DNA from: Geothrix oryzae
GTDB lineage: Bacteria > Acidobacteriota > Holophagae > Holophagales > Holophagaceae
Direction: 5' to 3'
DNA length: 64,000 nucleotides
Assembly (NCBI RefSeq): GCF_030295385.1
Contig: NZ_AP027079.1
Coordinates: forward strand, 2,666,001-2,730,000
Below the pieces are notes generated by a model. That model did not search any database and was not told the origin of the DNA. It was given only the letters and a program-made list of their open reading frames with translations. How positions within the stretch are numbered: the stretch's first letter is position 1; every line of letters begins with the position of its first letter. Below are positions 1-64,000 of the stretch, piece after piece. The translations under genes were made by a program, and so were the position numbers.

Positions 1-1
1 C

Positions 2-742
2 CCGCTCTTCGGGTGGCTGTGGCTGCGCGGGAAATGCGCCGCCTGCGGCTGGCGCATCCCCGTGCGCTACCCGCTGGTGGAGGTGCTGGGCGGCCTGATC
101 CTGGGCGGCGCCCACTGGTTCTTCCCCTTCGGAACGCTCATCTGGTTCAAGGCCGTGATCTGCGCCTACGCGCTGGTCGTGCTGTTCTTCACGGACTTCA
201 CCGAGATGATCCTGCCGGACGCCATCCAGTTCCCCCTCATGGCCCTCGGGGTGCTCTGCGCCCTGCCCCAGCTGGCCTGGCCCGAGACCCTCCTGAAAGT
301 CTGGGACCGCCAGGACACCCTCATCCAGGCTCTGGCCTTCCACAACGGCCTTCAGCCCGCCCCCGCCTTCCGCGGCTTCGAGGCCGCCGTCACCTGGCAG
401 GCCAGCCTCCTGGGCCTGGTGATCGGCTACGGCGGTCCCGCCCTGCTCAACCAGATCTATAAATGGATCCGCAAGACCGACGGCCTGGGCATGGGCGACT
501 TCAAGATGCTGGCCTGGCTGGGCGCCTTCTGGGGCTGGGGCCCCATGCTGGGCATCCTCTTCCTGGGCGCGGGCCTCGGCGCGGCCGTGGGCGTGCCTCT
601 CGTGCTCCTGCGCCGCGGCTCCGACCAGACCGTCTCGGGCCAGACCATGCTGCCCTTCGGCTGCTTCCTGGCGCTCGCCACGCCGGTGGTGGTGTTCTTC
701 GGGCGGGCCCTGTGGCTCGGGTACCTGGGGTGGGTGGGCTGA
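2..742 (+). CDS. prepilin peptidase, 5'-truncated by window edge
   Basis: Type IV prepilin leader peptidase / N-methyltransferase (A24 aspartic protease, PilD family), an inner-membrane enzyme that trims and N-methylates type IV pilins and type II secretion pseudopilins. The reading frame is open to the window edge and already shows the cytoplasmic zinc-type CxxC pair (KCAACG) followed by RYPLVE, the usual junction of the methyltransferase loop to the peptidase core. An ATG at position 62 is internal to the family alignment and is not the true start. The two catalytic aspartates sit in FFTDFTEMILPD and in GMGDFK, and several hydrophobic helices surround them. The second CxxC of the loop lies upstream of the window or is absent. 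The family call is very secure; only the N-terminus is missing. Confidence 0.93.
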   Translation, partial: PLFGWLWLRGKCAACGWRIPVRYPLVEVLGGLILGGAHWFFPFGTLIWFKAVICAYALVVLFFTDFTEMILPDAIQFPLMALGVLCALPQLAWPETLLKVWDRQDTLIQALAFHNGLQPAPAFRGFEAAVTWQASLLGLVIGYGGPALLNQIYKWIRKTDGLGMGDFKMLAWLGAFWGWGPMLGILFLGAGLGAAVGVPLVLLRRGSDQTVSGQTMLPFGCFLALATPVVVFFGRALWLGYLGWVG

Positions 743-836
743 CCGCCTCGCGGGGACCTGGGGCTGGCGGGCCGGCCTCCACCCCTGGCATGGTGGTCAT
801 CCGCCCCTCCTTTCGGGACCTCCTCCACAGGACACC

Positions 837-1781
837 ATGCCCCCTCCCCCCCGCGGTATCCCGGTCGTTGACGACCTCGGTCTGGGCCTCCAGGCAAACT
901 CCGGTCGAGGGGTCAACAAGGACGGCTCCTTCAATGTGCGCCGCCGGGGCCTGCCCCGCTTCCGCTTCTACGAGCTCTACCACCACCTCATCACCATGGG
1001 CTGGGCCCCCTTCCTGGGGCTCCTGCTCCTGGCCTTCGTCGTCACCAACGCCCTCTTCGCCCTCCTCTACCTGGGCATCGGGATGGAGCACTTCACCCGC
1101 CCCGGCGGCGAAACGCTCCCCGACCGGATTCAGGACGCCTTCTTCTTCAGCGCCCAGACGCTCACCACCGTGGGCTACGGGCACATCAGCCCCAAGGGCA
1201 CCCTCGCCAACACCGCCGCGGCGATGGAATCCCTGCTGGGCCTCCTCAGCTTCGCCCTGGCCACGGGCCTCCTCTACGGACGGTTCTCCCGGCCCCAGGC
1301 CTGCCTGCGGTTCAGCGCCCAGGCCGTGGTGGCCACCTACGGGCCGATCACCGGCTTCATGTTCCGCCTCGTCAACATGCGCAGCAACCAGCTCATCGAG
1401 GTGGAGGCCGCGGTCAGCCTCTCCTTTGAAGATCCGGGCTCCCGCCAGCGCCGCTTCATGAACCTTTCGCTGGAGCGGGCCAAGATCAACCTCTTCCCCT
1501 CCAGTTGGACCGTGGTACATCCCATCGATGAGGCGAGCCCCCTGCAGGGGATGACCGCCGAGGACCTGCGCCGGGCCAGGGCCGAATTCATCGTCCTCAT
1601 CAAGGCCTTCGACGACACCTTCTCGCAGACCATCTACGCCCGCACCTCCTACACCGCGGAGGAGGTCCGGTGGGGCGCCCGGTTCAAACCCATGCTCTTC
1701 GCCGCCGCCGATGGGATGACCGAAATGGATGTGACGCAGCTGGATGCCCTGGAGGAACCAGGGTCGGCGGGACACGGCTGA
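837..1781 (+). CDS. inward-rectifier K+ channel (KirBac family)
   Basis: Predicted 314-aa prokaryotic inward-rectifier potassium channel. It has an amphipathic N-terminus, TM1 at about residues 57-82, a pore helix, the K+ selectivity filter TVGYG at 111-115, TM2 at about 124-150, and a long C-terminal cytoplasmic beta-sandwich with the family motif around FDDTFSQT. Length and domain order match KirBac proteins (about 300 aa). It would form a tetramer in the inner membrane conducting K+ under control of the cytoplasmic domain. It stands alone between the prepilin peptidase (same strand) and the convergent epimerase gene. The ATG start precedes the conserved slide-helix region by about 40 residues. 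Confidence 0.93.
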   Translation: MPPPPRGIPVVDDLGLGLQANSGRGVNKDGSFNVRRRGLPRFRFYELYHHLITMGWAPFLGLLLLAFVVTNALFALLYLGIGMEHFTRPGGETLPDRIQDAFFFSAQTLTTVGYGHISPKGTLANTAAAMESLLGLLSFALATGLLYGRFSRPQACLRFSAQAVVATYGPITGFMFRLVNMRSNQLIEVEAAVSLSFEDPGSRQRRFMNLSLERAKINLFPSSWTVVHPIDEASPLQGMTAEDLRRARAEFIVLIKAFDDTFSQTIYARTSYTAEEVRWGARFKPMLFAAADGMTEMDVTQLDALEEPGSAGHG

Positions 1782-1814
1782 CCGGGCCGGTGGGGATTCG
1801 ACCTGCGGCGGCCC

Positions 1815-2219
1815 TCACGCCCCCTGGCTCAGCTCCATCAGCACGCCGCCGGTTTCCGCCGGATGGATGAAGGCCACGCGGCAGCCGTGGGCGCCGTTCC
1901 GCGGGGCCTGGTCGATCATGCGCACGCCCTTGGCGAGCAGCTGCGCCACGGCCGCGTCGATGTCGTCCACCTCGAAGCAGACATGGTGGATGCCGGGGCC
2001 GCGCTTCGCCAGGAACTTGCCGATGGGCCCCTCGGGGTCGGTGCTCTCCAGGAATTCCAGGGTGCTCTCGCCCACGGGGAAGAAGGCCGTCTTCACCTTC
2101 TGCTCGGCCACCTCCTCCGCGTGGTCCGCCGCCATGTCGAAGAGGCGTGCCATGCGCGCCATGGCCTCGTCCAGACCCGGCGTCGCGATGCCCAAATGGT
2201 TGATGCGGAGCAGGTGCAT
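1815..2219 (-). CDS. mce: methylmalonyl-CoA epimerase
   Basis: 134-aa vicinal-oxygen-chelate (glyoxalase-fold) protein that interconverts (R)- and (S)-methylmalonyl-CoA in propionate and odd-chain/branched substrate metabolism. N-terminal INHLGIATPGLDEA, central GPGIHHVCFEVDDIDAA and C-terminal FIHPAETGGVLMEL contain the metal-binding His and Glu residues typical of bacterial epimerases, and the length is standard. It lies 36 bp downstream of the membrane sensor gene on the same strand, so the two may be cotranscribed, although no functional link is obvious. The mutase subunits are not in this window. Confidence 0.93.
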   Translation of the reverse strand: MHLLRINHLGIATPGLDEAMARMARLFDMAADHAEEVAEQKVKTAFFPVGESTLEFLESTDPEGPIGKFLAKRGPGIHHVCFEVDDIDAAVAQLLAKGVRMIDQAPRNGAHGCRVAFIHPAETGGVLMELSQGA

Positions 2220-2255
2220 GGGATCCCCCGGAAACAGTGTAGGCCTGAGGCCCCA

Positions 2256-3464
2256 CTAGATCGCGGGGTGCTTTCCCGAGGAGCGGGGGAAGACCTCCTT
2301 CGCACACTCGGGACAGATGCCGTGGGTGAACTCGGCGTCGGTGTGCTCGTTGAGATAGGTCTCGATCTGGTTCCAGTAGCCCTTGTCATCCCGGATCTTT
2401 TTGCAGTGGCTGCAGATGGGCAGCATGCCGCCCAGGGTCTTCACTTCCGTCAGCAGGTTCCGCAGATTCTCGTGGACCACCTGCTGCCGCCGCCAGGCAC
2501 GGTGCATCAGCCAGGACGCCACCAGGGTCAGGCAGGTGAACAGGGCCACTTCCGTGAGTTCCTGAACGGCCTCCCGCCACCAGCCCGCCAGGTAGTCCTG
2601 CTCGGCCAGCCCCACCAGGACAAAGAAGGGCTGGCCCGTCACCCTGCGGATGGCGAAGGTGCGCTGGACATGGTCAAAGGGGGTGCGGGCCCGGTAGATG
2701 CCCGTGCTCCGGCCGGACTGGGCGAAGGCCGAGAACTCCGACGAGATGACCTTCTGGCCGACCCCGGTGCCGGCAGCCACGGGCTCAGGGTGGCGGGCGA
2801 TCAGTTCCAGTTCCAGGTTCCGGAGCGCGACCGAACCATGCGGCCCCACATCCAGAGAGGAGAACGCCTGGCTGAACTGATCCAGAGCAATCACCGCATG
2901 GACCATGCCGGCGAAGCTGTGATCGGGGCGCTCCAGGCGCCGGGCCAGGATGATCACCCAGGTGCCGGTGAGCCTTCCGAAAATGGGTTTGGAGATCACC
3001 ACCCCGGCTTCTGGAATGTCCCGGAGCTGGATGAAATGTTCGCGATCCGCCACGCTGACGCGGGTGCCGCCTCCGAGACCACTCCCATGGTCGATCATCC
3101 CCGTGGCATCGGTGGTGCGGAGGGCCAGCAACCCCGGCACCCGTTCGTGCTGCCGCCGGATGAACGCATCCAGATCGCGGCGACCCCCCTTGGGGTTCGC
3201 AGCGGATCGCTCGACCTCGTCCTTCACGGCCCAGACCGCGACATCGGCCCTGCTGAAGGTGTCGGCCACATAGCGATCGAGGACCTGGGCCAGGTTCTGG
3301 CCCGTGACGATGGCCCGTTCCTGGTGATTGCGCCAGCTCTGCCTGAGCGAGACCACCGCCATCAGGATGACGAACAGGTTGAGGATCAGGATCCCCGCAC
3401 CCAGCCGGATCAGAAAGGGCCTGGTGGCGAAGGGTGAATCGAGATCGACCGGGTGGGCGTCCAT
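2256..3464 (-). CDS. membrane sensor with Cache-like ectodomain and CxxC/CxxC output domain
   Basis: 402-aa protein with an N-terminal TM helix (about residues 20-42), a periplasmic region of about 260 residues resembling a double-Cache ligand-binding domain (VADREHFIQLRD and VVISKPIFGRLTGTWVI are Cache-like), a second TM near residue 310, and a short cytoplasmic tail. The tail has LPICSHCKKIRDD and GYWNQIE, ending in HGICPECAKE. This paired-CxxC module occurs at the C-termini of many response regulators and PAS proteins (family knowledge) but has no assigned biochemistry known to me. There is no histidine kinase, GGDEF or methyl-accepting domain, so the output is unknown. It probably shares a transcript with the downstream epimerase gene. 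Confidence 0.8.
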   Translation of the reverse strand: MDAHPVDLDSPFATRPFLIRLGAGILILNLFVILMAVVSLRQSWRNHQERAIVTGQNLAQVLDRYVADTFSRADVAVWAVKDEVERSAANPKGGRRDLDAFIRRQHERVPGLLALRTTDATGMIDHGSGLGGGTRVSVADREHFIQLRDIPEAGVVISKPIFGRLTGTWVIILARRLERPDHSFAGMVHAVIALDQFSQAFSSLDVGPHGSVALRNLELELIARHPEPVAAGTGVGQKVISSEFSAFAQSGRSTGIYRARTPFDHVQRTFAIRRVTGQPFFVLVGLAEQDYLAGWWREAVQELTEVALFTCLTLVASWLMHRAWRRQQVVHENLRNLLTEVKTLGGMLPICSHCKKIRDDKGYWNQIETYLNEHTDAEFTHGICPECAKEVFPRSSGKHPAI

Positions 3465-3526
3465 GAGGTCCGCGGTGGAAAGACTTCCTGGAGATCCTAC
3501 TGGAGTCTGGTCTCCACCCCTCGGAA

Positions 3527-3769
3527 TCAGTGCTGGCAGGCCGGGGCCGGCCCCAAGGTCACCCGGCCGTCCGCCAGGTTGATCTTTCCCTTCTGGCCGA
3601 GGAAGGCCAGCACGCCGTCGAAGTCGAAGGAATCCCCGTGGCAGTTGTGGTAGACGGGATCGGGCCCGTGGACGGCGAGGGCGGCGGTCCGGAGATCCTC
3701 GACGGAGACGGCTCCGCCGCGCTCCATCACCAGGGACAGCAGGTCGTGGCCGTAAAGGGGATCGGACAT
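3527..3769 (-). CDS. YecH-like putative metal-binding protein (DUF2492)
   Basis: Small 80-aa protein of the YecH family. It begins MSDPLYGHDLLSLV and contains YHNCHGDSFDFDGVLAFLGQKGKI and a terminal ACQH, matching the His/Cys positions that suggest metal binding in this family; the true ligand and role are unknown. The ATG at 3769 was preferred over an upstream in-frame codon at 3838 because GGAGATCCCC gives it a ribosome binding site and the family alignment begins there. A strong palindrome sits immediately upstream at 3782-3803. It is monocistronic, between the sensor gene and holB on the same strand. Confidence 0.82.
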   Translation of the reverse strand: MSDPLYGHDLLSLVMERGGAVSVEDLRTAALAVHGPDPVYHNCHGDSFDFDGVLAFLGQKGKINLADGRVTLGPAPACQH

Positions 3770-3781
3770 GGGGATCTCCAG

Positions 3782-3803
3782 TTCAGGAGTAATGACTCCT
3801 GAA
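3782..3803. promoter_or_regulatory. perfect 9-bp-arm palindrome, candidate operator
   Basis: TTCAGGAGT-aatg-ACTCCTGAA is a perfect inverted repeat with a 4-bp spacer, beginning 13 bp upstream of the YecH-like start codon. The arms are rich in the AGGAGT/ACTCCT element, and no T-run follows, so it looks more like a repressor or activator site than a terminator. The cognate regulator cannot be named from sequence alone. A role in translation (part of the arm is purine-rich like a Shine-Dalgarno) is an alternative. Confidence 0.5.
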
Positions 3804-3839
3804 TCAAGTCTAGCCCAAGGCGGGGTGATCCGGGTCACG

Positions 3840-3905
3840 CCCGTCCCCGGGGGCCGCGGTCAGCGCCGGTGTCAGGCCAGCGCCAGCGTCAGGCCAGCAT
3901 CAGGG
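3840..3905. repeat. GTCAGGCCAGC micro-repeat
   Basis: The stretch just after the holB stop codon carries two exact copies of GTCAGGCCAGC (separated by GCCAGC) followed by degenerate copies (atcagggtcagg). It is non-coding and probably arose by replication slippage; no function is evident. Confidence 0.5.
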
Positions 3906-4919
3906 TCAGGAGGCCTGGAGGGCCAGGCCCACTTCCCGCAGCAGGGGCTCCGGGCTCAGGTTCCGCGGCAGGTGGCGCAGGGACTCGAGGGCGGCCTCCT
4001 GGGGAACCTTGAGATCCCGGGACTGGGCGGCCAGCGGCTCCAGGGCCCCGCGCCAGGGATCCAGGGCCGGGGCTTCCCCCGCCTGGATCCGGGCCAGGTC
4101 CGCCAGCAGGCGCAAGAGCAGTTCCAGGGGTTGCCGCAGCTGTTCCCCCTGGGCCAGGACCGAATCCTTTTCGGGAAGCAGGGCCTCCCCCGCCTCGCTG
4201 AAGGAACGACCCCCCAGCAGGGCGATCCAGGCCTCCACTTGGGCCTCGGCCCGGCGGAAGGCGGGTTCTTCCAGGAAGCGCAGGCTGCCCTCCCCCAGGG
4301 CGGCCCAGCGGGCCCGGTCGGCTTCGCCCCATCCGTGGCGCGTGGCCACGGCCCAGGCCTCTTCCGGCGGCAGGGGTGCGAAGGGGATGCGCTCACAGCG
4401 GCTGCGGATGGTCTGGAGCAGGGCCTCGGGCCGGTGGGTCACCAGGATGAAGTGGGTGCCCTCGGGGGGCTCCTCGAGGGTCTTGAGCAGGATGTTGCCG
4501 CTGGATTCGTTGAGGCGGTGGGCCTCCTCCACCAATATCCAGCGGTGGCAGCCCAGGGGTGGGGCCAGGGAAGCCCACTCGATGACGCCACGGCTGAAGC
4601 GGGGCTGGTTGTTCGAATCCAGGCCCTCGCGGATCTGGTCGATGCGGATGACGCCCGCCTTGCCCTCGGGCGTGATCCGCAGCAGGTTGGGCAGCTCGAA
4701 GGGCAGGTCTTCGCCCAGGAACATCCGGCAGCCTTCGCACTGGCCGCAGGCGTTCCGGCGGAAGCAGATCTCGCGCTGGGCCAGTTCGAGGGCCACGCGG
4801 CGCTTGCCGATGCCCTCCGGCCCCGTGAAAAGCAGCGAGCCGCGGATCCGACCGGCCTGCAGGCGATCCAACAGGCGCTGCCGGAGGGCCCGATGACCGG
4901 CGATGTCCGGGGCGAACAT
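3906..4919 (-). CDS. holB: DNA polymerase III subunit delta'
   Basis: 337-aa clamp-loader delta' subunit of the replicative polymerase. N-terminal AAA+ fold: GPEGIGKR in the Walker A position, a four-cysteine zinc module (C..C..C..C in CFRRNACGQCEGC), the helper motif LVEEAHRLN, and the SRC-like RSRCERIPF. The ATG at 4919 overlaps the tmk stop codon by one base (TGATG), so the two are translationally coupled, an arrangement seen in many bacteria. The C-terminal collar region (residues about 210-337) is divergent but of normal length. Confidence 0.93.
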   Translation of the reverse strand: MFAPDIAGHRALRQRLLDRLQAGRIRGSLLFTGPEGIGKRRVALELAQREICFRRNACGQCEGCRMFLGEDLPFELPNLLRITPEGKAGVIRIDQIREGLDSNNQPRFSRGVIEWASLAPPLGCHRWILVEEAHRLNESSGNILLKTLEEPPEGTHFILVTHRPEALLQTIRSRCERIPFAPLPPEEAWAVATRHGWGEADRARWAALGEGSLRFLEEPAFRRAEAQVEAWIALLGGRSFSEAGEALLPEKDSVLAQGEQLRQPLELLLRLLADLARIQAGEAPALDPWRGALEPLAAQSRDLKVPQEAALESLRHLPRNLSPEPLLREVGLALQAS

Positions 4920-5584
4920 CAGTCGACTCCGAAGCCGGCGCTGCGCAGCAGGGGCGCCACCCGCGCCCAGATGGCCGCTTCCACCTGGTCGACGGGATCC
5001 CGGGCGGGCACCAGGGCCACGCGGCCGGGGTGGCTCTGGGCGATGGCCAGGAAGCGGTTGCGCACCTTGCGGTGGAACTCCAGGGCGGCATTGTCGAAGC
5101 GCGTCTCCGCGAACTCGGCTCCCAGGGAGAGGTTGCGGACCTCCACGCGCTGGAGCGACAGCTCGGGGTCCATGTCCAGCACCACGGTGAGGCTGGGGCG
5201 GAGCCCCCGCAGGACCAGTTCGCTGAGGCGATCCAGGGCCGCCTCGGGCACGCCGCTGGCGCCCTGGTAGGCCCGGGTGGAATCCTCGAAGCGATCCACC
5301 AGCACGACCTTTCCCTCCGCCAGCGCGGGGCGGATCACCGTCTCGAGATGCTGGGCCCGGTCGGCGTAGAAGAGCAGCAGCTCCGCGTCCGCGCACCAGG
5401 TTTCGCCGCTGGCGTGGCGCTCCAGCAACAGACGGCGAAGCTCCCGGCCCAGGGCCGTGCCGCCGGGCTCCTTCGAGACCACCAGGGGCAGGCCCAGGTG
5501 CCGCAGGCGCTCCGACAGCCGGAGCAGCTGGGTGGACTTGCCCGAGCCTTCCACGCCCTCGATGGTGATGAACACGCCGCGCAC
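4919..5584 (-). CDS. tmk: thymidylate kinase
   Basis: 221-aa dTMP kinase making dTDP for DNA synthesis. It has the P-loop IEGVEGSGKST, the KEPGGT loop, the DR motif in VDRFEDSTRAYQG and the LID region FAETRFDN. The GTG at 5584 is chosen as start because a GGAGG lies just upstream and the P-loop then falls at the normal distance; a second GTG three codons downstream is possible. It is the first gene of the tmk-holB pair and divergent from the zinc-ribbon gene. Confidence 0.95.
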   Translation of the reverse strand: MRGVFITIEGVEGSGKSTQLLRLSERLRHLGLPLVVSKEPGGTALGRELRRLLLERHASGETWCADAELLLFYADRAQHLETVIRPALAEGKVVLVDRFEDSTRAYQGASGVPEAALDRLSELVLRGLRPSLTVVLDMDPELSLQRVEVRNLSLGAEFAETRFDNAALEFHRKVRNRFLAIAQSHPGRVALVPARDPVDQVEAAIWARVAPLLRSAGFGVD

Positions 5585-5715
5585 CGGACCTCCGTCCGAT
5601 GAGGATACCCGGCGCGGGGCGGCCGGCGACGGGCCGGCGGCGGGCCGAGCCGACCGGGGGGTTTGGCCCACGCTCATGCGGAGTGCTATCCTGCTCGAAA
5701 CTCCAGGAGTTCCAG

Positions 5716-6870
5716 GTGGCCGAAGCGATCCATTGCCCCAGCTGCTCCACCCGCTACCGCCTCCGTCCCGAGCGGCTCCGACCGGCCATCCGCCGGGCCC
5801 GGTGCTTCTCCTGCGGCGGCGTGTTTCCCGTGGGTGACATCGTGGCCCGCCTGCTGACGCCAGCGGCAACCCCTGATTTCGACCTCGAAGCAGGCCTCGA
5901 ATCTCACCTGGGCTCCGAGCTGGGGGATCTCGCCGACTTCCAGCCCTCGGAGGCGCCTCCCTCGCTCACCCTGGGCGACCTGGAGGGTGCGGACGCGGAG
6001 ATCCTCGAGAAGACCCTCGTGGACACTCCCGCTGCCCTGCCCGAGGCCAAGCAGGCCGCGCCGCCCGAGCCGGCACCCGACCTGGCGCTTGGGACGACGC
6101 CCGCAGCCCCGCCCACGACTCCGCCCACACCCCCACCCTTCCCCCCCGAGATCACCGAGACCACCCTGTCTGGCTACACCTCCGCCCGAGATGCCATCGA
6201 CAAGCTGTTCGGCGATGCCCCGGCCCAGCCCTCGGGTCTGAAGATCACCAAGGATTCGTCCGCCATGGACATGGAGGCGACCCTCACCGCCCTGGAAGCC
6301 ACCCTGGGCGGCAGCGAGATGCCCACCCCCCCTGCGGAGGCCGATGGGGCGGGCGAGGATCCCACCGCCTCCGGGCACCCGGTCGAGGGCGGCCAGGCCG
6401 CTTCCAGCACCACCGTGCGCCTCACCCAGGAGGACCTCCGGGCCGCCTTGGCCGTCGCACCCCAGGGGCCTTCCTCCTTCCGGTCCTCCGAGGCAGTGCC
6501 GACTCCCGAAGCGCACAAGGAGGCCGCACCGTCGACGCCGTCCCTCTCCCCGTCGGACCTGTTCCCGACCTCGCTGGCCACGGATGCGGGCGCCGAGCTC
6601 CTGCGGCTGAAGATCGGCGAGGAGATCTACCCCGGGCTCACCATGTCCCAGATCATCGCCTGGGTGGAGGAGGGCCGCATCCTGGAGAACCACCTGGTGG
6701 CCCGGCAGCACAGCGAGAACTGGCTGGAAGCCCACAAGGTTCCCGGTCTGCGCCCCGTCTTCGAGCGCCTTCGCCGCGAGCGCAGCGGTGGCGCCCCTTC
6801 TCTGGATTCCCCGGTCATGGAGATCGCCCCCAAGAAGAGCCTCTTCGGCGGCCTCTTCGGCAAGAACTGA
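5716..6870 (+). CDS. zinc-ribbon / GYF-like domain protein, unknown role
   Basis: 384-aa soluble protein in three parts: an N-terminal MJ0042-type zinc ribbon (HCPSCSTRYRL..RARCFSCGGVFPV, four Cys), a long Pro/Ala/Glu-rich low-complexity middle (about residues 50-285), and a C-terminal domain of about 60 residues (EEIYPGLTMSQIIAWVEEGRI..W) resembling the GYF_2 / dual-specificity module found in delta-proteobacterial and myxobacterial multidomain proteins. The GTG at 5716 has GGAG 7 bp upstream; longer in-frame starts would place junk before the ribbon. It is followed by a secreted-protein gene after 1 bp, suggesting an operon. Function unknown. Confidence 0.75.
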   Translation: MAEAIHCPSCSTRYRLRPERLRPAIRRARCFSCGGVFPVGDIVARLLTPAATPDFDLEAGLESHLGSELGDLADFQPSEAPPSLTLGDLEGADAEILEKTLVDTPAALPEAKQAAPPEPAPDLALGTTPAAPPTTPPTPPPFPPEITETTLSGYTSARDAIDKLFGDAPAQPSGLKITKDSSAMDMEATLTALEATLGGSEMPTPPAEADGAGEDPTASGHPVEGGQAASSTTVRLTQEDLRAALAVAPQGPSSFRSSEAVPTPEAHKEAAPSTPSLSPSDLFPTSLATDAGAELLRLKIGEEIYPGLTMSQIIAWVEEGRILENHLVARQHSENWLEAHKVPGLRPVFERLRRERSGGAPSLDSPVMEIAPKKSLFGGLFGKN

Positions 6871-6871
6871 C

Positions 6872-7369
6872 ATGCAGATACTCACCCTCGCCGCCCTGCT
6901 CGCCCTGCCCCAGGCCCCGCCGACCCAACCGGCTCCCTCCGCGCCCGTCCCCGTTTCCGCGCCCATCTCCGCCCCTGAGGCCTCGCTCTCGTTCTACTCC
7001 GAGAGCTTCCCCTTCGCCTGGGACCGCATGATCCCCCTCACGGTGAACCTCGACGGCCTCAAGGTGACCCGCATCTTCTTCAACAAGCGCGTGGTGGAAC
7101 CCGGCTTCTTCAACCTCCTCAAGGGCGCCGAGTTCGGCACCCGGGCCCAGGTGGAGGTGACCAACACGGGCAAGTATCCGAAGATCCCCGGCTTTGCCGT
7201 GGCCGTCCTCGACAAGGACGGGAAGCTTCTGGGCGCGGCCTCCGGCGGCACCAAGGTCGGCACCATCAAGCCCGGCGAAACCGAGACCTTCGACCTGAAC
7301 TTCACCCAGGTGAAGGAGCGCCTCGCCAAGGGCGACCGGTTCCTGCTGACCATCGAACTCAGGAACTAA
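6872..7369 (+). CDS. secreted hypothetical protein with Ig-like fold features
   Basis: 165-aa protein with a short hydrophobic signal-like N-terminus (MQILTLAALLALPQ), a Pro/Ala linker and a beta-rich domain. Phrases such as VEVTNTGKYPKIPGFAVAVLDKDGKLLG and IKPGETETFDLNF are typical of FxLYD-like or extracellular beta-sandwich domains. It starts 1 bp after the zinc-ribbon gene and converges with the heptose kinase gene, overlapping by 4 bp at the stop codons. I do not recognise a named family. A periplasmic location is inferred from the signal peptide. Confidence 0.7.
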   Translation: MQILTLAALLALPQAPPTQPAPSAPVPVSAPISAPEASLSFYSESFPFAWDRMIPLTVNLDGLKVTRIFFNKRVVEPGFFNLLKGAEFGTRAQVEVTNTGKYPKIPGFAVAVLDKDGKLLGAASGGTKVGTIKPGETETFDLNFTQVKERLAKGDRFLLTIELRN

Positions 7370-8370
7370 TTCGCTTCCTGCTCGTGATAGTGGGCGAGGA
7401 TCTCCGCCGGCGTGGCGGTGGCCGTGCCCACCTTGGCGACCACCACACCCGCGGCGGCGTTGGCCAGCATGGCGGCCTCGCGCCAGTCCGCCCCCGCGGC
7501 CACGGCGGCACCGAAGGCGGCGATGACCGTGTCGCCCGCGCCGCTCACATCGAAGACCTCCCGGGCCTCCGTGGGAACCATCCAGGGGGCCGCATGGTCC
7601 CCGTCCGGCGCGAAGAGGGCCATGCCCCGCTCGCTGCGCGTGACCAGCAGGCCCCTCAGGCCCAGCTCGGCCATGATGGCGCGGCCCGCCTCGGCCACCT
7701 CCGCATCGGTCCGGGCCGGCGCGTGGGCCAGTTCCGAGGCCTCCTTGGTGTTGGGCGTCATGAGCGTGGCCCCTCGGTACAGGGCCTTGTGCGCGGGCTT
7801 GGGATCCACGATCCAGGGCAGGTTCCGCGCGGTGCAGAACTCCCGCACCGCCTCCATGACGGACTCGTTCACGGCGCCCTTGGCGTAGTCGGACACGATG
7901 AGGGCCGAGGCCTCGCCCAGGGCGCGGTCCAGACGGTCCTTGAGGCCCAGCAGCACGGCGGCCTCCCTCGGCCCCGCTTCCTCGCGGTCGATGCGGAGCA
8001 TCTGCTGCTGCTGCCCGATGACGCGGGTCTTGATGATGGTGGGCCGGGAGGCATCCAGCACCAGGCCCGAGATGGAGATGCCCAGGCGGCCCAGCAGGCC
8101 GAGCACCCGATCCCCCGCCACATCCTTCTGCAGGGTGCCGATGAGGAGGGGCTCCGCGCCCAGGGCCTTGAGGTTGGCCGCCACATTGGCCGCGCCGCCC
8201 AGCACGGCGTGCTCTCGCACCACGCGCACGATGGGCACGGGCGCCTCCGGCGAGATGCGGCTCACTTCGCCGAACAGGTACTCGTCCAGCATCACATCGC
8301 CCAGCACGGCCACCTTGCGGCCTTCCATGCGCCGGAGCAGCGATTCGGCCTGGGCCCGGTCGAGCCTCAT
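7366..8370 (-). CDS. D-glycero-beta-D-manno-heptose-7-phosphate kinase (RfaE1-type)
   Basis: 334-aa PfkB/ribokinase-family kinase phosphorylating heptose 7-phosphate at C1 in ADP-heptose synthesis for LPS core. Signatures: VLGDVMLDEYLFGEVSRISPEAPVPIV at the start, GGAANVAANL, DPKPAH, LMTPNTKEA and the catalytic DVSGAGDTVIAAF (PfkB signature 2). Only the kinase half of HldE is present; the adenylyltransferase domain must be encoded elsewhere, as in many bacteria with split HldE. Its ATG overlaps the stop of the Trm112-like gene (ATGA). Confidence 0.92.
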   Translation of the reverse strand: MRLDRAQAESLLRRMEGRKVAVLGDVMLDEYLFGEVSRISPEAPVPIVRVVREHAVLGGAANVAANLKALGAEPLLIGTLQKDVAGDRVLGLLGRLGISISGLVLDASRPTIIKTRVIGQQQQMLRIDREEAGPREAAVLLGLKDRLDRALGEASALIVSDYAKGAVNESVMEAVREFCTARNLPWIVDPKPAHKALYRGATLMTPNTKEASELAHAPARTDAEVAEAGRAIMAELGLRGLLVTRSERGMALFAPDGDHAAPWMVPTEAREVFDVSGAGDTVIAAFGAAVAAGADWREAAMLANAAAGVVVAKVGTATATPAEILAHYHEQEAN

Positions 8371-8534
8371 GGCTGCTCTTTCTTCGCCTGATCCACCAGC
8401 ATCACGGGGATCCCATCCTCGATGGGGTAGAGCAGGCCGCAGCCCTGGCAGTGCAGTCCCTCCGCCTTCTCCAGCAGGTCGCCGTGGCAGGCCGGACAGC
8501 AGAGGATCTCGAGGAGGCGGGGATCGAGCGGCAT
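8367..8534 (-). CDS. Trm112-family zinc-binding protein (YcaR-like)
   Basis: A 55-aa protein: MPLDPRLLEILCCPAC..CQGCGLLYPIEDGIPVML. This is the classical Trm112/UPF0434 fold with two zinc-type Cys pairs. Bacterial members often lie next to LPS or nucleotide-sugar genes, and here the gene is translationally coupled (ATGA overlap) to the heptose kinase. By analogy to Trm112 it may stabilise or activate a partner enzyme; that is inference. It was found by translating the gap directly. Confidence 0.88.
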   Translation of the reverse strand: MPLDPRLLEILCCPACHGDLLEKAEGLHCQGCGLLYPIEDGIPVMLVDQAKKEQP

Positions 8535-8543
8535 GGGGGTAGC

Positions 8544-9668
8544 TTATCGGAATTGGCTCGACCCCGGGGCCGGCTCCCTTCCCGCGGGCAGGTCGAGGGG
8601 TCTGCCCAGGAACAGGGTGCCCCGCAGCACGCCCCGCAGGGTGTTCGCCAGGATGTAGAGCCAGAGGCCAACCAGCGTGGCCGTCAGGAGAAGGGCGTAG
8701 CCCCGCGTGAGGGATGAGGGAAAGCGCTGGGCGATCTTCTGGCTGCCGATGGTGTAGGCGGCCAGGGGGAACACGAAAGCCCACCACCCCAGGCTGAAGG
8801 GGATTCCCCCGCGGCGGATCTGGTGGATGCAGATGACCAGGATGATGGCGAGGATCCACATGCCGAAGCCCCAGAGGGTGGCGGCGCCGACGGAGAAGAG
8901 CCCGGTTTCGGTGACGATCCCAAGGCTCCGGGCATGGGCGCCCAGGTCCAGGAGGCAGCTCACCGCGAGCCCCGCGGCGCTCAGGAAGATGCCGAAGGTG
9001 GGCGTCGTTTCCGCCGGCGGCAGGGGGTGCTGCGCCAGCCGGACGAAGATGATGGCGCCGATGAACAGGAAGAGGAAGAAGCCGATGCCCAGCATCGCGG
9101 CGTTGACGGCGAAGATCGTCAGGCACCAATCGGGCCGGAACAGGAGGGCCTGCCCCAGCACCGGATTGCCCAGCAGCAGCAGGGCCATGTTGGCGATGGG
9201 CGCCATGATCCAGGAGAAGTTCATGGTCTCGGGATCGGGCGGCGCCTCGGCGCGGATGAACCGGAAGGTCGTGAAGAGGGTGAAGAAGGCCACGCCGGCG
9301 ACGGCGATGACCCAGCAGGCGAGCATCAGCCCGAAGGCCCACGCCCGGTCCAGGTAGGATCCCCAGATCAGGTGGATGTTCGTGCCCAGGATGACGGTGG
9401 CCACGGGCATCGTGACGAAGAAGTTCGACGAGACGGGGTGGTGGAGGTCACGCCGCACATAGTCGAAGTGGCGCACCCAGCGGAGCAGCCACGGAATCAG
9501 CACGATGAAGAACCCGACATCGGCCAGGGTCGCCACGGCCAGGCTCGCTCGCCATAGGCCCGGGACCTGGCCCTCCCAGAGGAACAGGATGTTCGCCAGC
9601 CCCCCGGTGCCCATGATCACGGCGAACCAGCCCGGCGCGAAGTGCTTGATGGCGTGCTTTTCCTGCAT
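8544..9668 (-). CDS. TDT-family transporter (TehA/SLAC1-like)
   Basis: 374-aa integral membrane protein with about ten hydrophobic helices, of the tellurite-resistance/dicarboxylate transporter family that also includes the plant SLAC1 anion channel. Recognisable: FAPGWFAVIMGTGGLANIL at the N-terminus (the conserved P-x-W-F..VMGTG pattern) and repeated helices ending in GxxxW motifs. The substrate is not deducible; C4-dicarboxylates, sulfite or monovalent anions are all known in the family. It lies 9 bp upstream of the Trm112-like gene on the same strand and could head that operon. Confidence 0.85.
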   Translation of the reverse strand: MQEKHAIKHFAPGWFAVIMGTGGLANILFLWEGQVPGLWRASLAVATLADVGFFIVLIPWLLRWVRHFDYVRRDLHHPVSSNFFVTMPVATVILGTNIHLIWGSYLDRAWAFGLMLACWVIAVAGVAFFTLFTTFRFIRAEAPPDPETMNFSWIMAPIANMALLLLGNPVLGQALLFRPDWCLTIFAVNAAMLGIGFFLFLFIGAIIFVRLAQHPLPPAETTPTFGIFLSAAGLAVSCLLDLGAHARSLGIVTETGLFSVGAATLWGFGMWILAIILVICIHQIRRGGIPFSLGWWAFVFPLAAYTIGSQKIAQRFPSSLTRGYALLLTATLVGLWLYILANTLRGVLRGTLFLGRPLDLPAGREPAPGSSQFR

Positions 9669-9834
9669 CCGAACTCCCTTGCACCCGTCTTCGCCGCGCC
9701 TGCGAACCCGTCCCTTCCGGGTGGCGCAGGGAATCGGCTGGAAGACCGCAGCCCCCCGGTTCGCAGCCTCTGCCCGGGTGCCACCCGCACGGCATGAGAA
9801 ACTTCTACCTTAGCCCTTCCGGAAAGCCCCGGCC

Positions 9835-10908
9835 ATGACTCATCACGCCCTCGAAAACCTCAACATCGATGCCTTCGACCGGATGCCCTCTCCGGCGGAA
9901 GTCCACGCGGCCCTCCCCGTCCCGGACGCCGTGGCCGACACCGTGGCCGCCGGGCGCCGGGACCTCCAGCGCATCCTCAGGCGTGAAGACTCCCGTCTCA
10001 TGGTGGTGGTGGGACCGTGCAGCATCCATGACCCCGTGGCGGGGCTCGAGTACGCGGCCCGGCTCAAGGCCCTGTCCGACGAAGTCTCGGACTCGCTCCT
10101 GCTGGTGATGCGGGTCTATTTCGAGAAGCCGCGCACCTCCACGGGCTGGAAGGGCTACATCAACGATCCGCGGATGGACGACTCCTTCCACATCGAGGAG
10201 GGGATGCGGAAGGCCCGGGAGTTTCTGCTGCGCATCGGGGAGATCGGCCTGCCCACCGCCACGGAGGCCCTGGACCCCAACACGCCCCAGTACATCGGCG
10301 ACCTCATCGCCTGGACGGCCATCGGAGCCCGGACCTCGGAATCCCAGACCCATCGGGAGATGTCCAGCGGCCTGTCCACGCCCGTGGGCTTCAAGAACGC
10401 CACGGACGGCGACCTGGGCGCCGCCGTGAACGCCATCCTCTCGGCCGCCCGTCCCCACAGCTTTCTGGGCCTCAACGACCAGGGCTCCGCCGCCATCGTG
10501 CGGACCCGGGGGAACGCCCACGGCCACCTGGTGCTGCGCGGCGGCGGAGGCCGCCCCAACTACGACACCGTCAGCATCGCCCTGGCCGAGGCCGCCCTGC
10601 GCAAGGCGGGATTGCCCGAAAACATCGTGGTGGACTGCTCCCACGCGAACAGCCACAAGAATCCCCGGCTCCAGCCCCTGGTCTTCCTGGATTGCGCCCA
10701 CCAGATCCTCCGCGGCAACCGCTCCATCGTCGGGCTGATGGTGGAGAGCTTCCTCGAGGAGGGCAACCAGCCCATTCCCGCCGACCTCGCCACCCTGCGC
10801 TACGGCTGCTCGGTGACGGACGCCTGCCTCGGCTGGGAGGAGACGGCCGCCCTGCTCCGGGAGGCCCGGAACCTGCTGAAAGAAGCCCTGCCGAAACGGT
10901 GCGGTTGA
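9835..10908 (+). CDS. 3-deoxy-7-phosphoheptulonate (DAHP) synthase, type I
   Basis: 357-aa first enzyme of the shikimate pathway, condensing PEP with erythrose-4-phosphate. It is of the AroF/G/H class: VVVGPCSIHDP (PEP/metal Cys), RVYFEKPRTSTGWKGYINDP, KNATDGD, LRGGGGRPNYD and VDCSHANSHKNP are all present, and the length matches the E. coli enzymes. Which aromatic amino acid inhibits it cannot be told from sequence alone. It appears monocistronic; its 3' end is followed by a short CACCCCCTACC tandem and the convergent kinase gene. Confidence 0.95.
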   Translation: MTHHALENLNIDAFDRMPSPAEVHAALPVPDAVADTVAAGRRDLQRILRREDSRLMVVVGPCSIHDPVAGLEYAARLKALSDEVSDSLLLVMRVYFEKPRTSTGWKGYINDPRMDDSFHIEEGMRKAREFLLRIGEIGLPTATEALDPNTPQYIGDLIAWTAIGARTSESQTHREMSSGLSTPVGFKNATDGDLGAAVNAILSAARPHSFLGLNDQGSAAIVRTRGNAHGHLVLRGGGGRPNYDTVSIALAEAALRKAGLPENIVVDCSHANSHKNPRLQPLVFLDCAHQILRGNRSIVGLMVESFLEEGNQPIPADLATLRYGCSVTDACLGWEETAALLREARNLLKEALPKRCG

Positions 10909-10935
10909 ACCCTGCAACGGCCCACGACCGGCGCT

Positions 10936-10962
10936 CCACCCACCCCCTACCCACCCCCTACC
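10936..10962. repeat. CACCCCCTACC tandem pair
   Basis: The 49-bp gap between the convergent DAHP synthase and kinase genes contains two adjacent copies of CCACCCCCTA followed by a third partial copy. No hairpin or T-run is seen here, so it is not an obvious intrinsic terminator. Confidence 0.45.
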
Positions 10963-13660
10963 GTAGCCCCTCCACCAGGTAGAGGGCGCTGAGCTTACGG
11001 TCGTAGGTGAAGGCGAAGGCCTTCCCGTCGGGCGTGGCGTAGGCCGTCCGCGTCTGCAGGTAGCCCGCGGCATCGGGCGGCATGAAGCGATGGACCTCCA
11101 CCCGCTTCCCCGTGACGGGGTCCAGGCGGTGGATCGTCACGGGCAGGAGGGAGAGTTCCGGGCGGACGAAGAGGCTCTGTCCATCCACCGCCCAGCTGAT
11201 GAGCCGTTCCTCCGCCTGGACTCCCCGGATGGGCACGGGCTTCCCGCCATCGACCGGCAGGATGAACCAGGCCTTGCGGTCGCTCGTGATGAAGAGCCGC
11301 TTCCCGTCGGAGGACAGGGGACTGCTGCCCACGATGTTGTGGCCGAAGCCCTCTTCGGTGATGGCCCGGGGCTCACCGCCCTTGAGCTCCACCAGGTAGT
11401 ACTTCAGCCCCTGGGACCCCTCGCTTCCCTGGAAGAGCGCGCGATGGCCGTCCGGCAGGAGGAAGGCGCACCCGACCGCCCGGAACCGCTGGGGCAGGGG
11501 CACCACGACGGGCCGGTCCAGCCCCACGGACAGGAACACCAGGCAGGGCCTGGGCGAAGCGGGGTCCAGGACAGCCGCGGGATCCAGGCCCGCCTTCAGG
11601 AGCCCCGTGGTCACGCCGGTGTCGAGATCCTTCGGGCTGAGCCCGTTGAGGTTCAGCTGAATCCAGCGCGCGCCCAGGGAGAATCCGTAGGGGTTGCCCT
11701 TGGCCAGCTTCAGGGCGGGTCCGCCCGCGAAATCCGCGAGGTAGGTCTCATCCAGGGCGGTTCCCCCATCCAGGGCTGGCGATTCGAGCAGGAGCAGCCG
11801 CCCGCCATCCGGGCTCAGTCCCTGGACCTGGGTGCCGCCGCGGACCGAGCGCTCCTGGTGGGTCGGCTCCCCGGCCCGCTGCACCAGCACGCCGCGTCGC
11901 ACCTGATGGTTGGCCAGGAGGACCCGCCCATCGGAAAAGACATCCATGAGTTGCTTGGAGCCGTCCCCGCGCCACAGGAGGCGCGCCGGAGAGCCCGGCC
12001 GGACCGACCACAGGGCCGTCTGATCCGCCTGGAGTTCGCTCAGCCACAGGTCGTTCCCGGGCCCCCAGGCCAGCCCGGTGAGGGTGTCGCCGAACCCGTC
12101 TCCCGGCTTTTCGAACACCACGGTCCGCCGGCCCTCCCGGTCCAGCAGCACGACCTTGGCGCTTCCATCCTGGGTCTCGACCATGGCCATCCGGTCTCCT
12201 CCCGGGGCAAGCCGGATGAGCTTGGCGGTGTGGCTGATGCCATTGGATTCAAAGGCCGCCCGCCCGATCGGAAACTCCAGCCGGCCCCGTTGGGCATCGT
12301 CGCTGGTCAGCAGGGCCAGGCCCTGGCCATCCCAGGCCGCCTCCAGCACATCCGCCTGGAGGTCCCGCAACGCCCCTCCGCCCGCGGGCACCCGCGCGAG
12401 GGTGCCGCGGTAGCGCCCCAGCAGCCAGCGGCGGGGATGCCGGATCAGGGCCAGGTCATTGTTCCCGGACACGCCGACCAGCAGGGCATCCTTCAACCCC
12501 AGCGGCTTGGGCTCCAGACTTCGGGGGTCGATGACGAAGATCTCCGAATCGCCGCCTCCGAGCCTCGCCGAGAAGAAGATGGTCTTGCCGTCGGGCCCGA
12601 AGAAGGCGGATTCCACGGTTCCCGGCGTGAAGAAGAGCCGCTGGAAGGCGGGCGCCGACAGCGCCGCCGGGGTGCCGCGGAAGGCCCAGGCGAGCGCGCC
12701 CCCAGCCAGGGCGAGGGCCAGGGCGGCGCCCACGAAGACCGGGCGGCGCCAGACCGGCCACCGGAGCCCCGGGCCCCAGGCGGGGAGGGGACTCGCCATG
12801 GACAGGGGAGCCTCCAGCCCGAAGGCCAGGTCCTTCATGTTCTGGAACCGGTCCTGGGGGCGCTTCTCCAGACAGCGGAAGACGAGCCGGTCCAGCCCGG
12901 GGACCAGGGCGCCCCGGAGGCCTTCCAGTTCCGGCGGCGCGTCCCGGAGGATGGCTGAAAAGGTTTCGGCGCCGCTGGGCCCGGCAAAAGGTCGCCGTCC
13001 GGTGAGCATCTCGAAGAGCACCACCCCCAGGCTGAAGATGTCCGAGCGGGTGTCCGCCGGCTCGCCCCGAACCTGCTCGGGGCTCATGTAGCCTACCGTC
13101 CCGATGAGCATTCCGGCCTCGCTGAGCTCCGTCGGATGCTCAGATCCGGGCCTCAGGGTTGCCATCTGGCCGCGCCCGGATTCCAGCGTCTTGGCCAGTC
13201 CGAAGTCCAGCACCTTGACCTGGCCATCCTCCGTGATGAAGACATTGTCCGGCTTCAGGTCCCGGTGGATGATGCCCTTCTCGTGGGCGGCCCCCACGCC
13301 GCGGGCGATCTGGATGGCCCACTCCACGGCCTTCCGGGGGGGCACGGCCCCATCCCTCAGGATCTCCCGGAGGCTGCTTCCCTCCAGCAGCTCCATCACC
13401 GCGTAGGCCCGGCTGCCATCCCAGCCGAAATCGAAGATGCCCAGGATGTTGGGATGGGAGAGGGCCGCCACCGCCTTGGCCTCGCGCTCGAAGCGGGCCC
13501 GGGTCCTGGGGTCCTGATAGAGCGCCTGGGGCAGCACCTTGATGGCCACGAAACGGTCCAGTTTCGGATCGTGGGCCTTGAAGACCTCCCCCATGCCACC
13601 GGAGCCCAGGGGGCTCAGGATCTCGTAGGGGCCGATGCGGGTTCCGGGGACGGGGTGCAT
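10958..13660 (-). CDS. Ser/Thr protein kinase with C-terminal beta-propeller sensor
   Basis: About 900 aa. Residues 10-285 form a PknB-type kinase: GSGGMGEVFKA loop, catalytic Lys41 in VAIKV, HRDLKPDN at 132-139, DFG at 152-154, MSPEQ activation-segment end. All catalytic residues are intact. A TM helix follows near residue 315, then about 570 residues of periplasmic repeats with TolB/WD40-like patterns (GPDGKTIFFSARLGG, SPDGGRLLLLES, SSDGKRLFITSD). This receptor-kinase layout is common in Acidobacteriota and Myxococcota. The ATG at 13660 directly precedes the kinase fold; an in-frame TTG at 13726 is an alternative start. Substrates unknown. Confidence 0.9.
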   Translation of the reverse strand: MHPVPGTRIGPYEILSPLGSGGMGEVFKAHDPKLDRFVAIKVLPQALYQDPRTRARFEREAKAVAALSHPNILGIFDFGWDGSRAYAVMELLEGSSLREILRDGAVPPRKAVEWAIQIARGVGAAHEKGIIHRDLKPDNVFITEDGQVKVLDFGLAKTLESGRGQMATLRPGSEHPTELSEAGMLIGTVGYMSPEQVRGEPADTRSDIFSLGVVLFEMLTGRRPFAGPSGAETFSAILRDAPPELEGLRGALVPGLDRLVFRCLEKRPQDRFQNMKDLAFGLEAPLSMASPLPAWGPGLRWPVWRRPVFVGAALALALAGGALAWAFRGTPAALSAPAFQRLFFTPGTVESAFFGPDGKTIFFSARLGGGDSEIFVIDPRSLEPKPLGLKDALLVGVSGNNDLALIRHPRRWLLGRYRGTLARVPAGGGALRDLQADVLEAAWDGQGLALLTSDDAQRGRLEFPIGRAAFESNGISHTAKLIRLAPGGDRMAMVETQDGSAKVVLLDREGRRTVVFEKPGDGFGDTLTGLAWGPGNDLWLSELQADQTALWSVRPGSPARLLWRGDGSKQLMDVFSDGRVLLANHQVRRGVLVQRAGEPTHQERSVRGGTQVQGLSPDGGRLLLLESPALDGGTALDETYLADFAGGPALKLAKGNPYGFSLGARWIQLNLNGLSPKDLDTGVTTGLLKAGLDPAAVLDPASPRPCLVFLSVGLDRPVVVPLPQRFRAVGCAFLLPDGHRALFQGSEGSQGLKYYLVELKGGEPRAITEEGFGHNIVGSSPLSSDGKRLFITSDRKAWFILPVDGGKPVPIRGVQAEERLISWAVDGQSLFVRPELSLLPVTIHRLDPVTGKRVEVHRFMPPDAAGYLQTRTAYATPDGKAFAFTYDRKLSALYLVEGLR

Positions 13661-13822
13661 GAATTCGCTGTGGGGAATGGCGCGGAGAAGGACCGGGCGG
13701 ACGGGAAAGCCAGGTTCCTCACCCAACCCATCTGAGGATCAGGCCCTCAGGGTGACACGGTTTCGCGGGGCTCCACCCGGGCCCGGGAACCCCGGTGGAG
13801 CAGCCGTGCTCCAGGTCACAAA

Positions 13823-13855
13823 GGAAAGGGGGGCGCCGGCAGCGCCCCCCTTTCC
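13823..13855 (-). terminator. GC-rich hairpin after Fe-S oxidoreductase gene
   Basis: GGAAAGGGGGGCGC pairs perfectly with GCGCCCCCCTTTCC across a 5-nt loop, 15 bp past the stop of the oxidoreductase gene. Read on the minus strand, the downstream arm ends in a short pyrimidine run (TTTCCTTTG), consistent with an intrinsic terminator, though the U tract is weak. Confidence 0.65.
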
Positions 13856-13869
13856 CGTCAGCCTCCCGG

Positions 13870-15906
13870 CTACTTCAGGGCCTTCGCCGCCAGTTCCAGC
13901 ACATCGGTGGTGGCCACGCCCTCGTGGCCAGTCTCCCCCGCGGCGTTGTTGAGCATCACATTGCAGAAGGGGCAGCCCACGGCGATGGTGGTGGCCTTGG
14001 TTTCCATGGCCTGCTCGAAGCGCTCGTGGTTGACGCGCTTGCCCAGGTGCTCCTCCAGCCAGAAGCGGCCGCCGCCGGCGCCGCAGCACATGGTGGCTTC
14101 GCCGTGCTTCTCCATCTCGGTGAGCTTCACGCCGGGGATGGCATCCAGGATGGCCCGCGGCGCCTCCACCTGGCCGTTGATGCGGCTGAGGTAGCAGGGG
14201 TCGTGGTAGGTGAGGTCCACATCCACCGTCTGCTCCATCTTCAGCCTGCCCTCGCCGATGAGCTTGGCCACCAGCTCGGTGCCGTGCACCACCTCGAAGT
14301 CGCCCCCGAAGGCCGGGTACTCGTTCTTCAGGGTGTTGAGGCAGTGGGGGCAGTTGGTGATGACCTTCTTCACGCCATGGCCCTTGAGGGTCTCGATGTT
14401 GGCCTCCGTGGCCGTCTGGTAGAGGTACTCGTTCCCCAGGCGCCGCGCGGATTCGCAGGTGCAGCTCTCCTCGGTGCCGAGGATCGCGAACGACACATTT
14501 GCGGCCTTGAGCAGCTTCACCAGGGCCTGGGAGACCTTCTGGCCTGCGGCGTCGTAGGAACCGGCACAGCCCACCCAGAACAGGTACTCGGCCTCGGGAT
14601 TCTCGGCGAAGGTGGGCACTTCCAGCCCCTCGGCCCACTTGGCGCGGTCCGCCTGGGGCAGGTTCCAGGGGTTGCCCTGGCGCTCCATGCCCTTGAAGGC
14701 CGTCTGGGCCTCGGCGGGGAAGTCGCTCTCCTCCAGCGTGAGGTAGCGGCGCATGCCGATGATCTTGTCCACGAAGCTGATCTGCAGGGGGCAGGCCCAC
14801 TCGCAGTAGCCGCAGCTGGTGCAGGCCCAGATGGTGTCCTGGCTGATCCAGCCTTCCAGCTGCGCCTTGCTCCAGGGCGCCACCTCGTCATCGCGCTTCC
14901 AGTAGGAGCCTTCGGGCACGGGGCCGCCGATGAGCTTGCGGTCCTCGGGCACGGGCTTGTCCTGGCCCATCTGCTCCAGTGGCGTCGCCTTCAGGTAGTC
15001 GCGGAGGTCATTGCCGAAATCCTTGGGCCGGAGGGGCTTGCCCGTGAGCGTGGTGGGGCAGTTCTCCAGGCAGCGGCCGCACTCCACGCAGGTGTAGAAG
15101 TCGAGCATCTGCTTCCAGGAGAAGTCCTGGATCTTGTTGATGCCGAAGTGCTCGGCCTCCAGGTCCATGGGCTTCAGGTTCTTCTGGGGCTCCAGCTCGC
15201 GGAAGTAGATGTTGAAGAGCGAGGTGAACACATGGAAGTGCTTGGAATAGGGGAGGAAATTGGCGAAGAAGTAGAGGGTCGCCAGGTGCAGCCACCACAT
15301 GCTCTTGTAGAGCACCAGCAGCCCCGTGCCGCCCATGTCCCGCAGCTGGTTCGCCACGAAGAGGCTCACGGGGGCCCAGGCCTTCCAGGCCGGGTTGTGC
15401 AGCCAGATGTAGGCCCCGTCCGCCAGCAGGTCGGTGATCATCAGGGTGCCGATGAGGCTCAGGGTGGCCCAGGCATCCCAGGAGTTCTCCAGGCGCCAGG
15501 GCTTGGCGGCCAGGCGGCGGAAGGTGGCGAGGCCCAGGCCCAGCAGCACCAGCACCTCGAAGACATCCTTGGTGGCCTGGTAGCCGTAGCCGAAGGCGCC
15601 CAGGGCCTCGGTCATGTGGAAGACGGGGAAGAGCCCTTCCAGCACCAGCCCGATGGAGCGCAGGGCCAACGCGCAGAAGCCCCAGAAGATGAGGATGTGG
15701 TAGAAGCCAGCGTATTTGTCGCGGACCATGCGCTTCTGCATGATGGCCAGGGTGAAGACGCCCTTCAGGCGCACCCAGGGCTGGTCGAAGCGGTTGTCCG
15801 GCAGGCCGGCCCTCAGGGTGGCCAGGCGCTTCCGCACGGTCCAGGCGAAGAACCCGGCCGCAGCCAGCGTCATGATCCAGAACAGCGCGATTTCCAGGGC
15901 CTTCAT
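13870..15906 (-). CDS. membrane Fe-S oxidoreductase (ETF:menaquinone-oxidoreductase-like, HdrD/GlpC family)
   Basis: 678-aa fusion of an N-terminal NarI/DsrM-like membrane domain (about five helices in residues 1-225), two [4Fe-4S] motifs (CVECGRCLENCP at 273-284 and CTSCGYCEWACP at 362-373) and a C-terminal pair of CCG domains (TYHDPCYLSR..MCCGAGGG). This arrangement is seen in proteins proposed to pass electrons from electron-transfer flavoprotein to menaquinone during fatty or aromatic acid oxidation, and in HdrDE-like complexes. etfAB are not adjacent here, so the electron donor is inferred. It is monocistronic with a strong hairpin at its 3' end. Confidence 0.85.
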   Translation of the reverse strand: MKALEIALFWIMTLAAAGFFAWTVRKRLATLRAGLPDNRFDQPWVRLKGVFTLAIMQKRMVRDKYAGFYHILIFWGFCALALRSIGLVLEGLFPVFHMTEALGAFGYGYQATKDVFEVLVLLGLGLATFRRLAAKPWRLENSWDAWATLSLIGTLMITDLLADGAYIWLHNPAWKAWAPVSLFVANQLRDMGGTGLLVLYKSMWWLHLATLYFFANFLPYSKHFHVFTSLFNIYFRELEPQKNLKPMDLEAEHFGINKIQDFSWKQMLDFYTCVECGRCLENCPTTLTGKPLRPKDFGNDLRDYLKATPLEQMGQDKPVPEDRKLIGGPVPEGSYWKRDDEVAPWSKAQLEGWISQDTIWACTSCGYCEWACPLQISFVDKIIGMRRYLTLEESDFPAEAQTAFKGMERQGNPWNLPQADRAKWAEGLEVPTFAENPEAEYLFWVGCAGSYDAAGQKVSQALVKLLKAANVSFAILGTEESCTCESARRLGNEYLYQTATEANIETLKGHGVKKVITNCPHCLNTLKNEYPAFGGDFEVVHGTELVAKLIGEGRLKMEQTVDVDLTYHDPCYLSRINGQVEAPRAILDAIPGVKLTEMEKHGEATMCCGAGGGRFWLEEHLGKRVNHERFEQAMETKATTIAVGCPFCNVMLNNAAGETGHEGVATTDVLELAAKALK

Positions 15907-16047
15907 GGCGGTCCCTCCTTGCAGTCATCAATCGGAACGGGCCGTGGCGCGGCGCCGCTCATTGTCTCACCCGGTTATCAGGTATGCAGTCGAAGGGACA
16001 GTGTAGCCATGGGCATGACAAACTGAAGGCCCGACCTGGAGTCAGAC

Positions 16048-16401
16048 TTGGGAAGCACCTCCACCCTCCATTTTGAAGCCGCCGTCACCCGCCCCCTGTC
16101 GGTGGTGTTCCGGACGGGCGAAGCCTGGGAGGGCCACGACTACACGGTGGAGGTGGTGGCCATGCGGCGGGGCCTGGATGGCTTCGATGTGGTGGTCGAC
16201 TTCCGCGACCTGGAGGCCGCCCTGGACCGCAGCCTGGCCCCCCTGCAGGGAAGGCTCCTCTCCGAACTGGGGCTGGACGGCCCCCTGGCCCTGGCCCAGC
16301 GTCTGCTGGCCGAGTTGGCCCCCTTCGTCCCGGCCCCCGCCCACCTCAAGGAGGTGGCCCTGACGGATGGGCGGGGGCGGAGGATGGTGGTGCTTTCGTG
16401 A
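16048..16401 (+). CDS. divergent QueD/6-pyruvoyl-tetrahydropterin-synthase-like protein lacking zinc His residues
   Basis: 117-aa T-fold protein. FEAAV, GHDYTVEV and VVDFRDLEAAL align with the QueD/PTPS pattern (F-x-A-A-H, HGHNY-x-V-x-V, V-V-D-F-x-x-L). Two of the three zinc-binding His are replaced: AAV for AAH, and EGH for HGH. It is therefore unlikely to be a normal carboxytetrahydropterin synthase; a binding or regulatory role, or an altered activity, is possible. The TTG at 16048 has GGAG upstream at good spacing and no better start exists. A signal peptidase gene starts 16 bp downstream, then murA. Confidence 0.6.
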   Translation: MGSTSTLHFEAAVTRPLSVVFRTGEAWEGHDYTVEVVAMRRGLDGFDVVVDFRDLEAALDRSLAPLQGRLLSELGLDGPLALAQRLLAELAPFVPAPAHLKEVALTDGRGRRMVVLS

Positions 16402-16417
16402 GGCTGGGCTGACCATC

Positions 16418-16849
16418 ATGCGTCCCTGGATCCCCTGCGCCGCCCTGGCCCTGGCCCTCTCGCCGCTGGCTGTGATCCACCCGGTGCGCGTGTCCGGGCA
16501 CAGCATGGAACCGGGCCTGGCCAACGGCCGCCTGCGCTGGGCCCTGCGGGCCTGGGCGATCCCCCCACCCCGGCGGGGGGAGGTCTGGCTGGTGGAGGGA
16601 CCGCACGGTTCCTCCGTGAAGCGGGTGCTTGGCCTGCCCGGCGAGACCCTGACCTGGCAGGGGCCCGATCTCTGGATCGACGGCCGACGCATCGACGAGC
16701 CCTGGGTGGTCCACCCCGAACGGGGAGGAGAGGGGCACCAGGCCTGCAGCCGGGGTTATCTGGTCCTGGGCGACAACCGGCCGGAGAGCCAGGATGGGCG
16801 GCAATGGGGCCCGCTCCCCAAGGCCGCCATGAGAGGCCGGATCCTCTAG
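16418..16849 (+). CDS. S26-family signal peptidase, compact form
   Basis: 143-aa type I signal peptidase-like protein anchored by one N-terminal TM (ALALALSPLAVIHP). The catalytic Ser is in SGHSMEPGL, the general-base Lys in SSVKRVLGLPGE, and box E is YLVLGDNRPESQDGRQWGPL. It is much shorter than housekeeping LepB and more like the small S26 forms (TraF or phage/plasmid types). It would cleave exported precursors on the periplasmic side. ATG 16418 places the Ser just after the TM. A second, full-length LepB is likely elsewhere. Confidence 0.85.
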   Translation: MRPWIPCAALALALSPLAVIHPVRVSGHSMEPGLANGRLRWALRAWAIPPPRRGEVWLVEGPHGSSVKRVLGLPGETLTWQGPDLWIDGRRIDEPWVVHPERGGEGHQACSRGYLVLGDNRPESQDGRQWGPLPKAAMRGRIL

Positions 16850-16889
16850 CCGGGGCGGGGTTGGGCTACGCTGGAGAGCTGGAGATTCG

Positions 16890-18191
16890 ATGGACCGACT
16901 GGTGATCCAAGGTGGACATCCCCTGCGGGGGCGCATCCGGGTGTCGGGGGCGAAGAACGCGGCCCTGCCCTGCCTCGCGGCGGCCCTGTTGACGCCCGAC
17001 CCGGTCTTGCTGTCCAACCTGCCCGCCGTGGCCGACATCCGCACCATGGTGAAGGTGCTGCAGGCCCTGGGTACGGAGGCCTCGCTGGAACCGGAAGGCG
17101 AGGGCTTCGAGCTGACCGCCCGGCTGGCCTGCGCCGGCAGCGAGGATCCCAAGGCCCCCTATGACCTGGTGAAGACCATGCGGGCCTCCATCCTGGTGCT
17201 GGGGCCCCTGCTCGCCCGCTTCGGCAAGGCCACCGTGAGCCTCCCCGGCGGCTGCGCCATCGGTGCCCGCCCCGTGAACCTGCACCTGGAGGCCCTCGAG
17301 CGCATGGGCGCCCAGATCGAGATCAGCCACGGCTACATCCACGCCGCCGTGAAGGGCCCCCTGCAGGCCATCGACCACGCCTTCGAGAAGGTGAGCGTGG
17401 GCGCCACGGAGAACATCCTCATGGCCGCCGCCCTGGCCAAGGGCACCACGGTCCTGCGCAACGCGGCCATGGAGCCCGAGATCGGCGACCTGGCCCAGCT
17501 GCTCGTCAAGATGGGCGCCCAGATCGAGGGCATCGGCACGGGAACCCTCACCATCACCGGCGTGGCGAAGCTCCATGGCTGCGAGCACGCGGTCATCGCC
17601 GACCGCATCGAGGCCGGCACCTACCTCTGCGCCGTGGCCGCAGCCTGCGGCGATGTGGTGCTGGACCGCTGCGAGCCCGGACACCTCCGCGCGCTGCTGG
17701 ACCTGCTGGAGCGGGCGGGCTGCCTGGTCACCGAGCGGGAGGGCCAGGACGGCCGCCAGCTCCGCATCCAGCGGGAGCCCGGCCAGAAGCTGCGGTCCAA
17801 GGATGTCACCACCCTGCCCTTCCCCGGGTTCCCCACGGACCTGCAGGCCCAGGTGATGGCCGTCATGACGCAGGCCTGCGGCATCAGCGTCATCAACGAG
17901 GGCATCTTCGAGAACCGCTTCCAGCACGCCATGGAGCTGGAGCGCCTGGGTGCGAACCTCCGCACGGACGGCCACCGCGCCATCGTGGCCGGCCCCGCGG
18001 ACCTGACCGGGTGCACGGTCATGGCCACGGACCTCCGGGCCAGCGCCGCCCTGGTCATCGCCGGCCTCGTGGCCAAGGGCGAGACCATCGTCGACCGCAT
18101 CTATCACCTCGACCGCGGCTACGCCGGCCTGGAGAAAAAGCTCCAGGGCGTCGGGGCCCGCATCGAGCGGGTGGGTGGCGGCAAGGTCTAG
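16890..18191 (+). CDS. murA: UDP-N-acetylglucosamine 1-carboxyvinyltransferase
   Basis: 433-aa enzyme of the first committed step of peptidoglycan synthesis (PEP transfer to UDP-GlcNAc). N-terminal GGHPLRGRIRVSGAKNAALP, the fosfomycin-target Cys in SLPGGCAIGARPVNLHL, IEAGTYLCA, and the C-terminal DLRASAALVIAGLVAKGETIVDRIYHLDRGY are textbook MurA. Cys at the active site (rather than Asp) predicts fosfomycin sensitivity of the enzyme. It follows the small signal peptidase by 40 bp on the same strand and is followed by a WYL regulator. Confidence 0.97.
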   Translation: MDRLVIQGGHPLRGRIRVSGAKNAALPCLAAALLTPDPVLLSNLPAVADIRTMVKVLQALGTEASLEPEGEGFELTARLACAGSEDPKAPYDLVKTMRASILVLGPLLARFGKATVSLPGGCAIGARPVNLHLEALERMGAQIEISHGYIHAAVKGPLQAIDHAFEKVSVGATENILMAAALAKGTTVLRNAAMEPEIGDLAQLLVKMGAQIEGIGTGTLTITGVAKLHGCEHAVIADRIEAGTYLCAVAAACGDVVLDRCEPGHLRALLDLLERAGCLVTEREGQDGRQLRIQREPGQKLRSKDVTTLPFPGFPTDLQAQVMAVMTQACGISVINEGIFENRFQHAMELERLGANLRTDGHRAIVAGPADLTGCTVMATDLRASAALVIAGLVAKGETIVDRIYHLDRGYAGLEKKLQGVGARIERVGGGKV

Positions 18192-18218
18192 CCGACCGCG
18201 CGCACCGCCTGAATCCCC

Positions 18219-18905
18219 ATGCGCCGCGCCGACCGCCTGTTCCAGATCGTGCAGCTGCTGCGGCGGGACCGCATCAGCACCGCGGCCCGCCTTTCCCGGG
18301 AGCTCGGCGTCAGCGAGCGCACCCTCTACCGCGACATCGCGGACCTCATGGCCTCGGGCGTGCCCATCGAGAGCGAAGCCGGCGTGGGCTACAGCCTCCC
18401 CCGGCACTTCGACCTCCCTCCTCTCATGCTCAACGCAGAGGAAGGCGAGGCGCTGCTCCTGGGCGCCCGCGTCGTGGCCGCCTGGGGTGATCCCTCCCTC
18501 CGGGAGGCCGCGGAGAGCCTCCTCCGGAAAGTGGAGGCCGTCCTGCCGCCGGACCGGAGGCGGTCCCTGTCGGACCTGCCTTTCCTGGTGCCGGACTTCC
18601 ATGTCCCTCCGGAAACCGCCCGCTTCCTTGGCGAGCTGCGCCGGGGCCTGCGCGAGCATCGCCGCGTCCAGATCACCTACGCGCGTGCCGACGGGACCGC
18701 CTCGACCCGGGTGCTGCAGCCCCTGGGCCTGGTCTTCTGGGGCTACCGGTGGCACCTCGCGGCCTGGTGCGAGCTGCGCGAGGCCCTCCGCACCTTCCGC
18801 GTGGACCGCATCCAGTCCAGCGAGGTGCTCGACCCCTTCGAGCCGACCCCTGGTCGGGGCCTGGAGGACTACCTTGGACAATTCCGGGCCGGACCTTCCA
18901 GGTAA
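18219..18905 (+). CDS. HTH-WYL transcriptional regulator (YafY-type)
   Basis: 228-aa regulator. Residues 1-62 form a DeoR-like winged helix (AARLSRELGVSERTLYRDIADL), and residues 135-205 a WYL domain (VQITYARADGTASTRVLQPLGLVFWGYRWHLAAWC..FRVDRI), a ligand- or nucleic-acid-sensing fold. Such single-gene YafY regulators often control adjacent small enzymes; the DinB-like gene begins 84 bp downstream. Its ligand is unknown. Confidence 0.9.
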   Translation: MRRADRLFQIVQLLRRDRISTAARLSRELGVSERTLYRDIADLMASGVPIESEAGVGYSLPRHFDLPPLMLNAEEGEALLLGARVVAAWGDPSLREAAESLLRKVEAVLPPDRRRSLSDLPFLVPDFHVPPETARFLGELRRGLREHRRVQITYARADGTASTRVLQPLGLVFWGYRWHLAAWCELREALRTFRVDRIQSSEVLDPFEPTPGRGLEDYLGQFRAGPSR

Positions 18906-18989
18906 TCCCGCTCGGGGATGAACCCTCCTGCCACCAGGTTGTCAGGAGCCCTGACCTATCCTGGACCTCCTTCATCCAAGGAGCCCCCG

Positions 18990-19493
18990 ATGCCGCTCTC
19001 CCAAGCCCTCCTCCCCGAGTTCCAGCACGAAATGGCGAGCCTCCGCCGCGTGATCGAACGGATCCCCGCCGGTCGGATGGACTACCGTCCCCACCCCAAG
19101 TCATTCACACTGGGCGACCTAGCGAATCACCTGGTCACGATTCCCGGCTGGACCATCAGCACCCTGACCCGCACCGAGCTGGATTTCGGCCTGCCCGAGA
19201 CCCGCGCCAGCCAGCCGAAGCCGAGCGACACCGTCGAAGGGCTGCTCCGGACCCTGGACCAGGGTGTGGAGGGGGCGCTGGAAGCCCTGGCCAAGACCCC
19301 GGACGAGGCCTTCCAGGTGATCTGGACCCTCAAGAACGAGGGCCAGGTGATCCTGGCCATGCCGCGCGCCGCGGTCTACCGCAGCTTCGTGATGAACCAC
19401 CTCATCCATCACCGGGCCCAGCTCGCCGTCTATCTCCGCCTGCTGGATGTGCCGGTCCCGTCCATCTACGGCCCCAGCGCCGACGAGAGCTGA
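18990..19493 (+). CDS. DinB-family metalloenzyme
   Basis: 167-aa four-helix-bundle protein of the DinB/YfiT superfamily. Metal-ligand histidines are in LANHLVTIPGW and in the C-terminal FVMNHLIHHRAQLAVYLR. Members are thiol-dependent transferases or damage-inducible proteins of mostly unknown substrate. The ATG at 18990 follows AAGGAG with ideal spacing. Adjacent to the WYL regulator, which may control it. Confidence 0.87.
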   Translation: MPLSQALLPEFQHEMASLRRVIERIPAGRMDYRPHPKSFTLGDLANHLVTIPGWTISTLTRTELDFGLPETRASQPKPSDTVEGLLRTLDQGVEGALEALAKTPDEAFQVIWTLKNEGQVILAMPRAAVYRSFVMNHLIHHRAQLAVYLRLLDVPVPSIYGPSADES

Positions 19494-19594
19494 GTTCCTC
19501 CCCCCGGGGAACCGGGCCAGGCTGCTTCCGCTTCATCCCTGTGACGACCTCCACGCGAGGGGTCGGCTACACTGGGTCCGAGATCGGGGGATCC

Positions 19595-20542
19595 ATGTTC
19601 GGCGAGATGAAGGTCTTTTCCGGGAGCAGCCACCCGGACCTGGCGAGAGGCATCGCTACGCACATGGGCATGCCCCTCGGCAAGCTGAAGGTCACCCGGT
19701 TCTCCAACGAGAACATCAAGGTGAAGGTCGAGGAGAATGTCCGCGAATCGGATGTCTTCGTGATCCAGACCTCCTGCCCGCCCGTCAGCGACAACCTGCT
19801 GGAGCTGCTGATCCTCATCGACGCCCTGAAATTCGCGTCCGCGGCCCGCATCACGGCGGTGCTGCCCTACTTCCCCTACGCCCGCAGCGACAAGAAGGAC
19901 GAGGCGCGCATCTCCATCACGGCCCGCCTGGTGGCCGACCTGCTGGAGACCGCCGGAGCCGACCGCGTGCTCACGATGACCCTGCACGCCCCGCAGATCC
20001 TGGGCTTCTTCCGCAAGCCCGCGGATCAGCTGCTGGCCACGCCCATCCTCACCAACTACTTCAAGACCAAGGATCTCTCCAATGCCGTGGTGGTGGCCAC
20101 GGATGCCGGGGCGGCCAAGTTCGCGGGCCATTTCGCCAAGCGGCTGTCCGTGCCCATGGCCATCATCGACAAGCGCCGTTTCGACGACTCAGAGAAGGCC
20201 CAGAGCGTGGCCCTGATCGGCGATGCGAAGGGCAAGGACGCCATCATCTACGACGACGAGATCGCCACCGGCGGCTCCATCAAGGAGGCGGCCCGCATCC
20301 TCCGCGAGTTCGGCGCCCGCACGGTGCGCGTGGGCGTCACCCACCCGGTGCTCTCCGGCAATGCCCTGGAGACCCTCACTTCCGCCAATCTGGATGAGCT
20401 GGTGGTCACCGACAGCATTCCGATCTCGCCCGAACGCGCCAAGGCCCTTCCGAACCTGCGGGTGCTTTCCACCGCCGCCCTCTTCGGGGATGCCATCCTT
20501 CGCATCCACGGGGGCCGCAGCATCAGCGAGATGATGGACTGA
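19595..20542 (+). CDS. prs: ribose-phosphate pyrophosphokinase
   Basis: 315-aa PRPP synthase, making PRPP from ribose-5-phosphate and ATP for nucleotide, His and Trp synthesis. It shows KVFSGSSHPDLA, the ATP-binding PYFPYARSDKKDEAR(I/S), catalytic-loop region DAGAAKFAGHFAKRL with an internal Lys, and the PRPP loop IIYDDEIATGGSI. GGGGG precedes the ATG at 19595. The stop overlaps the next ATG by one base (TGATG), coupling it to the methyltransferase. purC, another PRPP-pathway gene, is also in the window but far away. Confidence 0.96.
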   Translation: MFGEMKVFSGSSHPDLARGIATHMGMPLGKLKVTRFSNENIKVKVEENVRESDVFVIQTSCPPVSDNLLELLILIDALKFASAARITAVLPYFPYARSDKKDEARISITARLVADLLETAGADRVLTMTLHAPQILGFFRKPADQLLATPILTNYFKTKDLSNAVVVATDAGAAKFAGHFAKRLSVPMAIIDKRRFDDSEKAQSVALIGDAKGKDAIIYDDEIATGGSIKEAARILREFGARTVRVGVTHPVLSGNALETLTSANLDELVVTDSIPISPERAKALPNLRVLSTAALFGDAILRIHGGRSISEMMD

Positions 20543-21705
20543 TGCCCCTGCGCCTCGGTCCCATCGAGGCGCCGCCGGCCCTCGACCTGCTCGGGCCCCT
20601 CGGCCCCGAGATCGCCCGGCTGTTCACCAGGCCCTTCCTGGTACTCCACCGGGCGTCGGGTCTGTACACCGCCCGCACCTGCCTGCTGCTGCTCATGGAC
20701 CTGGGCTGGGAGGCCCGGTTGCGCGGCGGCACCACCCTCGACGCGCTCTGCGAGGGGCTCCCCGCCCAGGCTCGCAAGCCCCTGGCCTGGATGCTCCCCT
20801 TCCTCGCCTCGGAGGGCCTGCTGCAACGGGCCGGCGAGCGCTTCGTACTGACGGGCGAACCCGACCTGGACCTCGCCGGCCTCCGGGAGCAGGTGGAAGC
20901 CGAGGCGCCGGGCCACGGGTCCAACTTCGACCTGCTGGACGGCGTGCGCTCCCACATCCAGCCCTTCTTCACCGAAGGGAAGAGCGGCGACAGCCTCCTG
21001 TTCGACCTGGCCCTGTTCCCCCTCTGGCTCGCCTACTTCCGCAACGGCAACCTGGGGTACTTCCCCAACAACTGGCTCACCCTGCTGGCCCTCCGCGAAG
21101 GGCTCCCGGAAGGTGCGCGGATCCTGGAGCTGGGGGCCGGAGCCGGATCCTTCGCCCAGCTCGTCGCCCAGACCGGGGCCGAAGCGGGCTGGCTCGACCG
21201 CATCGCGGACTACCGCTTCACCGATGTGGCGCCCACCTTCCTGCGCCGGGCCCAGAGGGACCTGAAGAGCGCCGCGCCCGGACTGCCCGTCAGCTTCCAG
21301 GCCCTGGACATGAACCGGCCCCTCGGGGACCAGGGCATCGAGGCGGCGAGCCTGGATGCCATCGTGGGGATCAATGTGCTGCACGTGGCCCAGGATCTGG
21401 AAGCCACCCTGCGGGACCTGCGCGGCCGCCTGAAGCCGGGCGGTCGCCTGGTCCTGGGCGAATGCCTGAAGCCCACCCTGGACGCCCCCCTCTACCTCGA
21501 ATTCTTCTTCAGCTTCATCAAGAGCTTCACGGAGGTGAAACTCGACCCCCGCTGGCGCCCCCGCCATGGGTTCCTCACCCCCGAAGCCTGGCGCGAGGCC
21601 CTGGGCCACGCGGGCTTCTCCCGGATCGAGTACATCCCCCCGCCGCGCCCCCTGATGGACCAGCACCCCAGCTTCACCGTGGGCGCCATGTCCGCCTTCA
21701 CTTGA
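20542..21705 (+). CDS. class I SAM-dependent methyltransferase
   Basis: 387-aa protein with an N-terminal helical (possibly dimerisation, winged-helix-like) region of about 150 residues, then a Rossmann methyltransferase core: ILELGAGAGSFAQLVAQ (motif I), a DVAP acidic residue, LDAIVGINVLHVAQD (motif IV) and LKPGGRLVLGE (motif post-I). The LHVAQDLEATL..LKPGGRLVLGE pattern resembles C-methyltransferase domains of polyketide synthases and small-molecule MTs. Translationally coupled to prs; the substrate is unknown. Confidence 0.8.
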   Translation: MPLRLGPIEAPPALDLLGPLGPEIARLFTRPFLVLHRASGLYTARTCLLLLMDLGWEARLRGGTTLDALCEGLPAQARKPLAWMLPFLASEGLLQRAGERFVLTGEPDLDLAGLREQVEAEAPGHGSNFDLLDGVRSHIQPFFTEGKSGDSLLFDLALFPLWLAYFRNGNLGYFPNNWLTLLALREGLPEGARILELGAGAGSFAQLVAQTGAEAGWLDRIADYRFTDVAPTFLRRAQRDLKSAAPGLPVSFQALDMNRPLGDQGIEAASLDAIVGINVLHVAQDLEATLRDLRGRLKPGGRLVLGECLKPTLDAPLYLEFFFSFIKSFTEVKLDPRWRPRHGFLTPEAWREALGHAGFSRIEYIPPPRPLMDQHPSFTVGAMSAFT

Positions 21706-21709
21706 TCTC

Positions 21710-21745
21710 CCAAAGGAAGCGGCGCCGAGGCGCCGTTTCCTTTGG
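21710..21745. terminator. long palindromic hairpin between convergent genes (family copy 1)
   Basis: CCAAAGGAAGCGGCGCC and GGCGCCGTTTCCTTTGG form a 17-bp stem with one G-T pair and a 2-nt loop (GA). It separates the methyltransferase (+) from the RND pump (-), so it can serve both directions. Its core GGAAGCGGCGCC is shared with the hairpin at 27592-27627. Confidence 0.7.
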
Positions 21746-21758
21746 AATGAGGAAGGCA

Positions 21759-24700
21759 TCAACTCTGGGCGGCCCCTTCCCCCTTCGGCCTTCCCACCCA
21801 GGCGTAGAAGCTCGGCAACGCCAGCAGGGTGAAGAGCGTGCTCGTGATGAGTCCGCCCACCATGACGATGGCCAGGGGGCGTTCCAACTCACTGCCGCCG
21901 AGGCCGAGCAGCATCGGCATGAGGCCGAGGATGGCACTCCCGGCGGTCATGAGCTTGGGGCGCACGCGGCCGAGGCTGGCCTCTTTGAGGGCCTCGTGGA
22001 AGGGCAGGCCCGAGGCCACCAGGTGCTTGGCCTGGGTGATGAGCACCAGGCTGTTCTGCACCGCCACGCCGAAGAGTCCGATCATCCCGACGATGGAGCT
22101 GATGTTCCAGGTTTCCCCCGCGAGCCAGAGGGCGAAGAGCCCCCCGGCGAAGGCATCGGGCAGGGTCAGCACGACGACCATGACCTCACGCCAGCGGCCC
22201 AAAGCCAGGTAGAGGAGGCCCACCACGAGGACCAGGGCGACCCCGATGGCCACCATCAGCCGCTTCTGGGTCTCCCGGGCGTCCTCGATCTTGCCGCCCA
22301 GCTTCACGACGGTGCCCTTGGGCAGCGCGATGCCCTGCAGGGCCTTCTCCAGGCGATCAGCCGTTCCACCGAGGTCGCCCGTGGTGCGGACATTCAGGGC
22401 CAGGCGGCGCTGGGCCGCTTCGCGCCGGATCAGGCTGGGCGTGCTGGCCTCCTCGAAACGGGCCACCTGACCCAGCTCCACCACGCGGCCGTCCTCGAGC
22501 ACCAGGGGCAGGCGCTTGAGGGTCTCGGGGCTGGTGCGGCCATCGTCCGGGAAGCGGACGATCCGTTCGACGCGCTGGGGGCCATCGAAGCGCGGGGTGG
22601 TGTCCAGACCCTGCAGGGCGGTCTTCAGCGTCTTCACGATGAGCGTTCGTGGGACATCGAGGCGCCGAAGCGCATCTTCGTCCGGCACCACGGTCCACTT
22701 CGGCAGGGACCCCGCGCCTTCCGGAGTGATCGAGGCCACGCCCGGCACTTTCCCGAGGGCTTCCTGGATGTCGGAGAGCTTGAGCTGGAGGGCCGCCAGG
22801 TCCGGGTGGAAGAGCTTCACCTGGATGTCCGCCGGCGTGCCGCCGATGCCTTCGGAGATGCGCATCTGCATGGGCGTGGTGAGTTCGACCGGGTAAGGCA
22901 GTTCCTCGGAGATTTCAGCGACCTCCCTCTGCACTTCGGGGGTGCGCTTGGTGCCATCCAGCACCACCAGCACATCGGAGATCGTGTGCGGCATGGGGTC
23001 TTCAGTGAGTTCAGAGCGGCCCGTGCGGCGATAGACGGACGACACGCCCGGGAGCTTCACGAGCTTCTGTTCGAGCTGGAAGTTGGCCTCATCCACGGCG
23101 GCGAGGCTGGTTTCCGCCGGCAGGATGCTGTTGAGGAGGAGGGCCCCTTCATCCAGATTGGGTAGGAAGTTGCTCCCCAGGCGCAGGGCCAGCCAGAGGC
23201 TGGGAAGGGTCAGGCCCAGGGCCAGCACCCGCACGATGGCGCCATGGCCCATGGCCCATTCGAGGGCGGGGCGATAGACGCGCTTCAGGGCCGCCACCAG
23301 GCGGGGCTCCTCAAGCTGGGCACCGGGCGGAAGGAACCGCTCCACAAGGGCTGGCACGAGGGTGAAGCTCAGCACGAGACTGAGGGTCATGGCCGCGGCG
23401 ATGGCCACGGCGAGGGGCGCGTAGAGCCGGCCCGCGAGTCCCCCGATGGCCAGCAGGGGGATGAAGACCGCCAGGATGACCAGCACTGCCGCGAGGATGG
23501 GCACACCCACTTCCGCGGCGGCCCGGGTGAGCGCGACCCTTCGGGGCTCCATGTGATCCCGATGTTCACGCAGCCGGTGCGCGAGGTTCTCCACCATGAT
23601 CACGGCGGCATCCACCAGCAGGCCCACGGCGATGGCGAGACCGCCCAGGGTCATGGCATTGAGGCCCATGCCCGCGGCATTCAAGGGGATCGCCGCCCCG
23701 AGGGTGGCCAGGGGCAGCACGGCGATGACGATCAGGGCCGCCCGGAAATTCCCCAGCAGGAGCACGAGCACCAGGGCGACAAAGAGCCCGCCGAGCAGGA
23801 GCGCCAGGGTCACGCCGTTCAAGGCGTGGGTGACGAGCCCCCCCTGGTCATACATCAGGGTCAGTTCCATGCCTTCCGGCAGGCTCTGGCGCAGTTCATC
23901 CAAGGCCTTCCGGGTCTCATGGGAGACCGTCATGGTTTCCGCCGTGGGCTGGCGGACCACCCGGAGGCTCACATCCTCATGGCCCTGGTGACGGGCGAGG
24001 CCGCGCCGGAAGCCGGCGCCTTCGCGGATTTCAGCCACATCGCCCAGGAGGACCGTCCCCCGGGGGGTCTTCAGGCGGAGCTTCTTCACGGCCTCGGGCT
24101 GGGCCGCGAGGCTGCCCACGGTGATGAACCAGCCCTTGTCCTGGATCTCCATCACCCCGGCGGCGGCGTCCTGGTGGGTGCCTTCCATGGCCTCGAGGAT
24201 CTGGGTGAGGCTCACGCCCTGGAGACGCATCCGCTCGGGCTGGACGATGACCTGGAGCTGGCGCTCCTCACCTCCCAGCCGCTCGACGCGGGCCACGCCG
24301 GGAACGGCCTGGAGCCGGGGGATGAGCACCTTCTCCGTGTGGTCCCGCAGCTTCATGGGATCCGTGGCAGGACCTTCCAGCACGATCTCCATGATCTCCT
24401 GGAGGCGCCCGGCAGCACTGGAGACGAGCGGGGCCCGAGTCCCCTCGGGGAAGTTGCCGACGATGCCCGCGAGGCGTTCGGCCACGAGCTGACGGGCCCG
24501 CCAGGGGTCGGTGCCGCCCTCGAAGGACACCACGACCTGGATCACTTCGGCCTGCACGGTGCTCACCACCCGCTTGACGCCGGGAAGGCCGCCGATGGCC
24601 TGCTCCACCGGCTGGGCCACGGTCAGCTCCAGCTCCGTGGCGGCGCGTCCCGGACTCTGGATGAGCAGGTTCAGGCTGGGAAGGGTGAGATCGGGGAACA

Positions 24701-24854
24701 GGTCGCGCTTCAGCGTGGCGAAGCTGGCGAGGCCGGCGACACCCCACACTGTGGCAAGCGCGAACACCCAGCCCTTGCGGGGGAGCATCCAGTCGAACCA
24801 GCGGCGGATCAGGGAGCGATGGCGGGGGGAGGAGGATTCAGTGGTCATGGTCAT
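21759..24854 (-). CDS. RND efflux pump, heavy-metal-efflux (CusA/CzcA) type
   Basis: 1031-aa inner-membrane proton-driven transporter of a tripartite pump. N-terminal TM then porter domain, the central helix cluster with LGGLAIAVGLLVDAAVIMVENLAHRL (TM4 proton-relay region with the D-containing motif of HME pumps), a duplicated C-terminal half ending in LMLGLGGSELERPLAIVMVGGLITSTLFTLLALPSFY. The relatedness to CzcA/CusA is clear, but Cus-type Met or Czc-type Asp/Glu substrate residues cannot be assigned with confidence. It is the last gene of the operon (Cys-rich protein, TolC, adaptor, RND) and overlaps the adaptor by 17 bp. Confidence 0.92.
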   Translation of the reverse strand: MTMTTESSSPRHRSLIRRWFDWMLPRKGWVFALATVWGVAGLASFATLKRDLFPDLTLPSLNLLIQSPGRAATELELTVAQPVEQAIGGLPGVKRVVSTVQAEVIQVVVSFEGGTDPWRARQLVAERLAGIVGNFPEGTRAPLVSSAAGRLQEIMEIVLEGPATDPMKLRDHTEKVLIPRLQAVPGVARVERLGGEERQLQVIVQPERMRLQGVSLTQILEAMEGTHQDAAAGVMEIQDKGWFITVGSLAAQPEAVKKLRLKTPRGTVLLGDVAEIREGAGFRRGLARHQGHEDVSLRVVRQPTAETMTVSHETRKALDELRQSLPEGMELTLMYDQGGLVTHALNGVTLALLLGGLFVALVLVLLLGNFRAALIVIAVLPLATLGAAIPLNAAGMGLNAMTLGGLAIAVGLLVDAAVIMVENLAHRLREHRDHMEPRRVALTRAAAEVGVPILAAVLVILAVFIPLLAIGGLAGRLYAPLAVAIAAAMTLSLVLSFTLVPALVERFLPPGAQLEEPRLVAALKRVYRPALEWAMGHGAIVRVLALGLTLPSLWLALRLGSNFLPNLDEGALLLNSILPAETSLAAVDEANFQLEQKLVKLPGVSSVYRRTGRSELTEDPMPHTISDVLVVLDGTKRTPEVQREVAEISEELPYPVELTTPMQMRISEGIGGTPADIQVKLFHPDLAALQLKLSDIQEALGKVPGVASITPEGAGSLPKWTVVPDEDALRRLDVPRTLIVKTLKTALQGLDTTPRFDGPQRVERIVRFPDDGRTSPETLKRLPLVLEDGRVVELGQVARFEEASTPSLIRREAAQRRLALNVRTTGDLGGTADRLEKALQGIALPKGTVVKLGGKIEDARETQKRLMVAIGVALVLVVGLLYLALGRWREVMVVVLTLPDAFAGGLFALWLAGETWNISSIVGMIGLFGVAVQNSLVLITQAKHLVASGLPFHEALKEASLGRVRPKLMTAGSAILGLMPMLLGLGGSELERPLAIVMVGGLITSTLFTLLALPSFYAWVGRPKGEGAAQS

Positions 24855-25968
24855 CCCCTCCGCTCTTGCGCTTGATCTGGAGGGACTTCAGCAGGTAGGC
24901 GCCCTCGCCCACCACGGTCTCGCCGGGCTTCACGCCGTCGAGCACCATCACATCGGTACCCAGCTCAGGCCCTCGGCGCACGGGACGGAACTCGGCCTCC
25001 TCTCCTTCCTTCACGAAGACGCCCCAGGTGCCTTCCACCTGCTGCAGGGCGCTCTGGGGGAGGACGACGGTCTTCGCCAGAGGGACATGGATCTCCAACG
25101 GTGTTCCGGGGATCGGCAGAGGACCGCCCAGCAGGCGAAGGCGATAGCTCAGCCGCCGCGTGTCCGTGGTGAGGATCATGGGTGTGCCCTCCAGGCGGGC
25201 CTTCCATCGCTGGCCGTCGCCCTTGCGGGCCTCCGTCACGGTGCCGGGCTGCCAGTTTTCGGGCGCGGGGAGGGGCAGTTCCAGCTGCACGATGGCGGCG
25301 AAGGCCGATTGGAAGCGCCCCAGTTCCTGGCCGGCCTCGACGCCCTGGCCGAGTTGGATCTTGTAAGCCGTGACGGAGCCCGCCCTCGGGGCCTTCACGG
25401 TCATCACCGCACCGGCCATCTCGGGATTCAGCCCCCGGGCCTCCAGAGCGAGCCGGGCGGCTTCCTCGTCAGCCCGCGCGGTGGCAGCTTCGCTCTTGGC
25501 GGCTTCCAGTTCCCGGCGGGATCCGGCCTGGGCTTCGTAGAGCCGCTGTTCCCGGGCCCATTCGCCCTCGGTGCGGTCACGCTTGGCCCGGGCGGACAGC
25601 CAGTCGGCCTTGAGGCGGGCCAGCTCGGGGCTCTGGAGGGTGAACAATCCGGCACCAGCGCCGACATGCTGACCGGGAGGAACCTGGATGGCCGAGACGA
25701 TGCCCTTCACCGGGCTGCTGAGGATGGCCTGGGCGGATTCGTCACCGATGGCCTCGGCGGGATACCAGGCACCTTCGGCCCTGGGTTCGGAGACCACCAG
25801 GAAACGGAGGCCCCGGATGTCCTTCAGGGAGAGATGGACCCCCTCGCCGTCGTGGGTGCCCTCCGCCTGATGGGATTCCCTGACCTCGGTCGGTGCGGCC
25901 TTGCGTTCGCAGGCCACCATGGCCCCCAGCGCGAGTGTCAGCACGGAAAGTCGGATGGTGGGGTTCAT
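24838..25968 (-). CDS. RND periplasmic adaptor (membrane fusion) lipoprotein
   Basis: 376-aa HlyD/CusB-family adaptor linking the RND pump to TolC. It has a signal peptide ending in AMVAC (lipobox-like), a barrel-sandwich lipoyl half (VKGIVSAIQVPPGQHVGAGAGLFTLQSPELA..APRAGSVTAYKIQLGQGVEAGQELG) flanking a coiled-coil hairpin (about residues 135-190), and a C-terminal membrane-proximal domain. The extreme C-terminus is GGDDHDH, a His/Asp tail that could bind metal ions. ATG 25968 has GAGG upstream and overlaps the TolC stop (ATGA). Confidence 0.9.
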   Translation of the reverse strand: MNPTIRLSVLTLALGAMVACERKAAPTEVRESHQAEGTHDGEGVHLSLKDIRGLRFLVVSEPRAEGAWYPAEAIGDESAQAILSSPVKGIVSAIQVPPGQHVGAGAGLFTLQSPELARLKADWLSARAKRDRTEGEWAREQRLYEAQAGSRRELEAAKSEAATARADEEAARLALEARGLNPEMAGAVMTVKAPRAGSVTAYKIQLGQGVEAGQELGRFQSAFAAIVQLELPLPAPENWQPGTVTEARKGDGQRWKARLEGTPMILTTDTRRLSYRLRLLGGPLPIPGTPLEIHVPLAKTVVLPQSALQQVEGTWGVFVKEGEEAEFRPVRRGPELGTDVMVLDGVKPGETVVGEGAYLLKSLQIKRKSGGDDHDH

Positions 25969-27140
25969 GGGTTCACCTCGGATGTGAGGGCCTGGAGCTC
26001 GGCAGACAGAAGGTGGGCGGCCTGAAGTCGCCGGTAGGAGGCGGCTTGGGCCTCCAGGAGCTGGCGGCGGATGGGGAGCGCCTCGGAGGGGCGCTCCTTG
26101 CCCTCGCTGAGGCGCAGGCTCACGGCCTTGAGGGATCGGTCGAAGCCTTTGAAGAGGGTGGGCGGCGGGGCCGTCCGGAGCCGCGTCCACGCCGACTGGA
26201 AGCGGGCATCCAGCTCCAGGAGGGCGATCTCCAGTTCGCGCTTGGCGGCCTGGAGGGTGGCCTCCGTTTCGCGATGAATGGCCCGACCTTCCCCCGGGCG
26301 GGAGAAGCGGTAGGCCAGACCGATCTTGCCGATGCGCTCTTCGCCTTCCTTGGCATAGCTGCCCCGGAGGCTCCAGCGGCTGGTGGCCAGAGCCTCCTGG
26401 TGGCGCAGGGCCTGTTGCTCCAGGTTTAGGCGGCTCTGAATGGCTTGACGCAGGGCGCCGTCCTCGAACCTAGCCTGGAGCCCGTCGCTGGGGAGGACCT
26501 GCGCGTCGCCAGGATCGGCGAGGGGAACGGGGGATATCGGAACATCCGCCATCGCCCGGAGGCTCGCCCAGGCATTCAGTCTCTGCCTCCGCGACTCATC
26601 CAGATCCGCCTGGGCGCGAAGCACTTCGCCCTCTACGAGGCTGACCTGGAATCCAGGATCCGCCCCGGCCTCCAGCCGCGCCTGGGCGGCCTTGAGCCAG
26701 GCCTGGACCGTGGTGATATCCGCCTCCCGGAGTTGGAGCAGGCGCTCGGCCAACCAGGCGTCCAGGTAGGCTTGGCGGAGGCGGAACCGCGCCTCGATCT
26801 TGGCGGCCTCCCGCAGAGCCGGGTTTGCCTGCCCGAGGGCCTCTTCCAGACGATGCCGGGTGGCGGGCGACAGGAACAGCGGCAGGTCCAGATCCACGGA
26901 CTGGTCCGTCGTCGTGGGCGTGGCGGAGTTGGTACGGGGGCCTGCGGTGAGGCCCATGGAGGGGCCTTCGCGGAGGAATCCCTGGGTGCCGCTCAGCGCC
27001 CGGTGGCGTTCGGCCAGCAGGGCTTCCACCCGGTATTGTCCAGGGCTGGTCTGGGCCCGCTGAAGGATGTCGTCAAAAGAGAGGGGCGGCGCCTGTGCCA
27101 AGAGCAGGCAGGGCAGCGCCCCCAGGAGAAAGGTTCGCAT
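25965..27140 (-). CDS. TolC-family outer-membrane efflux protein
   Basis: 391-aa outer-membrane channel component. A cleavable signal peptide (LLGALPCLLLAQA) is followed by two repeated OEP units with long amphipathic coiled coils (SFDDILQRAQTSPGQYRVEALLAERH.. and QSRLNLEQQALRHQEALATSRW). Slightly shorter than E. coli TolC, as usual for CzcC/CusC-like members. Start ATG has GAGG upstream; operonic with the adaptor and pump downstream and the Cys-rich protein upstream. Confidence 0.88.
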   Translation of the reverse strand: MRTFLLGALPCLLLAQAPPLSFDDILQRAQTSPGQYRVEALLAERHRALSGTQGFLREGPSMGLTAGPRTNSATPTTTDQSVDLDLPLFLSPATRHRLEEALGQANPALREAAKIEARFRLRQAYLDAWLAERLLQLREADITTVQAWLKAAQARLEAGADPGFQVSLVEGEVLRAQADLDESRRQRLNAWASLRAMADVPISPVPLADPGDAQVLPSDGLQARFEDGALRQAIQSRLNLEQQALRHQEALATSRWSLRGSYAKEGEERIGKIGLAYRFSRPGEGRAIHRETEATLQAAKRELEIALLELDARFQSAWTRLRTAPPPTLFKGFDRSLKAVSLRLSEGKERPSEALPIRRQLLEAQAASYRRLQAAHLLSAELQALTSEVNP

Positions 27141-27212
27141 CGGGGCCTCATGGGAGATGGAGGGATGGCACGGCAGGGCAGGGCCCGGCCATGCATTCGC
27201 ACGCTCAATCCC

Positions 27213-27521
27213 TCAGGCTCGAGGAGGGTCCTTTTCCGGTTCGATGTCCAGGCTGACGAGACACCCCGCCCGTTCCGCCACGAAGCAGCGATCCGGCAGG
27301 GCATCGGGCGAGGGGGGGGCCGGCGGTTCCGGCACGGGCGCCGTGGCGCATCCATCCGCGCAGAGCAGGTGGCAGATGGGCGCACAGTCGTCGCCCGGGC
27401 CTTCCACGCAGGCATCCAGGCTGGTGGCGCCCAGGTACATCCCCGTCAGGCAGAGCAAAAGGATCGCCACCCAGCGCCGCAGGAAGGGTCGATCGAGCGC
27501 TCGAGAGGGGGGCCTCAGCAT
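27213..27521 (-). CDS. small Cys-rich membrane/secreted protein heading the efflux operon
   Basis: 102-aa protein: basic N-terminus, one hydrophobic helix (VAILLLCLTGMYLGATSLDA) and a Cys cluster (DACVEGPGDDCAPICHLLCADGC, five Cys and one His within about 21 residues), then a proline-rich linker and two more Cys. It precedes tolC-adaptor-RND by 72 bp on the same strand. It is possibly a metal-binding periplasmic or membrane accessory; no homologous family is recognised by me. The conserved-looking Cys/His spacing supports a real gene, but expression is unproven. Confidence 0.55.
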   Translation of the reverse strand: MLRPPSRALDRPFLRRWVAILLLCLTGMYLGATSLDACVEGPGDDCAPICHLLCADGCATAPVPEPPAPPSPDALPDRCFVAERAGCLVSLDIEPEKDPPRA

Positions 27522-27591
27522 CGACCCCAGACTACCCGAATGGGCGCGACCCCGGGAATTCTCGGGCCTTGCACTCCCGCGTCCCTACCTC

Positions 27592-27627
27592 CAAGAGGAA
27601 GCGGCGCCCAGGCGCCGCTTCCTCTTG
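27592..27627 (-). terminator. perfect 17-bp palindromic hairpin (family copy 2)
   Basis: CAAGAGGAAGCGGCGCC pairs perfectly with GGCGCCGCTTCCTCTTG across a 2-nt loop, 21 bp past the DUF4382 gene stop. Same core (GGAAGCGGCGCC) and same design as the hairpin at 21710-21745. No T-run follows on the minus strand, so termination may be Rho-assisted or the element may serve another role. Confidence 0.7.
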
Positions 27628-27647
27628 CCGAAGGTAGGCTGATGTCC

Positions 27648-29315
27648 TCAGAACCCGGTGAACACCACCACCGCGTAGGCGGCGAAGCTCCCGTCGGGCT
27701 TGGGCACGACGGCCACACGGGCCTTGGCAGGACTGACGAGCTTGGCTCCCCAGGTGCTGGCATCGAGGGGCAGGACCGTGACCGTACCGGCCTGGTTGAT
27801 CACCTCCAGCACCACCGGCTGCGCGCCCACGGTGGTGTTCAGGCTGACCGAGATGGTCTGGGTGGCCGCGGCGGAATTGGTGAAGGTGAACCCCATCTGG
27901 CCGCCGCTGTACGAGGTGCTGATGGCGCCCTGGGGCAGGGCCACGGGCAGGAAGATGGCGTTGCTGGCGTCCCAGGCGCTGATGCCGCCGTTCCACACCA
28001 GGTCGCTCACGCCCTGCACGCGCACATCGCCCGCGCCGGTGATGGCGGCCGCGAAGGCGCCGCTGCTGCTGGAGGTCGCGCCGGGGAAACCGAGATACCA
28101 CCAGGAGAAGGCATTGGCGTAGGCATGGGTGCGATCGCCGGCCAGCAGATGCTGGTAGGTGAAGGAGGTGGCCGTGGCAGTCTTGATCACGCCCCCATCC
28201 ACCGCCCGCTGGATGTTCACCGACTTGGCATGCATGGGCACCTGGAGCGGGTCCTTCACTTCGACCTGCACCTTGAAGCCGGTCCACAGGTTGGCGAGGG
28301 CCGCCGGGCCCAGGCCGAGGGTCTGGCCCGTGCGGAAGGTGAAGGCGGTATCCGCATCGATGGCAATGGCCCGGGGGGTGCTGGCATTGGTGCTGACCAG
28401 CAGCCGGCCCGCGGCCTGATCCACGCCGTAGACATGGCCTTCGGGCGTCCAGCCCGGCAGGGCGTTGGCGCCGTACCACACGCGCACGGCCCAGAGGCTG
28501 CCGTCGGCTTGCATGCGCAGCGACACCAGCGCGTTCTTGCCCGCGGCCAGGCCCGCCAAGCTGCCCACGGCCTTGGCATCCGCATCGAAGAACCAGCTGC
28601 CCCCATCCACATTCACCGTGAGGTCGTTCCCGCTGTCGGTGTGCAGCATGAAGCTGGAGGCGCCCACGGAGGCGATGGTGCCGCGACGGTGGCGGAAGGC
28701 CATCTGGGCCATGCCCATCATGCCGTTGGCGTTGGGGCGGTGCTTCACCTGGAGGTTCATGACCCAGGAGCCGTCCGGCAGCTGCACCAGGAACAGCGGA
28801 TGCCCGAGGTCGAAGTCGAGTTGCACTGCGTTGTTGCCGCTGGCCGTCACCACCAGGTCCGAGCTCAGCCCCACCTGGACCGTGGAGCCTGCCACGCGCA
28901 CCAGGTTGCTGGGTACGGAACTGCCGTCGGCCTTCACCAGGTTCACGCTGGCGGGATCGATGGTGATGCGCAGGGCGTCATAGGTGCCTACGGGGATCTG
29001 GGCCGTGGCGAGCAACTCACCCACGCTGTCGAGATCCACGAGGTTGATCTTGGCGGTGGCACCCTGGAAGGCCACGATCTCCTTGGTATGGTCGGTCTTG
29101 TTCAGCAGGGTCACCTTGGTGACGACCACCTCGATGGCCGACCACTGGTCCGAGGGGGCGTCCGTGAGGATGATCGAGGCCGTGCCCATGGGGGTGGAGG
29201 CCGGAGTCGTGGCGGAGCCACCGGAGGAACCTCCGCTGCAGGCCAAACCAAGCGTCAAGGCGCTGAGGCCGAGGGGAAGCGCCGCCAGGGAGAGACTTCG
29301 AAACGCAGGACGCAT
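27648..29315 (-). CDS. DUF4382-domain lipoprotein
   Basis: 555-aa surface lipoprotein: signal peptide with lipobox-like LGLAC, a Gly/Ser/Thr-rich linker, then a DUF4382 beta-domain (TASIILTDAPSDQWSAIEVVVTKVTL, residues about 40-180) and a long beta-rich remainder that includes repeated hydrophobic strands. DUF4382 proteins are widespread in Bacteroidota, Acidobacteriota and delta-proteobacteria, with no known biochemistry. Divergent from the adenylation-like gene; a small stem-loop (GGAGCC-GA-GGCTCC, 29333-29346) sits in its leader. Confidence 0.8.
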   Translation of the reverse strand: MRPAFRSLSLAALPLGLSALTLGLACSGGSSGGSATTPASTPMGTASIILTDAPSDQWSAIEVVVTKVTLLNKTDHTKEIVAFQGATAKINLVDLDSVGELLATAQIPVGTYDALRITIDPASVNLVKADGSSVPSNLVRVAGSTVQVGLSSDLVVTASGNNAVQLDFDLGHPLFLVQLPDGSWVMNLQVKHRPNANGMMGMAQMAFRHRRGTIASVGASSFMLHTDSGNDLTVNVDGGSWFFDADAKAVGSLAGLAAGKNALVSLRMQADGSLWAVRVWYGANALPGWTPEGHVYGVDQAAGRLLVSTNASTPRAIAIDADTAFTFRTGQTLGLGPAALANLWTGFKVQVEVKDPLQVPMHAKSVNIQRAVDGGVIKTATATSFTYQHLLAGDRTHAYANAFSWWYLGFPGATSSSSGAFAAAITGAGDVRVQGVSDLVWNGGISAWDASNAIFLPVALPQGAISTSYSGGQMGFTFTNSAAATQTISVSLNTTVGAQPVVLEVINQAGTVTVLPLDASTWGAKLVSPAKARVAVVPKPDGSFAAYAVVVFTGF

Positions 29316-29397
29316 GGGATCTCCAAAGGGGGGGAGCCGAGGCTCCGGGAGGGAGAGGGAAACGGATACCCCACTGACCCACCCCCCAGGAGGAGGG

Positions 29398-30063
29398 TTG
29401 AAGCGGTTTGATTTTGCGGATCCCGCCCTCGCCTTGCGATACTTCGCCATGGCGTCGACCCTGCGGGACCTCCTCATTCAGCGCGCGGCGCGGCTCCAGG
29501 GCCGCCCGGCCCTGACGGCCCCGGGGTGGGGTACCCTGTCCTACGCCCAGCTTCGCAACCGCGCCGAAGGCGTGGCCCTGGGCCTGCTGGCCGCCCCGCC
29601 AGCCCCGGCGGTCTTCAGCGCCACCGGAACACCCTGGGACTGGGCCGCCGAACTGGCCGCCGCGGCCTCGGGTCTGACCTGGGATCCCGAAGGGCAGAGG
29701 GTGCCCCCGGAGATTCTCGGGGGGTCCCGATTCAACCTGGACGAAGGCCGCGGTCCATACCACACCCGGGAACAGAGCGTCTCCGGGGCCACGCCCTTTT
29801 CCGGGGGACTCACCCACGGCGAGCTGATGCTGCGCCTCCAGCGCTTGAACCGGACCCTCGGCTGGGACCACGACACCCGCGTGGACCTGCCTCAGACCCG
29901 CCTCGGCGAGATCCCGCTTCGCGCCGCACTGTGGAGCCTCCTCTATGCCGGGGGCCATGCCGTTCTGGTGGAGGCGCCGGCGTCGCAGGGGCTGCGGGCC
30001 CGGTTCCGGAGCCCGAAGCCCGAATGGGACCCGGCTCCCTTCGCCGCCTTCTGGACGGCCTAG
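29398..30063 (+). CDS. truncated AMP-binding (adenylation-like) protein
   Basis: About 221 aa from a TTG at 29398 preceded by GGAGGAGGG (an in-frame ATG at 29449 gives 204 aa). It resembles the N-terminal subdomain of acyl-CoA ligase / adenylate-forming enzymes: TLRDLLIQRAARLQGRPALTAPGWGTLSYAQLRNRAEGVALGLL, and later LYAGGHAVLVEAPA, typical of the region around the crossover in that superfamily. The ATP-binding P-loop (TSGTTG-type) and the C-terminal lid are missing, and the stop is well before them. It is either a gene fragment retained as an intact frame or a small stand-alone homolog. Function not inferable. Confidence 0.5.
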   Translation: MKRFDFADPALALRYFAMASTLRDLLIQRAARLQGRPALTAPGWGTLSYAQLRNRAEGVALGLLAAPPAPAVFSATGTPWDWAAELAAAASGLTWDPEGQRVPPEILGGSRFNLDEGRGPYHTREQSVSGATPFSGGLTHGELMLRLQRLNRTLGWDHDTRVDLPQTRLGEIPLRAALWSLLYAGGHAVLVEAPASQGLRARFRSPKPEWDPAPFAAFWTA

Positions 30064-30165
30064 AAGGACATCGGCCGTCGACGGCACCCCATCCCCGGCC
30101 GCCGGCGCCACCTGCGCCTTGCTTCTCGACAGTCACTGACCAATCATGATGCAGAGGAGACTGCC

Positions 30166-31224
30166 ATGGCTCGGACCGCGCACCGCAAGGCCCTCGAATC
30201 GCCCCGCCCCGACGGCGGCCACCTGGTGAAGCCCGAGCGACTCCAGGCGGTGCTGGAGGCCGTCCGCGACTCAGGGGACCGCGGCATCACCAAGGCTGGG
30301 CTCGCGCGGAAGCTGGGCGGCACGGCCATGCGCACCGTGGATCGCGCCATCGCCTTGCTGGAAGAACAGGGGGCCCGCTTCGGCAAGGCGCGCGAGGGTC
30401 GGCCCGCCGTCATCCACTTCACCCTGGAGAAGGCGCCGGACTGGGACAGCAAGATCACCCCCCACGCCCGCATGGCGCTGGAAGTCGCCCTCATGGCTCT
30501 GGAGGGCACCGCCACCGAGCTGTGGTACGACCAGCTGGAGGGCCTGCGCACCCTGGCCGACAGCCACCTGAGCACCCGCGACCGCGACCTGTTCCGAGCC
30601 CTGCAGGAGCATGTCTGCGTGCGCGGCAGCGCCGACGACCAGCAGGCCCTCGACACCAGGATGCTCACCCAGGTGCTCCTGGCGCTCGGCCATCCCGACG
30701 GGCCCCGCGAGCTCGAGCTCACCTACCGCGCGGCCTCCACGGGCCGCACCAGCGCCCGCACCGTCATTCCCTTCACCCTCACCCACGATGTCTTTTCCGG
30801 CGGCGCCTTCCTGCTGGCCTGGGACCCAGCCAAACAGGAACCCCGCCACTTCCGGCTGGCCCGCATCGAGGAGGCCAAGGCCTCGGCGAAGCGCGGCCTC
30901 ATCCCCGACAAGCGCCCCCTGGAGCAGGCGCGGGACCTGCAGATCGGCGGCTGGTTCAGTCCCGGCACCCCCTTCCGGGTCCGGGTGCGGATCGGAGGCT
31001 CCAACTGGCCCCAGGCCCTCCTGGACGCCCCCCCCGCCCTGCCCGGCGTCGAGGTCCGCAAGGAAAAGGGCGGCACCGTGCTGCTGAGCTTCATGGCCAC
31101 CGACTTCCAGGGACCCACCCGCTTCGTGCTGCAGGTGGGAGCCGAGGCCGAAGTTCTCGACCCCAAGCCATTGCGCGCCCACCTGGTCGCCACCCTGAAG
31201 GCCATGGCCGCACGCTATCGGTAG
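30166..31224 (+). CDS. HTH/WYL-domain transcriptional regulator
   Basis: 352-aa protein with an N-terminal HTH (GITKAGLARKLGGTAMRTVDRAIALLEEQG, residues about 40-75), a helical middle and a WYL domain (ELTYRAASTGRTSARTVIPFTLTHDVFSGGAFLLAWDPAKQEPRHFRLARIEEA). It is longer than the 18219 regulator and diverged from it. GGAG precedes the ATG. It stands alone between the adenylation-like gene and the M4 protease. Confidence 0.85.
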   Translation: MARTAHRKALESPRPDGGHLVKPERLQAVLEAVRDSGDRGITKAGLARKLGGTAMRTVDRAIALLEEQGARFGKAREGRPAVIHFTLEKAPDWDSKITPHARMALEVALMALEGTATELWYDQLEGLRTLADSHLSTRDRDLFRALQEHVCVRGSADDQQALDTRMLTQVLLALGHPDGPRELELTYRAASTGRTSARTVIPFTLTHDVFSGGAFLLAWDPAKQEPRHFRLARIEEAKASAKRGLIPDKRPLEQARDLQIGGWFSPGTPFRVRVRIGGSNWPQALLDAPPALPGVEVRKEKGGTVLLSFMATDFQGPTRFVLQVGAEAEVLDPKPLRAHLVATLKAMAARYR

Positions 31225-31389
31225 GGACGACCGCCTCCCCTTCCGAACCGCCTTCCTGCGATGGGCCGCGGCATGCGGCGCCATCCGGCTCCTCTGTTTC
31301 AAGATAGACTGATCTCCTAACCCCGCTCCCTGCTCATTCATCAGTCAAGGCCCAGCCACCATTCAAAGCGAACGACGGAGGGTTCTGTT

Positions 31390-34300
31390 TTGCGCCTCAA
31401 ATTCCGGCCTGCCCCATCCAGACTCGCCCCGCTCGCGCTTTTAGGCCTGACCCTCGCCGGCAGCGCCTGGGGAACGGTACCGAGGGACTCCAGCGAGAGA
31501 CGGATCCTGTCCATCCAGCAGGATCGCGATGAATCGACGCACACCCGCTTCCTTCGGACCCATCAGGGTCTCCGCGTGTGGGGCGGCGACGGCATCATCC
31601 ACACCCGGACCAAGGGTGGGGATTACCTCATCACCGATCCGACGCCCGGTGAGATTCTCCTCAACACGAGCCCCAGCCTGACGGCATCGGAAGCCCTCTG
31701 GATCGTGTCGGCGGACCTGAATGCCACGGGCCCCTTCGCCAAAGAGCCGAAGGTCGAGCTGGTCATCCTGCCCCAAGTGGAACGCTTCCATCGAACGACC
31801 GGCTTGCCGGTCCGGGCGGGTGATCCTCTCAATGCCGTAGAGATCGTGGAGAAGCCCACCGGATACCGGCTGGCCTATTTCGTCGAAGCCGCCTTCAGCA
31901 ACAGCCAGGCTGGCGCGGTCTCCGCCGGTTACCTGGTGGATGCCCATGGCGGATCCATCCTGCGCAAATGGAACGCCCTGGAGAGCGCCCTCGGGACCGG
32001 GAACTCCCAGTACAACGGGACCGTCGCCCTATCTACCGCCGCAGGAGGCCCGGGCTTCGAACTGAGGGACCTCGGCCGGGCAGGCAATGCGACTCTGGAC
32101 CTGGGGCACAGCTGGGACATGGCCTCTGCGGGGAACCTCTACGCGGATGCGGACAATGTCTGGGGAGATGGCCTCCAGTACGCCCTCGGCGCTCCGACGA
32201 ATTCCACCAACGGGCAGACGGCCGCCGTGGATGCGCATTTCGGCACTCAAGTGACCTGGGATTTCTATCAGCAGGTCCTGGGACGGAATGGGATCGACGG
32301 GAAAGGGACGCCCACCCGGGCCCGCGTTCACTTCGGAAATCAGTACGACAATGCCTTCTGGTGGGACGAGTGCTTCTGCCTCACCTTCGGAGACGGGAAC
32401 AAGTTCCTGACCCTGACCGCGCTGGATGTGGTCGGCCACGAGTTCAGCCACGGCGTCACCTCGACCACGGCCAACCTCGTGTACATGGGGGAATCCGGAT
32501 CCCTGAACGAAGCAACCTCCGACATCCTCGGAACCATGGTCGAGTTCTACGCCCGGGGCGCCGGGGGCACTGGCGCGGTCCTGCCGGATACGGGTGGGAA
32601 CTGGACCATCGGCGAGCAGATGAAGACCCCTGCCTTCGATCATCCGTTGCGGTACATGTACAAACCGAGCCTCGATGGCCTGAGCCCGGATGCCTGGTCG
32701 ACGAGTCTCCTCAACCTGGATGTCCATTACGGCAGCGGCCCCATGAACCGCTGTTTCTACTTTCTTGCCCAAGGGGCTTCTTCCGACTCTGCTTCGACGG
32801 CCTTCTCCTCGTATCTTCCAGCGGGCATGACGGGGATCGGCAACGACCGGGCCACCCGGATCTGGTACCGGGCCCTGGCCACCTACCTCACCTCCTCGAG
32901 CAACTACCTGCATGCACGCATGGCCGCGCTTCGATCCGCCATCGATCTCTACGGCGCAGGCTCCCTGGAGCATCAGGCCGTCCGGAACGCTTTCGCCGCC
33001 ATCAATGTCGGATACGCCTCGGGCCTCGGCGATGACCTGACCCCTCCAACCGTTTCAGGTTCGGTGAGCGGCTCCACGGGAATGATCGTTCTCGGCGTTC
33101 ACGCCCAGGACAACACGGGGGTGGGCAACCTGGCCTTCTATGTGGATCAGCAGAGGATCGAAACCGGGAATGGGGGCGGCCAGACCGATGTGACCCTGAA
33201 CCTGCCTTTCGATTCCCAAAAAATCCCGAAGGGCAGCCATGTCCTGACCGTGGTGGCCACCGACTCGGTGGGGAACACCACCCGTTCGGCGGAAGTCCCC
33301 TTCTCCACCTCGAACGCCTTCTACGAACTGCTGCTTCAAGGCGGTTTCGAATACGGCAGCGTCTGGGACGGCGGCATCGACAAGCACAACATGGCCTGGG
33401 TGGATCCCCAGGGCATCATCACGGGCGATTGGCCCGGCACGGCCTATCTCGGACGGTGGTGTGCGGCCTTTTGCGGCCTGGGCGATGCCAATACCCAGTC
33501 CATCCATCAGACCATCTCCATCCCCGCCGAGGCCCAGAGCGCCATCCTGACTTTCTGGCTGCAGGTCTTCTCTCAAGAACGGGATGGCCTGGTCAGAGAC
33601 ACCTTCCAGGTTCAGGTCCGATCCGCCGCCGGTGAGTTGATCGAAACCCTGGCGACCTACTCCAACCTGGACCGCAGCCTGATCCCCATTGCCATCCCTG
33701 CTCAAAAAGACTACTTCCAGCGATCCCTCGACCTGTCCGCCTACCGGGGCAAGACCATCCAGCTCTGGTTCGAAGGGAAGGAAGACGCAGCACACCCCAC
33801 ACCTTCCTTCCCCCACGGCGCGGAAACGCCCGTTGCGGCAAAAGCCCCCTTGGCACTCTCATGGCCAGCGAAGGAACGGCCCCAGGCGATGGCGTCCATC
33901 GAGCGCGCTGCTGGTGGCGCCTACACCTCCGGTGTCGGGCTGACAGAATTCCTGCTGGACAATGTTTCACTCCGGATCGGGGAGGTCGTGGACGCAGAGC
34001 CCCCCGCCGTCAACGCCCGCGGCGTTCCGGGTATTTTTGGAACCCTCAGCCTCACGGCCGATGTCAGCGACAACCTCGCCATCGCCCGGGTCGATTTCGT
34101 GATCGATGGTCAGGTGGTGGGAACGGCCGCTCACGGCCCCCATGCAATCCTCTTCGATTCCCGGATTCTCTCCGATGGCCCCCACACGCTCTCAGTGAAC
34201 GCTTACGACCTGGCTGGCAACAAAGGCACCTCGCCCGCCATCAGCTTTCAGACAGACAACACCTTTAGTCAGCTGTTGAACAACCCCAGCTTCGATTTCG

Positions 34301-35961
34301 GGGAATCCGGGTGGACCTTCGCCAACTGGGGCATCCTCTTTTTGTCATCGATCTACGACCCACAGGTGGTCACCATGGTGGCCAATGGGGGTGGCACTTC
34401 CCCTTCGTTGGCGACGCTTTCCCAGCGCGTCACCATCCCCGCGGAGGCCTATTCGGCCAAGCTCAAGTTCAGCTATGGGATGCAGTCCCTCTCCAATCCC
34501 CCGGATGATGCCCTGAAAGTCCAGGTCTGGGGTCTCGATGGCTCGCTGAAAGAGACCCTGGCCTCGTTCGCCCCACCAGGCACGGACTCCTTCTATGGGA
34601 ACGCAGAGGTGGATCTGAAGGGCTATCGCGGCCAGGAAGTGGTCGTGGCCCTCGTCGTCAATTCGCTCTATCTGCCGCCAAGCGGAGGGATCAAGGGCCT
34701 GGTCATCAACCTGGACAGGGTCGACCTGATCGTCCAGACCGCCCTCCCTCCCACCATCCGGACTCAACCCTTGAGCCAGTCTGCGTCGGTGGGCGCCCCG
34801 GGCACCTTCTCCGTCGATGTTTCGGGCACTTCCCCCCTCACCTATCAGTGGAGGAAAGACGGCTCCGACATGCCCGGCGCCACCAGCCGAACACTCACCC
34901 TCGCGGCCGTCCGTGAGGTGGATGCGGGGAGCTACGACGTCAGGGTCAGCAACGGCCTTGGCGCCGTCACCAGTTCAGCCGCCCTGTTGACGGTGACCCC
35001 CGCTCCTCTCGTCGCCCCGACCATCACGGCCCAGCCCCAAAGCCAGTCCGTGACCACCGGGACTCCCCTCACCCTCGGCGTATCCGCCACGGGATCGGCC
35101 CCGCTCACCTACCAGTGGCGGAAGGATGGCTCGGACATCGCCGGCGCCACCAGCCCCGTGTTCACGATCGCGTCCGCCCAGACGACGGATGCAGGCAACT
35201 ACCAGGTCCGGGTCGCCAACGGGGCGGGCAGCGTCTTGAGCTCCGTCGCCGCCGTGACCGTGACTGCAACCATGGTTGCTCCAGCCATCACGACCCAACC
35301 CCAAAGCCAGTCCGTGAAGACCGGAGCCCTCATCACGCTCAGCGTATCCGCCACGGGATCGGACCCGCTCACCTACCAGTGGCGGAAGGATGGCTCGGAC
35401 ATCGCTGGCGCCACCAGTTCTGTGCTCACGATCGCGTCCGCCCAGACGACGGATGCAGGCAACTACCAGGTCCGGGTCGCCAACGGGGCGGGCAGCGTCC
35501 TGAGTTCCGTTGCCGCCGTGACCGTGAATGCAACCCTGGTCGCCCCGGCCATCACGGCTCAGCCCCAAAGCCAGTCAGCCGCGCCCGGGAGCGCCGTCAC
35601 CTTCAGCGTGACGGCCTCGGGTTCCACGCCCTTGTCCTATCAATGGCGCAAGAACGACACGGACATCTCCGGCGCGACGGCCCCGAGCTACACCTTCACG
35701 ACCAACCAAGCAGACCACGGCGCCCGATTATCCGTTCGGGTCACGAATGGAGCCGGGAGCGCCATCAGCGACTACGCCACATTGACGCTGTCCCCCAAGA
35801 GTCGCGACCTGAATGGGGACGGCATCGTGAATGTGCTCGATCTCGCCTTTCTCATGCGGGCCTATGCGCCCGGAGTCCCCGCCGCGACCTCGCCCATGGA
35901 TCTGAACGGGGATGGGTTCGTGGATGATGTCGACCTTGCCCTCCTGATCGCCGCGTTGTAG
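31390..35961 (+). CDS. dockerin-bearing thermolysin-like (M4) metalloprotease
   Basis: 1523-aa secreted protease starting at TTG 31390 behind GGAGGG; signal peptide LALLGLTLAGSAWG. After an FTP-type propeptide (LRTHQGLRVWGGDGIIH) comes an M4 catalytic domain: zinc motif HEFSH at 350-354, third zinc ligand Glu374 (H-to-E distance 24, as in thermolysin), and the His of LNLDVHYGSG. Then beta-rich Ig-like and CBM-like domains (residues about 560-1115), four tandem Ig-like repeats (about 1118-1470) and a C-terminal dockerin with two Ca-binding loops, DLNGDGIVNVLD and DLNGDGFVDDVD (1472-1523). Dockerins normally bind cohesins on a scaffold or cell surface. The next gene, 8 bp downstream, is a lipoprotein. 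Confidence 0.92.
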   Translation: MRLKFRPAPSRLAPLALLGLTLAGSAWGTVPRDSSERRILSIQQDRDESTHTRFLRTHQGLRVWGGDGIIHTRTKGGDYLITDPTPGEILLNTSPSLTASEALWIVSADLNATGPFAKEPKVELVILPQVERFHRTTGLPVRAGDPLNAVEIVEKPTGYRLAYFVEAAFSNSQAGAVSAGYLVDAHGGSILRKWNALESALGTGNSQYNGTVALSTAAGGPGFELRDLGRAGNATLDLGHSWDMASAGNLYADADNVWGDGLQYALGAPTNSTNGQTAAVDAHFGTQVTWDFYQQVLGRNGIDGKGTPTRARVHFGNQYDNAFWWDECFCLTFGDGNKFLTLTALDVVGHEFSHGVTSTTANLVYMGESGSLNEATSDILGTMVEFYARGAGGTGAVLPDTGGNWTIGEQMKTPAFDHPLRYMYKPSLDGLSPDAWSTSLLNLDVHYGSGPMNRCFYFLAQGASSDSASTAFSSYLPAGMTGIGNDRATRIWYRALATYLTSSSNYLHARMAALRSAIDLYGAGSLEHQAVRNAFAAINVGYASGLGDDLTPPTVSGSVSGSTGMIVLGVHAQDNTGVGNLAFYVDQQRIETGNGGGQTDVTLNLPFDSQKIPKGSHVLTVVATDSVGNTTRSAEVPFSTSNAFYELLLQGGFEYGSVWDGGIDKHNMAWVDPQGIITGDWPGTAYLGRWCAAFCGLGDANTQSIHQTISIPAEAQSAILTFWLQVFSQERDGLVRDTFQVQVRSAAGELIETLATYSNLDRSLIPIAIPAQKDYFQRSLDLSAYRGKTIQLWFEGKEDAAHPTPSFPHGAETPVAAKAPLALSWPAKERPQAMASIERAAGGAYTSGVGLTEFLLDNVSLRIGEVVDAEPPAVNARGVPGIFGTLSLTADVSDNLAIARVDFVIDGQVVGTAAHGPHAILFDSRILSDGPHTLSVNAYDLAGNKGTSPAISFQTDNTFSQLLNNPSFDFGESGWTFANWGILFLSSIYDPQVVTMVANGGGTSPSLATLSQRVTIPAEAYSAKLKFSYGMQSLSNPPDDALKVQVWGLDGSLKETLASFAPPGTDSFYGNAEVDLKGYRGQEVVVALVVNSLYLPPSGGIKGLVINLDRVDLIVQTALPPTIRTQPLSQSASVGAPGTFSVDVSGTSPLTYQWRKDGSDMPGATSRTLTLAAVREVDAGSYDVRVSNGLGAVTSSAALLTVTPAPLVAPTITAQPQSQSVTTGTPLTLGVSATGSAPLTYQWRKDGSDIAGATSPVFTIASAQTTDAGNYQVRVANGAGSVLSSVAAVTVTATMVAPAITTQPQSQSVKTGALITLSVSATGSDPLTYQWRKDGSDIAGATSSVLTIASAQTTDAGNYQVRVANGAGSVLSSVAAVTVNATLVAPAITAQPQSQSAAPGSAVTFSVTASGSTPLSYQWRKNDTDISGATAPSYTFTTNQADHGARLSVRVTNGAGSAISDYATLTLSPKSRDLNGDGIVNVLDLAFLMRAYAPGVPAATSPMDLNGDGFVDDVDLALLIAAL
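34774..35781 (+). repeat. 264-bp tandem repeats encoding four Ig-like domains
   Basis: Within the protease gene the phrase around AGCCAGTC recurs at 34774, 35041, 35305 and 35569, giving spacings of 267, 264 and 264 bp. The middle two units are near-identical at DNA level over about 240 bp, including silent positions, implying recent duplication or gene conversion. Each encodes an Ig-like domain of about 88 aa (LTYQWRKDGSDIAGATS..NYQVRVANGAGS). Copy number could vary between strains by slippage. Confidence 0.9.
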
Positions 35962-35969
35962 GAAACCCC

Positions 35970-36563
35970 ATGAACCGGACTCGACTCCACCCAGGAATGT
36001 GTGCGTGTGCGCTCTTGATAACCCTCGCCTGCGGAGGGGGCGGAGGAGGCGGTGGGACATCCACGTCTCCCACCACCCCGCCCGCCTCGCCCTGGGCCAG
36101 TGCGCTGGTCTATGCCAATCCACCCTCGGGCAACGGGTTCCGATTCGTGGCGAACCAGGCCCTTTCCACCCCCACGCGGCTCGTACTGGACCTCGTCGGA
36201 CCGGCGGCCCAAAGCGGTCAAGGCCTGAGCTTCATCCTCAAAACGGACGCGTCGAAGGTCACCTGGGTCGCACCCTCCACGACTTCCGGGCTGGTACAGA
36301 ATGTCGCATTCAACCTCCTTCCTGGACCTCAGGCCCTTGTGGGGCTGGATAAAGGGGGCGGCAGCCTTCACGGCGCGGTCTACCAGAATTCGGGAAGCAT
36401 CCCCCTTGGCCAACCGCTCGTCCGCGTCTGCCTTTCCCTGAACGCAGGCGCCGTGGGCGCGGGGGTGCCGGTCCCTCTCACCCTCTCTGCGGGGAACAGC
36501 CTGTCGAATGGCGGCGTGATCGCGCCCATCGACCTCGCCTTCGGATCCCTGACCGCCAAATGA
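35970..36563 (+). CDS. Gly-linker surface lipoprotein, possible cohesin-like partner
   Basis: 197-aa lipoprotein: signal peptide with LLITLAC lipobox and a Gly8 stretch, then Ser/Thr/Pro linker, then a single beta-rich domain of about 140 residues (TRLVLDLVGPAAQSGQGLSFILKTDASKVTWV..PVPLTLSAGNSLSNGGV). Cohesin and cohesin-like domains show the pattern of an extended strand followed by a helix-free beta barrel of this size, but I cannot confirm homology by eye. It follows the dockerin protease by 8 bp, clearly an operon. Terminated by the perfect hairpin at 36564-36600. Confidence 0.6.
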   Translation: MNRTRLHPGMCACALLITLACGGGGGGGGTSTSPTTPPASPWASALVYANPPSGNGFRFVANQALSTPTRLVLDLVGPAAQSGQGLSFILKTDASKVTWVAPSTTSGLVQNVAFNLLPGPQALVGLDKGGGSLHGAVYQNSGSIPLGQPLVRVCLSLNAGAVGAGVPVPLTLSAGNSLSNGGVIAPIDLAFGSLTAK

Positions 36564-36600
36564 CCAAGAAAGGGGCCGGCTGCGCCGGCCCCTTTCTTGG
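36564..36600. terminator. perfect 17-bp bidirectional terminator hairpin
   Basis: CCAAGAAAGGGGCCGGC, loop TGC, GCCGGCCCCTTTCTTGG: a perfect 17-bp stem between the convergent lipoprotein and nrfA genes. On the plus strand it is followed by TTTCC; on the minus strand by TCATTTGG. It begins directly after the lipoprotein stop. Confidence 0.8.
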
Positions 36601-36619
36601 TTTCCTTCACATCAATCCG

Positions 36620-38110
36620 CTACTTCTTGGCCACCTTCGCCACGCCCAAGTCGCGCAGGGCGATCTGGCCCTGCCGGCCGAAGTCGATGGCCTCGCCGAG
36701 GATGCGGGCGGCTTCCTGGGGGGCGTGGAAGCCCATGGAGTTTTCGGCATTCACGAAGTCCACGCGCCACTGGGCCTTGCGCTGGAGCTCATAGATGGGC
36801 TTCAGCTTGGCCTCGTCCACGCCGGCCTTCTTGGCAGCGTCGATGTTGTTGATGAGGTCCACCACGGCGTCCTCGGCCCGGTCCATGAGAGCCTTCGTGC
36901 GGTCCTGGATGGTCGTCACGCGGGCCTTCAGTTCCGCTTCGGGGAAGCGGTGGCAGGTCTGGCAGGCCCTGGAGATGTTGAGCAGGGGGCTGCGCACCTG
37001 GTGGTCACTGATCTTGAGGGCGCCTTCGCGCTGGTAGGGCATGTGGCAGTCCGCGCAGGACACGCCGGAGCGGGCATGGACGCCCTGGCTCCACATCTCG
37101 AACTCGGGGTGCTGGGCCTTCAGGACCTCCGCGCCGGTCTTGCCGTGCTTCCAGTCGAAGAAGCGGGCGCCATCGGGGAACTTGTAGTCGTTGTAGGTCG
37201 CCTCGATCTGCTCGACCTTCAGGCCTTTGTTCCAGGGGAAGAACAGCGTGACCTTGGGCCCGCAGTAGTACTCCACATGGCACTGGCCGCAGACCATGGA
37301 GCGCATCTCCTGGCGGGAGGCGTCACGGTTGGCGTCGTAGGCCACGGCCTTGTCGCCCTTGCGCCACTTCTCGATGGAGGGCAGGTGCGGCACGGGCTCG
37401 CTGCTCTTGGCCAGGGCGTCGATGCCGCGGATGAAGCCGGGCTTGGTGACGCGGAGGGCCATGTTCTTGGGATCGTGGCAGTCGATGCAGGCCACGGGGT
37501 GCTTCACGAGCTGGCTGGCCTCGGCGTAGGGCATCTTGCAGATGGCCTCGAAGCCGGCCATGAGCTGGGCCTGGGCGTTCGGGCTGGTGAAGGCCTCGTC
37601 CAGGGTGCCGGGGGCGCCGCCCTTCAGGCCGACTTCGCGGAAGGCCACAGTGTTGGAGGCATGGCAGTGGAGGCAGGCGCCGGGCTGCTTGCGCTCGGTG
37701 ACGCGCTTGGTCTTGCGCTGGTCATCCAGCATGTAGGCGTGGCCCTGGCGCTGGTTGAAGTCGATGGCGAAGGCGTAGCCGTCGAAGATCGTCACCAGCC
37801 GGGGGTCTTCCTGGATGCGGCTCTTGGGCAGACCCTCGCTGCCGGCCCCGCCGTACTTGGTGCTGTACTTCTCTGCGGTGCGCTGGTAGGCGTCGAACTG
37901 GCGGGGGAAGTTCTTCCCCCACACAGCCGGATCAACGGTCTTTTCGTCGAGGTCCACCAGCTTGAAGCTGGTCTGTTTCGCCTCGGCCTTGCGGTTGGTG
38001 ATGCTGGCGTACAGCGACATCACCAGCACGGTGGCCAGGGCCGCGCCGGCGGCGATGAGGCCCATCCGGACCACCGGACGGGAGAACAGCGGAGTAGGGT
38101 TGTCGGTCAT
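36620..38110 (-). CDS. nrfA: cytochrome c nitrite reductase (ammonia-forming), pentaheme
   Basis: 496-aa periplasmic enzyme reducing nitrite to ammonium with six electrons (DNRA). Five heme motifs: CLHCH 146-150, CIDCH 208-212, CGQCH 274-278, CADCH 352-356, CQTCH 383-387. Active-site family positions are kept: CGQCHVEYY (Tyr), KAQHPEFEMW (Ca-ligand Lys/Gln and active-site His). The first, active-site heme normally carries CxxCK; here it is CxxCH, as in a minority clade. Start ATG 38110 has GGAGG 9 bp upstream; N-terminal signal/TM helix MGLIAAGAALATVLVM. 84 bp downstream of nrfH. Confidence 0.95.
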   Translation of the reverse strand: MTDNPTPLFSRPVVRMGLIAAGAALATVLVMSLYASITNRKAEAKQTSFKLVDLDEKTVDPAVWGKNFPRQFDAYQRTAEKYSTKYGGAGSEGLPKSRIQEDPRLVTIFDGYAFAIDFNQRQGHAYMLDDQRKTKRVTERKQPGACLHCHASNTVAFREVGLKGGAPGTLDEAFTSPNAQAQLMAGFEAICKMPYAEASQLVKHPVACIDCHDPKNMALRVTKPGFIRGIDALAKSSEPVPHLPSIEKWRKGDKAVAYDANRDASRQEMRSMVCGQCHVEYYCGPKVTLFFPWNKGLKVEQIEATYNDYKFPDGARFFDWKHGKTGAEVLKAQHPEFEMWSQGVHARSGVSCADCHMPYQREGALKISDHQVRSPLLNISRACQTCHRFPEAELKARVTTIQDRTKALMDRAEDAVVDLINNIDAAKKAGVDEAKLKPIYELQRKAQWRVDFVNAENSMGFHAPQEAARILGEAIDFGRQGQIALRDLGVAKVAKK

Positions 38111-38194
38111 CGGGGAGGTCCTCCCGCGTGGGGTTCCACGCGCCAAAGATGGGATCAGGGGTTGAAGATCAAGGCTTGGTGAGTCGTCCGGATA

Positions 38195-38692
38195 TCAGCG
38201 CGTCGGCCCATGGCCCACCTCCTGGTGGCAGCGCACGCACCCGTAGAGGTCGGCCTTCTGCGTCGGGTCCGAGGGCACGCCGAGGGTGCCGTGGGCGGTG
38301 ATCTCGCCCACCAGCTCGCCATGGCAGCGCAGGCAGTTGTCCTCCAGCACCTGGGCGTTGGAGGGCTTGATGCGGATGGGTTCGGGGAAATTCAGCAGGG
38401 TGAAGGCCTTCGAGTGGTGATAGCCGTTGCTGGCCTTCACGAAAAGCTTGTTCACGGGGTTGTCGTGGGGCAGGTGGCAGTCGTTGCACACGGCCACGGC
38501 GTGGTGGGACCCGTGGCGCCAGCCGTCGTACTCCTCGCGCATGATGTGGCAGTTCACGCACACGGAGGGGTCGTTCGACAGGTACGAAGTGCCGTGGGCC
38601 GAGACGAAGGTGTAGGCCCCGGACCCCAGGAACACGCCGGCGAAGACGCTGGCAAGGATGCTCAACAAGAACAGGCGACGCTTTCCGCTCAC
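38195..38692 (-). CDS. nrfH: NrfH-type tetraheme quinol dehydrogenase
   Basis: 165-aa membrane-anchored NapC/NirT-family cytochrome that takes electrons from menaquinol to NrfA. One TM (LFLLSILASVFAGVFLGSGA) then four hemes: CVNCHIM 45-51 with the NrfH-specific Met ligand, CNDCH 69-73, CLRCH 120-124, CVRCH 152-156. The GTG at 38692 gives a basic cytoplasmic N-terminus before the TM; a TTG at 38749 would extend it by 19 residues into likely promoter sequence. A minus-strand TTGACA-like hexamer lies at 38760-38765. Operon nrfHA. Confidence 0.93.
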   Translation of the reverse strand: MSGKRRLFLLSILASVFAGVFLGSGAYTFVSAHGTSYLSNDPSVCVNCHIMREEYDGWRHGSHHAVAVCNDCHLPHDNPVNKLFVKASNGYHHSKAFTLLNFPEPIRIKPSNAQVLEDNCLRCHGELVGEITAHGTLGVPSDPTQKADLYGCVRCHQEVGHGPTR

Positions 38693-38810
38693 AGGGTGTC
38701 CATCCGAGTGTGCAGGGTTCCGGCCTCGCACCGGAACAGGATGAAACAAAAAACGGACCTGTCAATCCGATATCAAAAAAAGTTCCTCCATCGAACCCCG
38801 GGCCCACGAA

Positions 38811-38833
38811 AAGGGCCGGCTGAGCCGGCCCTT
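38811..38833 (-). terminator. hairpin terminator after DUF4097 gene
   Basis: AAGGGCCGGC, loop TGA, GCCGGCCCTT: a 10-bp stem 19 bp past the stop of the solenoid gene. On the minus strand it continues into TTTTCG, a good though short U run. Confidence 0.75.
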
Positions 38834-38851
38834 CCTCAGAGGAGATGGCGA

Positions 38852-39664
38852 TCAGTTGATCGTGATGCCGCCATTCACCGTCTCCAATTCGATGCTCTGG
38901 TCCCCGCCGGGGAAGACAGCGCTCACGCGGCGCTTGCTCACCTCGACCTGCTCGGCCCCCTTGGCATTGAAGGAGATCCCGCCGTTCAGGGTGGAGGCCT
39001 TCAGGCGGCCCTTGAGGCCGGCGATCTGCAGGTGGATGCCCCCGTTCACGGTCTCGGCCTTGACGCCCTTCCCCTGGCCGTCCAGGCCCGATCCCTTGAT
39101 GCCGCCATTCACGGTCTGCAGGGACAGTCCTCCCCGGACGCCCTCCAGGGTGATGCCTCCGTTCACCGTCGTGGCCTTCAGCGAATCATCCAGGCTGATG
39201 GCGCGGATGCCACCGTTCACGGTGGTGAGGACCGCGGCGCCCTGGGTGCCGGTGAGGGTCACTTCGCCGTTCACACTGTCGAAGGTGACCGCCACCCGGC
39301 GCGGCACCTTGAGGGTCATCTGGCATTGGGGCCCCCGGTACGAGCCCCAGCCGTTGTGCTTGGGGTATTCGCCCCGGATCTCCAGGCTGCCCTTGCCCGG
39401 CTCGATCACCACCTTCACCTGCTCATCCTGGCTGCTGGGCTTGAACTCCCCCATGAACTGGACCTCCTCCCGGTCCCAGGCCTCCGCGCGGATGAAGCCG
39501 TTGACATTCTTCACCCGCAGGGAGGACCCGGAGGCCAGGGGCACCGTGCGGGTTTCCGTGGTCTTCTCCGCCTTGGCGGGCTGGATCACTTGGGTCTGGG
39601 CCCCGAGCGAGGCGCAGAGGATGACGACGGCGACGGCCGCAGCAAGGGGACGGGCGAGGGCCAT
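38852..39664 (-). CDS. DUF4097-type beta-solenoid secreted protein (paralog of 58693-59595)
   Basis: 270-aa exported protein: signal peptide (PLAAAVAVVILCASLGA), then an N-terminal beta region and a regular array of short strands each ending in TVNGGI or variants (SVNGEV, TTVNGGI x several), the hallmark of DUF4097/DUF4098 right-handed solenoids. It is a paralog of the protein at 58693-59595 (TTNGSI units). Members of this family are often near membrane stress or anti-sigma genes; biochemical role unknown. GGAG precedes the ATG; a terminator follows. Confidence 0.82.
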   Translation of the reverse strand: MALARPLAAAVAVVILCASLGAQTQVIQPAKAEKTTETRTVPLASGSSLRVKNVNGFIRAEAWDREEVQFMGEFKPSSQDEQVKVVIEPGKGSLEIRGEYPKHNGWGSYRGPQCQMTLKVPRRVAVTFDSVNGEVTLTGTQGAAVLTTVNGGIRAISLDDSLKATTVNGGITLEGVRGGLSLQTVNGGIKGSGLDGQGKGVKAETVNGGIHLQIAGLKGRLKASTLNGGISFNAKGAEQVEVSKRRVSAVFPGGDQSIELETVNGGITIN

Positions 39665-39774
39665 GGGAGCCTCCTGGGATGTCAGAGATCGTGACCTTGA
39701 TTACGAAGGGTTTCGGAGCAGGTTTAGATCCCCTGCCGGATCTCCGTATACTTGGGGCGCCCCGGGAGCTTCCC

Positions 39775-40035
39775 ATGCCGCAAAGCATCGACCAGCCGAA
39801 CCTCAGCCCCTCCGAATGGAAGCTCATCCAGGGCCTGCGCGCCCTTCCGGACGAGGCGCTCCGGGGGCGGATGGAGACCTCCCTGGGCGAACTCCTCTTC
39901 TTCTTCCGGACCCCCCGGTGCCAGGGCATCGGGATCGAAGGCTTCCCCTGCGGGGATCCCCGCTCCTCCTGCGAGGACTGCCACCAGATCTGGGACATGC
40001 TCGACAAGGTGGCCGAACGGGCCCGGAAGGCCTGA
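39775..40035 (+). CDS. small Cys/His protein of unknown function
   Basis: 86-aa soluble protein. A helical first half (LSPSEWKLIQGLRALPDEALRGRMETSLGELLFFF) is followed by a Cys cluster: RCQG, FPCGD, SSCEDCHQIWDML (four Cys, one His), a plausible zinc or Fe-S site. The ATG at 39775 has GGAG at good spacing. It has no signal or TM and no recognised family. It is 76 bp upstream of another orphan gene on the same strand. Confidence 0.6.
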   Translation: MPQSIDQPNLSPSEWKLIQGLRALPDEALRGRMETSLGELLFFFRTPRCQGIGIEGFPCGDPRSSCEDCHQIWDMLDKVAERARKA

Positions 40036-40111
40036 ATCCTAAAGCCTGCAGTATCCTGGTCGAGGAGTGGAAAAGGCCGTTCCTCTGGCGGCCGGATGCC
40101 TGGAGAGCACC

Positions 40112-40651
40112 ATGAGCCGCAGGCTGAGCGTCAGGATCCTGGTGGTCGAGGAGGATCGCTCCGCTTGGCCCCGGATCGCGGCCTTTTTCGAGCTCCAGCT
40201 CGCCCAGGTCGGCACCCGGCCGGTGATGGTGTTCCGCGACCAGCTGCCCCAGCGGGCCGCGGGCTTCGACTTCATCTCCCTGACGGATCGCACGGGTCGC
40301 CGGAAGGTGGTCCACCTGCTGCTGGATCGGCCAGAGCTGCTCGCGGATCTGCGGGACACGCCCATCGTGAACCTGCATGCCCCACGGCCGAGCAGCATGC
40401 ACGGCGACATGCGGGTCCTGCTGGGCCGCGAAAGTGTCGGCCTGATGTCGGATGGCCTCTGGGTGTTCGCCCAGGACTGGATGGCCCCCGGGTTCGAGGA
40501 CTCCCTGGAATTCCCGGAGTTGGGCCTGGCCCAGCTCTCCGCGGCCCGGCCTGCGACCGCCGACCGGACCTGGGAGCGGCGTTCCGGCCGCGCCAGGGAC
40601 CTGAGCCGGGCCGCGGGCTTCGGGTTCCCGCTGGCCGCGGGAGCCCGCTAG
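40112..40651 (+). CDS. conserved-looking hypothetical protein
   Basis: 179-aa soluble protein with an alternating beta/alpha pattern beginning LSVRILVVEEDRSAWPRIAAFF, vaguely like a receiver domain start but lacking the phosphoacceptor pattern. A central RTGRRKVVHLLLDRPELLADLRDTPIVNLHAPRP follows, and an Arg-rich C-terminus. ATG 40112 has GGAG 6 bp upstream; a GTG at 40067 would add 15 residues. Possibly cotranscribed with the 86-aa gene. No function inferable. Confidence 0.5.
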   Translation: MSRRLSVRILVVEEDRSAWPRIAAFFELQLAQVGTRPVMVFRDQLPQRAAGFDFISLTDRTGRRKVVHLLLDRPELLADLRDTPIVNLHAPRPSSMHGDMRVLLGRESVGLMSDGLWVFAQDWMAPGFEDSLEFPELGLAQLSAARPATADRTWERRSGRARDLSRAAGFGFPLAAGAR

Positions 40652-40658
40652 GAAAGGC

Positions 40659-41132
40659 TCAGGACGGCTGGGATCCCAGCCAGCGGTCGCCGAAATTCAC
40701 CAGCACGGCCCCCGCCAGGATCAGCGCGGCGCCCGCGAGGCGGACGCCGGAGATGCTTCGCACCGGCAGGCCCAGAAGGCCGTAGCGATCGAAGACCAGG
40801 GAGGAGATCACCTGCCCCGCCACGATCAGGGCGATCATGGCCGCCACGCCGATGCGGGGGGCCAGCAGCGTCGAGCCGAACACGAAGAAGGCCCCCAGGG
40901 CGCCGCCCAACCATTCCCACCAGGCCACCCTCGGCAGGCCGCCGAGGGCCGCGAAGGGCTGGCCCGTGAGCACCGAGGCCACCAGGAGCGCCAGGGTGCC
41001 CACGGCGAAGGAGACCAGGGCCGCCAGCACCGATCCGCTGTGCAGGGTGTCCCGCAGCGAACTGTTGATGGCCGACTGCAGGGGGATGACCAGCCCGATC
41101 ACGAACGCCATGAGGATGAACACCAGGACCAT
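40659..41132 (-). CDS. DMT-family transporter (YdcZ/DUF606 type)
   Basis: 157-aa inner-membrane protein with five hydrophobic helices, the half-size drug/metabolite-transporter type: FILMAFVIGLVIPLQSAINSSLRD at the N-terminus and GLPVRSISGVRLAGAALILAGAVLVNFGDR at the C-terminus are the conserved DUF606 ends. Substrate unknown. ATG 41132 has GGAGG 5 bp upstream. Downstream of the kinase-HEAT gene by 68 bp on the same strand, possibly the last gene of that transcript. Confidence 0.87.
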   Translation of the reverse strand: MVLVFILMAFVIGLVIPLQSAINSSLRDTLHSGSVLAALVSFAVGTLALLVASVLTGQPFAALGGLPRVAWWEWLGGALGAFFVFGSTLLAPRIGVAAMIALIVAGQVISSLVFDRYGLLGLPVRSISGVRLAGAALILAGAVLVNFGDRWLGSQPS

Positions 41133-41200
41133 GCGGCCCTCCAGCCCCGGGAAGCCGTTCCCCGGAACCGCGATGGTAGCCCAGCCCCCGCGGCCTGTCT

Positions 41201-42625
41201 TCAGAGGCCATCCCAGGCATGGCGCGCATTCCCCGAGGCATCCGCCGTCGCCGCCTTCACCTGGGCGCGAAGGTCGGAGGGGAGGCGGTGGGCGGCTTCC
41301 AGGGCCTGCACCCGGAAGGGCTGGGCCAGGGCAGGCCAGGCCGCCAGGAGTGCCTCGGCCCAGGCCGCGTCCCCCAGGGCCGCCCGCGAGGCCCAGCGCC
41401 AGGCCGAGCCGAGCCCGGGTTCCTGCAGCGCCGCCCGCACCTCGTCGACCCTGCCCGTCCGGAGAGCCAGGTCGGCGGCGGCCTCCACGGCCTCCCGTTG
41501 CGTGAAGGGATCGGGCACCAGGGCGAGGATGGCCGGAAGGGCGGAGGCGTCGCCCACGCGGCCCAGGGCCTTCACCAGGGCGAACCGGGAGCCTTCGGGC
41601 CCCCGATCGAGCGCTTCCAGCAGCCAGGGCGCATCCACCGGTCGGGCGGCCCCGCAGAGACCTTCGGCGGCGGATCGGCGGATGCCCACGGGGCCCGTAG
41701 TCAGGGCATCCAGATACGGCCCCAGCCGCTCCTCGGGGCCAGATTCGTCCCGCGGGCCCGCCAGGGTGGCGGTCTCCCGGTCCACGGTCCGATAGCCCGG
41801 CAGGGGCTCCTCGCCCCACCCGGCGGCTTCGGCGCTGTCCAGCCAAGTGGACAGTTCCTGTCCGAACGCCTCCATGTCCGGGAGGCGCTTCGAGGCCTCG
41901 GGCTGGAGGGCGCGCAGGATCAGGCCGGCCAGCCGAGGGGGGAAGCCCGTCCGTGCGGCAGACGGCGGCAGCTGGACCTGGGCATAGGCCTGACCCGTCG
42001 TGAACTCGTAGAGGATGGCGCCCAGGGCATAGACATCGCAGCGGCCATCCACGCGGCGGGGATCGCCGTGCTGCTCGGGGGCCATGTAACCCAGCGTGCC
42101 CACCACCATGTGGCTGCGGGTCGCGCGGGTGCGGCCCTCGCCCCCCTCCCAGAGACACACCCCGAAATCCGTGACCTTCAGGCGGCCATCGGGGGCGAAA
42201 AGCAGGTTGGACGGCTTGAGGTCCCGGTGGATCACGCCCTCGCCGTGGGCCACTCGCAGGGCATCGCAGATGGGGACGAGGCGCCGAACCAGGGCCGCCG
42301 GAGCCTCGCCCCGGCAGGCCTTCAGGCTGCCGCCCGGCAGGAGCTCCATCACCAGGTAGGGCCAGACGCCGCTGCGCCCGAAGGCGAAGATCTCCACCAG
42401 ATGCGGGTGGGACAGGTGCGTGAGCACCTCCCCTTCGCGGAGGAAGCGCCGCACCAGGTCGGCGTCCCCATGCACCTCGGGGCGGAGCAGCTTCACGGCG
42501 GAGGAGACACCGCGAAAGCGGTCCTCGCCGCGGAAGACCAGGGCCATCCCCCCTTCGCCCAGGGGCTCCAACAGGCGCACGCTGCCGATCTGGGCCGGGG
42601 GCCGCAAAGCGCTCATGGCATCCAT
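41201..42625 (-). CDS. Ser/Thr protein kinase with C-terminal HEAT/armadillo-like repeats
   Basis: 474-aa cytoplasmic kinase. Residues 14-275: GEGGMALVFRG glycine loop, Lys45 in SAVKLL, HRDLKPSN 133-140, DFG 153-155, MAPEQ; all catalytic residues are present. No TM. The C-terminal part (about 300-474) is alpha-helical repeat (PVGIRRSAAEGLCGAA, SRFALVKALGRVGDASALPAI, REAVEAAADLAL), i.e. HEAT/PBS-lyase-like repeats suited to protein binding. It starts 13 bp after the FHA-GGAEF gene; a second ATG at 42616 is an alternative start. It is probably the kinase that feeds the FHA proteins upstream. Confidence 0.9.
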   Translation of the reverse strand: MDAMSALRPPAQIGSVRLLEPLGEGGMALVFRGEDRFRGVSSAVKLLRPEVHGDADLVRRFLREGEVLTHLSHPHLVEIFAFGRSGVWPYLVMELLPGGSLKACRGEAPAALVRRLVPICDALRVAHGEGVIHRDLKPSNLLFAPDGRLKVTDFGVCLWEGGEGRTRATRSHMVVGTLGYMAPEQHGDPRRVDGRCDVYALGAILYEFTTGQAYAQVQLPPSAARTGFPPRLAGLILRALQPEASKRLPDMEAFGQELSTWLDSAEAAGWGEEPLPGYRTVDRETATLAGPRDESGPEERLGPYLDALTTGPVGIRRSAAEGLCGAARPVDAPWLLEALDRGPEGSRFALVKALGRVGDASALPAILALVPDPFTQREAVEAAADLALRTGRVDEVRAALQEPGLGSAWRWASRAALGDAAWAEALLAAWPALAQPFRVQALEAAHRLPSDLRAQVKAATADASGNARHAWDGL

Positions 42626-42638
42626 TCCAGCAAGGCGC

Positions 42639-43553
42639 TCATGGCGCCTGGGCGACGCGGTTCCGTCCCCCGGTCTTGGCGCGGTGGAGGGCGGCGTCGG
42701 CCCGTGCCAGAACGGCGCCGCTGCAGGGATCTCCGGCCTTCAGATCGGCGACGCCCAGGCTGCAGGTAGCCTGGATGAGACGGCCGTCCTCCAGTTCCAC
42801 GCCCTGCTCCGCCAGGGCCAGGCGGAGGTCGTCGGCGGCGGGGAGGGCCAGTTCGGAGGGGGTGCCGGGAAGCACGGCCAGGAATTCCGCTCCCCCCAGC
42901 CGGCCCACGGAATCCCGGTCCCGGAGGCGCCGGAGCAGGTGCCCACCGAAGGCCCGGATCACGCGGTCCCCGGCGGGGGAACCGTGCGTCTCGTTGAGGC
43001 GCCCGAGGTGGTCGAGGTCCGCCAGGATCACCGACAGGGGGCGATGGTGCCGGCGGGCCCACTCGAAGTGGGCTTCCAGCTGATGCAGCACTGCGGCACG
43101 GCTGCTCACGCCCGTCCAGGCGTCCAGGGCGGAAGGCGTCTCCGGGGCCTGGTGGTACCGCCGCTCCAGCAGGTCGAGCCACTTGACCTTGAAGGCGTGC
43201 CCGCCCACCCGCAGCACATCGCCGGGCCGGAGGATCGCGGGGCTCGGGGTCGCCTCAGCCTTGCGGCCGTTCACATAGACGCCGTTGGTGGATCCGAGAT
43301 CCAGCAACGCCAGGGAGGCCCCGTCCTCGGCCACCTCGAGCCGCGCATGCCGGCGGCTCACCTCAGGTTCCGGGAGGCAGATCCCGCATTCCGGCGCCCG
43401 CCCGATCTCCAAGCCCTCCAGGGGCAGGGGGACCATCTCGCCCAGGGGCTGGCCGATGTACCGCACCAGGACCCACGCGCGGGCCCCGGGCCCCCCCGGG
43501 GCATCGGCGGAACCGGGTGGCCTGGGTTCGAGCGGCTCGGGTTCGGGGGTCAT
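42639..43553 (-). CDS. FHA - degenerate GGDEF (GGAEF) protein
   Basis: 304-aa cytoplasmic protein: FHA domain (about 25-120) with phosphothreonine-binding residues intact (GR 51-52, SRRH 66-69, STNG 88-91), then a GGDEF domain with the signature changed to GGAEF (220-224). Replacement of the catalytic Asp/Glu should abolish diguanylate cyclase activity, yet the allosteric c-di-GMP I-site RxxD (RDRD 211-214, five residues before GG) is kept. That combination suggests a c-di-GMP receptor. ATG 43553 lies directly after GGGAGGG. Paralog of the FHA-GGEEF gene 119 bp upstream; kinase gene 13 bp downstream. Confidence 0.88.
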   Translation of the reverse strand: MTPEPEPLEPRPPGSADAPGGPGARAWVLVRYIGQPLGEMVPLPLEGLEIGRAPECGICLPEPEVSRRHARLEVAEDGASLALLDLGSTNGVYVNGRKAEATPSPAILRPGDVLRVGGHAFKVKWLDLLERRYHQAPETPSALDAWTGVSSRAAVLHQLEAHFEWARRHHRPLSVILADLDHLGRLNETHGSPAGDRVIRAFGGHLLRRLRDRDSVGRLGGAEFLAVLPGTPSELALPAADDLRLALAEQGVELEDGRLIQATCSLGVADLKAGDPCSGAVLARADAALHRAKTGGRNRVAQAP

Positions 43554-43610
43554 CCCTCCCAGTCTAGGAGGCTGCCGGGGGAATGAGAATGCCCCGGGCA
43601 AACGGGGCGG

Positions 43611-43682
43611 CCAACCTCAGCCCGACCTCAGTCCAACCCTCAGTCCAACCTCAGCCAGGGTTCAGCCCTCGCTCAGCCCTGG
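43611..43682. repeat. degenerate CCxACCTCAG micro-repeat array
   Basis: Six imperfect copies of an 11-12-bp unit (CCAACCTCAG, CCGACCTCAG, CCAACCCTCAG, CCAACCTCAG, GGGTTCAG, CTCGCTCAG) lie between the two FHA genes and run into the stop codon of the upstream one. Similar slippage-type repeats follow holB (3840-3905). No hairpin terminator is present, leaving the two genes possibly in one transcript. Confidence 0.6.
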
Positions 43683-44611
43683 CACACGCGGTTCCGCCCC
43701 CCGGCCTTGGCCCGGTAGAGGGCCGCGTCGGCCCGGGCCAGCAGCTGACCCGCGTCCTGGTCCCCCGGAAGGCGCTCGGCGATGCCGAGGCTGCAGGTGA
43801 CTTCCAGCCCGCCTCCGGGCAGGGGCACCGGCGTCGAGGCCACGACCTTCCGCAGGCGCTCGGCGAAGGTCAGGGCGCCGCCCAGATCGGTCTCCGGCAG
43901 GATCATCAGGAACTCCTCGCCGCCGATGCGCCCCGCCAGATCGGCTTCGCGCTGGGTGGCCAGCAGGCGCTCCCCGATGACCCGCAGCACGAAATCCCCG
44001 GCGCCATGGCCCAGGGTGTCGTTGATCTGCTTGAAGCGATCCAGGTCGCACACCGCCACGGACAGGGGCCGGTCGTACCGCAGGCTCAGGCCGAACCGGG
44101 TCTGCAGCTCCGACAGGGCGCTGCTGCGGTTGGCCAGGCCCGTCAGCGGATCCCGGGTGCTCAGGTCGAGCAGGGTCTCGTGGAAGGCCCGCTCCAGGGC
44201 ATCCAGGGCCACCAGCTTCAGCACATGCCCCCCGATGGACAGGCGGTCTCCCGCCTGGAGCGTGGTGATCCCCCGCACGCGCTCCCCGTTCACGAGCGTC
44301 CCGTTGGTGGAATCGAGATCCTCCAGCTCGACCCGCCCCTCCACCAGGGCGAGCCGCGCATGGAGCCGGCTCACCTCGCCGTCCAGCAACGCCACCTGGG
44401 CCTGGGGCGCCCGGCCGATCAGCGACTCTCCCGGCGGCAGCGGGAAGATGCGGCCCAGGGCAGCGCCCGCATAGGCCACCAGGGCCCATTCCGCCGGCGT
44501 GGCCGAGGCCTCGGCTTCCGTCTTCGCGCGCACCATCGTGGGCATCTCGGGGGAAACCGACGCCGCCGGCTGGGCCGATTCCGCAGGTCCGGGTGGATGC
44601 GTTCGTTTCAA
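43673..44611 (-). CDS. FHA - GGDEF diguanylate cyclase
   Basis: 312-aa cytoplasmic protein: disordered N-terminus, FHA domain (about 45-135; GR 67-68, SRLH 81-84, STNG 101-104), and an intact GGDEF domain (DPLTGLANR, GGEEF 230-234) with RxxD I-site READ at 221-224. It is predicted to make c-di-GMP, with FHA binding of a phosphothreonine protein as the likely control. TTG start at 44611 with GGAGG upstream overlaps the stop of the preceding gene (TTGA). Active counterpart of the GGAEF paralog downstream. Confidence 0.9.
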   Translation of the reverse strand: MKRTHPPGPAESAQPAASVSPEMPTMVRAKTEAEASATPAEWALVAYAGAALGRIFPLPPGESLIGRAPQAQVALLDGEVSRLHARLALVEGRVELEDLDSTNGTLVNGERVRGITTLQAGDRLSIGGHVLKLVALDALERAFHETLLDLSTRDPLTGLANRSSALSELQTRFGLSLRYDRPLSVAVCDLDRFKQINDTLGHGAGDFVLRVIGERLLATQREADLAGRIGGEEFLMILPETDLGGALTFAERLRKVVASTPVPLPGGGLEVTCSLGIAERLPGDQDAGQLLARADAALYRAKAGGRNRVCQG

Positions 44612-45393
44612 GATTCCTCCACGAAACAGCTGACCAGCGCGCCATCATCCTTCCGCCGGGCCAGGATGAAGGGCGCACGCGGAGCGGAGGCCGCCACGGG
44701 CTCCAGACGGACGAAGATCCGGCCCGACCGCGGATCATGCCGCAGATCGGCCACGCCCTTGCGGGGGATCCGGAACAGGCCCAGCACCTCGAGATTCCGG
44801 ACATTCTCGCCTGTGCCCCGCACCAGCTGGAGGCTGTACCGCATCCACAAGCCCTTGGGCAGGTGGTGGATGTCCTCGCCGCGGATGGGCACGGGCAGCG
44901 CGAAGGCGGCCTCCAGCCCGGCCCGCCCGGCCCCGCCCTCCAGGGTGGGATCCAGGCGCCGGACGCCGGGCCGGAGCAGCGGATCCGACAGGCGCCGCGC
45001 CACCGGGCGCGCGAGCGGGTCCGCCTGGCCGGCGACCGCGATTCGGCGCGGCAGGGGAGGAACGCCCACCTGCGTGGCCCGACCCGGCTCCAGCGGCGCC
45101 ATGCGGAGCACGGTGGCCTCCGTCCCCCAGCGGGCCCAGCCGGACTCGGCCCTCAGCGTGGCCCCGAAGGGTTCCAGGGCCCGGCTTTCCACCGCCTCCC
45201 GGAAGAGCGGCATGTCCCGCAGGTCGGCGTGGGGCGCTTCCAGCCCCGCCCGGGCCACCGCGCCCAGGTCGGAGGATCCGTGGCTGTGGGGAGCGAACGG
45301 TTCCGGCGAGGCCTCGATCACCGCCAGGCTCGAGAAGGCCCGTCGCAGCGTTTCCGCTGCGTCCGACATCGCCTCCTTCACCCGTCCGAACAT
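44608..45393 (-). CDS. uncharacterised protein of signalling cluster
   Basis: 261-aa soluble protein with no recognised domain. It contains a region rich in Arg/Pro (RRIAVAGQADPLARPVARRLSDPLLRPGVRRL) and a C-terminal beta-like segment (RSGRIFVRLEPVAASAPRAPFILARRKDDGALVSCFVEES). Coupled both ways: its start overlaps the stop of the 45393-45941 gene (ATGA) and its stop overlaps the start of the FHA-GGEEF gene, strong evidence that the three proteins work together. Confidence 0.65.
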   Translation of the reverse strand: MFGRVKEAMSDAAETLRRAFSSLAVIEASPEPFAPHSHGSSDLGAVARAGLEAPHADLRDMPLFREAVESRALEPFGATLRAESGWARWGTEATVLRMAPLEPGRATQVGVPPLPRRIAVAGQADPLARPVARRLSDPLLRPGVRRLDPTLEGGAGRAGLEAAFALPVPIRGEDIHHLPKGLWMRYSLQLVRGTGENVRNLEVLGLFRIPRKGVADLRHDPRSGRIFVRLEPVAASAPRAPFILARRKDDGALVSCFVEES

Positions 45394-45941
45394 CAGGAGC
45401 CCTTCACCACCAGGCTCTGGAGGGCCGCGCCCACGCGCTCCAGGGGTTCCACGAGGTCCATGTGGTAGCCAGCCTCCAGCAGCTTCGGCACGGCCTGCTC
45501 CTGGGCCGCCGCATCCACCGAGGTGGCGAACATCACGCGCAGCGGCGCCGCGCCCTCCGCCAGCTGGATCAGCAGATCCCGCGGCCCGGCGCGGAACACA
45601 TCGCCCACCTTCGCCAGCGGGGATTCCTGGCTCTTCTGCACCGCCATCACGGGGTACTTCGCGTCCCCCGCCCAGCCTCCCGCCAGCTCCGAGGCGCTCA
45701 GGATGAACAGGTCCGGCGCGGCCTTCAGCTCCTTGAGGAGCGTCTTCTGGATGACTTCCTCTTTCAGGTGCGGCTCCAGCGACTTGCCGTAGAGGATGCC
45801 CTGCAGCCGGGTAGGCGTGATCGGCTCGGTGTAGCGGAAGTCCAGGGGGATGCCCGAGGTATCCGTCACCAGGAGGCCCCCCAGGTAGCTCGCCCCTTCC
45901 TTGACCGCCATGAAATACGCCAGTTTGATCGGTTCCGCCAT
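45393..45941 (-). CDS. uncharacterised protein heading the FHA signalling cluster
   Basis: 182-aa soluble alpha/beta protein: LAYFMAVKEGASYLGGLLVTDTSGIPLDFRYTEPITPTRLQGILYGKSLEPHLKEE. I do not recognise a named domain, though it reads as a well-folded conserved protein. First gene of a translationally coupled trio (this, 44608-45393, FHA-GGEEF). GAGGGG lies 5 bp before its ATG. Promoter must lie between it and the divergent tRNA promoter (45942-45993). Role inferred only from context: a target or regulator of the kinase/FHA/c-di-GMP module. Confidence 0.7.
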   Translation of the reverse strand: MAEPIKLAYFMAVKEGASYLGGLLVTDTSGIPLDFRYTEPITPTRLQGILYGKSLEPHLKEEVIQKTLLKELKAAPDLFILSASELAGGWAGDAKYPVMAVQKSQESPLAKVGDVFRAGPRDLLIQLAEGAAPLRVMFATSVDAAAQEQAVPKLLEAGYHMDLVEPLERVGAALQSLVVKGS

Positions 45942-45993
45942 GTCGTCCCCTCTATCATTGGAAGGTTACTGCGCCCATCGGCAGAACCCCCCC

Positions 45994-46021
45994 TTGCCTT
46001 TTGCCCCGCACCTGATACATT
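45994..46021 (+). promoter_or_regulatory. candidate sigma70-type promoter for the tRNA pair
   Basis: TTGCCT, 16 bp, TACATT, with the predicted start about 7 bp later and roughly 9 bp before the mature tRNA-Gln. The -35 keeps TTG and the -10 keeps TA...T. No other promoter-like pair is seen before the tRNA genes. Confidence 0.5.
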
Positions 46022-46036
46022 GGATCTTCCACTCGT

Positions 46037-46111
46037 TGGGGAGTGGTCTAATGGTAGGACAACGGTTTCTGGTACCGTCAGGTGAGGGTTCAAATCCTTC
46101 CTCCCCAACCA
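46037..46111 (+). tRNA. tRNA-Gln (anticodon CTG)
   Basis: 75 nt including encoded CCA. Acceptor TGGGGAG pairs with CTCCCCA, then discriminator A and CCA. Anticodon stem ACGGT/ACCGT encloses loop TTCTGGT, giving CTG at 34-36 (reads CAG). The TPsiC arm GGTTCAAATCC is canonical and the D-arm is normal. First of a two-tRNA transcript. Confidence 0.96.
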
Positions 46112-46128
46112 TTCACAACTTGTTCGAT

Positions 46129-46203
46129 GGTCCCATCGTATAGCGGTTAGTACACCGCCCTCTCACGGCGGGAACAGGGGTTCGATTCCCCTTGGGACTA
46201 CCA
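46129..46203 (+). tRNA. tRNA-Glu (anticodon CTC)
   Basis: 75 nt with encoded CCA. Acceptor GGTCCCA pairs with TGGGACT (one G-T pair), discriminator A. Anticodon stem CCGCC/GGCGG encloses CTCTCAC, giving CTC (reads GAG). T arm GGGGTTCGATTCCCC is perfect. 17 bp after tRNA-Gln and directly before a strong terminator; gene debris and accessory genes begin right after it. Confidence 0.96.
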
Positions 46204-46206
46204 GCA

Positions 46207-46240
46207 AGCCCCCTAGAGAAATCTAGGGGGCTCTTGTTTT
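46207..46240 (+). terminator. intrinsic terminator of the tRNA operon
   Basis: AGCCCCCTAGA, loop GAAA, TCTAGGGGGCT: a perfect 11-bp stem with a GNRA tetraloop, followed by CTTGTTTTTATT. This is the clearest Rho-independent terminator in the window. Confidence 0.95.
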
Positions 46241-46580
46241 TATTCGAGGCGGGGAACCACGGGAGGGGCCCCATGCTCAAACCGTGCTCAAAAGGTGTCC
46301 CCGGAAACGGACGCCTGAATACGGGTCCGAGACTCTTCCTTCCCCGTGAGGCGTCACCCGTGAAAGCCAGCGCTGGCGCGGCATCCGTGCCAGTGCTGGC
46401 CTGGGCCCTGTGTGTGATTTCCGTTCAGAAACCCGAGTCCAGATCAACCAAGAGCCAGGAATGGCGCGGATTCAGGAGAACTTGAGCGTTTGGGGAAAGG
46501 GCAAGCCGCCCGCCTTCCCTACTTGAGTGGATTGGAGACGCGCATCCGTTTCCCCCGATATTTTCGGGTTTTTTATCCAT
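46241..46580. other. non-coding accessory stretch after tRNA-Glu
   Basis: About 340 bp with no supportable gene. It contains a short direct repeat (CTCAAACCGTGCTCAAA, near 46274) of a type seen next to tRNA-borne integration sites. A short frame starts at ATG 46461 (MARIQENLSVWGKGKPPAFP) and is closed after 21 codons. No integrase-like sequence is visible. Confidence 0.4.
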
Positions 46581-46800
46581 CGTCAGCGCTTACTTGGCAG
46601 GAGAGGGCGGAGGTTGTGGGCGTAGGTCTCGGAACGAAGCATCCCGACCAACAGGAGGTGGAGGCGGCGGGATTCCTGAAGGTGCCATGCCTCCAGGGTC
46701 TGCATGGTGTGGGGTCCGCCGCCTTGGTCTCCTCGATGAATTCAGGCCGACCGTCCATCACGGCTACCAGATCCTCAAGGTCATTGTTCCGGTAACAGTC
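46581..46800 (-). pseudogene. gene debris, possibly a nucleotidyltransferase-like fragment
   Basis: The minus strand reads SDCYRNNDLEDLVAVMDGRPEFIEE in one frame, bounded upstream by a stop codon. The phrase is reminiscent of the conserved DIEDLxxVxDGRxELxxE segment found in a family of bacterial putative nucleotidyltransferases. It then runs out of frame into a second short frame (LQESRRLHLLLVGMLRSETY) ending at 46581. No start, no full domain. A decayed fragment is the best reading; identity is tentative. Confidence 0.3.
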
Positions 46801-46821
46801 GCTCGCACCACTCCTGTGGAT

Positions 46822-47352
46822 TCAACTCTGGGCTGCGCTTGAACCATGCCATACCTGCTGAAGGTAGGCCCGAGCCCTGGCTTCCGAGTAGTGGTCGATG
46901 GTCAGTTGGGCCGCGGCGATCAGCAGTACGCCGACGGCACTCCCCATCACCCACCCACGTGAGATCCAGGCCGCAGCAGCCAGGGCGATCGCCCCCAGGA
47001 TCAAGGAGGCATACCGGTATGCCGGGTATTTCGAGATGACCACCTCGATGCGATCGGATTCACGGGCGGCCACCCCTTCGGCGGAACCGGCCTGCAGTTC
47101 CTCCAGCAGGACGGCCTGGTGCGCCCGGTCCCGCAGCAGGAGCGAGGTGGCCGCGCCCGAGAAGAGCAGCACCCCGGCCAGGACGGCAAGCCCGAAGCCG
47201 CGGGCGAAGCCATCCCTGAAGTGAATGAACAGCCCCGCTGCCAGGATCAGCATCGCGAGCGAACCGGCGAGGATGGCCAGCATCTCGCCCTTCTCCCCGT
47301 CGAAATACCGTTGGATGGCCTGGGACAACTGGAGGACCCTCGCGTCGTTCAT
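46822..47352 (-). CDS. four-TM membrane protein of unknown function
   Basis: 176-aa inner-membrane protein with two TM hairpins (MLAILAGSLAMLILAAGLFIHF + GLAVLAGVLLFSGAATSLLL, and YASLILGAIALAAAAWI + SAVGVLLIAAAQLTI) separated by a charged 45-residue loop (LLEELQAGSAEGVAARESDRIEVV). The overall layout resembles small MFS-unrelated DUF membrane proteins. It is the third gene of the SDR-AraC-membrane operon, 16 bp after the regulator. Confidence 0.75.
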   Translation of the reverse strand: MNDARVLQLSQAIQRYFDGEKGEMLAILAGSLAMLILAAGLFIHFRDGFARGFGLAVLAGVLLFSGAATSLLLRDRAHQAVLLEELQAGSAEGVAARESDRIEVVISKYPAYRYASLILGAIALAAAAWISRGWVMGSAVGVLLIAAAQLTIDHYSEARARAYLQQVWHGSSAAQS

Positions 47353-47368
47353 CGTTCCACTCCTTTCA

Positions 47369-48409
47369 TCAATGGCCCGGGGACGGCCCCAGGCGGTCGT
47401 GCTCGACCCGCGATCTGCGGGATCTCCAGATGGCGGGCGTCGTCCCCTCCCAGTGCCGGAAGGCGCGGTAGAAGGACGGCGCGTCCTCGTAGCCGAGGAG
47501 GTAGACGATCTCCTTCAGGTCCAGCCCGGGATCTCCCAGGTATTCCTGGGCCAGTTCCCGGCGGGCCTGGGAGAGCAGGTCCCGGAAGGTGCTCCCCTCC
47601 TCCGTGATGCGCCTCTGCAGCGTCCGCCCGCTCATGCCCAGCTCCTTCGCCACGGCTTCGATCTCCGGTCTTCCGGCGGACAGGAACTGGCGCAGGAGCC
47701 TCCTGACCTGTTCGGAAGCCGTCGCCTTGGGCGAAGGGACCTTCGAGGCCAGCTCCAGTTGCGGCGTGAGCATCTCCACCAGTTCCGCGTTGTAGGAGGC
47801 GAAGGGGAGGTCCAGATCCTCCCGGCGGAAGACGAGGCGGTTTCCCGTGGACCGGAAGCGCACGGGGCATCCGTAGAACTCGCGCTGCGCCTCGGACTTA
47901 CCACCGTCTCGCTTCAGCTCCACGCGAACGGGCCGCAGCTCCGTCCGGGTTCCCTTCCGCGCCAGCTCGACGAGGGAGCTGAAAGTGGCATCCACCAGAA
48001 GCCCGGGGACCTCGCGATCCGCGTGGACCCACTCCGGTTCGACCACGCAGGTGTCGCCATCCTCGGTGACATGGAGCAGTTCCGGCGCGCACAGGTGCTT
48101 GAACCGGGCCACGCGGGCCAGGGCGTCCCGGAGGTCGCGGGCGTGGTAGGCCGCGATGAGGGAGGGCGGAAGCTGCGAAGGGTCGATGCCCGTGACGAGC
48201 TTGTTCCCGGCGGCGGGATCGGCCGTGAGCTGGCCGATGGCCTGCCACAGACCGAAGAACTGCTCCGTGGTGAGGGCACTCCCCTTGGCCACCAGGGCCG
48301 CGGGCAGCCGGGCCTGGCGGAGCGCCTCCGCCGGGCGGATGCCCAAGGCCGTCAGCCCGATCCAGATGGCCTGCGGGATCTTGACCTGGTCTGCACTCTG
48401 GATGGCCAT
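47369..48409 (-). CDS. AraC-family transcriptional regulator
   Basis: 346-aa regulator of the OruR/ArgR-like AraC class: N-terminal ligand-binding domain (about 1-220) with no cupin signature, and a C-terminal HTH_18 pair (AVAKELGMSGRTLQRRITEEGSTFRDLLSQARRELAQEYL..IVYLLGYEDAPSFYRAFRHWEGTTPAIWR). The second HTH motif is the canonical AraC signature. 25 bp downstream of the SDR gene, so it likely autoregulates this operon. GC and codon use look like the host, unlike the flanking debris. Confidence 0.92.
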   Translation of the reverse strand: MAIQSADQVKIPQAIWIGLTALGIRPAEALRQARLPAALVAKGSALTTEQFFGLWQAIGQLTADPAAGNKLVTGIDPSQLPPSLIAAYHARDLRDALARVARFKHLCAPELLHVTEDGDTCVVEPEWVHADREVPGLLVDATFSSLVELARKGTRTELRPVRVELKRDGGKSEAQREFYGCPVRFRSTGNRLVFRREDLDLPFASYNAELVEMLTPQLELASKVPSPKATASEQVRRLLRQFLSAGRPEIEAVAKELGMSGRTLQRRITEEGSTFRDLLSQARRELAQEYLGDPGLDLKEIVYLLGYEDAPSFYRAFRHWEGTTPAIWRSRRSRVEHDRLGPSPGH

Positions 48410-48434
48410 GGGGGACCTCCCGCGGATCGGACGT

Positions 48435-49196
48435 CTACTTGGCCTGGAAGCCGCCGTCGATGTTCATGATGTGGCCGGTCACGAAGGAAGCCTCGTCGGA
48501 AAGCAGCCAACAGATGGCGCGGGCGACCTCCTCGGGCCTGCCCATCCGCTGCATGGGGTGAATGGCCGCGATGGCAGATGTGTCGTAAACCCCGAGGGCG
48601 ATGGAGGCGTCGATGATGTCGGTGTGGATGGCGCCCGGGGCGATGGCGTTGATCCGGACGTTCTGGGTGGCGTGGTCGAGCGCGGCGCTCTTGGTCAAGC
48701 CAACGACGGCGTGCTTGGTGGCGGCATAGGTGCCGGTCCAGGGAATCCCGTTGAGCCCGGCGATGGAGGCCAGGTTCACGATGGAGCCGTGCCCCTGTGC
48801 GAGCATCTGCCGGATCTCGAGCTTCATGCAGTGGTAGACCCCGAGCACGTTCGTCTCCAGCATCGCCCGGAAGGCCTGGGTGTCGGAATCCGCCAGGGTC
48901 TTGGACTCCGTGTTGATGCCCGCATTGTTCACGGCCATGTCCAGGCGTCCATGCCGGGACACGATGTCGGAGAACATGCTAGCGACCGCTTCCTCGTCGC
49001 CCACGTCGTTCTGGACGAAGAAGGCGTCGCCGCCACTCCCGGCAGCCGCCGCCCGGATCTCGGCCACGGCCTCCTCTCCGACGTCGCTGCGGCGTCCGCT
49101 GATGTAGACGATGGCGCCCTTGGCGGCAAGGATCTTGGCGGTCTCCTTGCCGATTCCGGTGGCGCCGCCGGTGATGAGGGCTACGGGCTGGGTCAT
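48435..49196 (-). CDS. SDR-family NAD(P)-dependent oxidoreductase
   Basis: 253-aa short-chain dehydrogenase: ITGGATGIGKETA (TGxxxGxG), NNAG in DMAVNNAGINTES, catalytic Ser in VNLASIAGLN and TYAATKHAVVGL (Tyr/Lys), and the C-terminal DEASFVTGHIMNIDGGF. Acidic residue after the second strand is not obvious, so cofactor preference is unclear. First gene of the three-gene operon; its ATG at 49196 precedes the Rossmann fold directly. Confidence 0.92.
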   Translation of the reverse strand: MTQPVALITGGATGIGKETAKILAAKGAIVYISGRRSDVGEEAVAEIRAAAAGSGGDAFFVQNDVGDEEAVASMFSDIVSRHGRLDMAVNNAGINTESKTLADSDTQAFRAMLETNVLGVYHCMKLEIRQMLAQGHGSIVNLASIAGLNGIPWTGTYAATKHAVVGLTKSAALDHATQNVRINAIAPGAIHTDIIDASIALGVYDTSAIAAIHPMQRMGRPEEVARAICWLLSDEASFVTGHIMNIDGGFQAK

Positions 49197-49611
49197 GCTG
49201 GCCTCCTGGGTGAGTGGGCGGGTGTCGCCCCATGGACCCAAGCGTAAGGAGAATACGCCTTCGAGGCCTTATCCTAAGGCGCCAACGATATTGCAAAGTG
49301 CGCCAAACTCATTCCTTTGACCCAGGATACAAGGTTCCCAACAAGGGCCTCAATCCAGGCCATGTGAGGTTCTCTCCTTGGGCCACTGGGTTGATCGGTC
49401 TGGTATGAGATCGACTACATCAGAAGCTCCCATTGAACTTACGTTTACATTTGGGGGCATCTGCCTGACAGGGAAGAGTCCGGCCACTTGCGCGACTAGG
49501 CTTTCAGGTATTGCAAAAATCGATGTTATGACTGTCTTGTGGTCGGGGCGAAATGATTTGAGCCTTCGATCCTTGGCTCCCAAAGTCTTACTTGCTCACT
49601 TCCTTCCTCTT
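49197..49611. other. non-coding accessory stretch
   Basis: About 415 bp upstream of the SDR operon with markedly lower GC than the flanks and no supportable gene. It presumably holds the SDR operon promoter near 49220-49330, where AT-rich segments occur (TTGCAAAGTGCGCCAAACTCATTC). Confidence 0.4.
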
Positions 49612-49833
49612 TCAATGGATGGTCTTCCAGGCTTCGTTGCTGGATATCGGGACAAGCTTGTTTCGATAGGCCGTCACCACATCGCCGGTGCCCAGGCCGT
49701 GCGGCTGCTTCAGGAACTGGCGGTTCAGGTCCCGGCGAAGCGTCGTGTGCCGCTCCAGGATCTGGCCCAACAGGTTCAGCCCCGCGCCCGACAGCAGGTC
49801 CAGCTTCTCCGATTTCACGAACTTGATCCGCAT
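49612..49833 (-). pseudogene. transposase N-terminal remnant (IS1380-like)
   Basis: A 73-codon frame (MRIKFVKSEKLDLLSGAGLNL.., ..GTGDVVTAYRNKLV) that resembles the start of IS1380-type DDE transposases (basic beta-strand, GGL-type strand, then NSDVLRSY-like segment), but stops abruptly before any catalytic residue. GGGGTGAAAGCGG precedes the ATG. No terminal inverted repeats were identified. Evidence for past IS activity; family assignment is tentative. Confidence 0.4.
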
Positions 49834-50527
49834 CCGCTTTCACCCCGCGGGTGAAACCGGCCACCCGGAATCAGGAAGCCGCAAACCCGCGCCAGGTCTC
49901 AGTCTTCGCTATGGTGGGAGCGGAATGATGCACGGACTCAGGCACTTCTAATTTCGAAGCCCGGGGGCACCATGGCGAATGCCTCGGCTAGGCTCTTGGC
50001 GCTGAAGGTAAAGGTGTAACGGCCGCACATGCGCAAAGGGTAACCCCTCGTGATAGGGTGGTCTCCCCCTTCCATAGGTTGCGCACAGCGCATGGAGGAG
50101 CCATGGGGACGCGGAAAAGTGGATGGGCTCCCACGCCAGGTGGTGGGGTGCAGATGGCGTTGCAGTCACGGCGGCTAAAGCCTCCACCGGCTACCCCATG
50201 GGGTAAGTTGCAGGCCCATTTGAGGGGCGAGGTGTTTAAGGGGGCGGTCATCCGAGGCGAATCCCCTCTGCGTTGAGGGGTGCGGTATGAGCACCCTCCA
50301 AGGGTGGACGGGGCATCATTATCCCCGTCTCCTCGGGGATGCCTGGGCCGCATCAGCCTGGCCTTCAATTCCATGCCGGGCAGCTGGCACGGCTCTGTCA
50401 AGATGGACATCACCAGCATGCAACTGATTGCGGATGTCCTTTTCTCAGTCTTCGAGAAAAGCCTGAGTTTCGTGCTACCCACCATCGCAAACGCAGCATC
50501 AATAGCTCGGGCACTGGGATCTCACTT
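49834..50527. other. structured non-coding stretch upstream of acyltransferase
   Basis: About 690 bp with no convincing gene. It contains several stem-loops, notably GGCA/TCCCCG..CGGGGA/TGCC near 50318-50353 and CACCCTCCAAGGGTG near 50293. Weak frames here (for example a 83-codon frame from 50280) have no ribosome binding site and no recognisable protein pattern. It may contain the acyltransferase promoter/leader or a structured RNA. Confidence 0.35.
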
Positions 50528-52366
50528 ATGATTGATCAGGAAGTCCTTCACTCGCCAACCCTGAATTACCGGCCGGCCATCGATGGTCTTCGGGCGCTTG
50601 CGATCCTCTCCGTCTTCTTCTTCCACCTGAATCGAAGGTGGCTCCCTGGCGGCTTCGTCGGGGTCGATGTCTTCTTCGTCATCTCCGGCTACCTGATCAC
50701 ATCTCTTCTCTTGAAGGACAGGATGAGAGATTCCCTGAGCCTCGCGACTTTCTACCAGCGTAGGATCGCCAGAATCTTCCCAGCGTTCTTCTTAGTCGGC
50801 CTAGCAACCCTTGCCGGAGCGGCGGCCATCTATTCTCCACATGATCTCGCATCGACGGGCGCAGGCTTGACGGCTGCGGCACTGTCCGTGGTGAACCTGA
50901 AGCTCATTTTTCAGGGGAACTACTTCACCCTGTCGCAAGATGCGCAGCCATTCCTTCACTATTGGTCGCTCTCGGTAGAGGAGCAGTTCTACCTCTTCTT
51001 TCCCCTTCTCCTTGTGCTCACGGCGAAGTGGAACCGGGAACGCCTCTTGCGCGGCTTCTGGGTCCTCTGGGTAATGACCTTCATCACATGCTTAGCGCTC
51101 ACCTATGCGAGACCCGCATGGGCTTTCTACCTCCTTCCGACCCGAGCGTGGGAACTGCTAACGGGTGCAATCCTCGCAACGGCTTCGATAGGAACAGCGC
51201 GACAACAAGGAAGTGGCGTTGACCGCGCGCTCCCATTCGTCGGTCTCGGCCTGGTGGGGTTGTCGTTCCTGATCGTTCCGGAGGACCGCACTTTCCCAGG
51301 AGCCTGGGCGCTTCTCCCTGTGCTTGGGACGGCAGCCGTGATCAGGCCCCCAGCCGAAGGCGGCAACCTCGTCGAAAGGTGGTTGGCGGCAGCCCCGCTA
51401 GTAATTGTCGGACAGATGTCCTACTCGCTTTATCTCTGGCATTGGCCGATCTTCTCGATGGTGGACTACCAGTTCTTCACCGCCGGTGAACACTTTCGGC
51501 TTGCACTCAAGTTGGCGCTCACGATTCCCATTGCCTATCTGAGTTTCAGGTATATCGAAGGCCCCGCTCGGCGGTACTTCAGCGCGCCGGGCAAAATGCG
51601 TCCCACGCTGGCGTTTCTCGTGACTGCGCTTGTGATCTGCGTTCCCCTGGGAGTCTGGGCTCGGGAGACACGGTACATCGACATGAGCACTCGCGTTGTC
51701 GCGCGCGGAGGCCGTTCCTTTGGAGATCCAGCCGGGGCCGTGAAGGTGGTTCTAATGGGCGATAGCCAGGGTTCGATGTACGCGCGCGTTGTGAAGGAGA
51801 TCTGCGAGGAGGTTCACTACCATCTCACGGTGGTTAGCGTATCATCCGGTGATCCACTACCGAAGGCCGACGCAGTGCCCGCGCCACTCTGGGATGATTC
51901 CCTGTCTGTAATTCGTCGCATTCGCCCTGATGTCCTGCTTGTTGCTTGTGAGTGGAGGGGGAAACTAAATGGGGCCCCCGAGCGGCTTACGATGGCAATA
52001 AAGGAAGTTTCTCCATTTGTGGGTCGCGTCGTCCTTATCGACCAGCCGCCGATCTTGCCCCCGGATGCAAACCGCGGATCGATTAGAGAAGGGGCAAGGT
52101 GGCCGTTCCACGAAGAAACCTCGGTTCGGGAAGGGCGGCTTGCATCGAACCGGCAACTGGTTAGCTTGAAGTCTGATCGGTGCCTAATCGTCGAGACCGC
52201 CTCGAAGTTTGAAGCGCCAGATGGATCGCTACGCTTCTGGGATGGCGCTGGGCGTGAGACATACGATGACGCGATGCACCTTTCCTACTACGGGGCGAAT
52301 CTGGTTCGTGGCGACCTAGAACTATTGATAAGAATGCCTGGTTGGGCGGGGTCAGCCCAAAAATAG
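50528..52366 (+). CDS. OafA/YrhL-type surface polysaccharide O-acyltransferase with SGNH domain
   Basis: 612-aa inner-membrane protein: acyltransferase-3 domain of about ten TM helices (YRPAIDGLRALAILSVFFFHLNRRWLPGGFVGVDVFFVISGYLI with the family His, RRIARIFPA, HYWSLSVEEQFYLFFP) followed by a periplasmic SGNH-hydrolase-like domain (LMGDSQGSMYAR, and catalytic-type DDAMHLSYYG). It would acetylate O-antigen or another exopolymer. GC is clearly lower than the chromosome background and it sits between debris, so it is probably horizontally acquired; such genes often alter phage receptors. ATG 50528 fits the family N-terminus. Confidence 0.9.
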   Translation: MIDQEVLHSPTLNYRPAIDGLRALAILSVFFFHLNRRWLPGGFVGVDVFFVISGYLITSLLLKDRMRDSLSLATFYQRRIARIFPAFFLVGLATLAGAAAIYSPHDLASTGAGLTAAALSVVNLKLIFQGNYFTLSQDAQPFLHYWSLSVEEQFYLFFPLLLVLTAKWNRERLLRGFWVLWVMTFITCLALTYARPAWAFYLLPTRAWELLTGAILATASIGTARQQGSGVDRALPFVGLGLVGLSFLIVPEDRTFPGAWALLPVLGTAAVIRPPAEGGNLVERWLAAAPLVIVGQMSYSLYLWHWPIFSMVDYQFFTAGEHFRLALKLALTIPIAYLSFRYIEGPARRYFSAPGKMRPTLAFLVTALVICVPLGVWARETRYIDMSTRVVARGGRSFGDPAGAVKVVLMGDSQGSMYARVVKEICEEVHYHLTVVSVSSGDPLPKADAVPAPLWDDSLSVIRRIRPDVLLVACEWRGKLNGAPERLTMAIKEVSPFVGRVVLIDQPPILPPDANRGSIREGARWPFHEETSVREGRLASNRQLVSLKSDRCLIVETASKFEAPDGSLRFWDGAGRETYDDAMHLSYYGANLVRGDLELLIRMPGWAGSAQK

Positions 52367-52562
52367 AGGATAAAGTATTCTGGTTTTGGTGAGCCGCTGA
52401 TACCCACCCTTCGGCGCCCGCATAATAGGTTCACCTGAAGATGAACTAGCGCGAGCCTGCCGGGAATTTGCCGAGGCCCACGGTGGAAGGGCCTAGGCGG
52501 TGGCCCTTGAGATGGTGGAAGCGGAACAGGGAAAGGGCCGAAAGGCAGTCCGCAATGCATCA
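52367..52562. other. non-coding stretch downstream of acyltransferase
   Basis: Holds no supportable gene; may contain further decayed sequence of the neighbouring pseudogene. No terminator hairpin was recognised right after the acyltransferase stop. Confidence 0.35.
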
Positions 52563-53060
52563 GTTGGTTGAAAAAGTCAGCCTTCTGCCTGAACGCCACC
52601 CTCAGTTGATCGACATCCATGGGGGCCTTCCTGTGTTGAGTTCGATGATAGAAGTGATGCTCCTGGCGAACTTCGTGGGGCCCGGCCCACTCCTAGGAAT
52701 TTCAACTACGATGACAGCGCCCCGCCCCCCAGTTGGACTGGCTTGAACCGGATAGTGGGCCTGGGTCTGACATGTTCCTGAGCCCAGGAGGTCATCTGGC
52801 CGATGACCTTCCCGGCGTCGAATCCAGCTAGAACCACCAATCGTGATGGCAGCTCATTTTCCTCACCTATCCCATTAGATGAGATAACCGCCTTGGCTGT
52901 TCGCGAAGGCGCTGACATCCTTCACAAATTCCTGGCAGTTGGTCTCAAGTGCCACCTTGTAGTCGATCTCCACATCTTCCCGAACTTCGTCATCGACCAG
53001 ACTAAGAAGATCGGCCTCAGCTAGTTCGGAAAGGGGCTTATTCGGTAGTGGGGGTAGCAA
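52563..53060 (-). pseudogene. frameshifted AlbA_2 (Schlafen-type) domain gene
   Basis: An AlbA_2/Schlafen-type nucleotide- or nucleic-acid-binding domain can be followed across at least three reading frames. TTG 53060 (GGAGG 6 bp upstream) starts LPNKPLSELAEADLL..VEIDYKVALETNCQEFVKDVSAFANSQGGYLI, then a stop. Deleting one A in TAATGGG (near 52873-52879) restores YGIGEENELPSRLVVLAGFDAGKVIGQM. A second shift gives GAVIVVEIPRSG near 52690-52720, a third PMDVDQLRVAFRQKADFF near 52563-52623. These are in family order. AlbA_2 proteins are common in defence islands; this copy is dead. Confidence 0.65.
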
Positions 53061-53162
53061 TTCGGCCCTCCTGCCGATATTGCATCACGATTTGATCGGC
53101 CTCACCTCACCGCGCCTCATGGCCCCCATGGTCGTGGCTTGCCACTTCAGTATTCAGGAGCT

Positions 53163-53330
53163 TCACCGCATGCGGGCGGCCCTCAACCCCTTCCGCCCTT
53201 CGACCACGAACCAGATGACGCTGACGATGGCGAAATAGGGGAGCAGGGCGATGGCCCGGCTGGGATTGTCGACGCCGAAGAAGGTCACGACCGCGATGGC
53301 GATGGGAGCGAAAAGCGGGAACCAACTCAT
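53163..53330 (-). CDS. small two-TM membrane protein
   Basis: 55-aa protein MSWFPLFAPIAIAVVTFFGVD..ALLPYFAIVSVIWFVVEGRKG with two hydrophobic helices and a basic C-terminus. AGGAGG at ideal spacing before the ATG (53330) argues for real expression. AT-rich sequence upstream (53391-53440) could supply a promoter. Too small for family assignment; small membrane proteins of this kind often act as transport or stress accessories. Confidence 0.6.
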   Translation of the reverse strand: MSWFPLFAPIAIAVVTFFGVDNPSRAIALLPYFAIVSVIWFVVEGRKGLRAARMR

Positions 53331-53476
53331 GGTGACCTCCTGAAGGTGTCGATGAGTCAGCATAGATCTCCAAGGCGCCGATGCCACGAAAAAAATCAAA
53401 TAACATTACTATATTCTTTACTTAGATACTTCGATCTAGAAGCCGGTCCCCCATAGGGTGACTGCCGGATGCATCG
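53331..53476. promoter_or_regulatory. AT-rich intergenic region, probable promoter for the small membrane protein
   Basis: Between the small gene and the terminator of the HD-GYP gene. Positions 53391-53440 are strongly AT-rich (AAAAAAATCAAATAACATTACTATATTC), unusual for this genome, and contain minus-strand TATAGT and TAATGT hexamers. No single -35/-10 pair is convincing. Confidence 0.4.
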
Positions 53477-53497
53477 AAAAAAGCCCCGTGGCGGGGC
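53477..53497 (-). terminator. intrinsic terminator of the HD-GYP gene
   Basis: On the minus strand: GCCCCG, loop CCA, CGGGGC then TTTTTT. A short 6-bp GC stem with an excellent six-T tail, 29 bp past the stop. Confidence 0.9.
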
Positions 53498-53525
53498 GTT
53501 CAACCAGGGGGCTGTCCCTTCCGTC

Positions 53526-54776
53526 TCAGCCTGTGCTGGTCCGCAGGCCCGGCTGCGCGGCGAGCATGGCCTCATCGCCGCAGGCGGCGACCAGAGACAC
53601 GAGTTCCGGTTCCAGGCGGCCCGCGGCTGCCAGATGCCCCAGGAAGCCCAGCGCCTGCTCGCGGTCCAGGCCCTTCCGGTAGGGCCGGTCCTGCACCATC
53701 GCCTGGAAGATGTCCGCCACGCGGAGGAGGCGGGCCTCGATGGGCAGGGTCCTGCCATCCAGGCGGAAGGGGTAGCCGCTGCCCCCGGGTTCTTCGTGAT
53801 GGTAGGCGGCCCAGGGGGTGATCTCCTCGAAGCCCTTGATGTGGCGCAGGATCTGATAGGTCTCGAAGCTGTGGGTGTTGATGATCTGCCGCTCCTGCTG
53901 ATCCAGCGCGCCGGGCTTGTCCAGGATGCCGTCTGGAACCCGGAGCTTGCCCACATCGTGCAGAAGACCGGCGATCTCGATCTTGGCGCAGCTGTCGACG
54001 CTCAGCCCCGACCGCTCCGCCAACAGGCGGGCGAGGCCCGCCACTCCCAGGGAATGCTCCGCCGTGAAGGGACTCTTGGCGTCCACGATCCGCGAGAAGA
54101 TCTCCGCCAGCTGCCGGAGATCCCCCATGGAGGCCTCATAGCTCGTCCCCTGGTCGAGGATGTCCTGGACGAAGGTCTGGACGGAGCGGGGCTCCAGGAG
54201 CAGCCAGAACGCCTCGGACCGGGAGGCCTCCAGGAACAGCTCCACCAGCTCGGGGGCGAAGAAGGTCCCGGAACGCTGCTGGATCAGGGTCCGGATCTCC
54301 CCGGTGTGCAGGAGCACGGTGCCCGCCCCGTGGAACGGCGCGGCCAGCGCATCGACCCGGTCGGCCAGGAAGATCAGGTTGGCCTGCCAGGCCTGTGAGG
54401 GCTCGATCCCGAGGGTGGGGAACTGGTCCCACCGCGTGTGGTGGTGCTTCACCGGCACCGCCAGGGCAGCCAGGGGCGGGAACGCCCGCAGCAGCTCGTA
54501 GCCGATCTCGCAGTGCAGCGGAGAACCCACCCAGTCGAACTCCGCCAGGAGGCTGCGGTGGACCTCGGTGGAGGACACGCCGATGTCGTGCAGCAGGCCG
54601 AGGTCGAAGAGGAAGGTCGCCTCCGGCTCGCTCATCCCCTTCTGCTTCGCGCACGCGTAGGCCACGATGCCGACCCGCTTGCCGTGGCCGACATCATTCA
54701 GGCCGACCAGATCCAGCGCGTCCGAAAGCGCGTAGGTCACATGCCGGAGATCAGCCTTGAGGGGTGCGGTGGGCAT
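53526..54776 (-). CDS. tandem HD / HD-GYP domain protein, probable c-di-GMP phosphodiesterase
   Basis: 416-aa cytoplasmic protein with two HD domains. The first (about 25-150) has HD at 63-64 and HHH at 111-113; the second is HD-GYP (about 230-400) with HD at 273-274, HHEEPGGSGYP at 326-336 (GYP 334-336) and DRPYRKG. HD-GYP enzymes hydrolyse c-di-GMP to GMP or pGpG, or serve as adaptors. It would oppose the FHA-GGEEF cyclase encoded 9 kb away. Monocistronic with a strong terminator; divergent from the VanZ-LpxH-like gene. Confidence 0.9.
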   Translation of the reverse strand: MPTAPLKADLRHVTYALSDALDLVGLNDVGHGKRVGIVAYACAKQKGMSEPEATFLFDLGLLHDIGVSSTEVHRSLLAEFDWVGSPLHCEIGYELLRAFPPLAALAVPVKHHHTRWDQFPTLGIEPSQAWQANLIFLADRVDALAAPFHGAGTVLLHTGEIRTLIQQRSGTFFAPELVELFLEASRSEAFWLLLEPRSVQTFVQDILDQGTSYEASMGDLRQLAEIFSRIVDAKSPFTAEHSLGVAGLARLLAERSGLSVDSCAKIEIAGLLHDVGKLRVPDGILDKPGALDQQERQIINTHSFETYQILRHIKGFEEITPWAAYHHEEPGGSGYPFRLDGRTLPIEARLLRVADIFQAMVQDRPYRKGLDREQALGFLGHLAAAGRLEPELVSLVAACGDEAMLAAQPGLRTSTG

Positions 54777-54879
54777 GGCGGGTCCGGAATCGGCGGTGCC
54801 GGACCTGCATCATGATCCCTTCCCCGCCGCCTGGCGGGAAAACCCAGAGGACCCGGTGGGGATCTGTCCATCGGGTGCG

Positions 54880-54925
54880 AGCGAATTCATTACAATTCTT
54901 TTGAATAAAATAGTTATTCGAGCGT
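54880..54925. promoter_or_regulatory. AT-rich divergent promoter region with inverted repeat
   Basis: The AT-rich patch between the divergent HD-GYP and VanZ-LpxH-like genes contains GAATAA-aatag-TTATTC (54903-54919), a 6-bp-arm inverted repeat, and -10-like hexamers (TAAAAT). The only strongly AT-rich stretch for several kb on either side, so a promoter or regulator site is likely. Confidence 0.5.
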
Positions 54926-55009
54926 CATCCGCTCCGGATTGAGGCCCGCCCGGGGCACCGGTGCCCGGGCCCGGGTCGCTTCCCCGCTCCGCCTGTGTTT
55001 CGATGGATC

Positions 55010-56080
55010 ATGCGCATGCGATGGCTCTGGATCCTTCCCCTGGCGGTGGCTGCGGCCATTTTTTCGCTGAGTGCGCAATCGCAGTATCCGGGCGGCATCC
55101 AGCTGCCCCCGCCCCTGGATAAGGTTGCCCACGCCACCGTGTTCGGGGCCCTGGCGCTGGCGCTGGATCTGACCTTGCGGATCACCCGGCCGGACCTGCC
55201 CCTGTACCGCCGCCACCTCCTGGTGCTGGCCGCCGTGTCCCTGTACGGTGCTTCGGATGAGTGGCACCAGGCTTTCGTCCCCGGCCGCGCTTGCGAGTTC
55301 GGTGACTGGGTGGCCGATACCGTGGGCGGCATCCTGGCCCTGACGGCGGGTTCCCTCCACCTCCTGGTGACGCGGCGCCTGGGCGCCCTGTCCTGGTGGC
55401 GGGGCCGGCGGAGGCGACCGGATCCCGCCCGCGACCTCATCCTCGTGGCCGATCCCCACTGGGGCGCCACCCTCACCGGGCTGGAGGCCGCCACCGCCGC
55501 CCACCCGGAAGCCGACTGGCTCTTCCTCGGCGATGTGTTCGATGTGTGGGTGGGCCTTCCGGGCATGGAGACCGAGGGTCAGCGCGCCTTCCTCGCCTGG
55601 GTGGAGGCCCGCCGCACCGCCGGCCGCTGGGTGGGCCTGTGGCTGGGGAACCGCGAGTACTTCCTGGATCCCCACGCCGCGCGTTTTGACCTGATGGGCG
55701 AAGGCATCGGCGGCACCCTCGAAGGGGAGACCCTGGCCTGGGAGCACGGCGACCTCATCAACACCGCGGACCGGCAGTACCGGCTGTGGAACCTGGCCTC
55801 GCGCTCGGGCCTGCTGTGGCTGGTGTTCCGCCTCATGCCCGGCGGCACGGCTCGCCGGGTTTCCGCCTGGATGGAGCGGAAGCTCCGCACCACCAACGCC
55901 GCCTACAAGCTGGCCTTCCCCCGCGAGGCCTTCCGCGCCGCCGCCGAAGCACATCCCGGCATGACCTTCCTCACCGGCCACTTCCACACCCGCGAAGGGG
56001 AGGCCAACGGCCTCGCCCTGCCCTGGGCGCACGAGGGGCAGTTTATGGTGTGGCGCGAGGGCCGGGTGGAGGACCTCTAA
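55010..56080 (+). CDS. VanZ-like membrane domain fused to LpxH-like metallophosphoesterase
   Basis: 356-aa fusion. Residues 1-125 are a VanZ-like membrane domain (PPLDKVAHATVFGALALAL, SLYGASDEWHQAFVPGRACEFGDWVADTVGG). Residues 141-356 are a calcineurin-type phosphoesterase with all metal motifs: DPH at 148-150, GDVFD at 174-178, GNRE at 213-216, HGD at 246-248, GHFH at 323-326. GNRE, HGD and the overall spacing are LpxH-like (UDP-2,3-diacylglucosamine hydrolase of lipid A synthesis). Start is uncertain: GTG 54995, ATG 55010 or ATG 55016. Its stop overlaps engB's by 4 bp (convergent). Confidence 0.85.
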   Translation: MRMRWLWILPLAVAAAIFSLSAQSQYPGGIQLPPPLDKVAHATVFGALALALDLTLRITRPDLPLYRRHLLVLAAVSLYGASDEWHQAFVPGRACEFGDWVADTVGGILALTAGSLHLLVTRRLGALSWWRGRRRRPDPARDLILVADPHWGATLTGLEAATAAHPEADWLFLGDVFDVWVGLPGMETEGQRAFLAWVEARRTAGRWVGLWLGNREYFLDPHAARFDLMGEGIGGTLEGETLAWEHGDLINTADRQYRLWNLASRSGLLWLVFRLMPGGTARRVSAWMERKLRTTNAAYKLAFPREAFRAAAEAHPGMTFLTGHFHTREGEANGLALPWAHEGQFMVWREGRVEDL

Positions 56081-56664
56081 AGATTCAGCAGGTCCGCCAC
56101 TTCGCGGCGCAGCTCGGGAATACCCGTGCCCTTCCCCGCGCTCACCCAGGCGATGTCACTGGCGTGCAGGCCCAGGTCGGCCGCCACATCCTTGCGCTGC
56201 TTGAGGGCCTTGCTGGGCTTCACCTGGTCGGCCTTGGTGGCCACGATGCGGTGGGGCAGGCTCTCGGCGCGCAGCCACTCGATCATCTGGTGGTCGAGCT
56301 TGGTGGGACCCACTTCCGCATCCACCAGCACGAAGACCATGCGCAGCGTGGCGCGGCCCGTGAGGTAGCCCTCGACCATCTTCTGCCAGGTGGCCCGCTC
56401 GGCCGCGGGGCCCGTGGCGAAGCCGTAGCCCGGCAAGTCCACGATCCAGCGGTCGGGGCCGGTGAGGAACACATTGATGAGCCGCGTGCGGCCCGGCGTC
56501 TTGGAGACCCGCGCCAGCTGCTTCTGGTTGGCCAGGGCGTTCAGCAGGGAGGATTTCCCCACATTGCTGCGCCCCACGAAAGCCACCTCCGCGTGGCAGA
56601 CCCCGAGCTTCTTCGCGTCGGCGGCGGAAGTGACGAACTTGGCATCGGTGAGGGGTTGGGCCAT
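56077..56664 (-). CDS. engB: ribosome-biogenesis GTP-binding protein YsxC/EngB
   Basis: 195-aa TRAFAC GTPase for 50S assembly: VAFVGRSNVGKSSLLNAL (G1), KTPGRTRLINVF (G2), VDLPGYGFA (G3), ATKADQVKPS (G4). Length is standard. ATG 56664 is chosen over an upstream codon at 56703 because the family starts with a short helix before the G1 strand. Downstream of ftsE by 42 bp, same strand. Confidence 0.95.
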   Translation of the reverse strand: MAQPLTDAKFVTSAADAKKLGVCHAEVAFVGRSNVGKSSLLNALANQKQLARVSKTPGRTRLINVFLTGPDRWIVDLPGYGFATGPAAERATWQKMVEGYLTGRATLRMVFVLVDAEVGPTKLDHQMIEWLRAESLPHRIVATKADQVKPSKALKQRKDVAADLGLHASDIAWVSAGKGTGIPELRREVADLLNL

Positions 56665-56706
56665 GGGAATCCAGTCTGCAGCTTCCAGACTACCGCCAAC
56701 CACGCC

Positions 56707-57393
<687 letters not shown>

Positions 57394-57409
57394 GGAAACC
57401 CGACCGTCT

Positions 57410-58582
57410 CTAGAGGCGCTCGACCAGCATGGCCACGCCCTGGCCGCCGCCGACGCAGAGGGCGGCCAGGCCGAGCTTCTTGTCCTGGTCCTGGAGCAGG
57501 TGCAGCAGGGTGACGAGGATGCGGGTGCCGCTGGCTCCGATGGGGTGGCCCAGGGCGATGGCGCCGCCGCGCAGGTTCACCCTGGCGGGATCGATCTCCG
57601 GCAGTTCCGCCAGCACGCCCAGGCTCTGGGCGGCGAAGGCCTCGTTCAGCTCGAAGAGGTCGATGTCGGCCAGCTTCACGCCGGTCTTCGCCAGCAGCTT
57701 CCGGATGGCGGGAACGGGCCCCAGGCCCATGGTGGCGGGGTCCACACCCGCCTGGGCGAAGCCGAGGATGCGGGCGATGGGCCGGTGGGACTTCGCGGCG
57801 GCTTCGGTGGCCAGCACCAGGGCCGCGGCGCCGTCGTTGATGCCGCTGGCGTTGCCGGCGGTCACCGTGCCGTCCTTCTTGAAGGCGGGCTTGAGCTTGG
57901 CCAGGCCCTCGGCGGAGGCGTCGGTCTTGATGTACTCGTCGCGGTTGAAGACCGTATCGCCCTTCTTGCCCGCCAGGGTGACCGCGAACACCTCCCGGTC
58001 GAAGGCCCCGGCGGCCTGGGCGGCCGCGGCCGACCTCTGGCTCCGGAGGGCGAAGGCATCCTGGGCCTCGCGGGTGACGCCGTGCAGGGCGGCGACATTC
58101 TCGGCGGTGATGCCCATGTGGGTGTCGCCGTGCCCGCACCAGAGGCCGTCCTGGATCATGCTGTCGACGAGCTGGGCGTGGCCCATGCGGGCGCCCCAGC
58201 GGGCCGCGGGCAGCAGGTAGGGCGCGTTGGACATGCTCTCGGTGCCGCCGGCCACCACGAAGTCCGCATCGCCCATCAGGATGGACTGGGCGCCGAGGGC
58301 GACGGCCTTGAGGCCCGATCCGCAGACCTGGTTGGGCGTATGGGCCGGGGTGGCGTGGGGCAGACCCGCCTTGAGCGCCGCCAGGCGGGCCACATTCTGG
58401 CCGCTGCCGGCCTGGAGCACATTGCCCAGCACCACATCGCCCACGGCGGCCGGCTCCACCCCGGCCCGGACCAGGGCCTCGGTGATGGCCAGGGCGCCCA
58501 TCTGGACCGCATTCAAGGGTTTCAGCGCGCCTCCGAAGGAACCGACGGCGGTGCGGGTGGCAGACAGGACATAGGCGGACAT
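57410..58582 (-). CDS. acetyl-CoA acetyltransferase (thiolase II)
   Basis: 390-aa biosynthetic-type thiolase condensing or cleaving acetoacetyl-CoA. Catalytic Cys in [16 protein letters not shown], His in [16 protein letters not shown], second Cys in [25 protein letters not shown] also present. Family and length clear (AtoB/PhaA). Start ATG with GGGAG upstream. It could serve fatty-acid degradation together with the ETF-type oxidoreductase and methylmalonyl-CoA epimerase in this window, though they are not clustered. Confidence 0.95.
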
Positions 58583-58692
58583 GGCGGACTCCCGGGGGGA
58601 CCTTCCAGGTTAACCTGACTAAACGCCTCCGGCCCCGGAGCGTGAACTTCTCACCCAGGCCCGCCCTGGCTCTTTCTCCCACGGGAGTCGCC

Positions 58693-59595
58693 ATGACCGT
58701 TTCCAGCCGCTGGATCCCCCTGTTCTTGGTCGGGAGTGCGCTGCTGGCGCAGGTTCCGCCGCCCCCGCCGCCGCCCGCGCCCCCAGCCCCGCCGGCGCCC
58801 ATGATCGGCGTGGACCTGCCGACGGGATCCCGCACGGAGCAGCGGACGGAGAAGCTGGCCCAGGGATCGAAACTCTGGGTCAAGAACCGCAACGGCGGCA
58901 TCCGGGTGACCGGCTGGGAGCGGGATGAGGTCGCCCTCACCGCGCAGATTCGCGACAGCGAGCGGCGCCGGGTGGAGCTCGTGCTCCAGCGGAAGGGCCA
59001 GGACCTCGACATCGAGGCGGTCTTCCAGCAGCCTTCCTGGAGCTTCGGCGTCTACATCAGCCCCCGCTGCGAGATGACCCTCCAGGTGCCCCGGAAGCTC
59101 ATGGGCCACTTCCGCACCACCAACGGCACGGTGGCCGTGGAGAACCTCGAGGGCTACGCCCGCTGTGAGGCCACCAACGGGGCGATCCTCATCACCCGCG
59201 TCCGCGGTGAAGTGCATGTCGACACCACCAACGGCCCCATCGAGGGACGCGGCCTGGCCGCCCGCCTCAGGGGCAGCACCACCAACGGCCGCATCGTGCT
59301 CGAGGATGTGGAGGGCGGCATCAACCTGGAGACCACCAACGGCAGCATCCGCGCCCGCAACCTGGACGGCTGGGGCGAAGGCATCCATCTCGAGTCCACC
59401 AACGGCAGCATCGAAGTCGACCTGGGCAAGGCCACGGGCGACCTGGTCGCCGAGAACAGCAACGGCTCGCTGGACATCAAGGTGGCCGGGGCGCAGGTGA
59501 TCGAGATCTCCAAGCACAGCGCCCACCTGAAGGTACCCGGGCGGTCGCAGGCGATCCGCCTCGAGACCACCAACGGCAGCATCCGCGTCAAATAG
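58693..59595 (+). CDS. DUF4097-type beta-solenoid secreted protein (TTNGSI repeats)
   Basis: 300-aa exported protein: signal peptide (WIPLFLVGSALLA) then a Pro-rich spacer and a solenoid with repeated strands ending in TTNG (HFRTTNGTV, CEATNGAI, VDTTNGPI, GSTTNGRI, LETTNGSI, LESTNGSI, AENSNGSL, LETTNGSI). Paralog of the 38852-39664 protein, which uses VNGGI. Immediately followed (26 bp) by the first M16 homolog, likely one operon. GGGAG precedes the ATG. Confidence 0.82.
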   Translation: MTVSSRWIPLFLVGSALLAQVPPPPPPPAPPAPPAPMIGVDLPTGSRTEQRTEKLAQGSKLWVKNRNGGIRVTGWERDEVALTAQIRDSERRRVELVLQRKGQDLDIEAVFQQPSWSFGVYISPRCEMTLQVPRKLMGHFRTTNGTVAVENLEGYARCEATNGAILITRVRGEVHVDTTNGPIEGRGLAARLRGSTTNGRIVLEDVEGGINLETTNGSIRARNLDGWGEGIHLESTNGSIEVDLGKATGDLVAENSNGSLDIKVAGAQVIEISKHSAHLKVPGRSQAIRLETTNGSIRVK

Positions 59596-59621
59596 CACCC
59601 TCCCGGGCTACCCTGGGGACC

Positions 59622-61325
59622 ATGCGATTCCTGGTCCCGATCCTCGTCGCCATCTCCGGGCTTCTCACCCCCTCCAGCCTGGGGGCTCAGGCTGCGGGCT
59701 CAGTTTCTGGCCCGGCCCCCGGCCTGAGTGATGTCCAGGAACGGCGGCTGGCGAACGGGATCCGCCTCCTGGTCGTCGAGCGGCGCGACCTGACGGCCTT
59801 CCACGCGACCCTGGTCTTCCGCCGGGGCCGGGCCGAGGAGCCCCCGGCCTTGGCCGGCGCCACGGACCTGCTGGCCCGGGCCCTCTATGGCGCCACCTGG
59901 CCCGAGGACCTGGATTCCACCCATGGACCGACCTCTCTGGATGCCCTCCTGCAGCAGGAGGAGGGGCTGTTGGAGGCCCTCCGCCTGGAGCGGCTGCGCC
60001 TGCAGAAGGATCCCGCCACGGCCACCCAGGCCCCGGCCCTGGAGTCGAGCCTCCAGGCCCTGCAGGCCACCCTGCGGGCCCGGTTTTCGGCCTCGCCGCT
60101 GGCGGACGCCTACGCGGCCAGGGGTGGGCGCCAGACCGCCAGCGCCGGGCCGGATGCCCTGGTGGTGCAGACCGAGCTTCCCACCGAAGCCTTCGAGTTC
60201 TGGTGCCGCACCGAGGCCCAGCGCCTGGCCGTACTCCAGCTGAGCCGCTTTTCCGAGGCCCGCTCGGCGCTCATCGCGGACCTTCGGCTGCCCGGGCGTC
60301 AGGGCATCGCCCTGCTGCGGGGCGCAGCCCTGCCCGGCCACCCCTATGGCCGCGACCTAGCCGACAACCTGCCGGCGATCGAGGCCCTGCGCCGCTCCGA
60401 CCTGCGGGCCTGGGCGCGCCATGCCTGCGGCCCGGATCGCCTCATGCTGGTCGTCGTGGGCAGCCTCGGCATGGATGCGGTACGCCCCGTCGTGGAGCGC
60501 CACTTCGGTCTCCTCCCAGCCACCAAGGAAGTCGAGGATCCGATCCTCCCGGAGATCCCCGCGGACCTGGGGGACCGGAGGGTCCAGGCCGCCCTGGGAG
60601 CGGCCCCCCGCCTGCTGGTGGGCTGGCGCATCCCTCCCCGGGCCCAGGCTGACCACCTCGCGCTCTGCATGGCGGCCCAACTGCTCGGGGGTGGCCGGTC
60701 GAGCCGCCTGCCCCTCAAGCTCGTGGCCCAGAAGGCGCTGGCCGAACACACGGAAATCCAGCTGGATGTGCCCGGCGGCCGGCTGCGGGGCCTCCTGGTC
60801 GCCGACCTGACTCCGGCCGAGGGGCACAGCCTCGCGGAAGTGGAAGGCGCCTTGCACACGGAGATCCTGCGCCTCCAGCAGGAGCCCATCCCCCTGGACG
60901 AATGGCAGAAGGCCCTGGCCCGTCTCGAGGTGGACCACCTCGTCACCCAGGACGACCCCGCCAGCCTGGCCCGGAACCTGGGCCTCGCCTGGGTCGAGGG
61001 CGGGGACTGGCGCCTCTCGGACCTGGAGATCCAGCGCCTGCGGACCCTCGGCCCCGAGGCCGTCCAGACCGCGGCACGGACCTGGCTGAGGCCCACGCAC
61101 CGCACCACCGTCCTGCTGCAACCGGACGCCGACGAGGGCAAGGATCCGCTGGATGCCGAGATGGCCCGGGTCCTGAAGGCCCTGGCCGCCACGCGTATCG
61201 AGGATCTCGCCCAGCGCGAGCACCTGGTGGCCGAAGGCCTCCGGCAGCTCCGGATGCTCAATGCCAGCGAGCGCCTCCGCACCCTCAAGCTGCTCGAGGC
61301 CCAGCTCGCTCCGGAGAAACGATGA
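59622..61325 (+). CDS. M16-family peptidase homolog lacking the HxxEH zinc site
   Basis: 567-aa exported protein with signal peptide LVAISGLLTPSSLGA. Two M16 (insulinase/PqqL-like) halves are visible: RLANGIRLLVVERRDLTAFHATLVFRRGRAEEPPALAGATDLLARALYGATW aligns with the zinc-binding region, but the HxxEH is replaced by DLLAR. The second half (KLVAQKALAEHTEIQLDVPGGRLRGLLVADL) is complete. A long insert separates them. It is therefore non-catalytic; M16B systems often pair an active and an inactive subunit. Overlaps the next gene by 4 bp. Confidence 0.82.
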   Translation: MRFLVPILVAISGLLTPSSLGAQAAGSVSGPAPGLSDVQERRLANGIRLLVVERRDLTAFHATLVFRRGRAEEPPALAGATDLLARALYGATWPEDLDSTHGPTSLDALLQQEEGLLEALRLERLRLQKDPATATQAPALESSLQALQATLRARFSASPLADAYAARGGRQTASAGPDALVVQTELPTEAFEFWCRTEAQRLAVLQLSRFSEARSALIADLRLPGRQGIALLRGAALPGHPYGRDLADNLPAIEALRRSDLRAWARHACGPDRLMLVVVGSLGMDAVRPVVERHFGLLPATKEVEDPILPEIPADLGDRRVQAALGAAPRLLVGWRIPPRAQADHLALCMAAQLLGGGRSSRLPLKLVAQKALAEHTEIQLDVPGGRLRGLLVADLTPAEGHSLAEVEGALHTEILRLQQEPIPLDEWQKALARLEVDHLVTQDDPASLARNLGLAWVEGGDWRLSDLEIQRLRTLGPEAVQTAARTWLRPTHRTTVLLQPDADEGKDPLDAEMARVLKALAATRIEDLAQREHLVAEGLRQLRMLNASERLRTLKLLEAQLAPEKR

Positions 61326-62605
61326 AACCCCTGGCTGCGGCCCTGACCACCGTCTGGGCGACCCTCGCCCTCCCGGGCCTGATCTGGGCCCAGTCCCCCG
61401 CGGGCTCCGCCGGCATCCAACGGTTCACCCTGCCCAACGGTCTCCGCGTGGTGCACCTGGAGGATCACGAGCGCCCCCTGGTGCGGATCCGCCTCCAGCT
61501 GGACCTGGAGCCCGGCGACGGGCCGCCTGGCCGCCCCGAACTGGCGGTCCTGGCCCTGCGCATGCTGGACCAGGCCGATGCAGGCTCCCTAAAGGCCCAG
61601 GACATCGACGAAGCCCTGGAGGGCTCGGGGATCCGTCTGGTCCAGGGGCTGGACCACGAAGGCATCTCCTGGCGCCTGGTGGCCCGGAGCCGGGATCAGG
61701 ACCGGGCCCTCGGCCTGCTGGCGGACCGGGTGCTCCGGGCGGTCTTCGATCCCTTCGTCCTGGAGATCCAGCGCCTCGCCTGCTGGCGGGAGGCCGGCCG
61801 CCTGGACGCCTCGCCCCATGCGCGGCTGCGCCGCGCCCTCGAACCGGAACAGTCCCTCCGCACGCCGACCATCGCCGGTCTGGGCGCCGTCACCCTGGAG
61901 GACCTGCTGGCCTTCCGGGCCCGGGCCTTCCGCCCCGATCGGGCCGTGCTGATCCTGCATGGCGACCTGGGCCTGGAACAGGCGAAGCGGCTCGTGCTGC
62001 TGAGTTTCGGCACCTGGACGGCCGCGCCCCCGGCACCTCCGGCCTCCGTCGCTCCGGCCCCCAATGCCCCGGCAACCACGACCCCGGCCACACCCAGTCC
62101 GGCCGCCACGGAGCCGGGCCCGCTTCTGATCCCCGCGCCCGGCGCCCCCCTGCAGGCCCAGGTCGTGGCCGCCGCCCCCGCTGACCTCGCGCCGGAGGCG
62201 GAAGCCCTGCTCATGCTGCTGCTGCCGGAGGATCCCGCCCTCTTCCCCGCGAAGCTGCGGATCGAACCGCCGTGCCTGGTGGCCACGCTGGATGGCGAGA
62301 CCTCCGCCCGCGCCGCCCGGGCCAGCCTCGGTGCGCGCCTGGAGGCCCTGCGGCGGCGCGGGTTCACCGAGACGGATCTGCGCCGCGCCCGGGCCGCGTG
62401 GACCGAGGGGCGGGCCCTGCTCACCCTCCATCCCGAGGCCCGGATCGCCGAGGCGATGAAGGAGATTCGCGGCCGGGCCGTCCGCCCCGCCCGCCTGGAG
62501 GCCCTTACCCTGGAGGCCCTGAACGGCGCCCTGCGCCGCTGGCTGGAGCCGGCCCACCTGCGCATCGGCCTGACGGGGGACCCCGAGGTCCTGAAGAAGA
62601 ATTAA
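61322..62605 (+). CDS. second M16-family homolog, also lacking the zinc motif
   Basis: 427-aa exported protein (signal ALTTVWATLALPGLIWA). FTLPNGLRVVHLEDHERPLVRIRLQLDLEPG is the typical M16 opening; the HxxEH position reads ELAVLALRMLDQ, again without His or Glu ligands. A C-terminal half after a Pro/Ala/Thr-rich linker (APPAPPASVAPAPNAPATTTP) retains the fold with R..Y-type C-terminal features poorly conserved. ATGA overlap couples it to the preceding M16 homolog. With both subunits lacking zinc ligands, the pair cannot be a classical protease unless a third subunit is encoded elsewhere. Confidence 0.78.
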   Translation: MKPLAAALTTVWATLALPGLIWAQSPAGSAGIQRFTLPNGLRVVHLEDHERPLVRIRLQLDLEPGDGPPGRPELAVLALRMLDQADAGSLKAQDIDEALEGSGIRLVQGLDHEGISWRLVARSRDQDRALGLLADRVLRAVFDPFVLEIQRLACWREAGRLDASPHARLRRALEPEQSLRTPTIAGLGAVTLEDLLAFRARAFRPDRAVLILHGDLGLEQAKRLVLLSFGTWTAAPPAPPASVAPAPNAPATTTPATPSPAATEPGPLLIPAPGAPLQAQVVAAAPADLAPEAEALLMLLLPEDPALFPAKLRIEPPCLVATLDGETSARAARASLGARLEALRRRGFTETDLRRARAAWTEGRALLTLHPEARIAEAMKEIRGRAVRPARLEALTLEALNGALRRWLEPAHLRIGLTGDPEVLKKN

Positions 62606-62611
62606 GTCGAG

Positions 62612-63487
62612 CTAGTCGATGCCGAAGCGCCCCGCGAGGTCCAGGTAGCGGGCGCGGATCCCCTGGATCACGGCCTCCGGGAGGTGCGGCGCCGGGGGCT
62701 GCTTGTTCCAATCGGGCAGGGTTTCCAGGTAGTCGCGGAGGAACTGCTTGTCCAGGCTCGGCGGATTCTGGCCGGGCGCCCAGCTGTCGGCCAGCCAGTA
62801 GCGGCTGCTGTCGGGCGTGAGCGCCTCGTCGATGAGCAGCAGTTCGCCCGAGATGCTGAGGCCGAATTCAAACTTGGTATCGGCCAGCAGGATCCCCTTC
62901 CGGGCCGCCAGCTCGGCGCCGCGCCGGTAGAGGGCCAGGCTGAGATCCCGCAGCCGGGTTGCCAGTTCCGCACCCACGATGCCGGCCATGCGCTCGAAGC
63001 TGATGTTCTCGTCGTGACCTTCCTCGGCCTTGGTGGCAGGCGTGAAGATGGGCTCGGGCAACCGGTCCGCCAGGCGGAGTCCCGGCGGCAGCGCCACGCC
63101 GCAGACGCTGCCGCCGGCCTGGTATTCCTTCCAGCCGCTGCCGGCCAGATAGCCCCGCACCACGCATTCCACGGGCAGGGGCCGGGTCTTCTCCACGATG
63201 ACCGCGCGCCCGGCCAGGTCCTTCCGGTGGGCCTCCAGGGCCGCGGGCCAGCCGGGGTGGCCGCGGAAGTGGTTCGGCACCAGATCCTCCGTGGCCGCGA
63301 ACCAGTAGGACGCCACCGCGGTGAGGAGGCGCCCCTTGTCGGGAATGCCTTCGGGCATCACGCAGTCGAAGGCGCTGATGCGGTCCGTGGCGACGATGAG
63401 CAGCTCGGTCCCGAGGTCGTACACATCCCGGACCTTGCCCCGGCGGAAGACGGGAAAGGGCAGGTCGGTGCTGAGCAGGACGGACAT
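62612..63487 (-). CDS. purC: phosphoribosylaminoimidazole-succinocarboxamide synthase
   Basis: 291-aa SAICAR synthase of purine synthesis. FRRGKVRDVYDLG, VATDRISAFDCVMPEGIPDKG, VVRGYLAGSGWKEYQ, ADTKFEFG and DEALTPDSSRYW are family hallmarks; the length corresponds to the longer (yeast/Thermotoga-like) type. GGGGAG precedes ATG 63487. Convergent with the M16 operon with only 6 bp between stops. Confidence 0.96.
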   Translation of the reverse strand: MSVLLSTDLPFPVFRRGKVRDVYDLGTELLIVATDRISAFDCVMPEGIPDKGRLLTAVASYWFAATEDLVPNHFRGHPGWPAALEAHRKDLAGRAVIVEKTRPLPVECVVRGYLAGSGWKEYQAGGSVCGVALPPGLRLADRLPEPIFTPATKAEEGHDENISFERMAGIVGAELATRLRDLSLALYRRGAELAARKGILLADTKFEFGLSISGELLLIDEALTPDSSRYWLADSWAPGQNPPSLDKQFLRDYLETLPDWNKQPPAPHLPEAVIQGIRARYLDLAGRFGID

Positions 63488-63595
63488 GGGACTCCCCGGG
63501 GCAAACCCCATCATCGCAAGACCCGGACCGCCAGGCCAAGCAGACGCTGCAGAACCGGGCTGGACCCTCCGCCTTTCAGAGCCATCAACCCGGGT

Positions 63596-64000
63596 TCAGG
63601 CCAGTTCAGGGAGATGCCGCGGCGTGGGTGCGGACCAGTGCAGCCCCCCGGGCAGCAGGGCGTAGCGGTTCATGACGCCCGCCCAGCGGGCCAGCTCCGA
63701 CTCGCGCACGGTCCCCTCGGGTCCGCTGAGCGGAAGGCCGAGGAACTGGACAAAGTCCTGGACCTCGGCCCCGGAGATGCCCAGCAGCGAGGGCAGTCCA
63801 TCCAGCCCGTGGAGCCGGTCCCCTTCCGGAGGCGCGAGGAGCCGGTAGTCGAAGGTCTCCCGCAGCACCGAGGCCGTGGCCGCCGGATCCAGCTCCTGGG
63901 CGGCGTCCAGGTGGGGGAAGGGATTCCCCCCCATCAGGCCGAGGGCCTGGGCCATGCCGAGGTGGGCCAGGAGGTGGACGGGATGGATCTTCAGCACGGC
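63596..64000 (-). CDS. uncharacterised protein, 5' end beyond window
   Basis: At least 134 residues read open to the window edge (…LKIHPVHLLAHLGMAQALGLMGGNPFPHLDAAQEL..). The C-terminal 130 residues form an alpha-rich domain (VQDFVQFLGLPLSGPEGTVRESELARWAGVMNRYALLPGG). The GTG at 63997 lies in-frame but a true upstream start is likely. No family recognised. 108 bp upstream of purC on the same strand; relation unknown. Confidence 0.6.
   Translation of the reverse strand, partial: AVLKIHPVHLLAHLGMAQALGLMGGNPFPHLDAAQELDPAATASVLRETFDYRLLAPPEGDRLHGLDGLPSLLGISGAEVQDFVQFLGLPLSGPEGTVRESELARWAGVMNRYALLPGGLHWSAPTPRHLPELA

Follow-up and report, generated by a model that had tools for sequence, protein, structure and literature searches.

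The DNA analyzed here (the window) is a stretch of 64,000 nucleotides from Geothrix oryzae (Holophagaceae, Acidobacteriota), whose genome consists of one contig of 3.27 Mb with a completeness rated at 100%. On its forward strand, a gene for a secreted metalloprotease is followed by a gene for a small lipoprotein. The features of this two-gene unit, in window positions, are as follows.

31377-31382, + strand: Shine-Dalgarno sequence GGAGGG of the protease gene, 7 bp 5′ of the TTG start (sequence)
31390-35961, + strand: secreted M4 (thermolysin-family) metalloprotease with a C-terminal dockerin, 1523 aa (open reading frame; Pfam)
31390-31473, + strand: Sec signal peptide, aa 1-28, LALLGLTLAGSAWG (read from the translation)
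31501-31617, + strand: FTP propeptide motif, aa 38-76 (Pfam PF07504, E 4.7e-7)
31993-33009, + strand: M4 catalytic domains, aa 202-540 (Pfam PF01447, Peptidase_M4, and PF02868, M4_C)
33010-35784, + strand: spacer of Big_7/choice-of-anchor-like beta domains and about four Ig-like repeats (Pfam, NCBIfam)
35806-35958, + strand: type I dockerin, aa 1473-1523, at the extreme C-terminus (Pfam PF00404, Dockerin_1)
35960-35963, + strand: AGGA, a Shine-Dalgarno-like site overlapping the protease stop codon (sequence)
35970-36563, + strand: lipoprotein gene, 197 aa, with type II signal peptide, Cys21, Gly/Pro-rich linker and predicted cohesin-fold domain (sequence)
36090-36560, + strand: predicted cohesin-fold domain, aa 41-197, one all-beta domain (AF2, Foldseek, VIA-align)
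36564-36600, + strand: perfect inverted repeat of 17 bp with a 3-nt loop, directly 3′ of the lipoprotein stop codon (sequence; a scan caught part of it)

The protease stop codon ends at 35961 and the lipoprotein ATG lies at 35970, leaving the 8-bp gap to a small lipoprotein with one beta domain that an earlier note on this DNA had reported. The AGGA site over the stop codon suggests that translation of the lipoprotein gene is coupled to that of the protease gene. Judged from its sequence, the 17-bp hairpin would form a terminator-like end of the two-gene unit, facing a convergent gene (36620-38146, − strand). This gene and the next one (38195-38749, − strand) make up a convergent multihaem cytochrome pair that resembles the NrfA/NrfH nitrite reductase, the names being taken from translated CxxCH motifs alone.

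The protease contains all the elements by which an M4 metallopeptidase is recognized, namely HEXXH, the downstream Glu ligand, the catalytic His and the M4 N and C domains, and a motif search located the complete set of active-site motifs (HEFSH at aa 350, NEATSD at aa 373 and HYGSG at aa 446). The last Ig-like repeats of the spacer occupy aa 1209-1291, 1298-1375 and 1384-1462 (Pfam, NCBIfam) and are followed by the dockerin, which takes up the last 51 residues and scores 36.8 bits against a PF00404 cut-off of 22.9. A type I dockerin was defined as a module of about 60 aa with two duplicated Ca-binding loops, each with ligands at positions 1, 3, 5, 9 and 12. The protease C-terminus is such a module and both of its loops are complete (DLNGDGIVNVLD and DLNGDGFVDDVD), in agreement with the earlier description of an M4 protease ending in a complete two-loop dockerin.

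In the lipoprotein, the lipobox ITLA-C21 (Cys21 codon, 36030-36032) fits the usual pattern by eye, and its Cys is conserved among the homologues, for example in LLACGGGG. The +2 residue is Gly, not Asp. Neither the single lipoprotein sequence nor a profile built on it gave anything useful in searches of Pfam, NCBIfam and PDB sequences, and a scan of genome contigs with the single protein as query found no relative. Comparison by hhalign of the lipoprotein family with one Pfam-recognized acidobacterial cohesin was not significant. The earlier note had left a cohesin identity unproven and had pointed to structure prediction as the way to assess it. To model residues 41-197 with AF2, we aligned the window protein with 36 natural homologues taken from genome contigs; the resulting model was all beta (pLDDT 92.4, pTM 0.88). 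When the model was compared with the whole PDB by Foldseek, the best 17 rows were cohesins or cohesin-like modules of C. perfringens (best E 3.4e-5). After rescoring of the PDB matches by VIA-align, cohesins alone filled ranks 1 to 47 (Z 12.2 to 9.3 over 120-138 residues), the first non-cohesin fold appearing at Z 8.9. We took a nine-strand jelly-roll as the mark of the cohesin fold and counted a match to Pfam PF00963 (Cohesin) as a separate criterion. The lipoprotein shows the cohesin fold in a model, not in a solved structure, and we assign the domain to this fold with high confidence; the proposed cohesin-like identity is thereby supported. PF00963 matched none of 15 members of the lipoprotein family, nor anything in the window genome. 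Because this profile finds no match, we call the lipoprotein a cohesin-fold protein and not a PF00963 member.

Pfam detected exactly two dockerins in the window genome, and the lipoprotein family has exactly two members there, each adjoining one of the dockerin genes. In the second pair (G000:C1:499803-503599, corresponding to L041 6804-10600, − strand), a Vps10/BNR-propeller protein of 1059 aa ends in a dockerin and is followed by a 206-aa family lipoprotein, the two genes overlapping by 4 bp. The earlier note had proposed a genome search for further dockerins and cohesins and had feared that cohesins might be absent. This fear does not hold, because Pfam misses the lipoprotein family: the search revealed two divergent cohesin-fold lipoproteins beside the two dockerins. 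A scaffoldin carrying several cohesins, which was taken as the mark of a cellulosome, was not found in the window genome, where both cohesin-fold lipoproteins carry a single domain.

The same arrangement recurs among relatives. Among the matches listed, a lipoprotein family member lies downstream on the same strand at 44 of 48 Holophagaceae dockerins, and at 33 of these 44 the gap between the two genes is 11-89 bp. One of the four unpaired dockerins sits at a contig end and the other three lie away from contig ends with no partner. A narrower alignment search, carried out without reference to dockerins but in many of the same genomes as the dockerin set, yielded 40 lipoprotein loci, and at 34 of them the gene just upstream encodes a C-terminal dockerin. 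At five of the remaining six, all from deeper relatives, the upstream protein has a D-x-D-x-D-type motif at its end, its second loop being decayed, and hhalign matched these degenerate ends to true dockerins (90% probability, E 1.5e-6). Only one of the 40 loci has no dockerin-like neighbor; here the family lipoprotein (L062 7854-8471, + strand) lies directly behind a SpoIIE-type phosphatase gene. None of the 40 loci showed a natural dockerin-lipoprotein fusion. When 396 Acidobacteriota genomes were searched with a profile, the family turned up in 40 genomes, 37 of them Holophagaceae. Of the Holophagaceae genomes among the relatives searched, only two have a Pfam cohesin. This supports the proposal that a dockerin-bearing protease has its own lipoprotein outside any cellulosome: the lipoprotein follows nearly every Holophagaceae dockerin gene, whatever the passenger.

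Since each of the two genes has only one or two copies per genome of several thousand genes, we infer that the adjacency is not due to chance, and simple coincidence of the dockerin and lipoprotein genes was rejected on the adjacency counts. Whichever passenger is present (M4 protease, Vps10/BNR propeller or P-domain), the dockerin and the lipoprotein occur side by side, which makes the dockerin the probable shared partner of the lipoprotein. For high-affinity binding of a dockerin, a further mark of cohesins, this conserved arrangement is indirect support only. One could still suppose that these are mere neighboring surface-protein genes and that the beta-sandwich fold has nothing to do with the dockerin, considering that the lipoprotein has no sequence-level match to known cohesins and that beta-sandwiches are common among exported proteins. 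We regard this as very improbable, since cohesins top the matches among all solved beta-sandwiches and the adjacency holds at 44 of 48 dockerins and at 34 to 39 of 40 lipoprotein loci, across different passengers. The distances between paired dockerins and those between their cohesin-fold domains are also correlated (Mantel r 0.68, 0 of 5000 permutations), which is weak evidence and no proof of contact because linked inheritance also yields co-divergence.

Four of the five loci with degenerate dockerin-like ends were scanned (L068, L072, L079 and L081), and in each the upstream protein is an M4 protease. They come from Proteobacterial- or Acidobacteria-labeled MAGs, in which the one-loop dockerin-like end is followed by a distant lipoprotein family member; L072 carries two tandem protease-lipoprotein units. 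AF2 gave the degenerate end of L081 a two-helix layout as in a dockerin, at low confidence (pLDDT 57). These MAGs may be mis-binned. Among 300 genomes from the order to which the L081 genome belongs, no further family member was found; therefore the proteobacterial-labeled loci are rare or mis-binned. Occurrence of the M4 pairing in distant MAGs with degenerate dockerins would speak for a lipoprotein that acts as an inhibitor or a foldase of the M4 enzyme, its cohesin-like sandwich not recognizing the dockerin. Such a role is disfavored and appears improbable, because homologues are paired to the same extent with Vps10/BNR propeller proteins lacking a protease domain. Moreover, the dockerin is the part common to all partners, and the M4 gene already encodes its own FTP propeptide.

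Cohesins and dockerins also occur in other families of the phylum. At L082 (G136:C273, 1480-3300, − strand), a GspD-like secretin (Secretin, E 2.5e-38) ends in a Pfam cohesin, and many other Pfam cohesin matches in the phylum sit in frames of about 750-900 aa that may be of the same secretin-cohesin type. A cohesin-ended secretin could serve as a dock for secreted dockerin proteins. Three genomes from other Acidobacteriota families (G106, G131 and G143) encode 19 to 40 dockerins each; G143 has two Pfam cohesin matches, and G106 and G131 are absent among the genomes with a match. All three are candidates for further cohesins missed by Pfam.

Taken together, we consider it likely that the window encodes a dedicated, non-cellulosomal cohesin-dockerin pair that tethers the protease to its own lipid-anchored receptor, a reading in which the cohesin fold is predicted and both binding and surface location are inferred. 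The M4 protease, whose extreme C-terminus is a Ca-dependent dockerin, would be exported with its N-terminal propeptide. The lipoprotein, expressed together with it, would be fixed in a membrane through lipidated Cys21; its flexible Gly/Pro linker would hold out one cohesin-fold domain, into which the dockerin would plug in a calcium-dependent manner. In this way the protease would be held non-covalently at the cell envelope and would not diffuse away, the presumed benefit being its closeness to the cell. In effect, a lipoprotein would be split into two pieces; each exported protein would have one receptor, and no scaffoldin would be involved. The pair would be specific and would be located at the outer membrane or the cell surface, and type II secretion, for which the window genome has two secretins, is a plausible transenvelope route.

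The main rival to a permanent anchor is a transient export partner: the cohesin-fold lipoprotein would bind the dockerin only briefly, serving in the periplasm or at the outer membrane as a chaperone or secretion adaptor, which passes the protein on to the type II secretion system. The passengers are indeed exported proteins, and both the two secretins of the window genome and the cohesin-ended GspD-like secretin described above would fit such a function. Nevertheless, cohesins usually bind dockerins very tightly, as befits an anchor more than a hand-off, and a general secretion adaptor would not need a private partner for each passenger; we therefore hold this possibility to be unlikely. Returning to the tether, we lean towards extending it to the Holophagaceae as a whole, where each dockerin-bearing exported protein would have a private, translationally coupled, lipid-anchored cohesin that Pfam does not know. 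The family would practice a split form of lipoprotein-based enzyme display in a diderm cell, and the M4 protease pairs of the proteobacterial-labeled and other MAGs, in which the dockerin keeps only one Ca loop, would be a deeper branch of this system.

The ‘orphan’ dockerins of one bacterial family become matched pairs with a testable partner. The lipoprotein family also illustrates that cohesins can wholly escape sequence profiles, and the tally of genomes that bear dockerins and lack cohesins is probably inflated. For protein display in Gram-negative cells, small, naturally paired and lipid-anchored cohesin-dockerin couples are now on offer.

Like the type I pairs of clostridial cellulosomes (C. 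thermocellum 1ohz, A. cellulolyticus 5nrm), the Geothrix pair combines an enzyme whose C-terminus is a duplicated F-hand Ca-binding dockerin with a partner predicted to have the same fold. By contrast with the cellulosomes, it has no multi-cohesin scaffoldin and no cellulase passengers were seen; instead, each dockerin has a single cohesin, which is encoded alongside it in one operon, carries a lipid anchor in a diderm cell and has a sequence outside PF00963. The cohesin-like X82 modules and FIVAR-dockerin of C. perfringens (2jh2, 2vo8, 2w1n; 2jnk/2ozn) are likewise non-cellulosomal. These modules were among the best fold matches of the lipoprotein, and 2jnk was the third-best PDB match of the dockerin profile, but they are domains of large secreted glycosidases, whereas the Geothrix cohesin is a small stand-alone lipoprotein. 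In the planctosome proposed for freshwater Planctomycetes, cohesin-dockerin modules are hypothesized to tether peptidases at the cell surface (PMC6461901). That system involves large anchoring and adaptor proteins with recognizable cohesins, whereas the Geothrix system consists of no more than two genes, one of which encodes a divergent cohesin lipoprotein. Cohesins and dockerins of ANME-partner bacteria are also non-cellulosomal and have been proposed to act in adhesion within methane-oxidizing consortia (PMC10553843). Archaeal and ANME-partner modules resemble the Geothrix pair in being used outside cellulose degradation, and Archaeoglobus 2xdh was a fold match of the lipoprotein model (VIA-align Z 9.7). 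However, those modules were annotated by domain searches, while the Geothrix family goes unnoticed by Pfam and came to light from gene adjacency combined with structure. We found no description of such a system in the openly accessible literature on dockerins with Geothrix or M4 peptidases. What is new here is a cohesin-fold family external to Pfam, a near-strict one-to-one operon layout, a lipid-anchored single cohesin in a diderm, and the conservation of this arrangement across a bacterial family.
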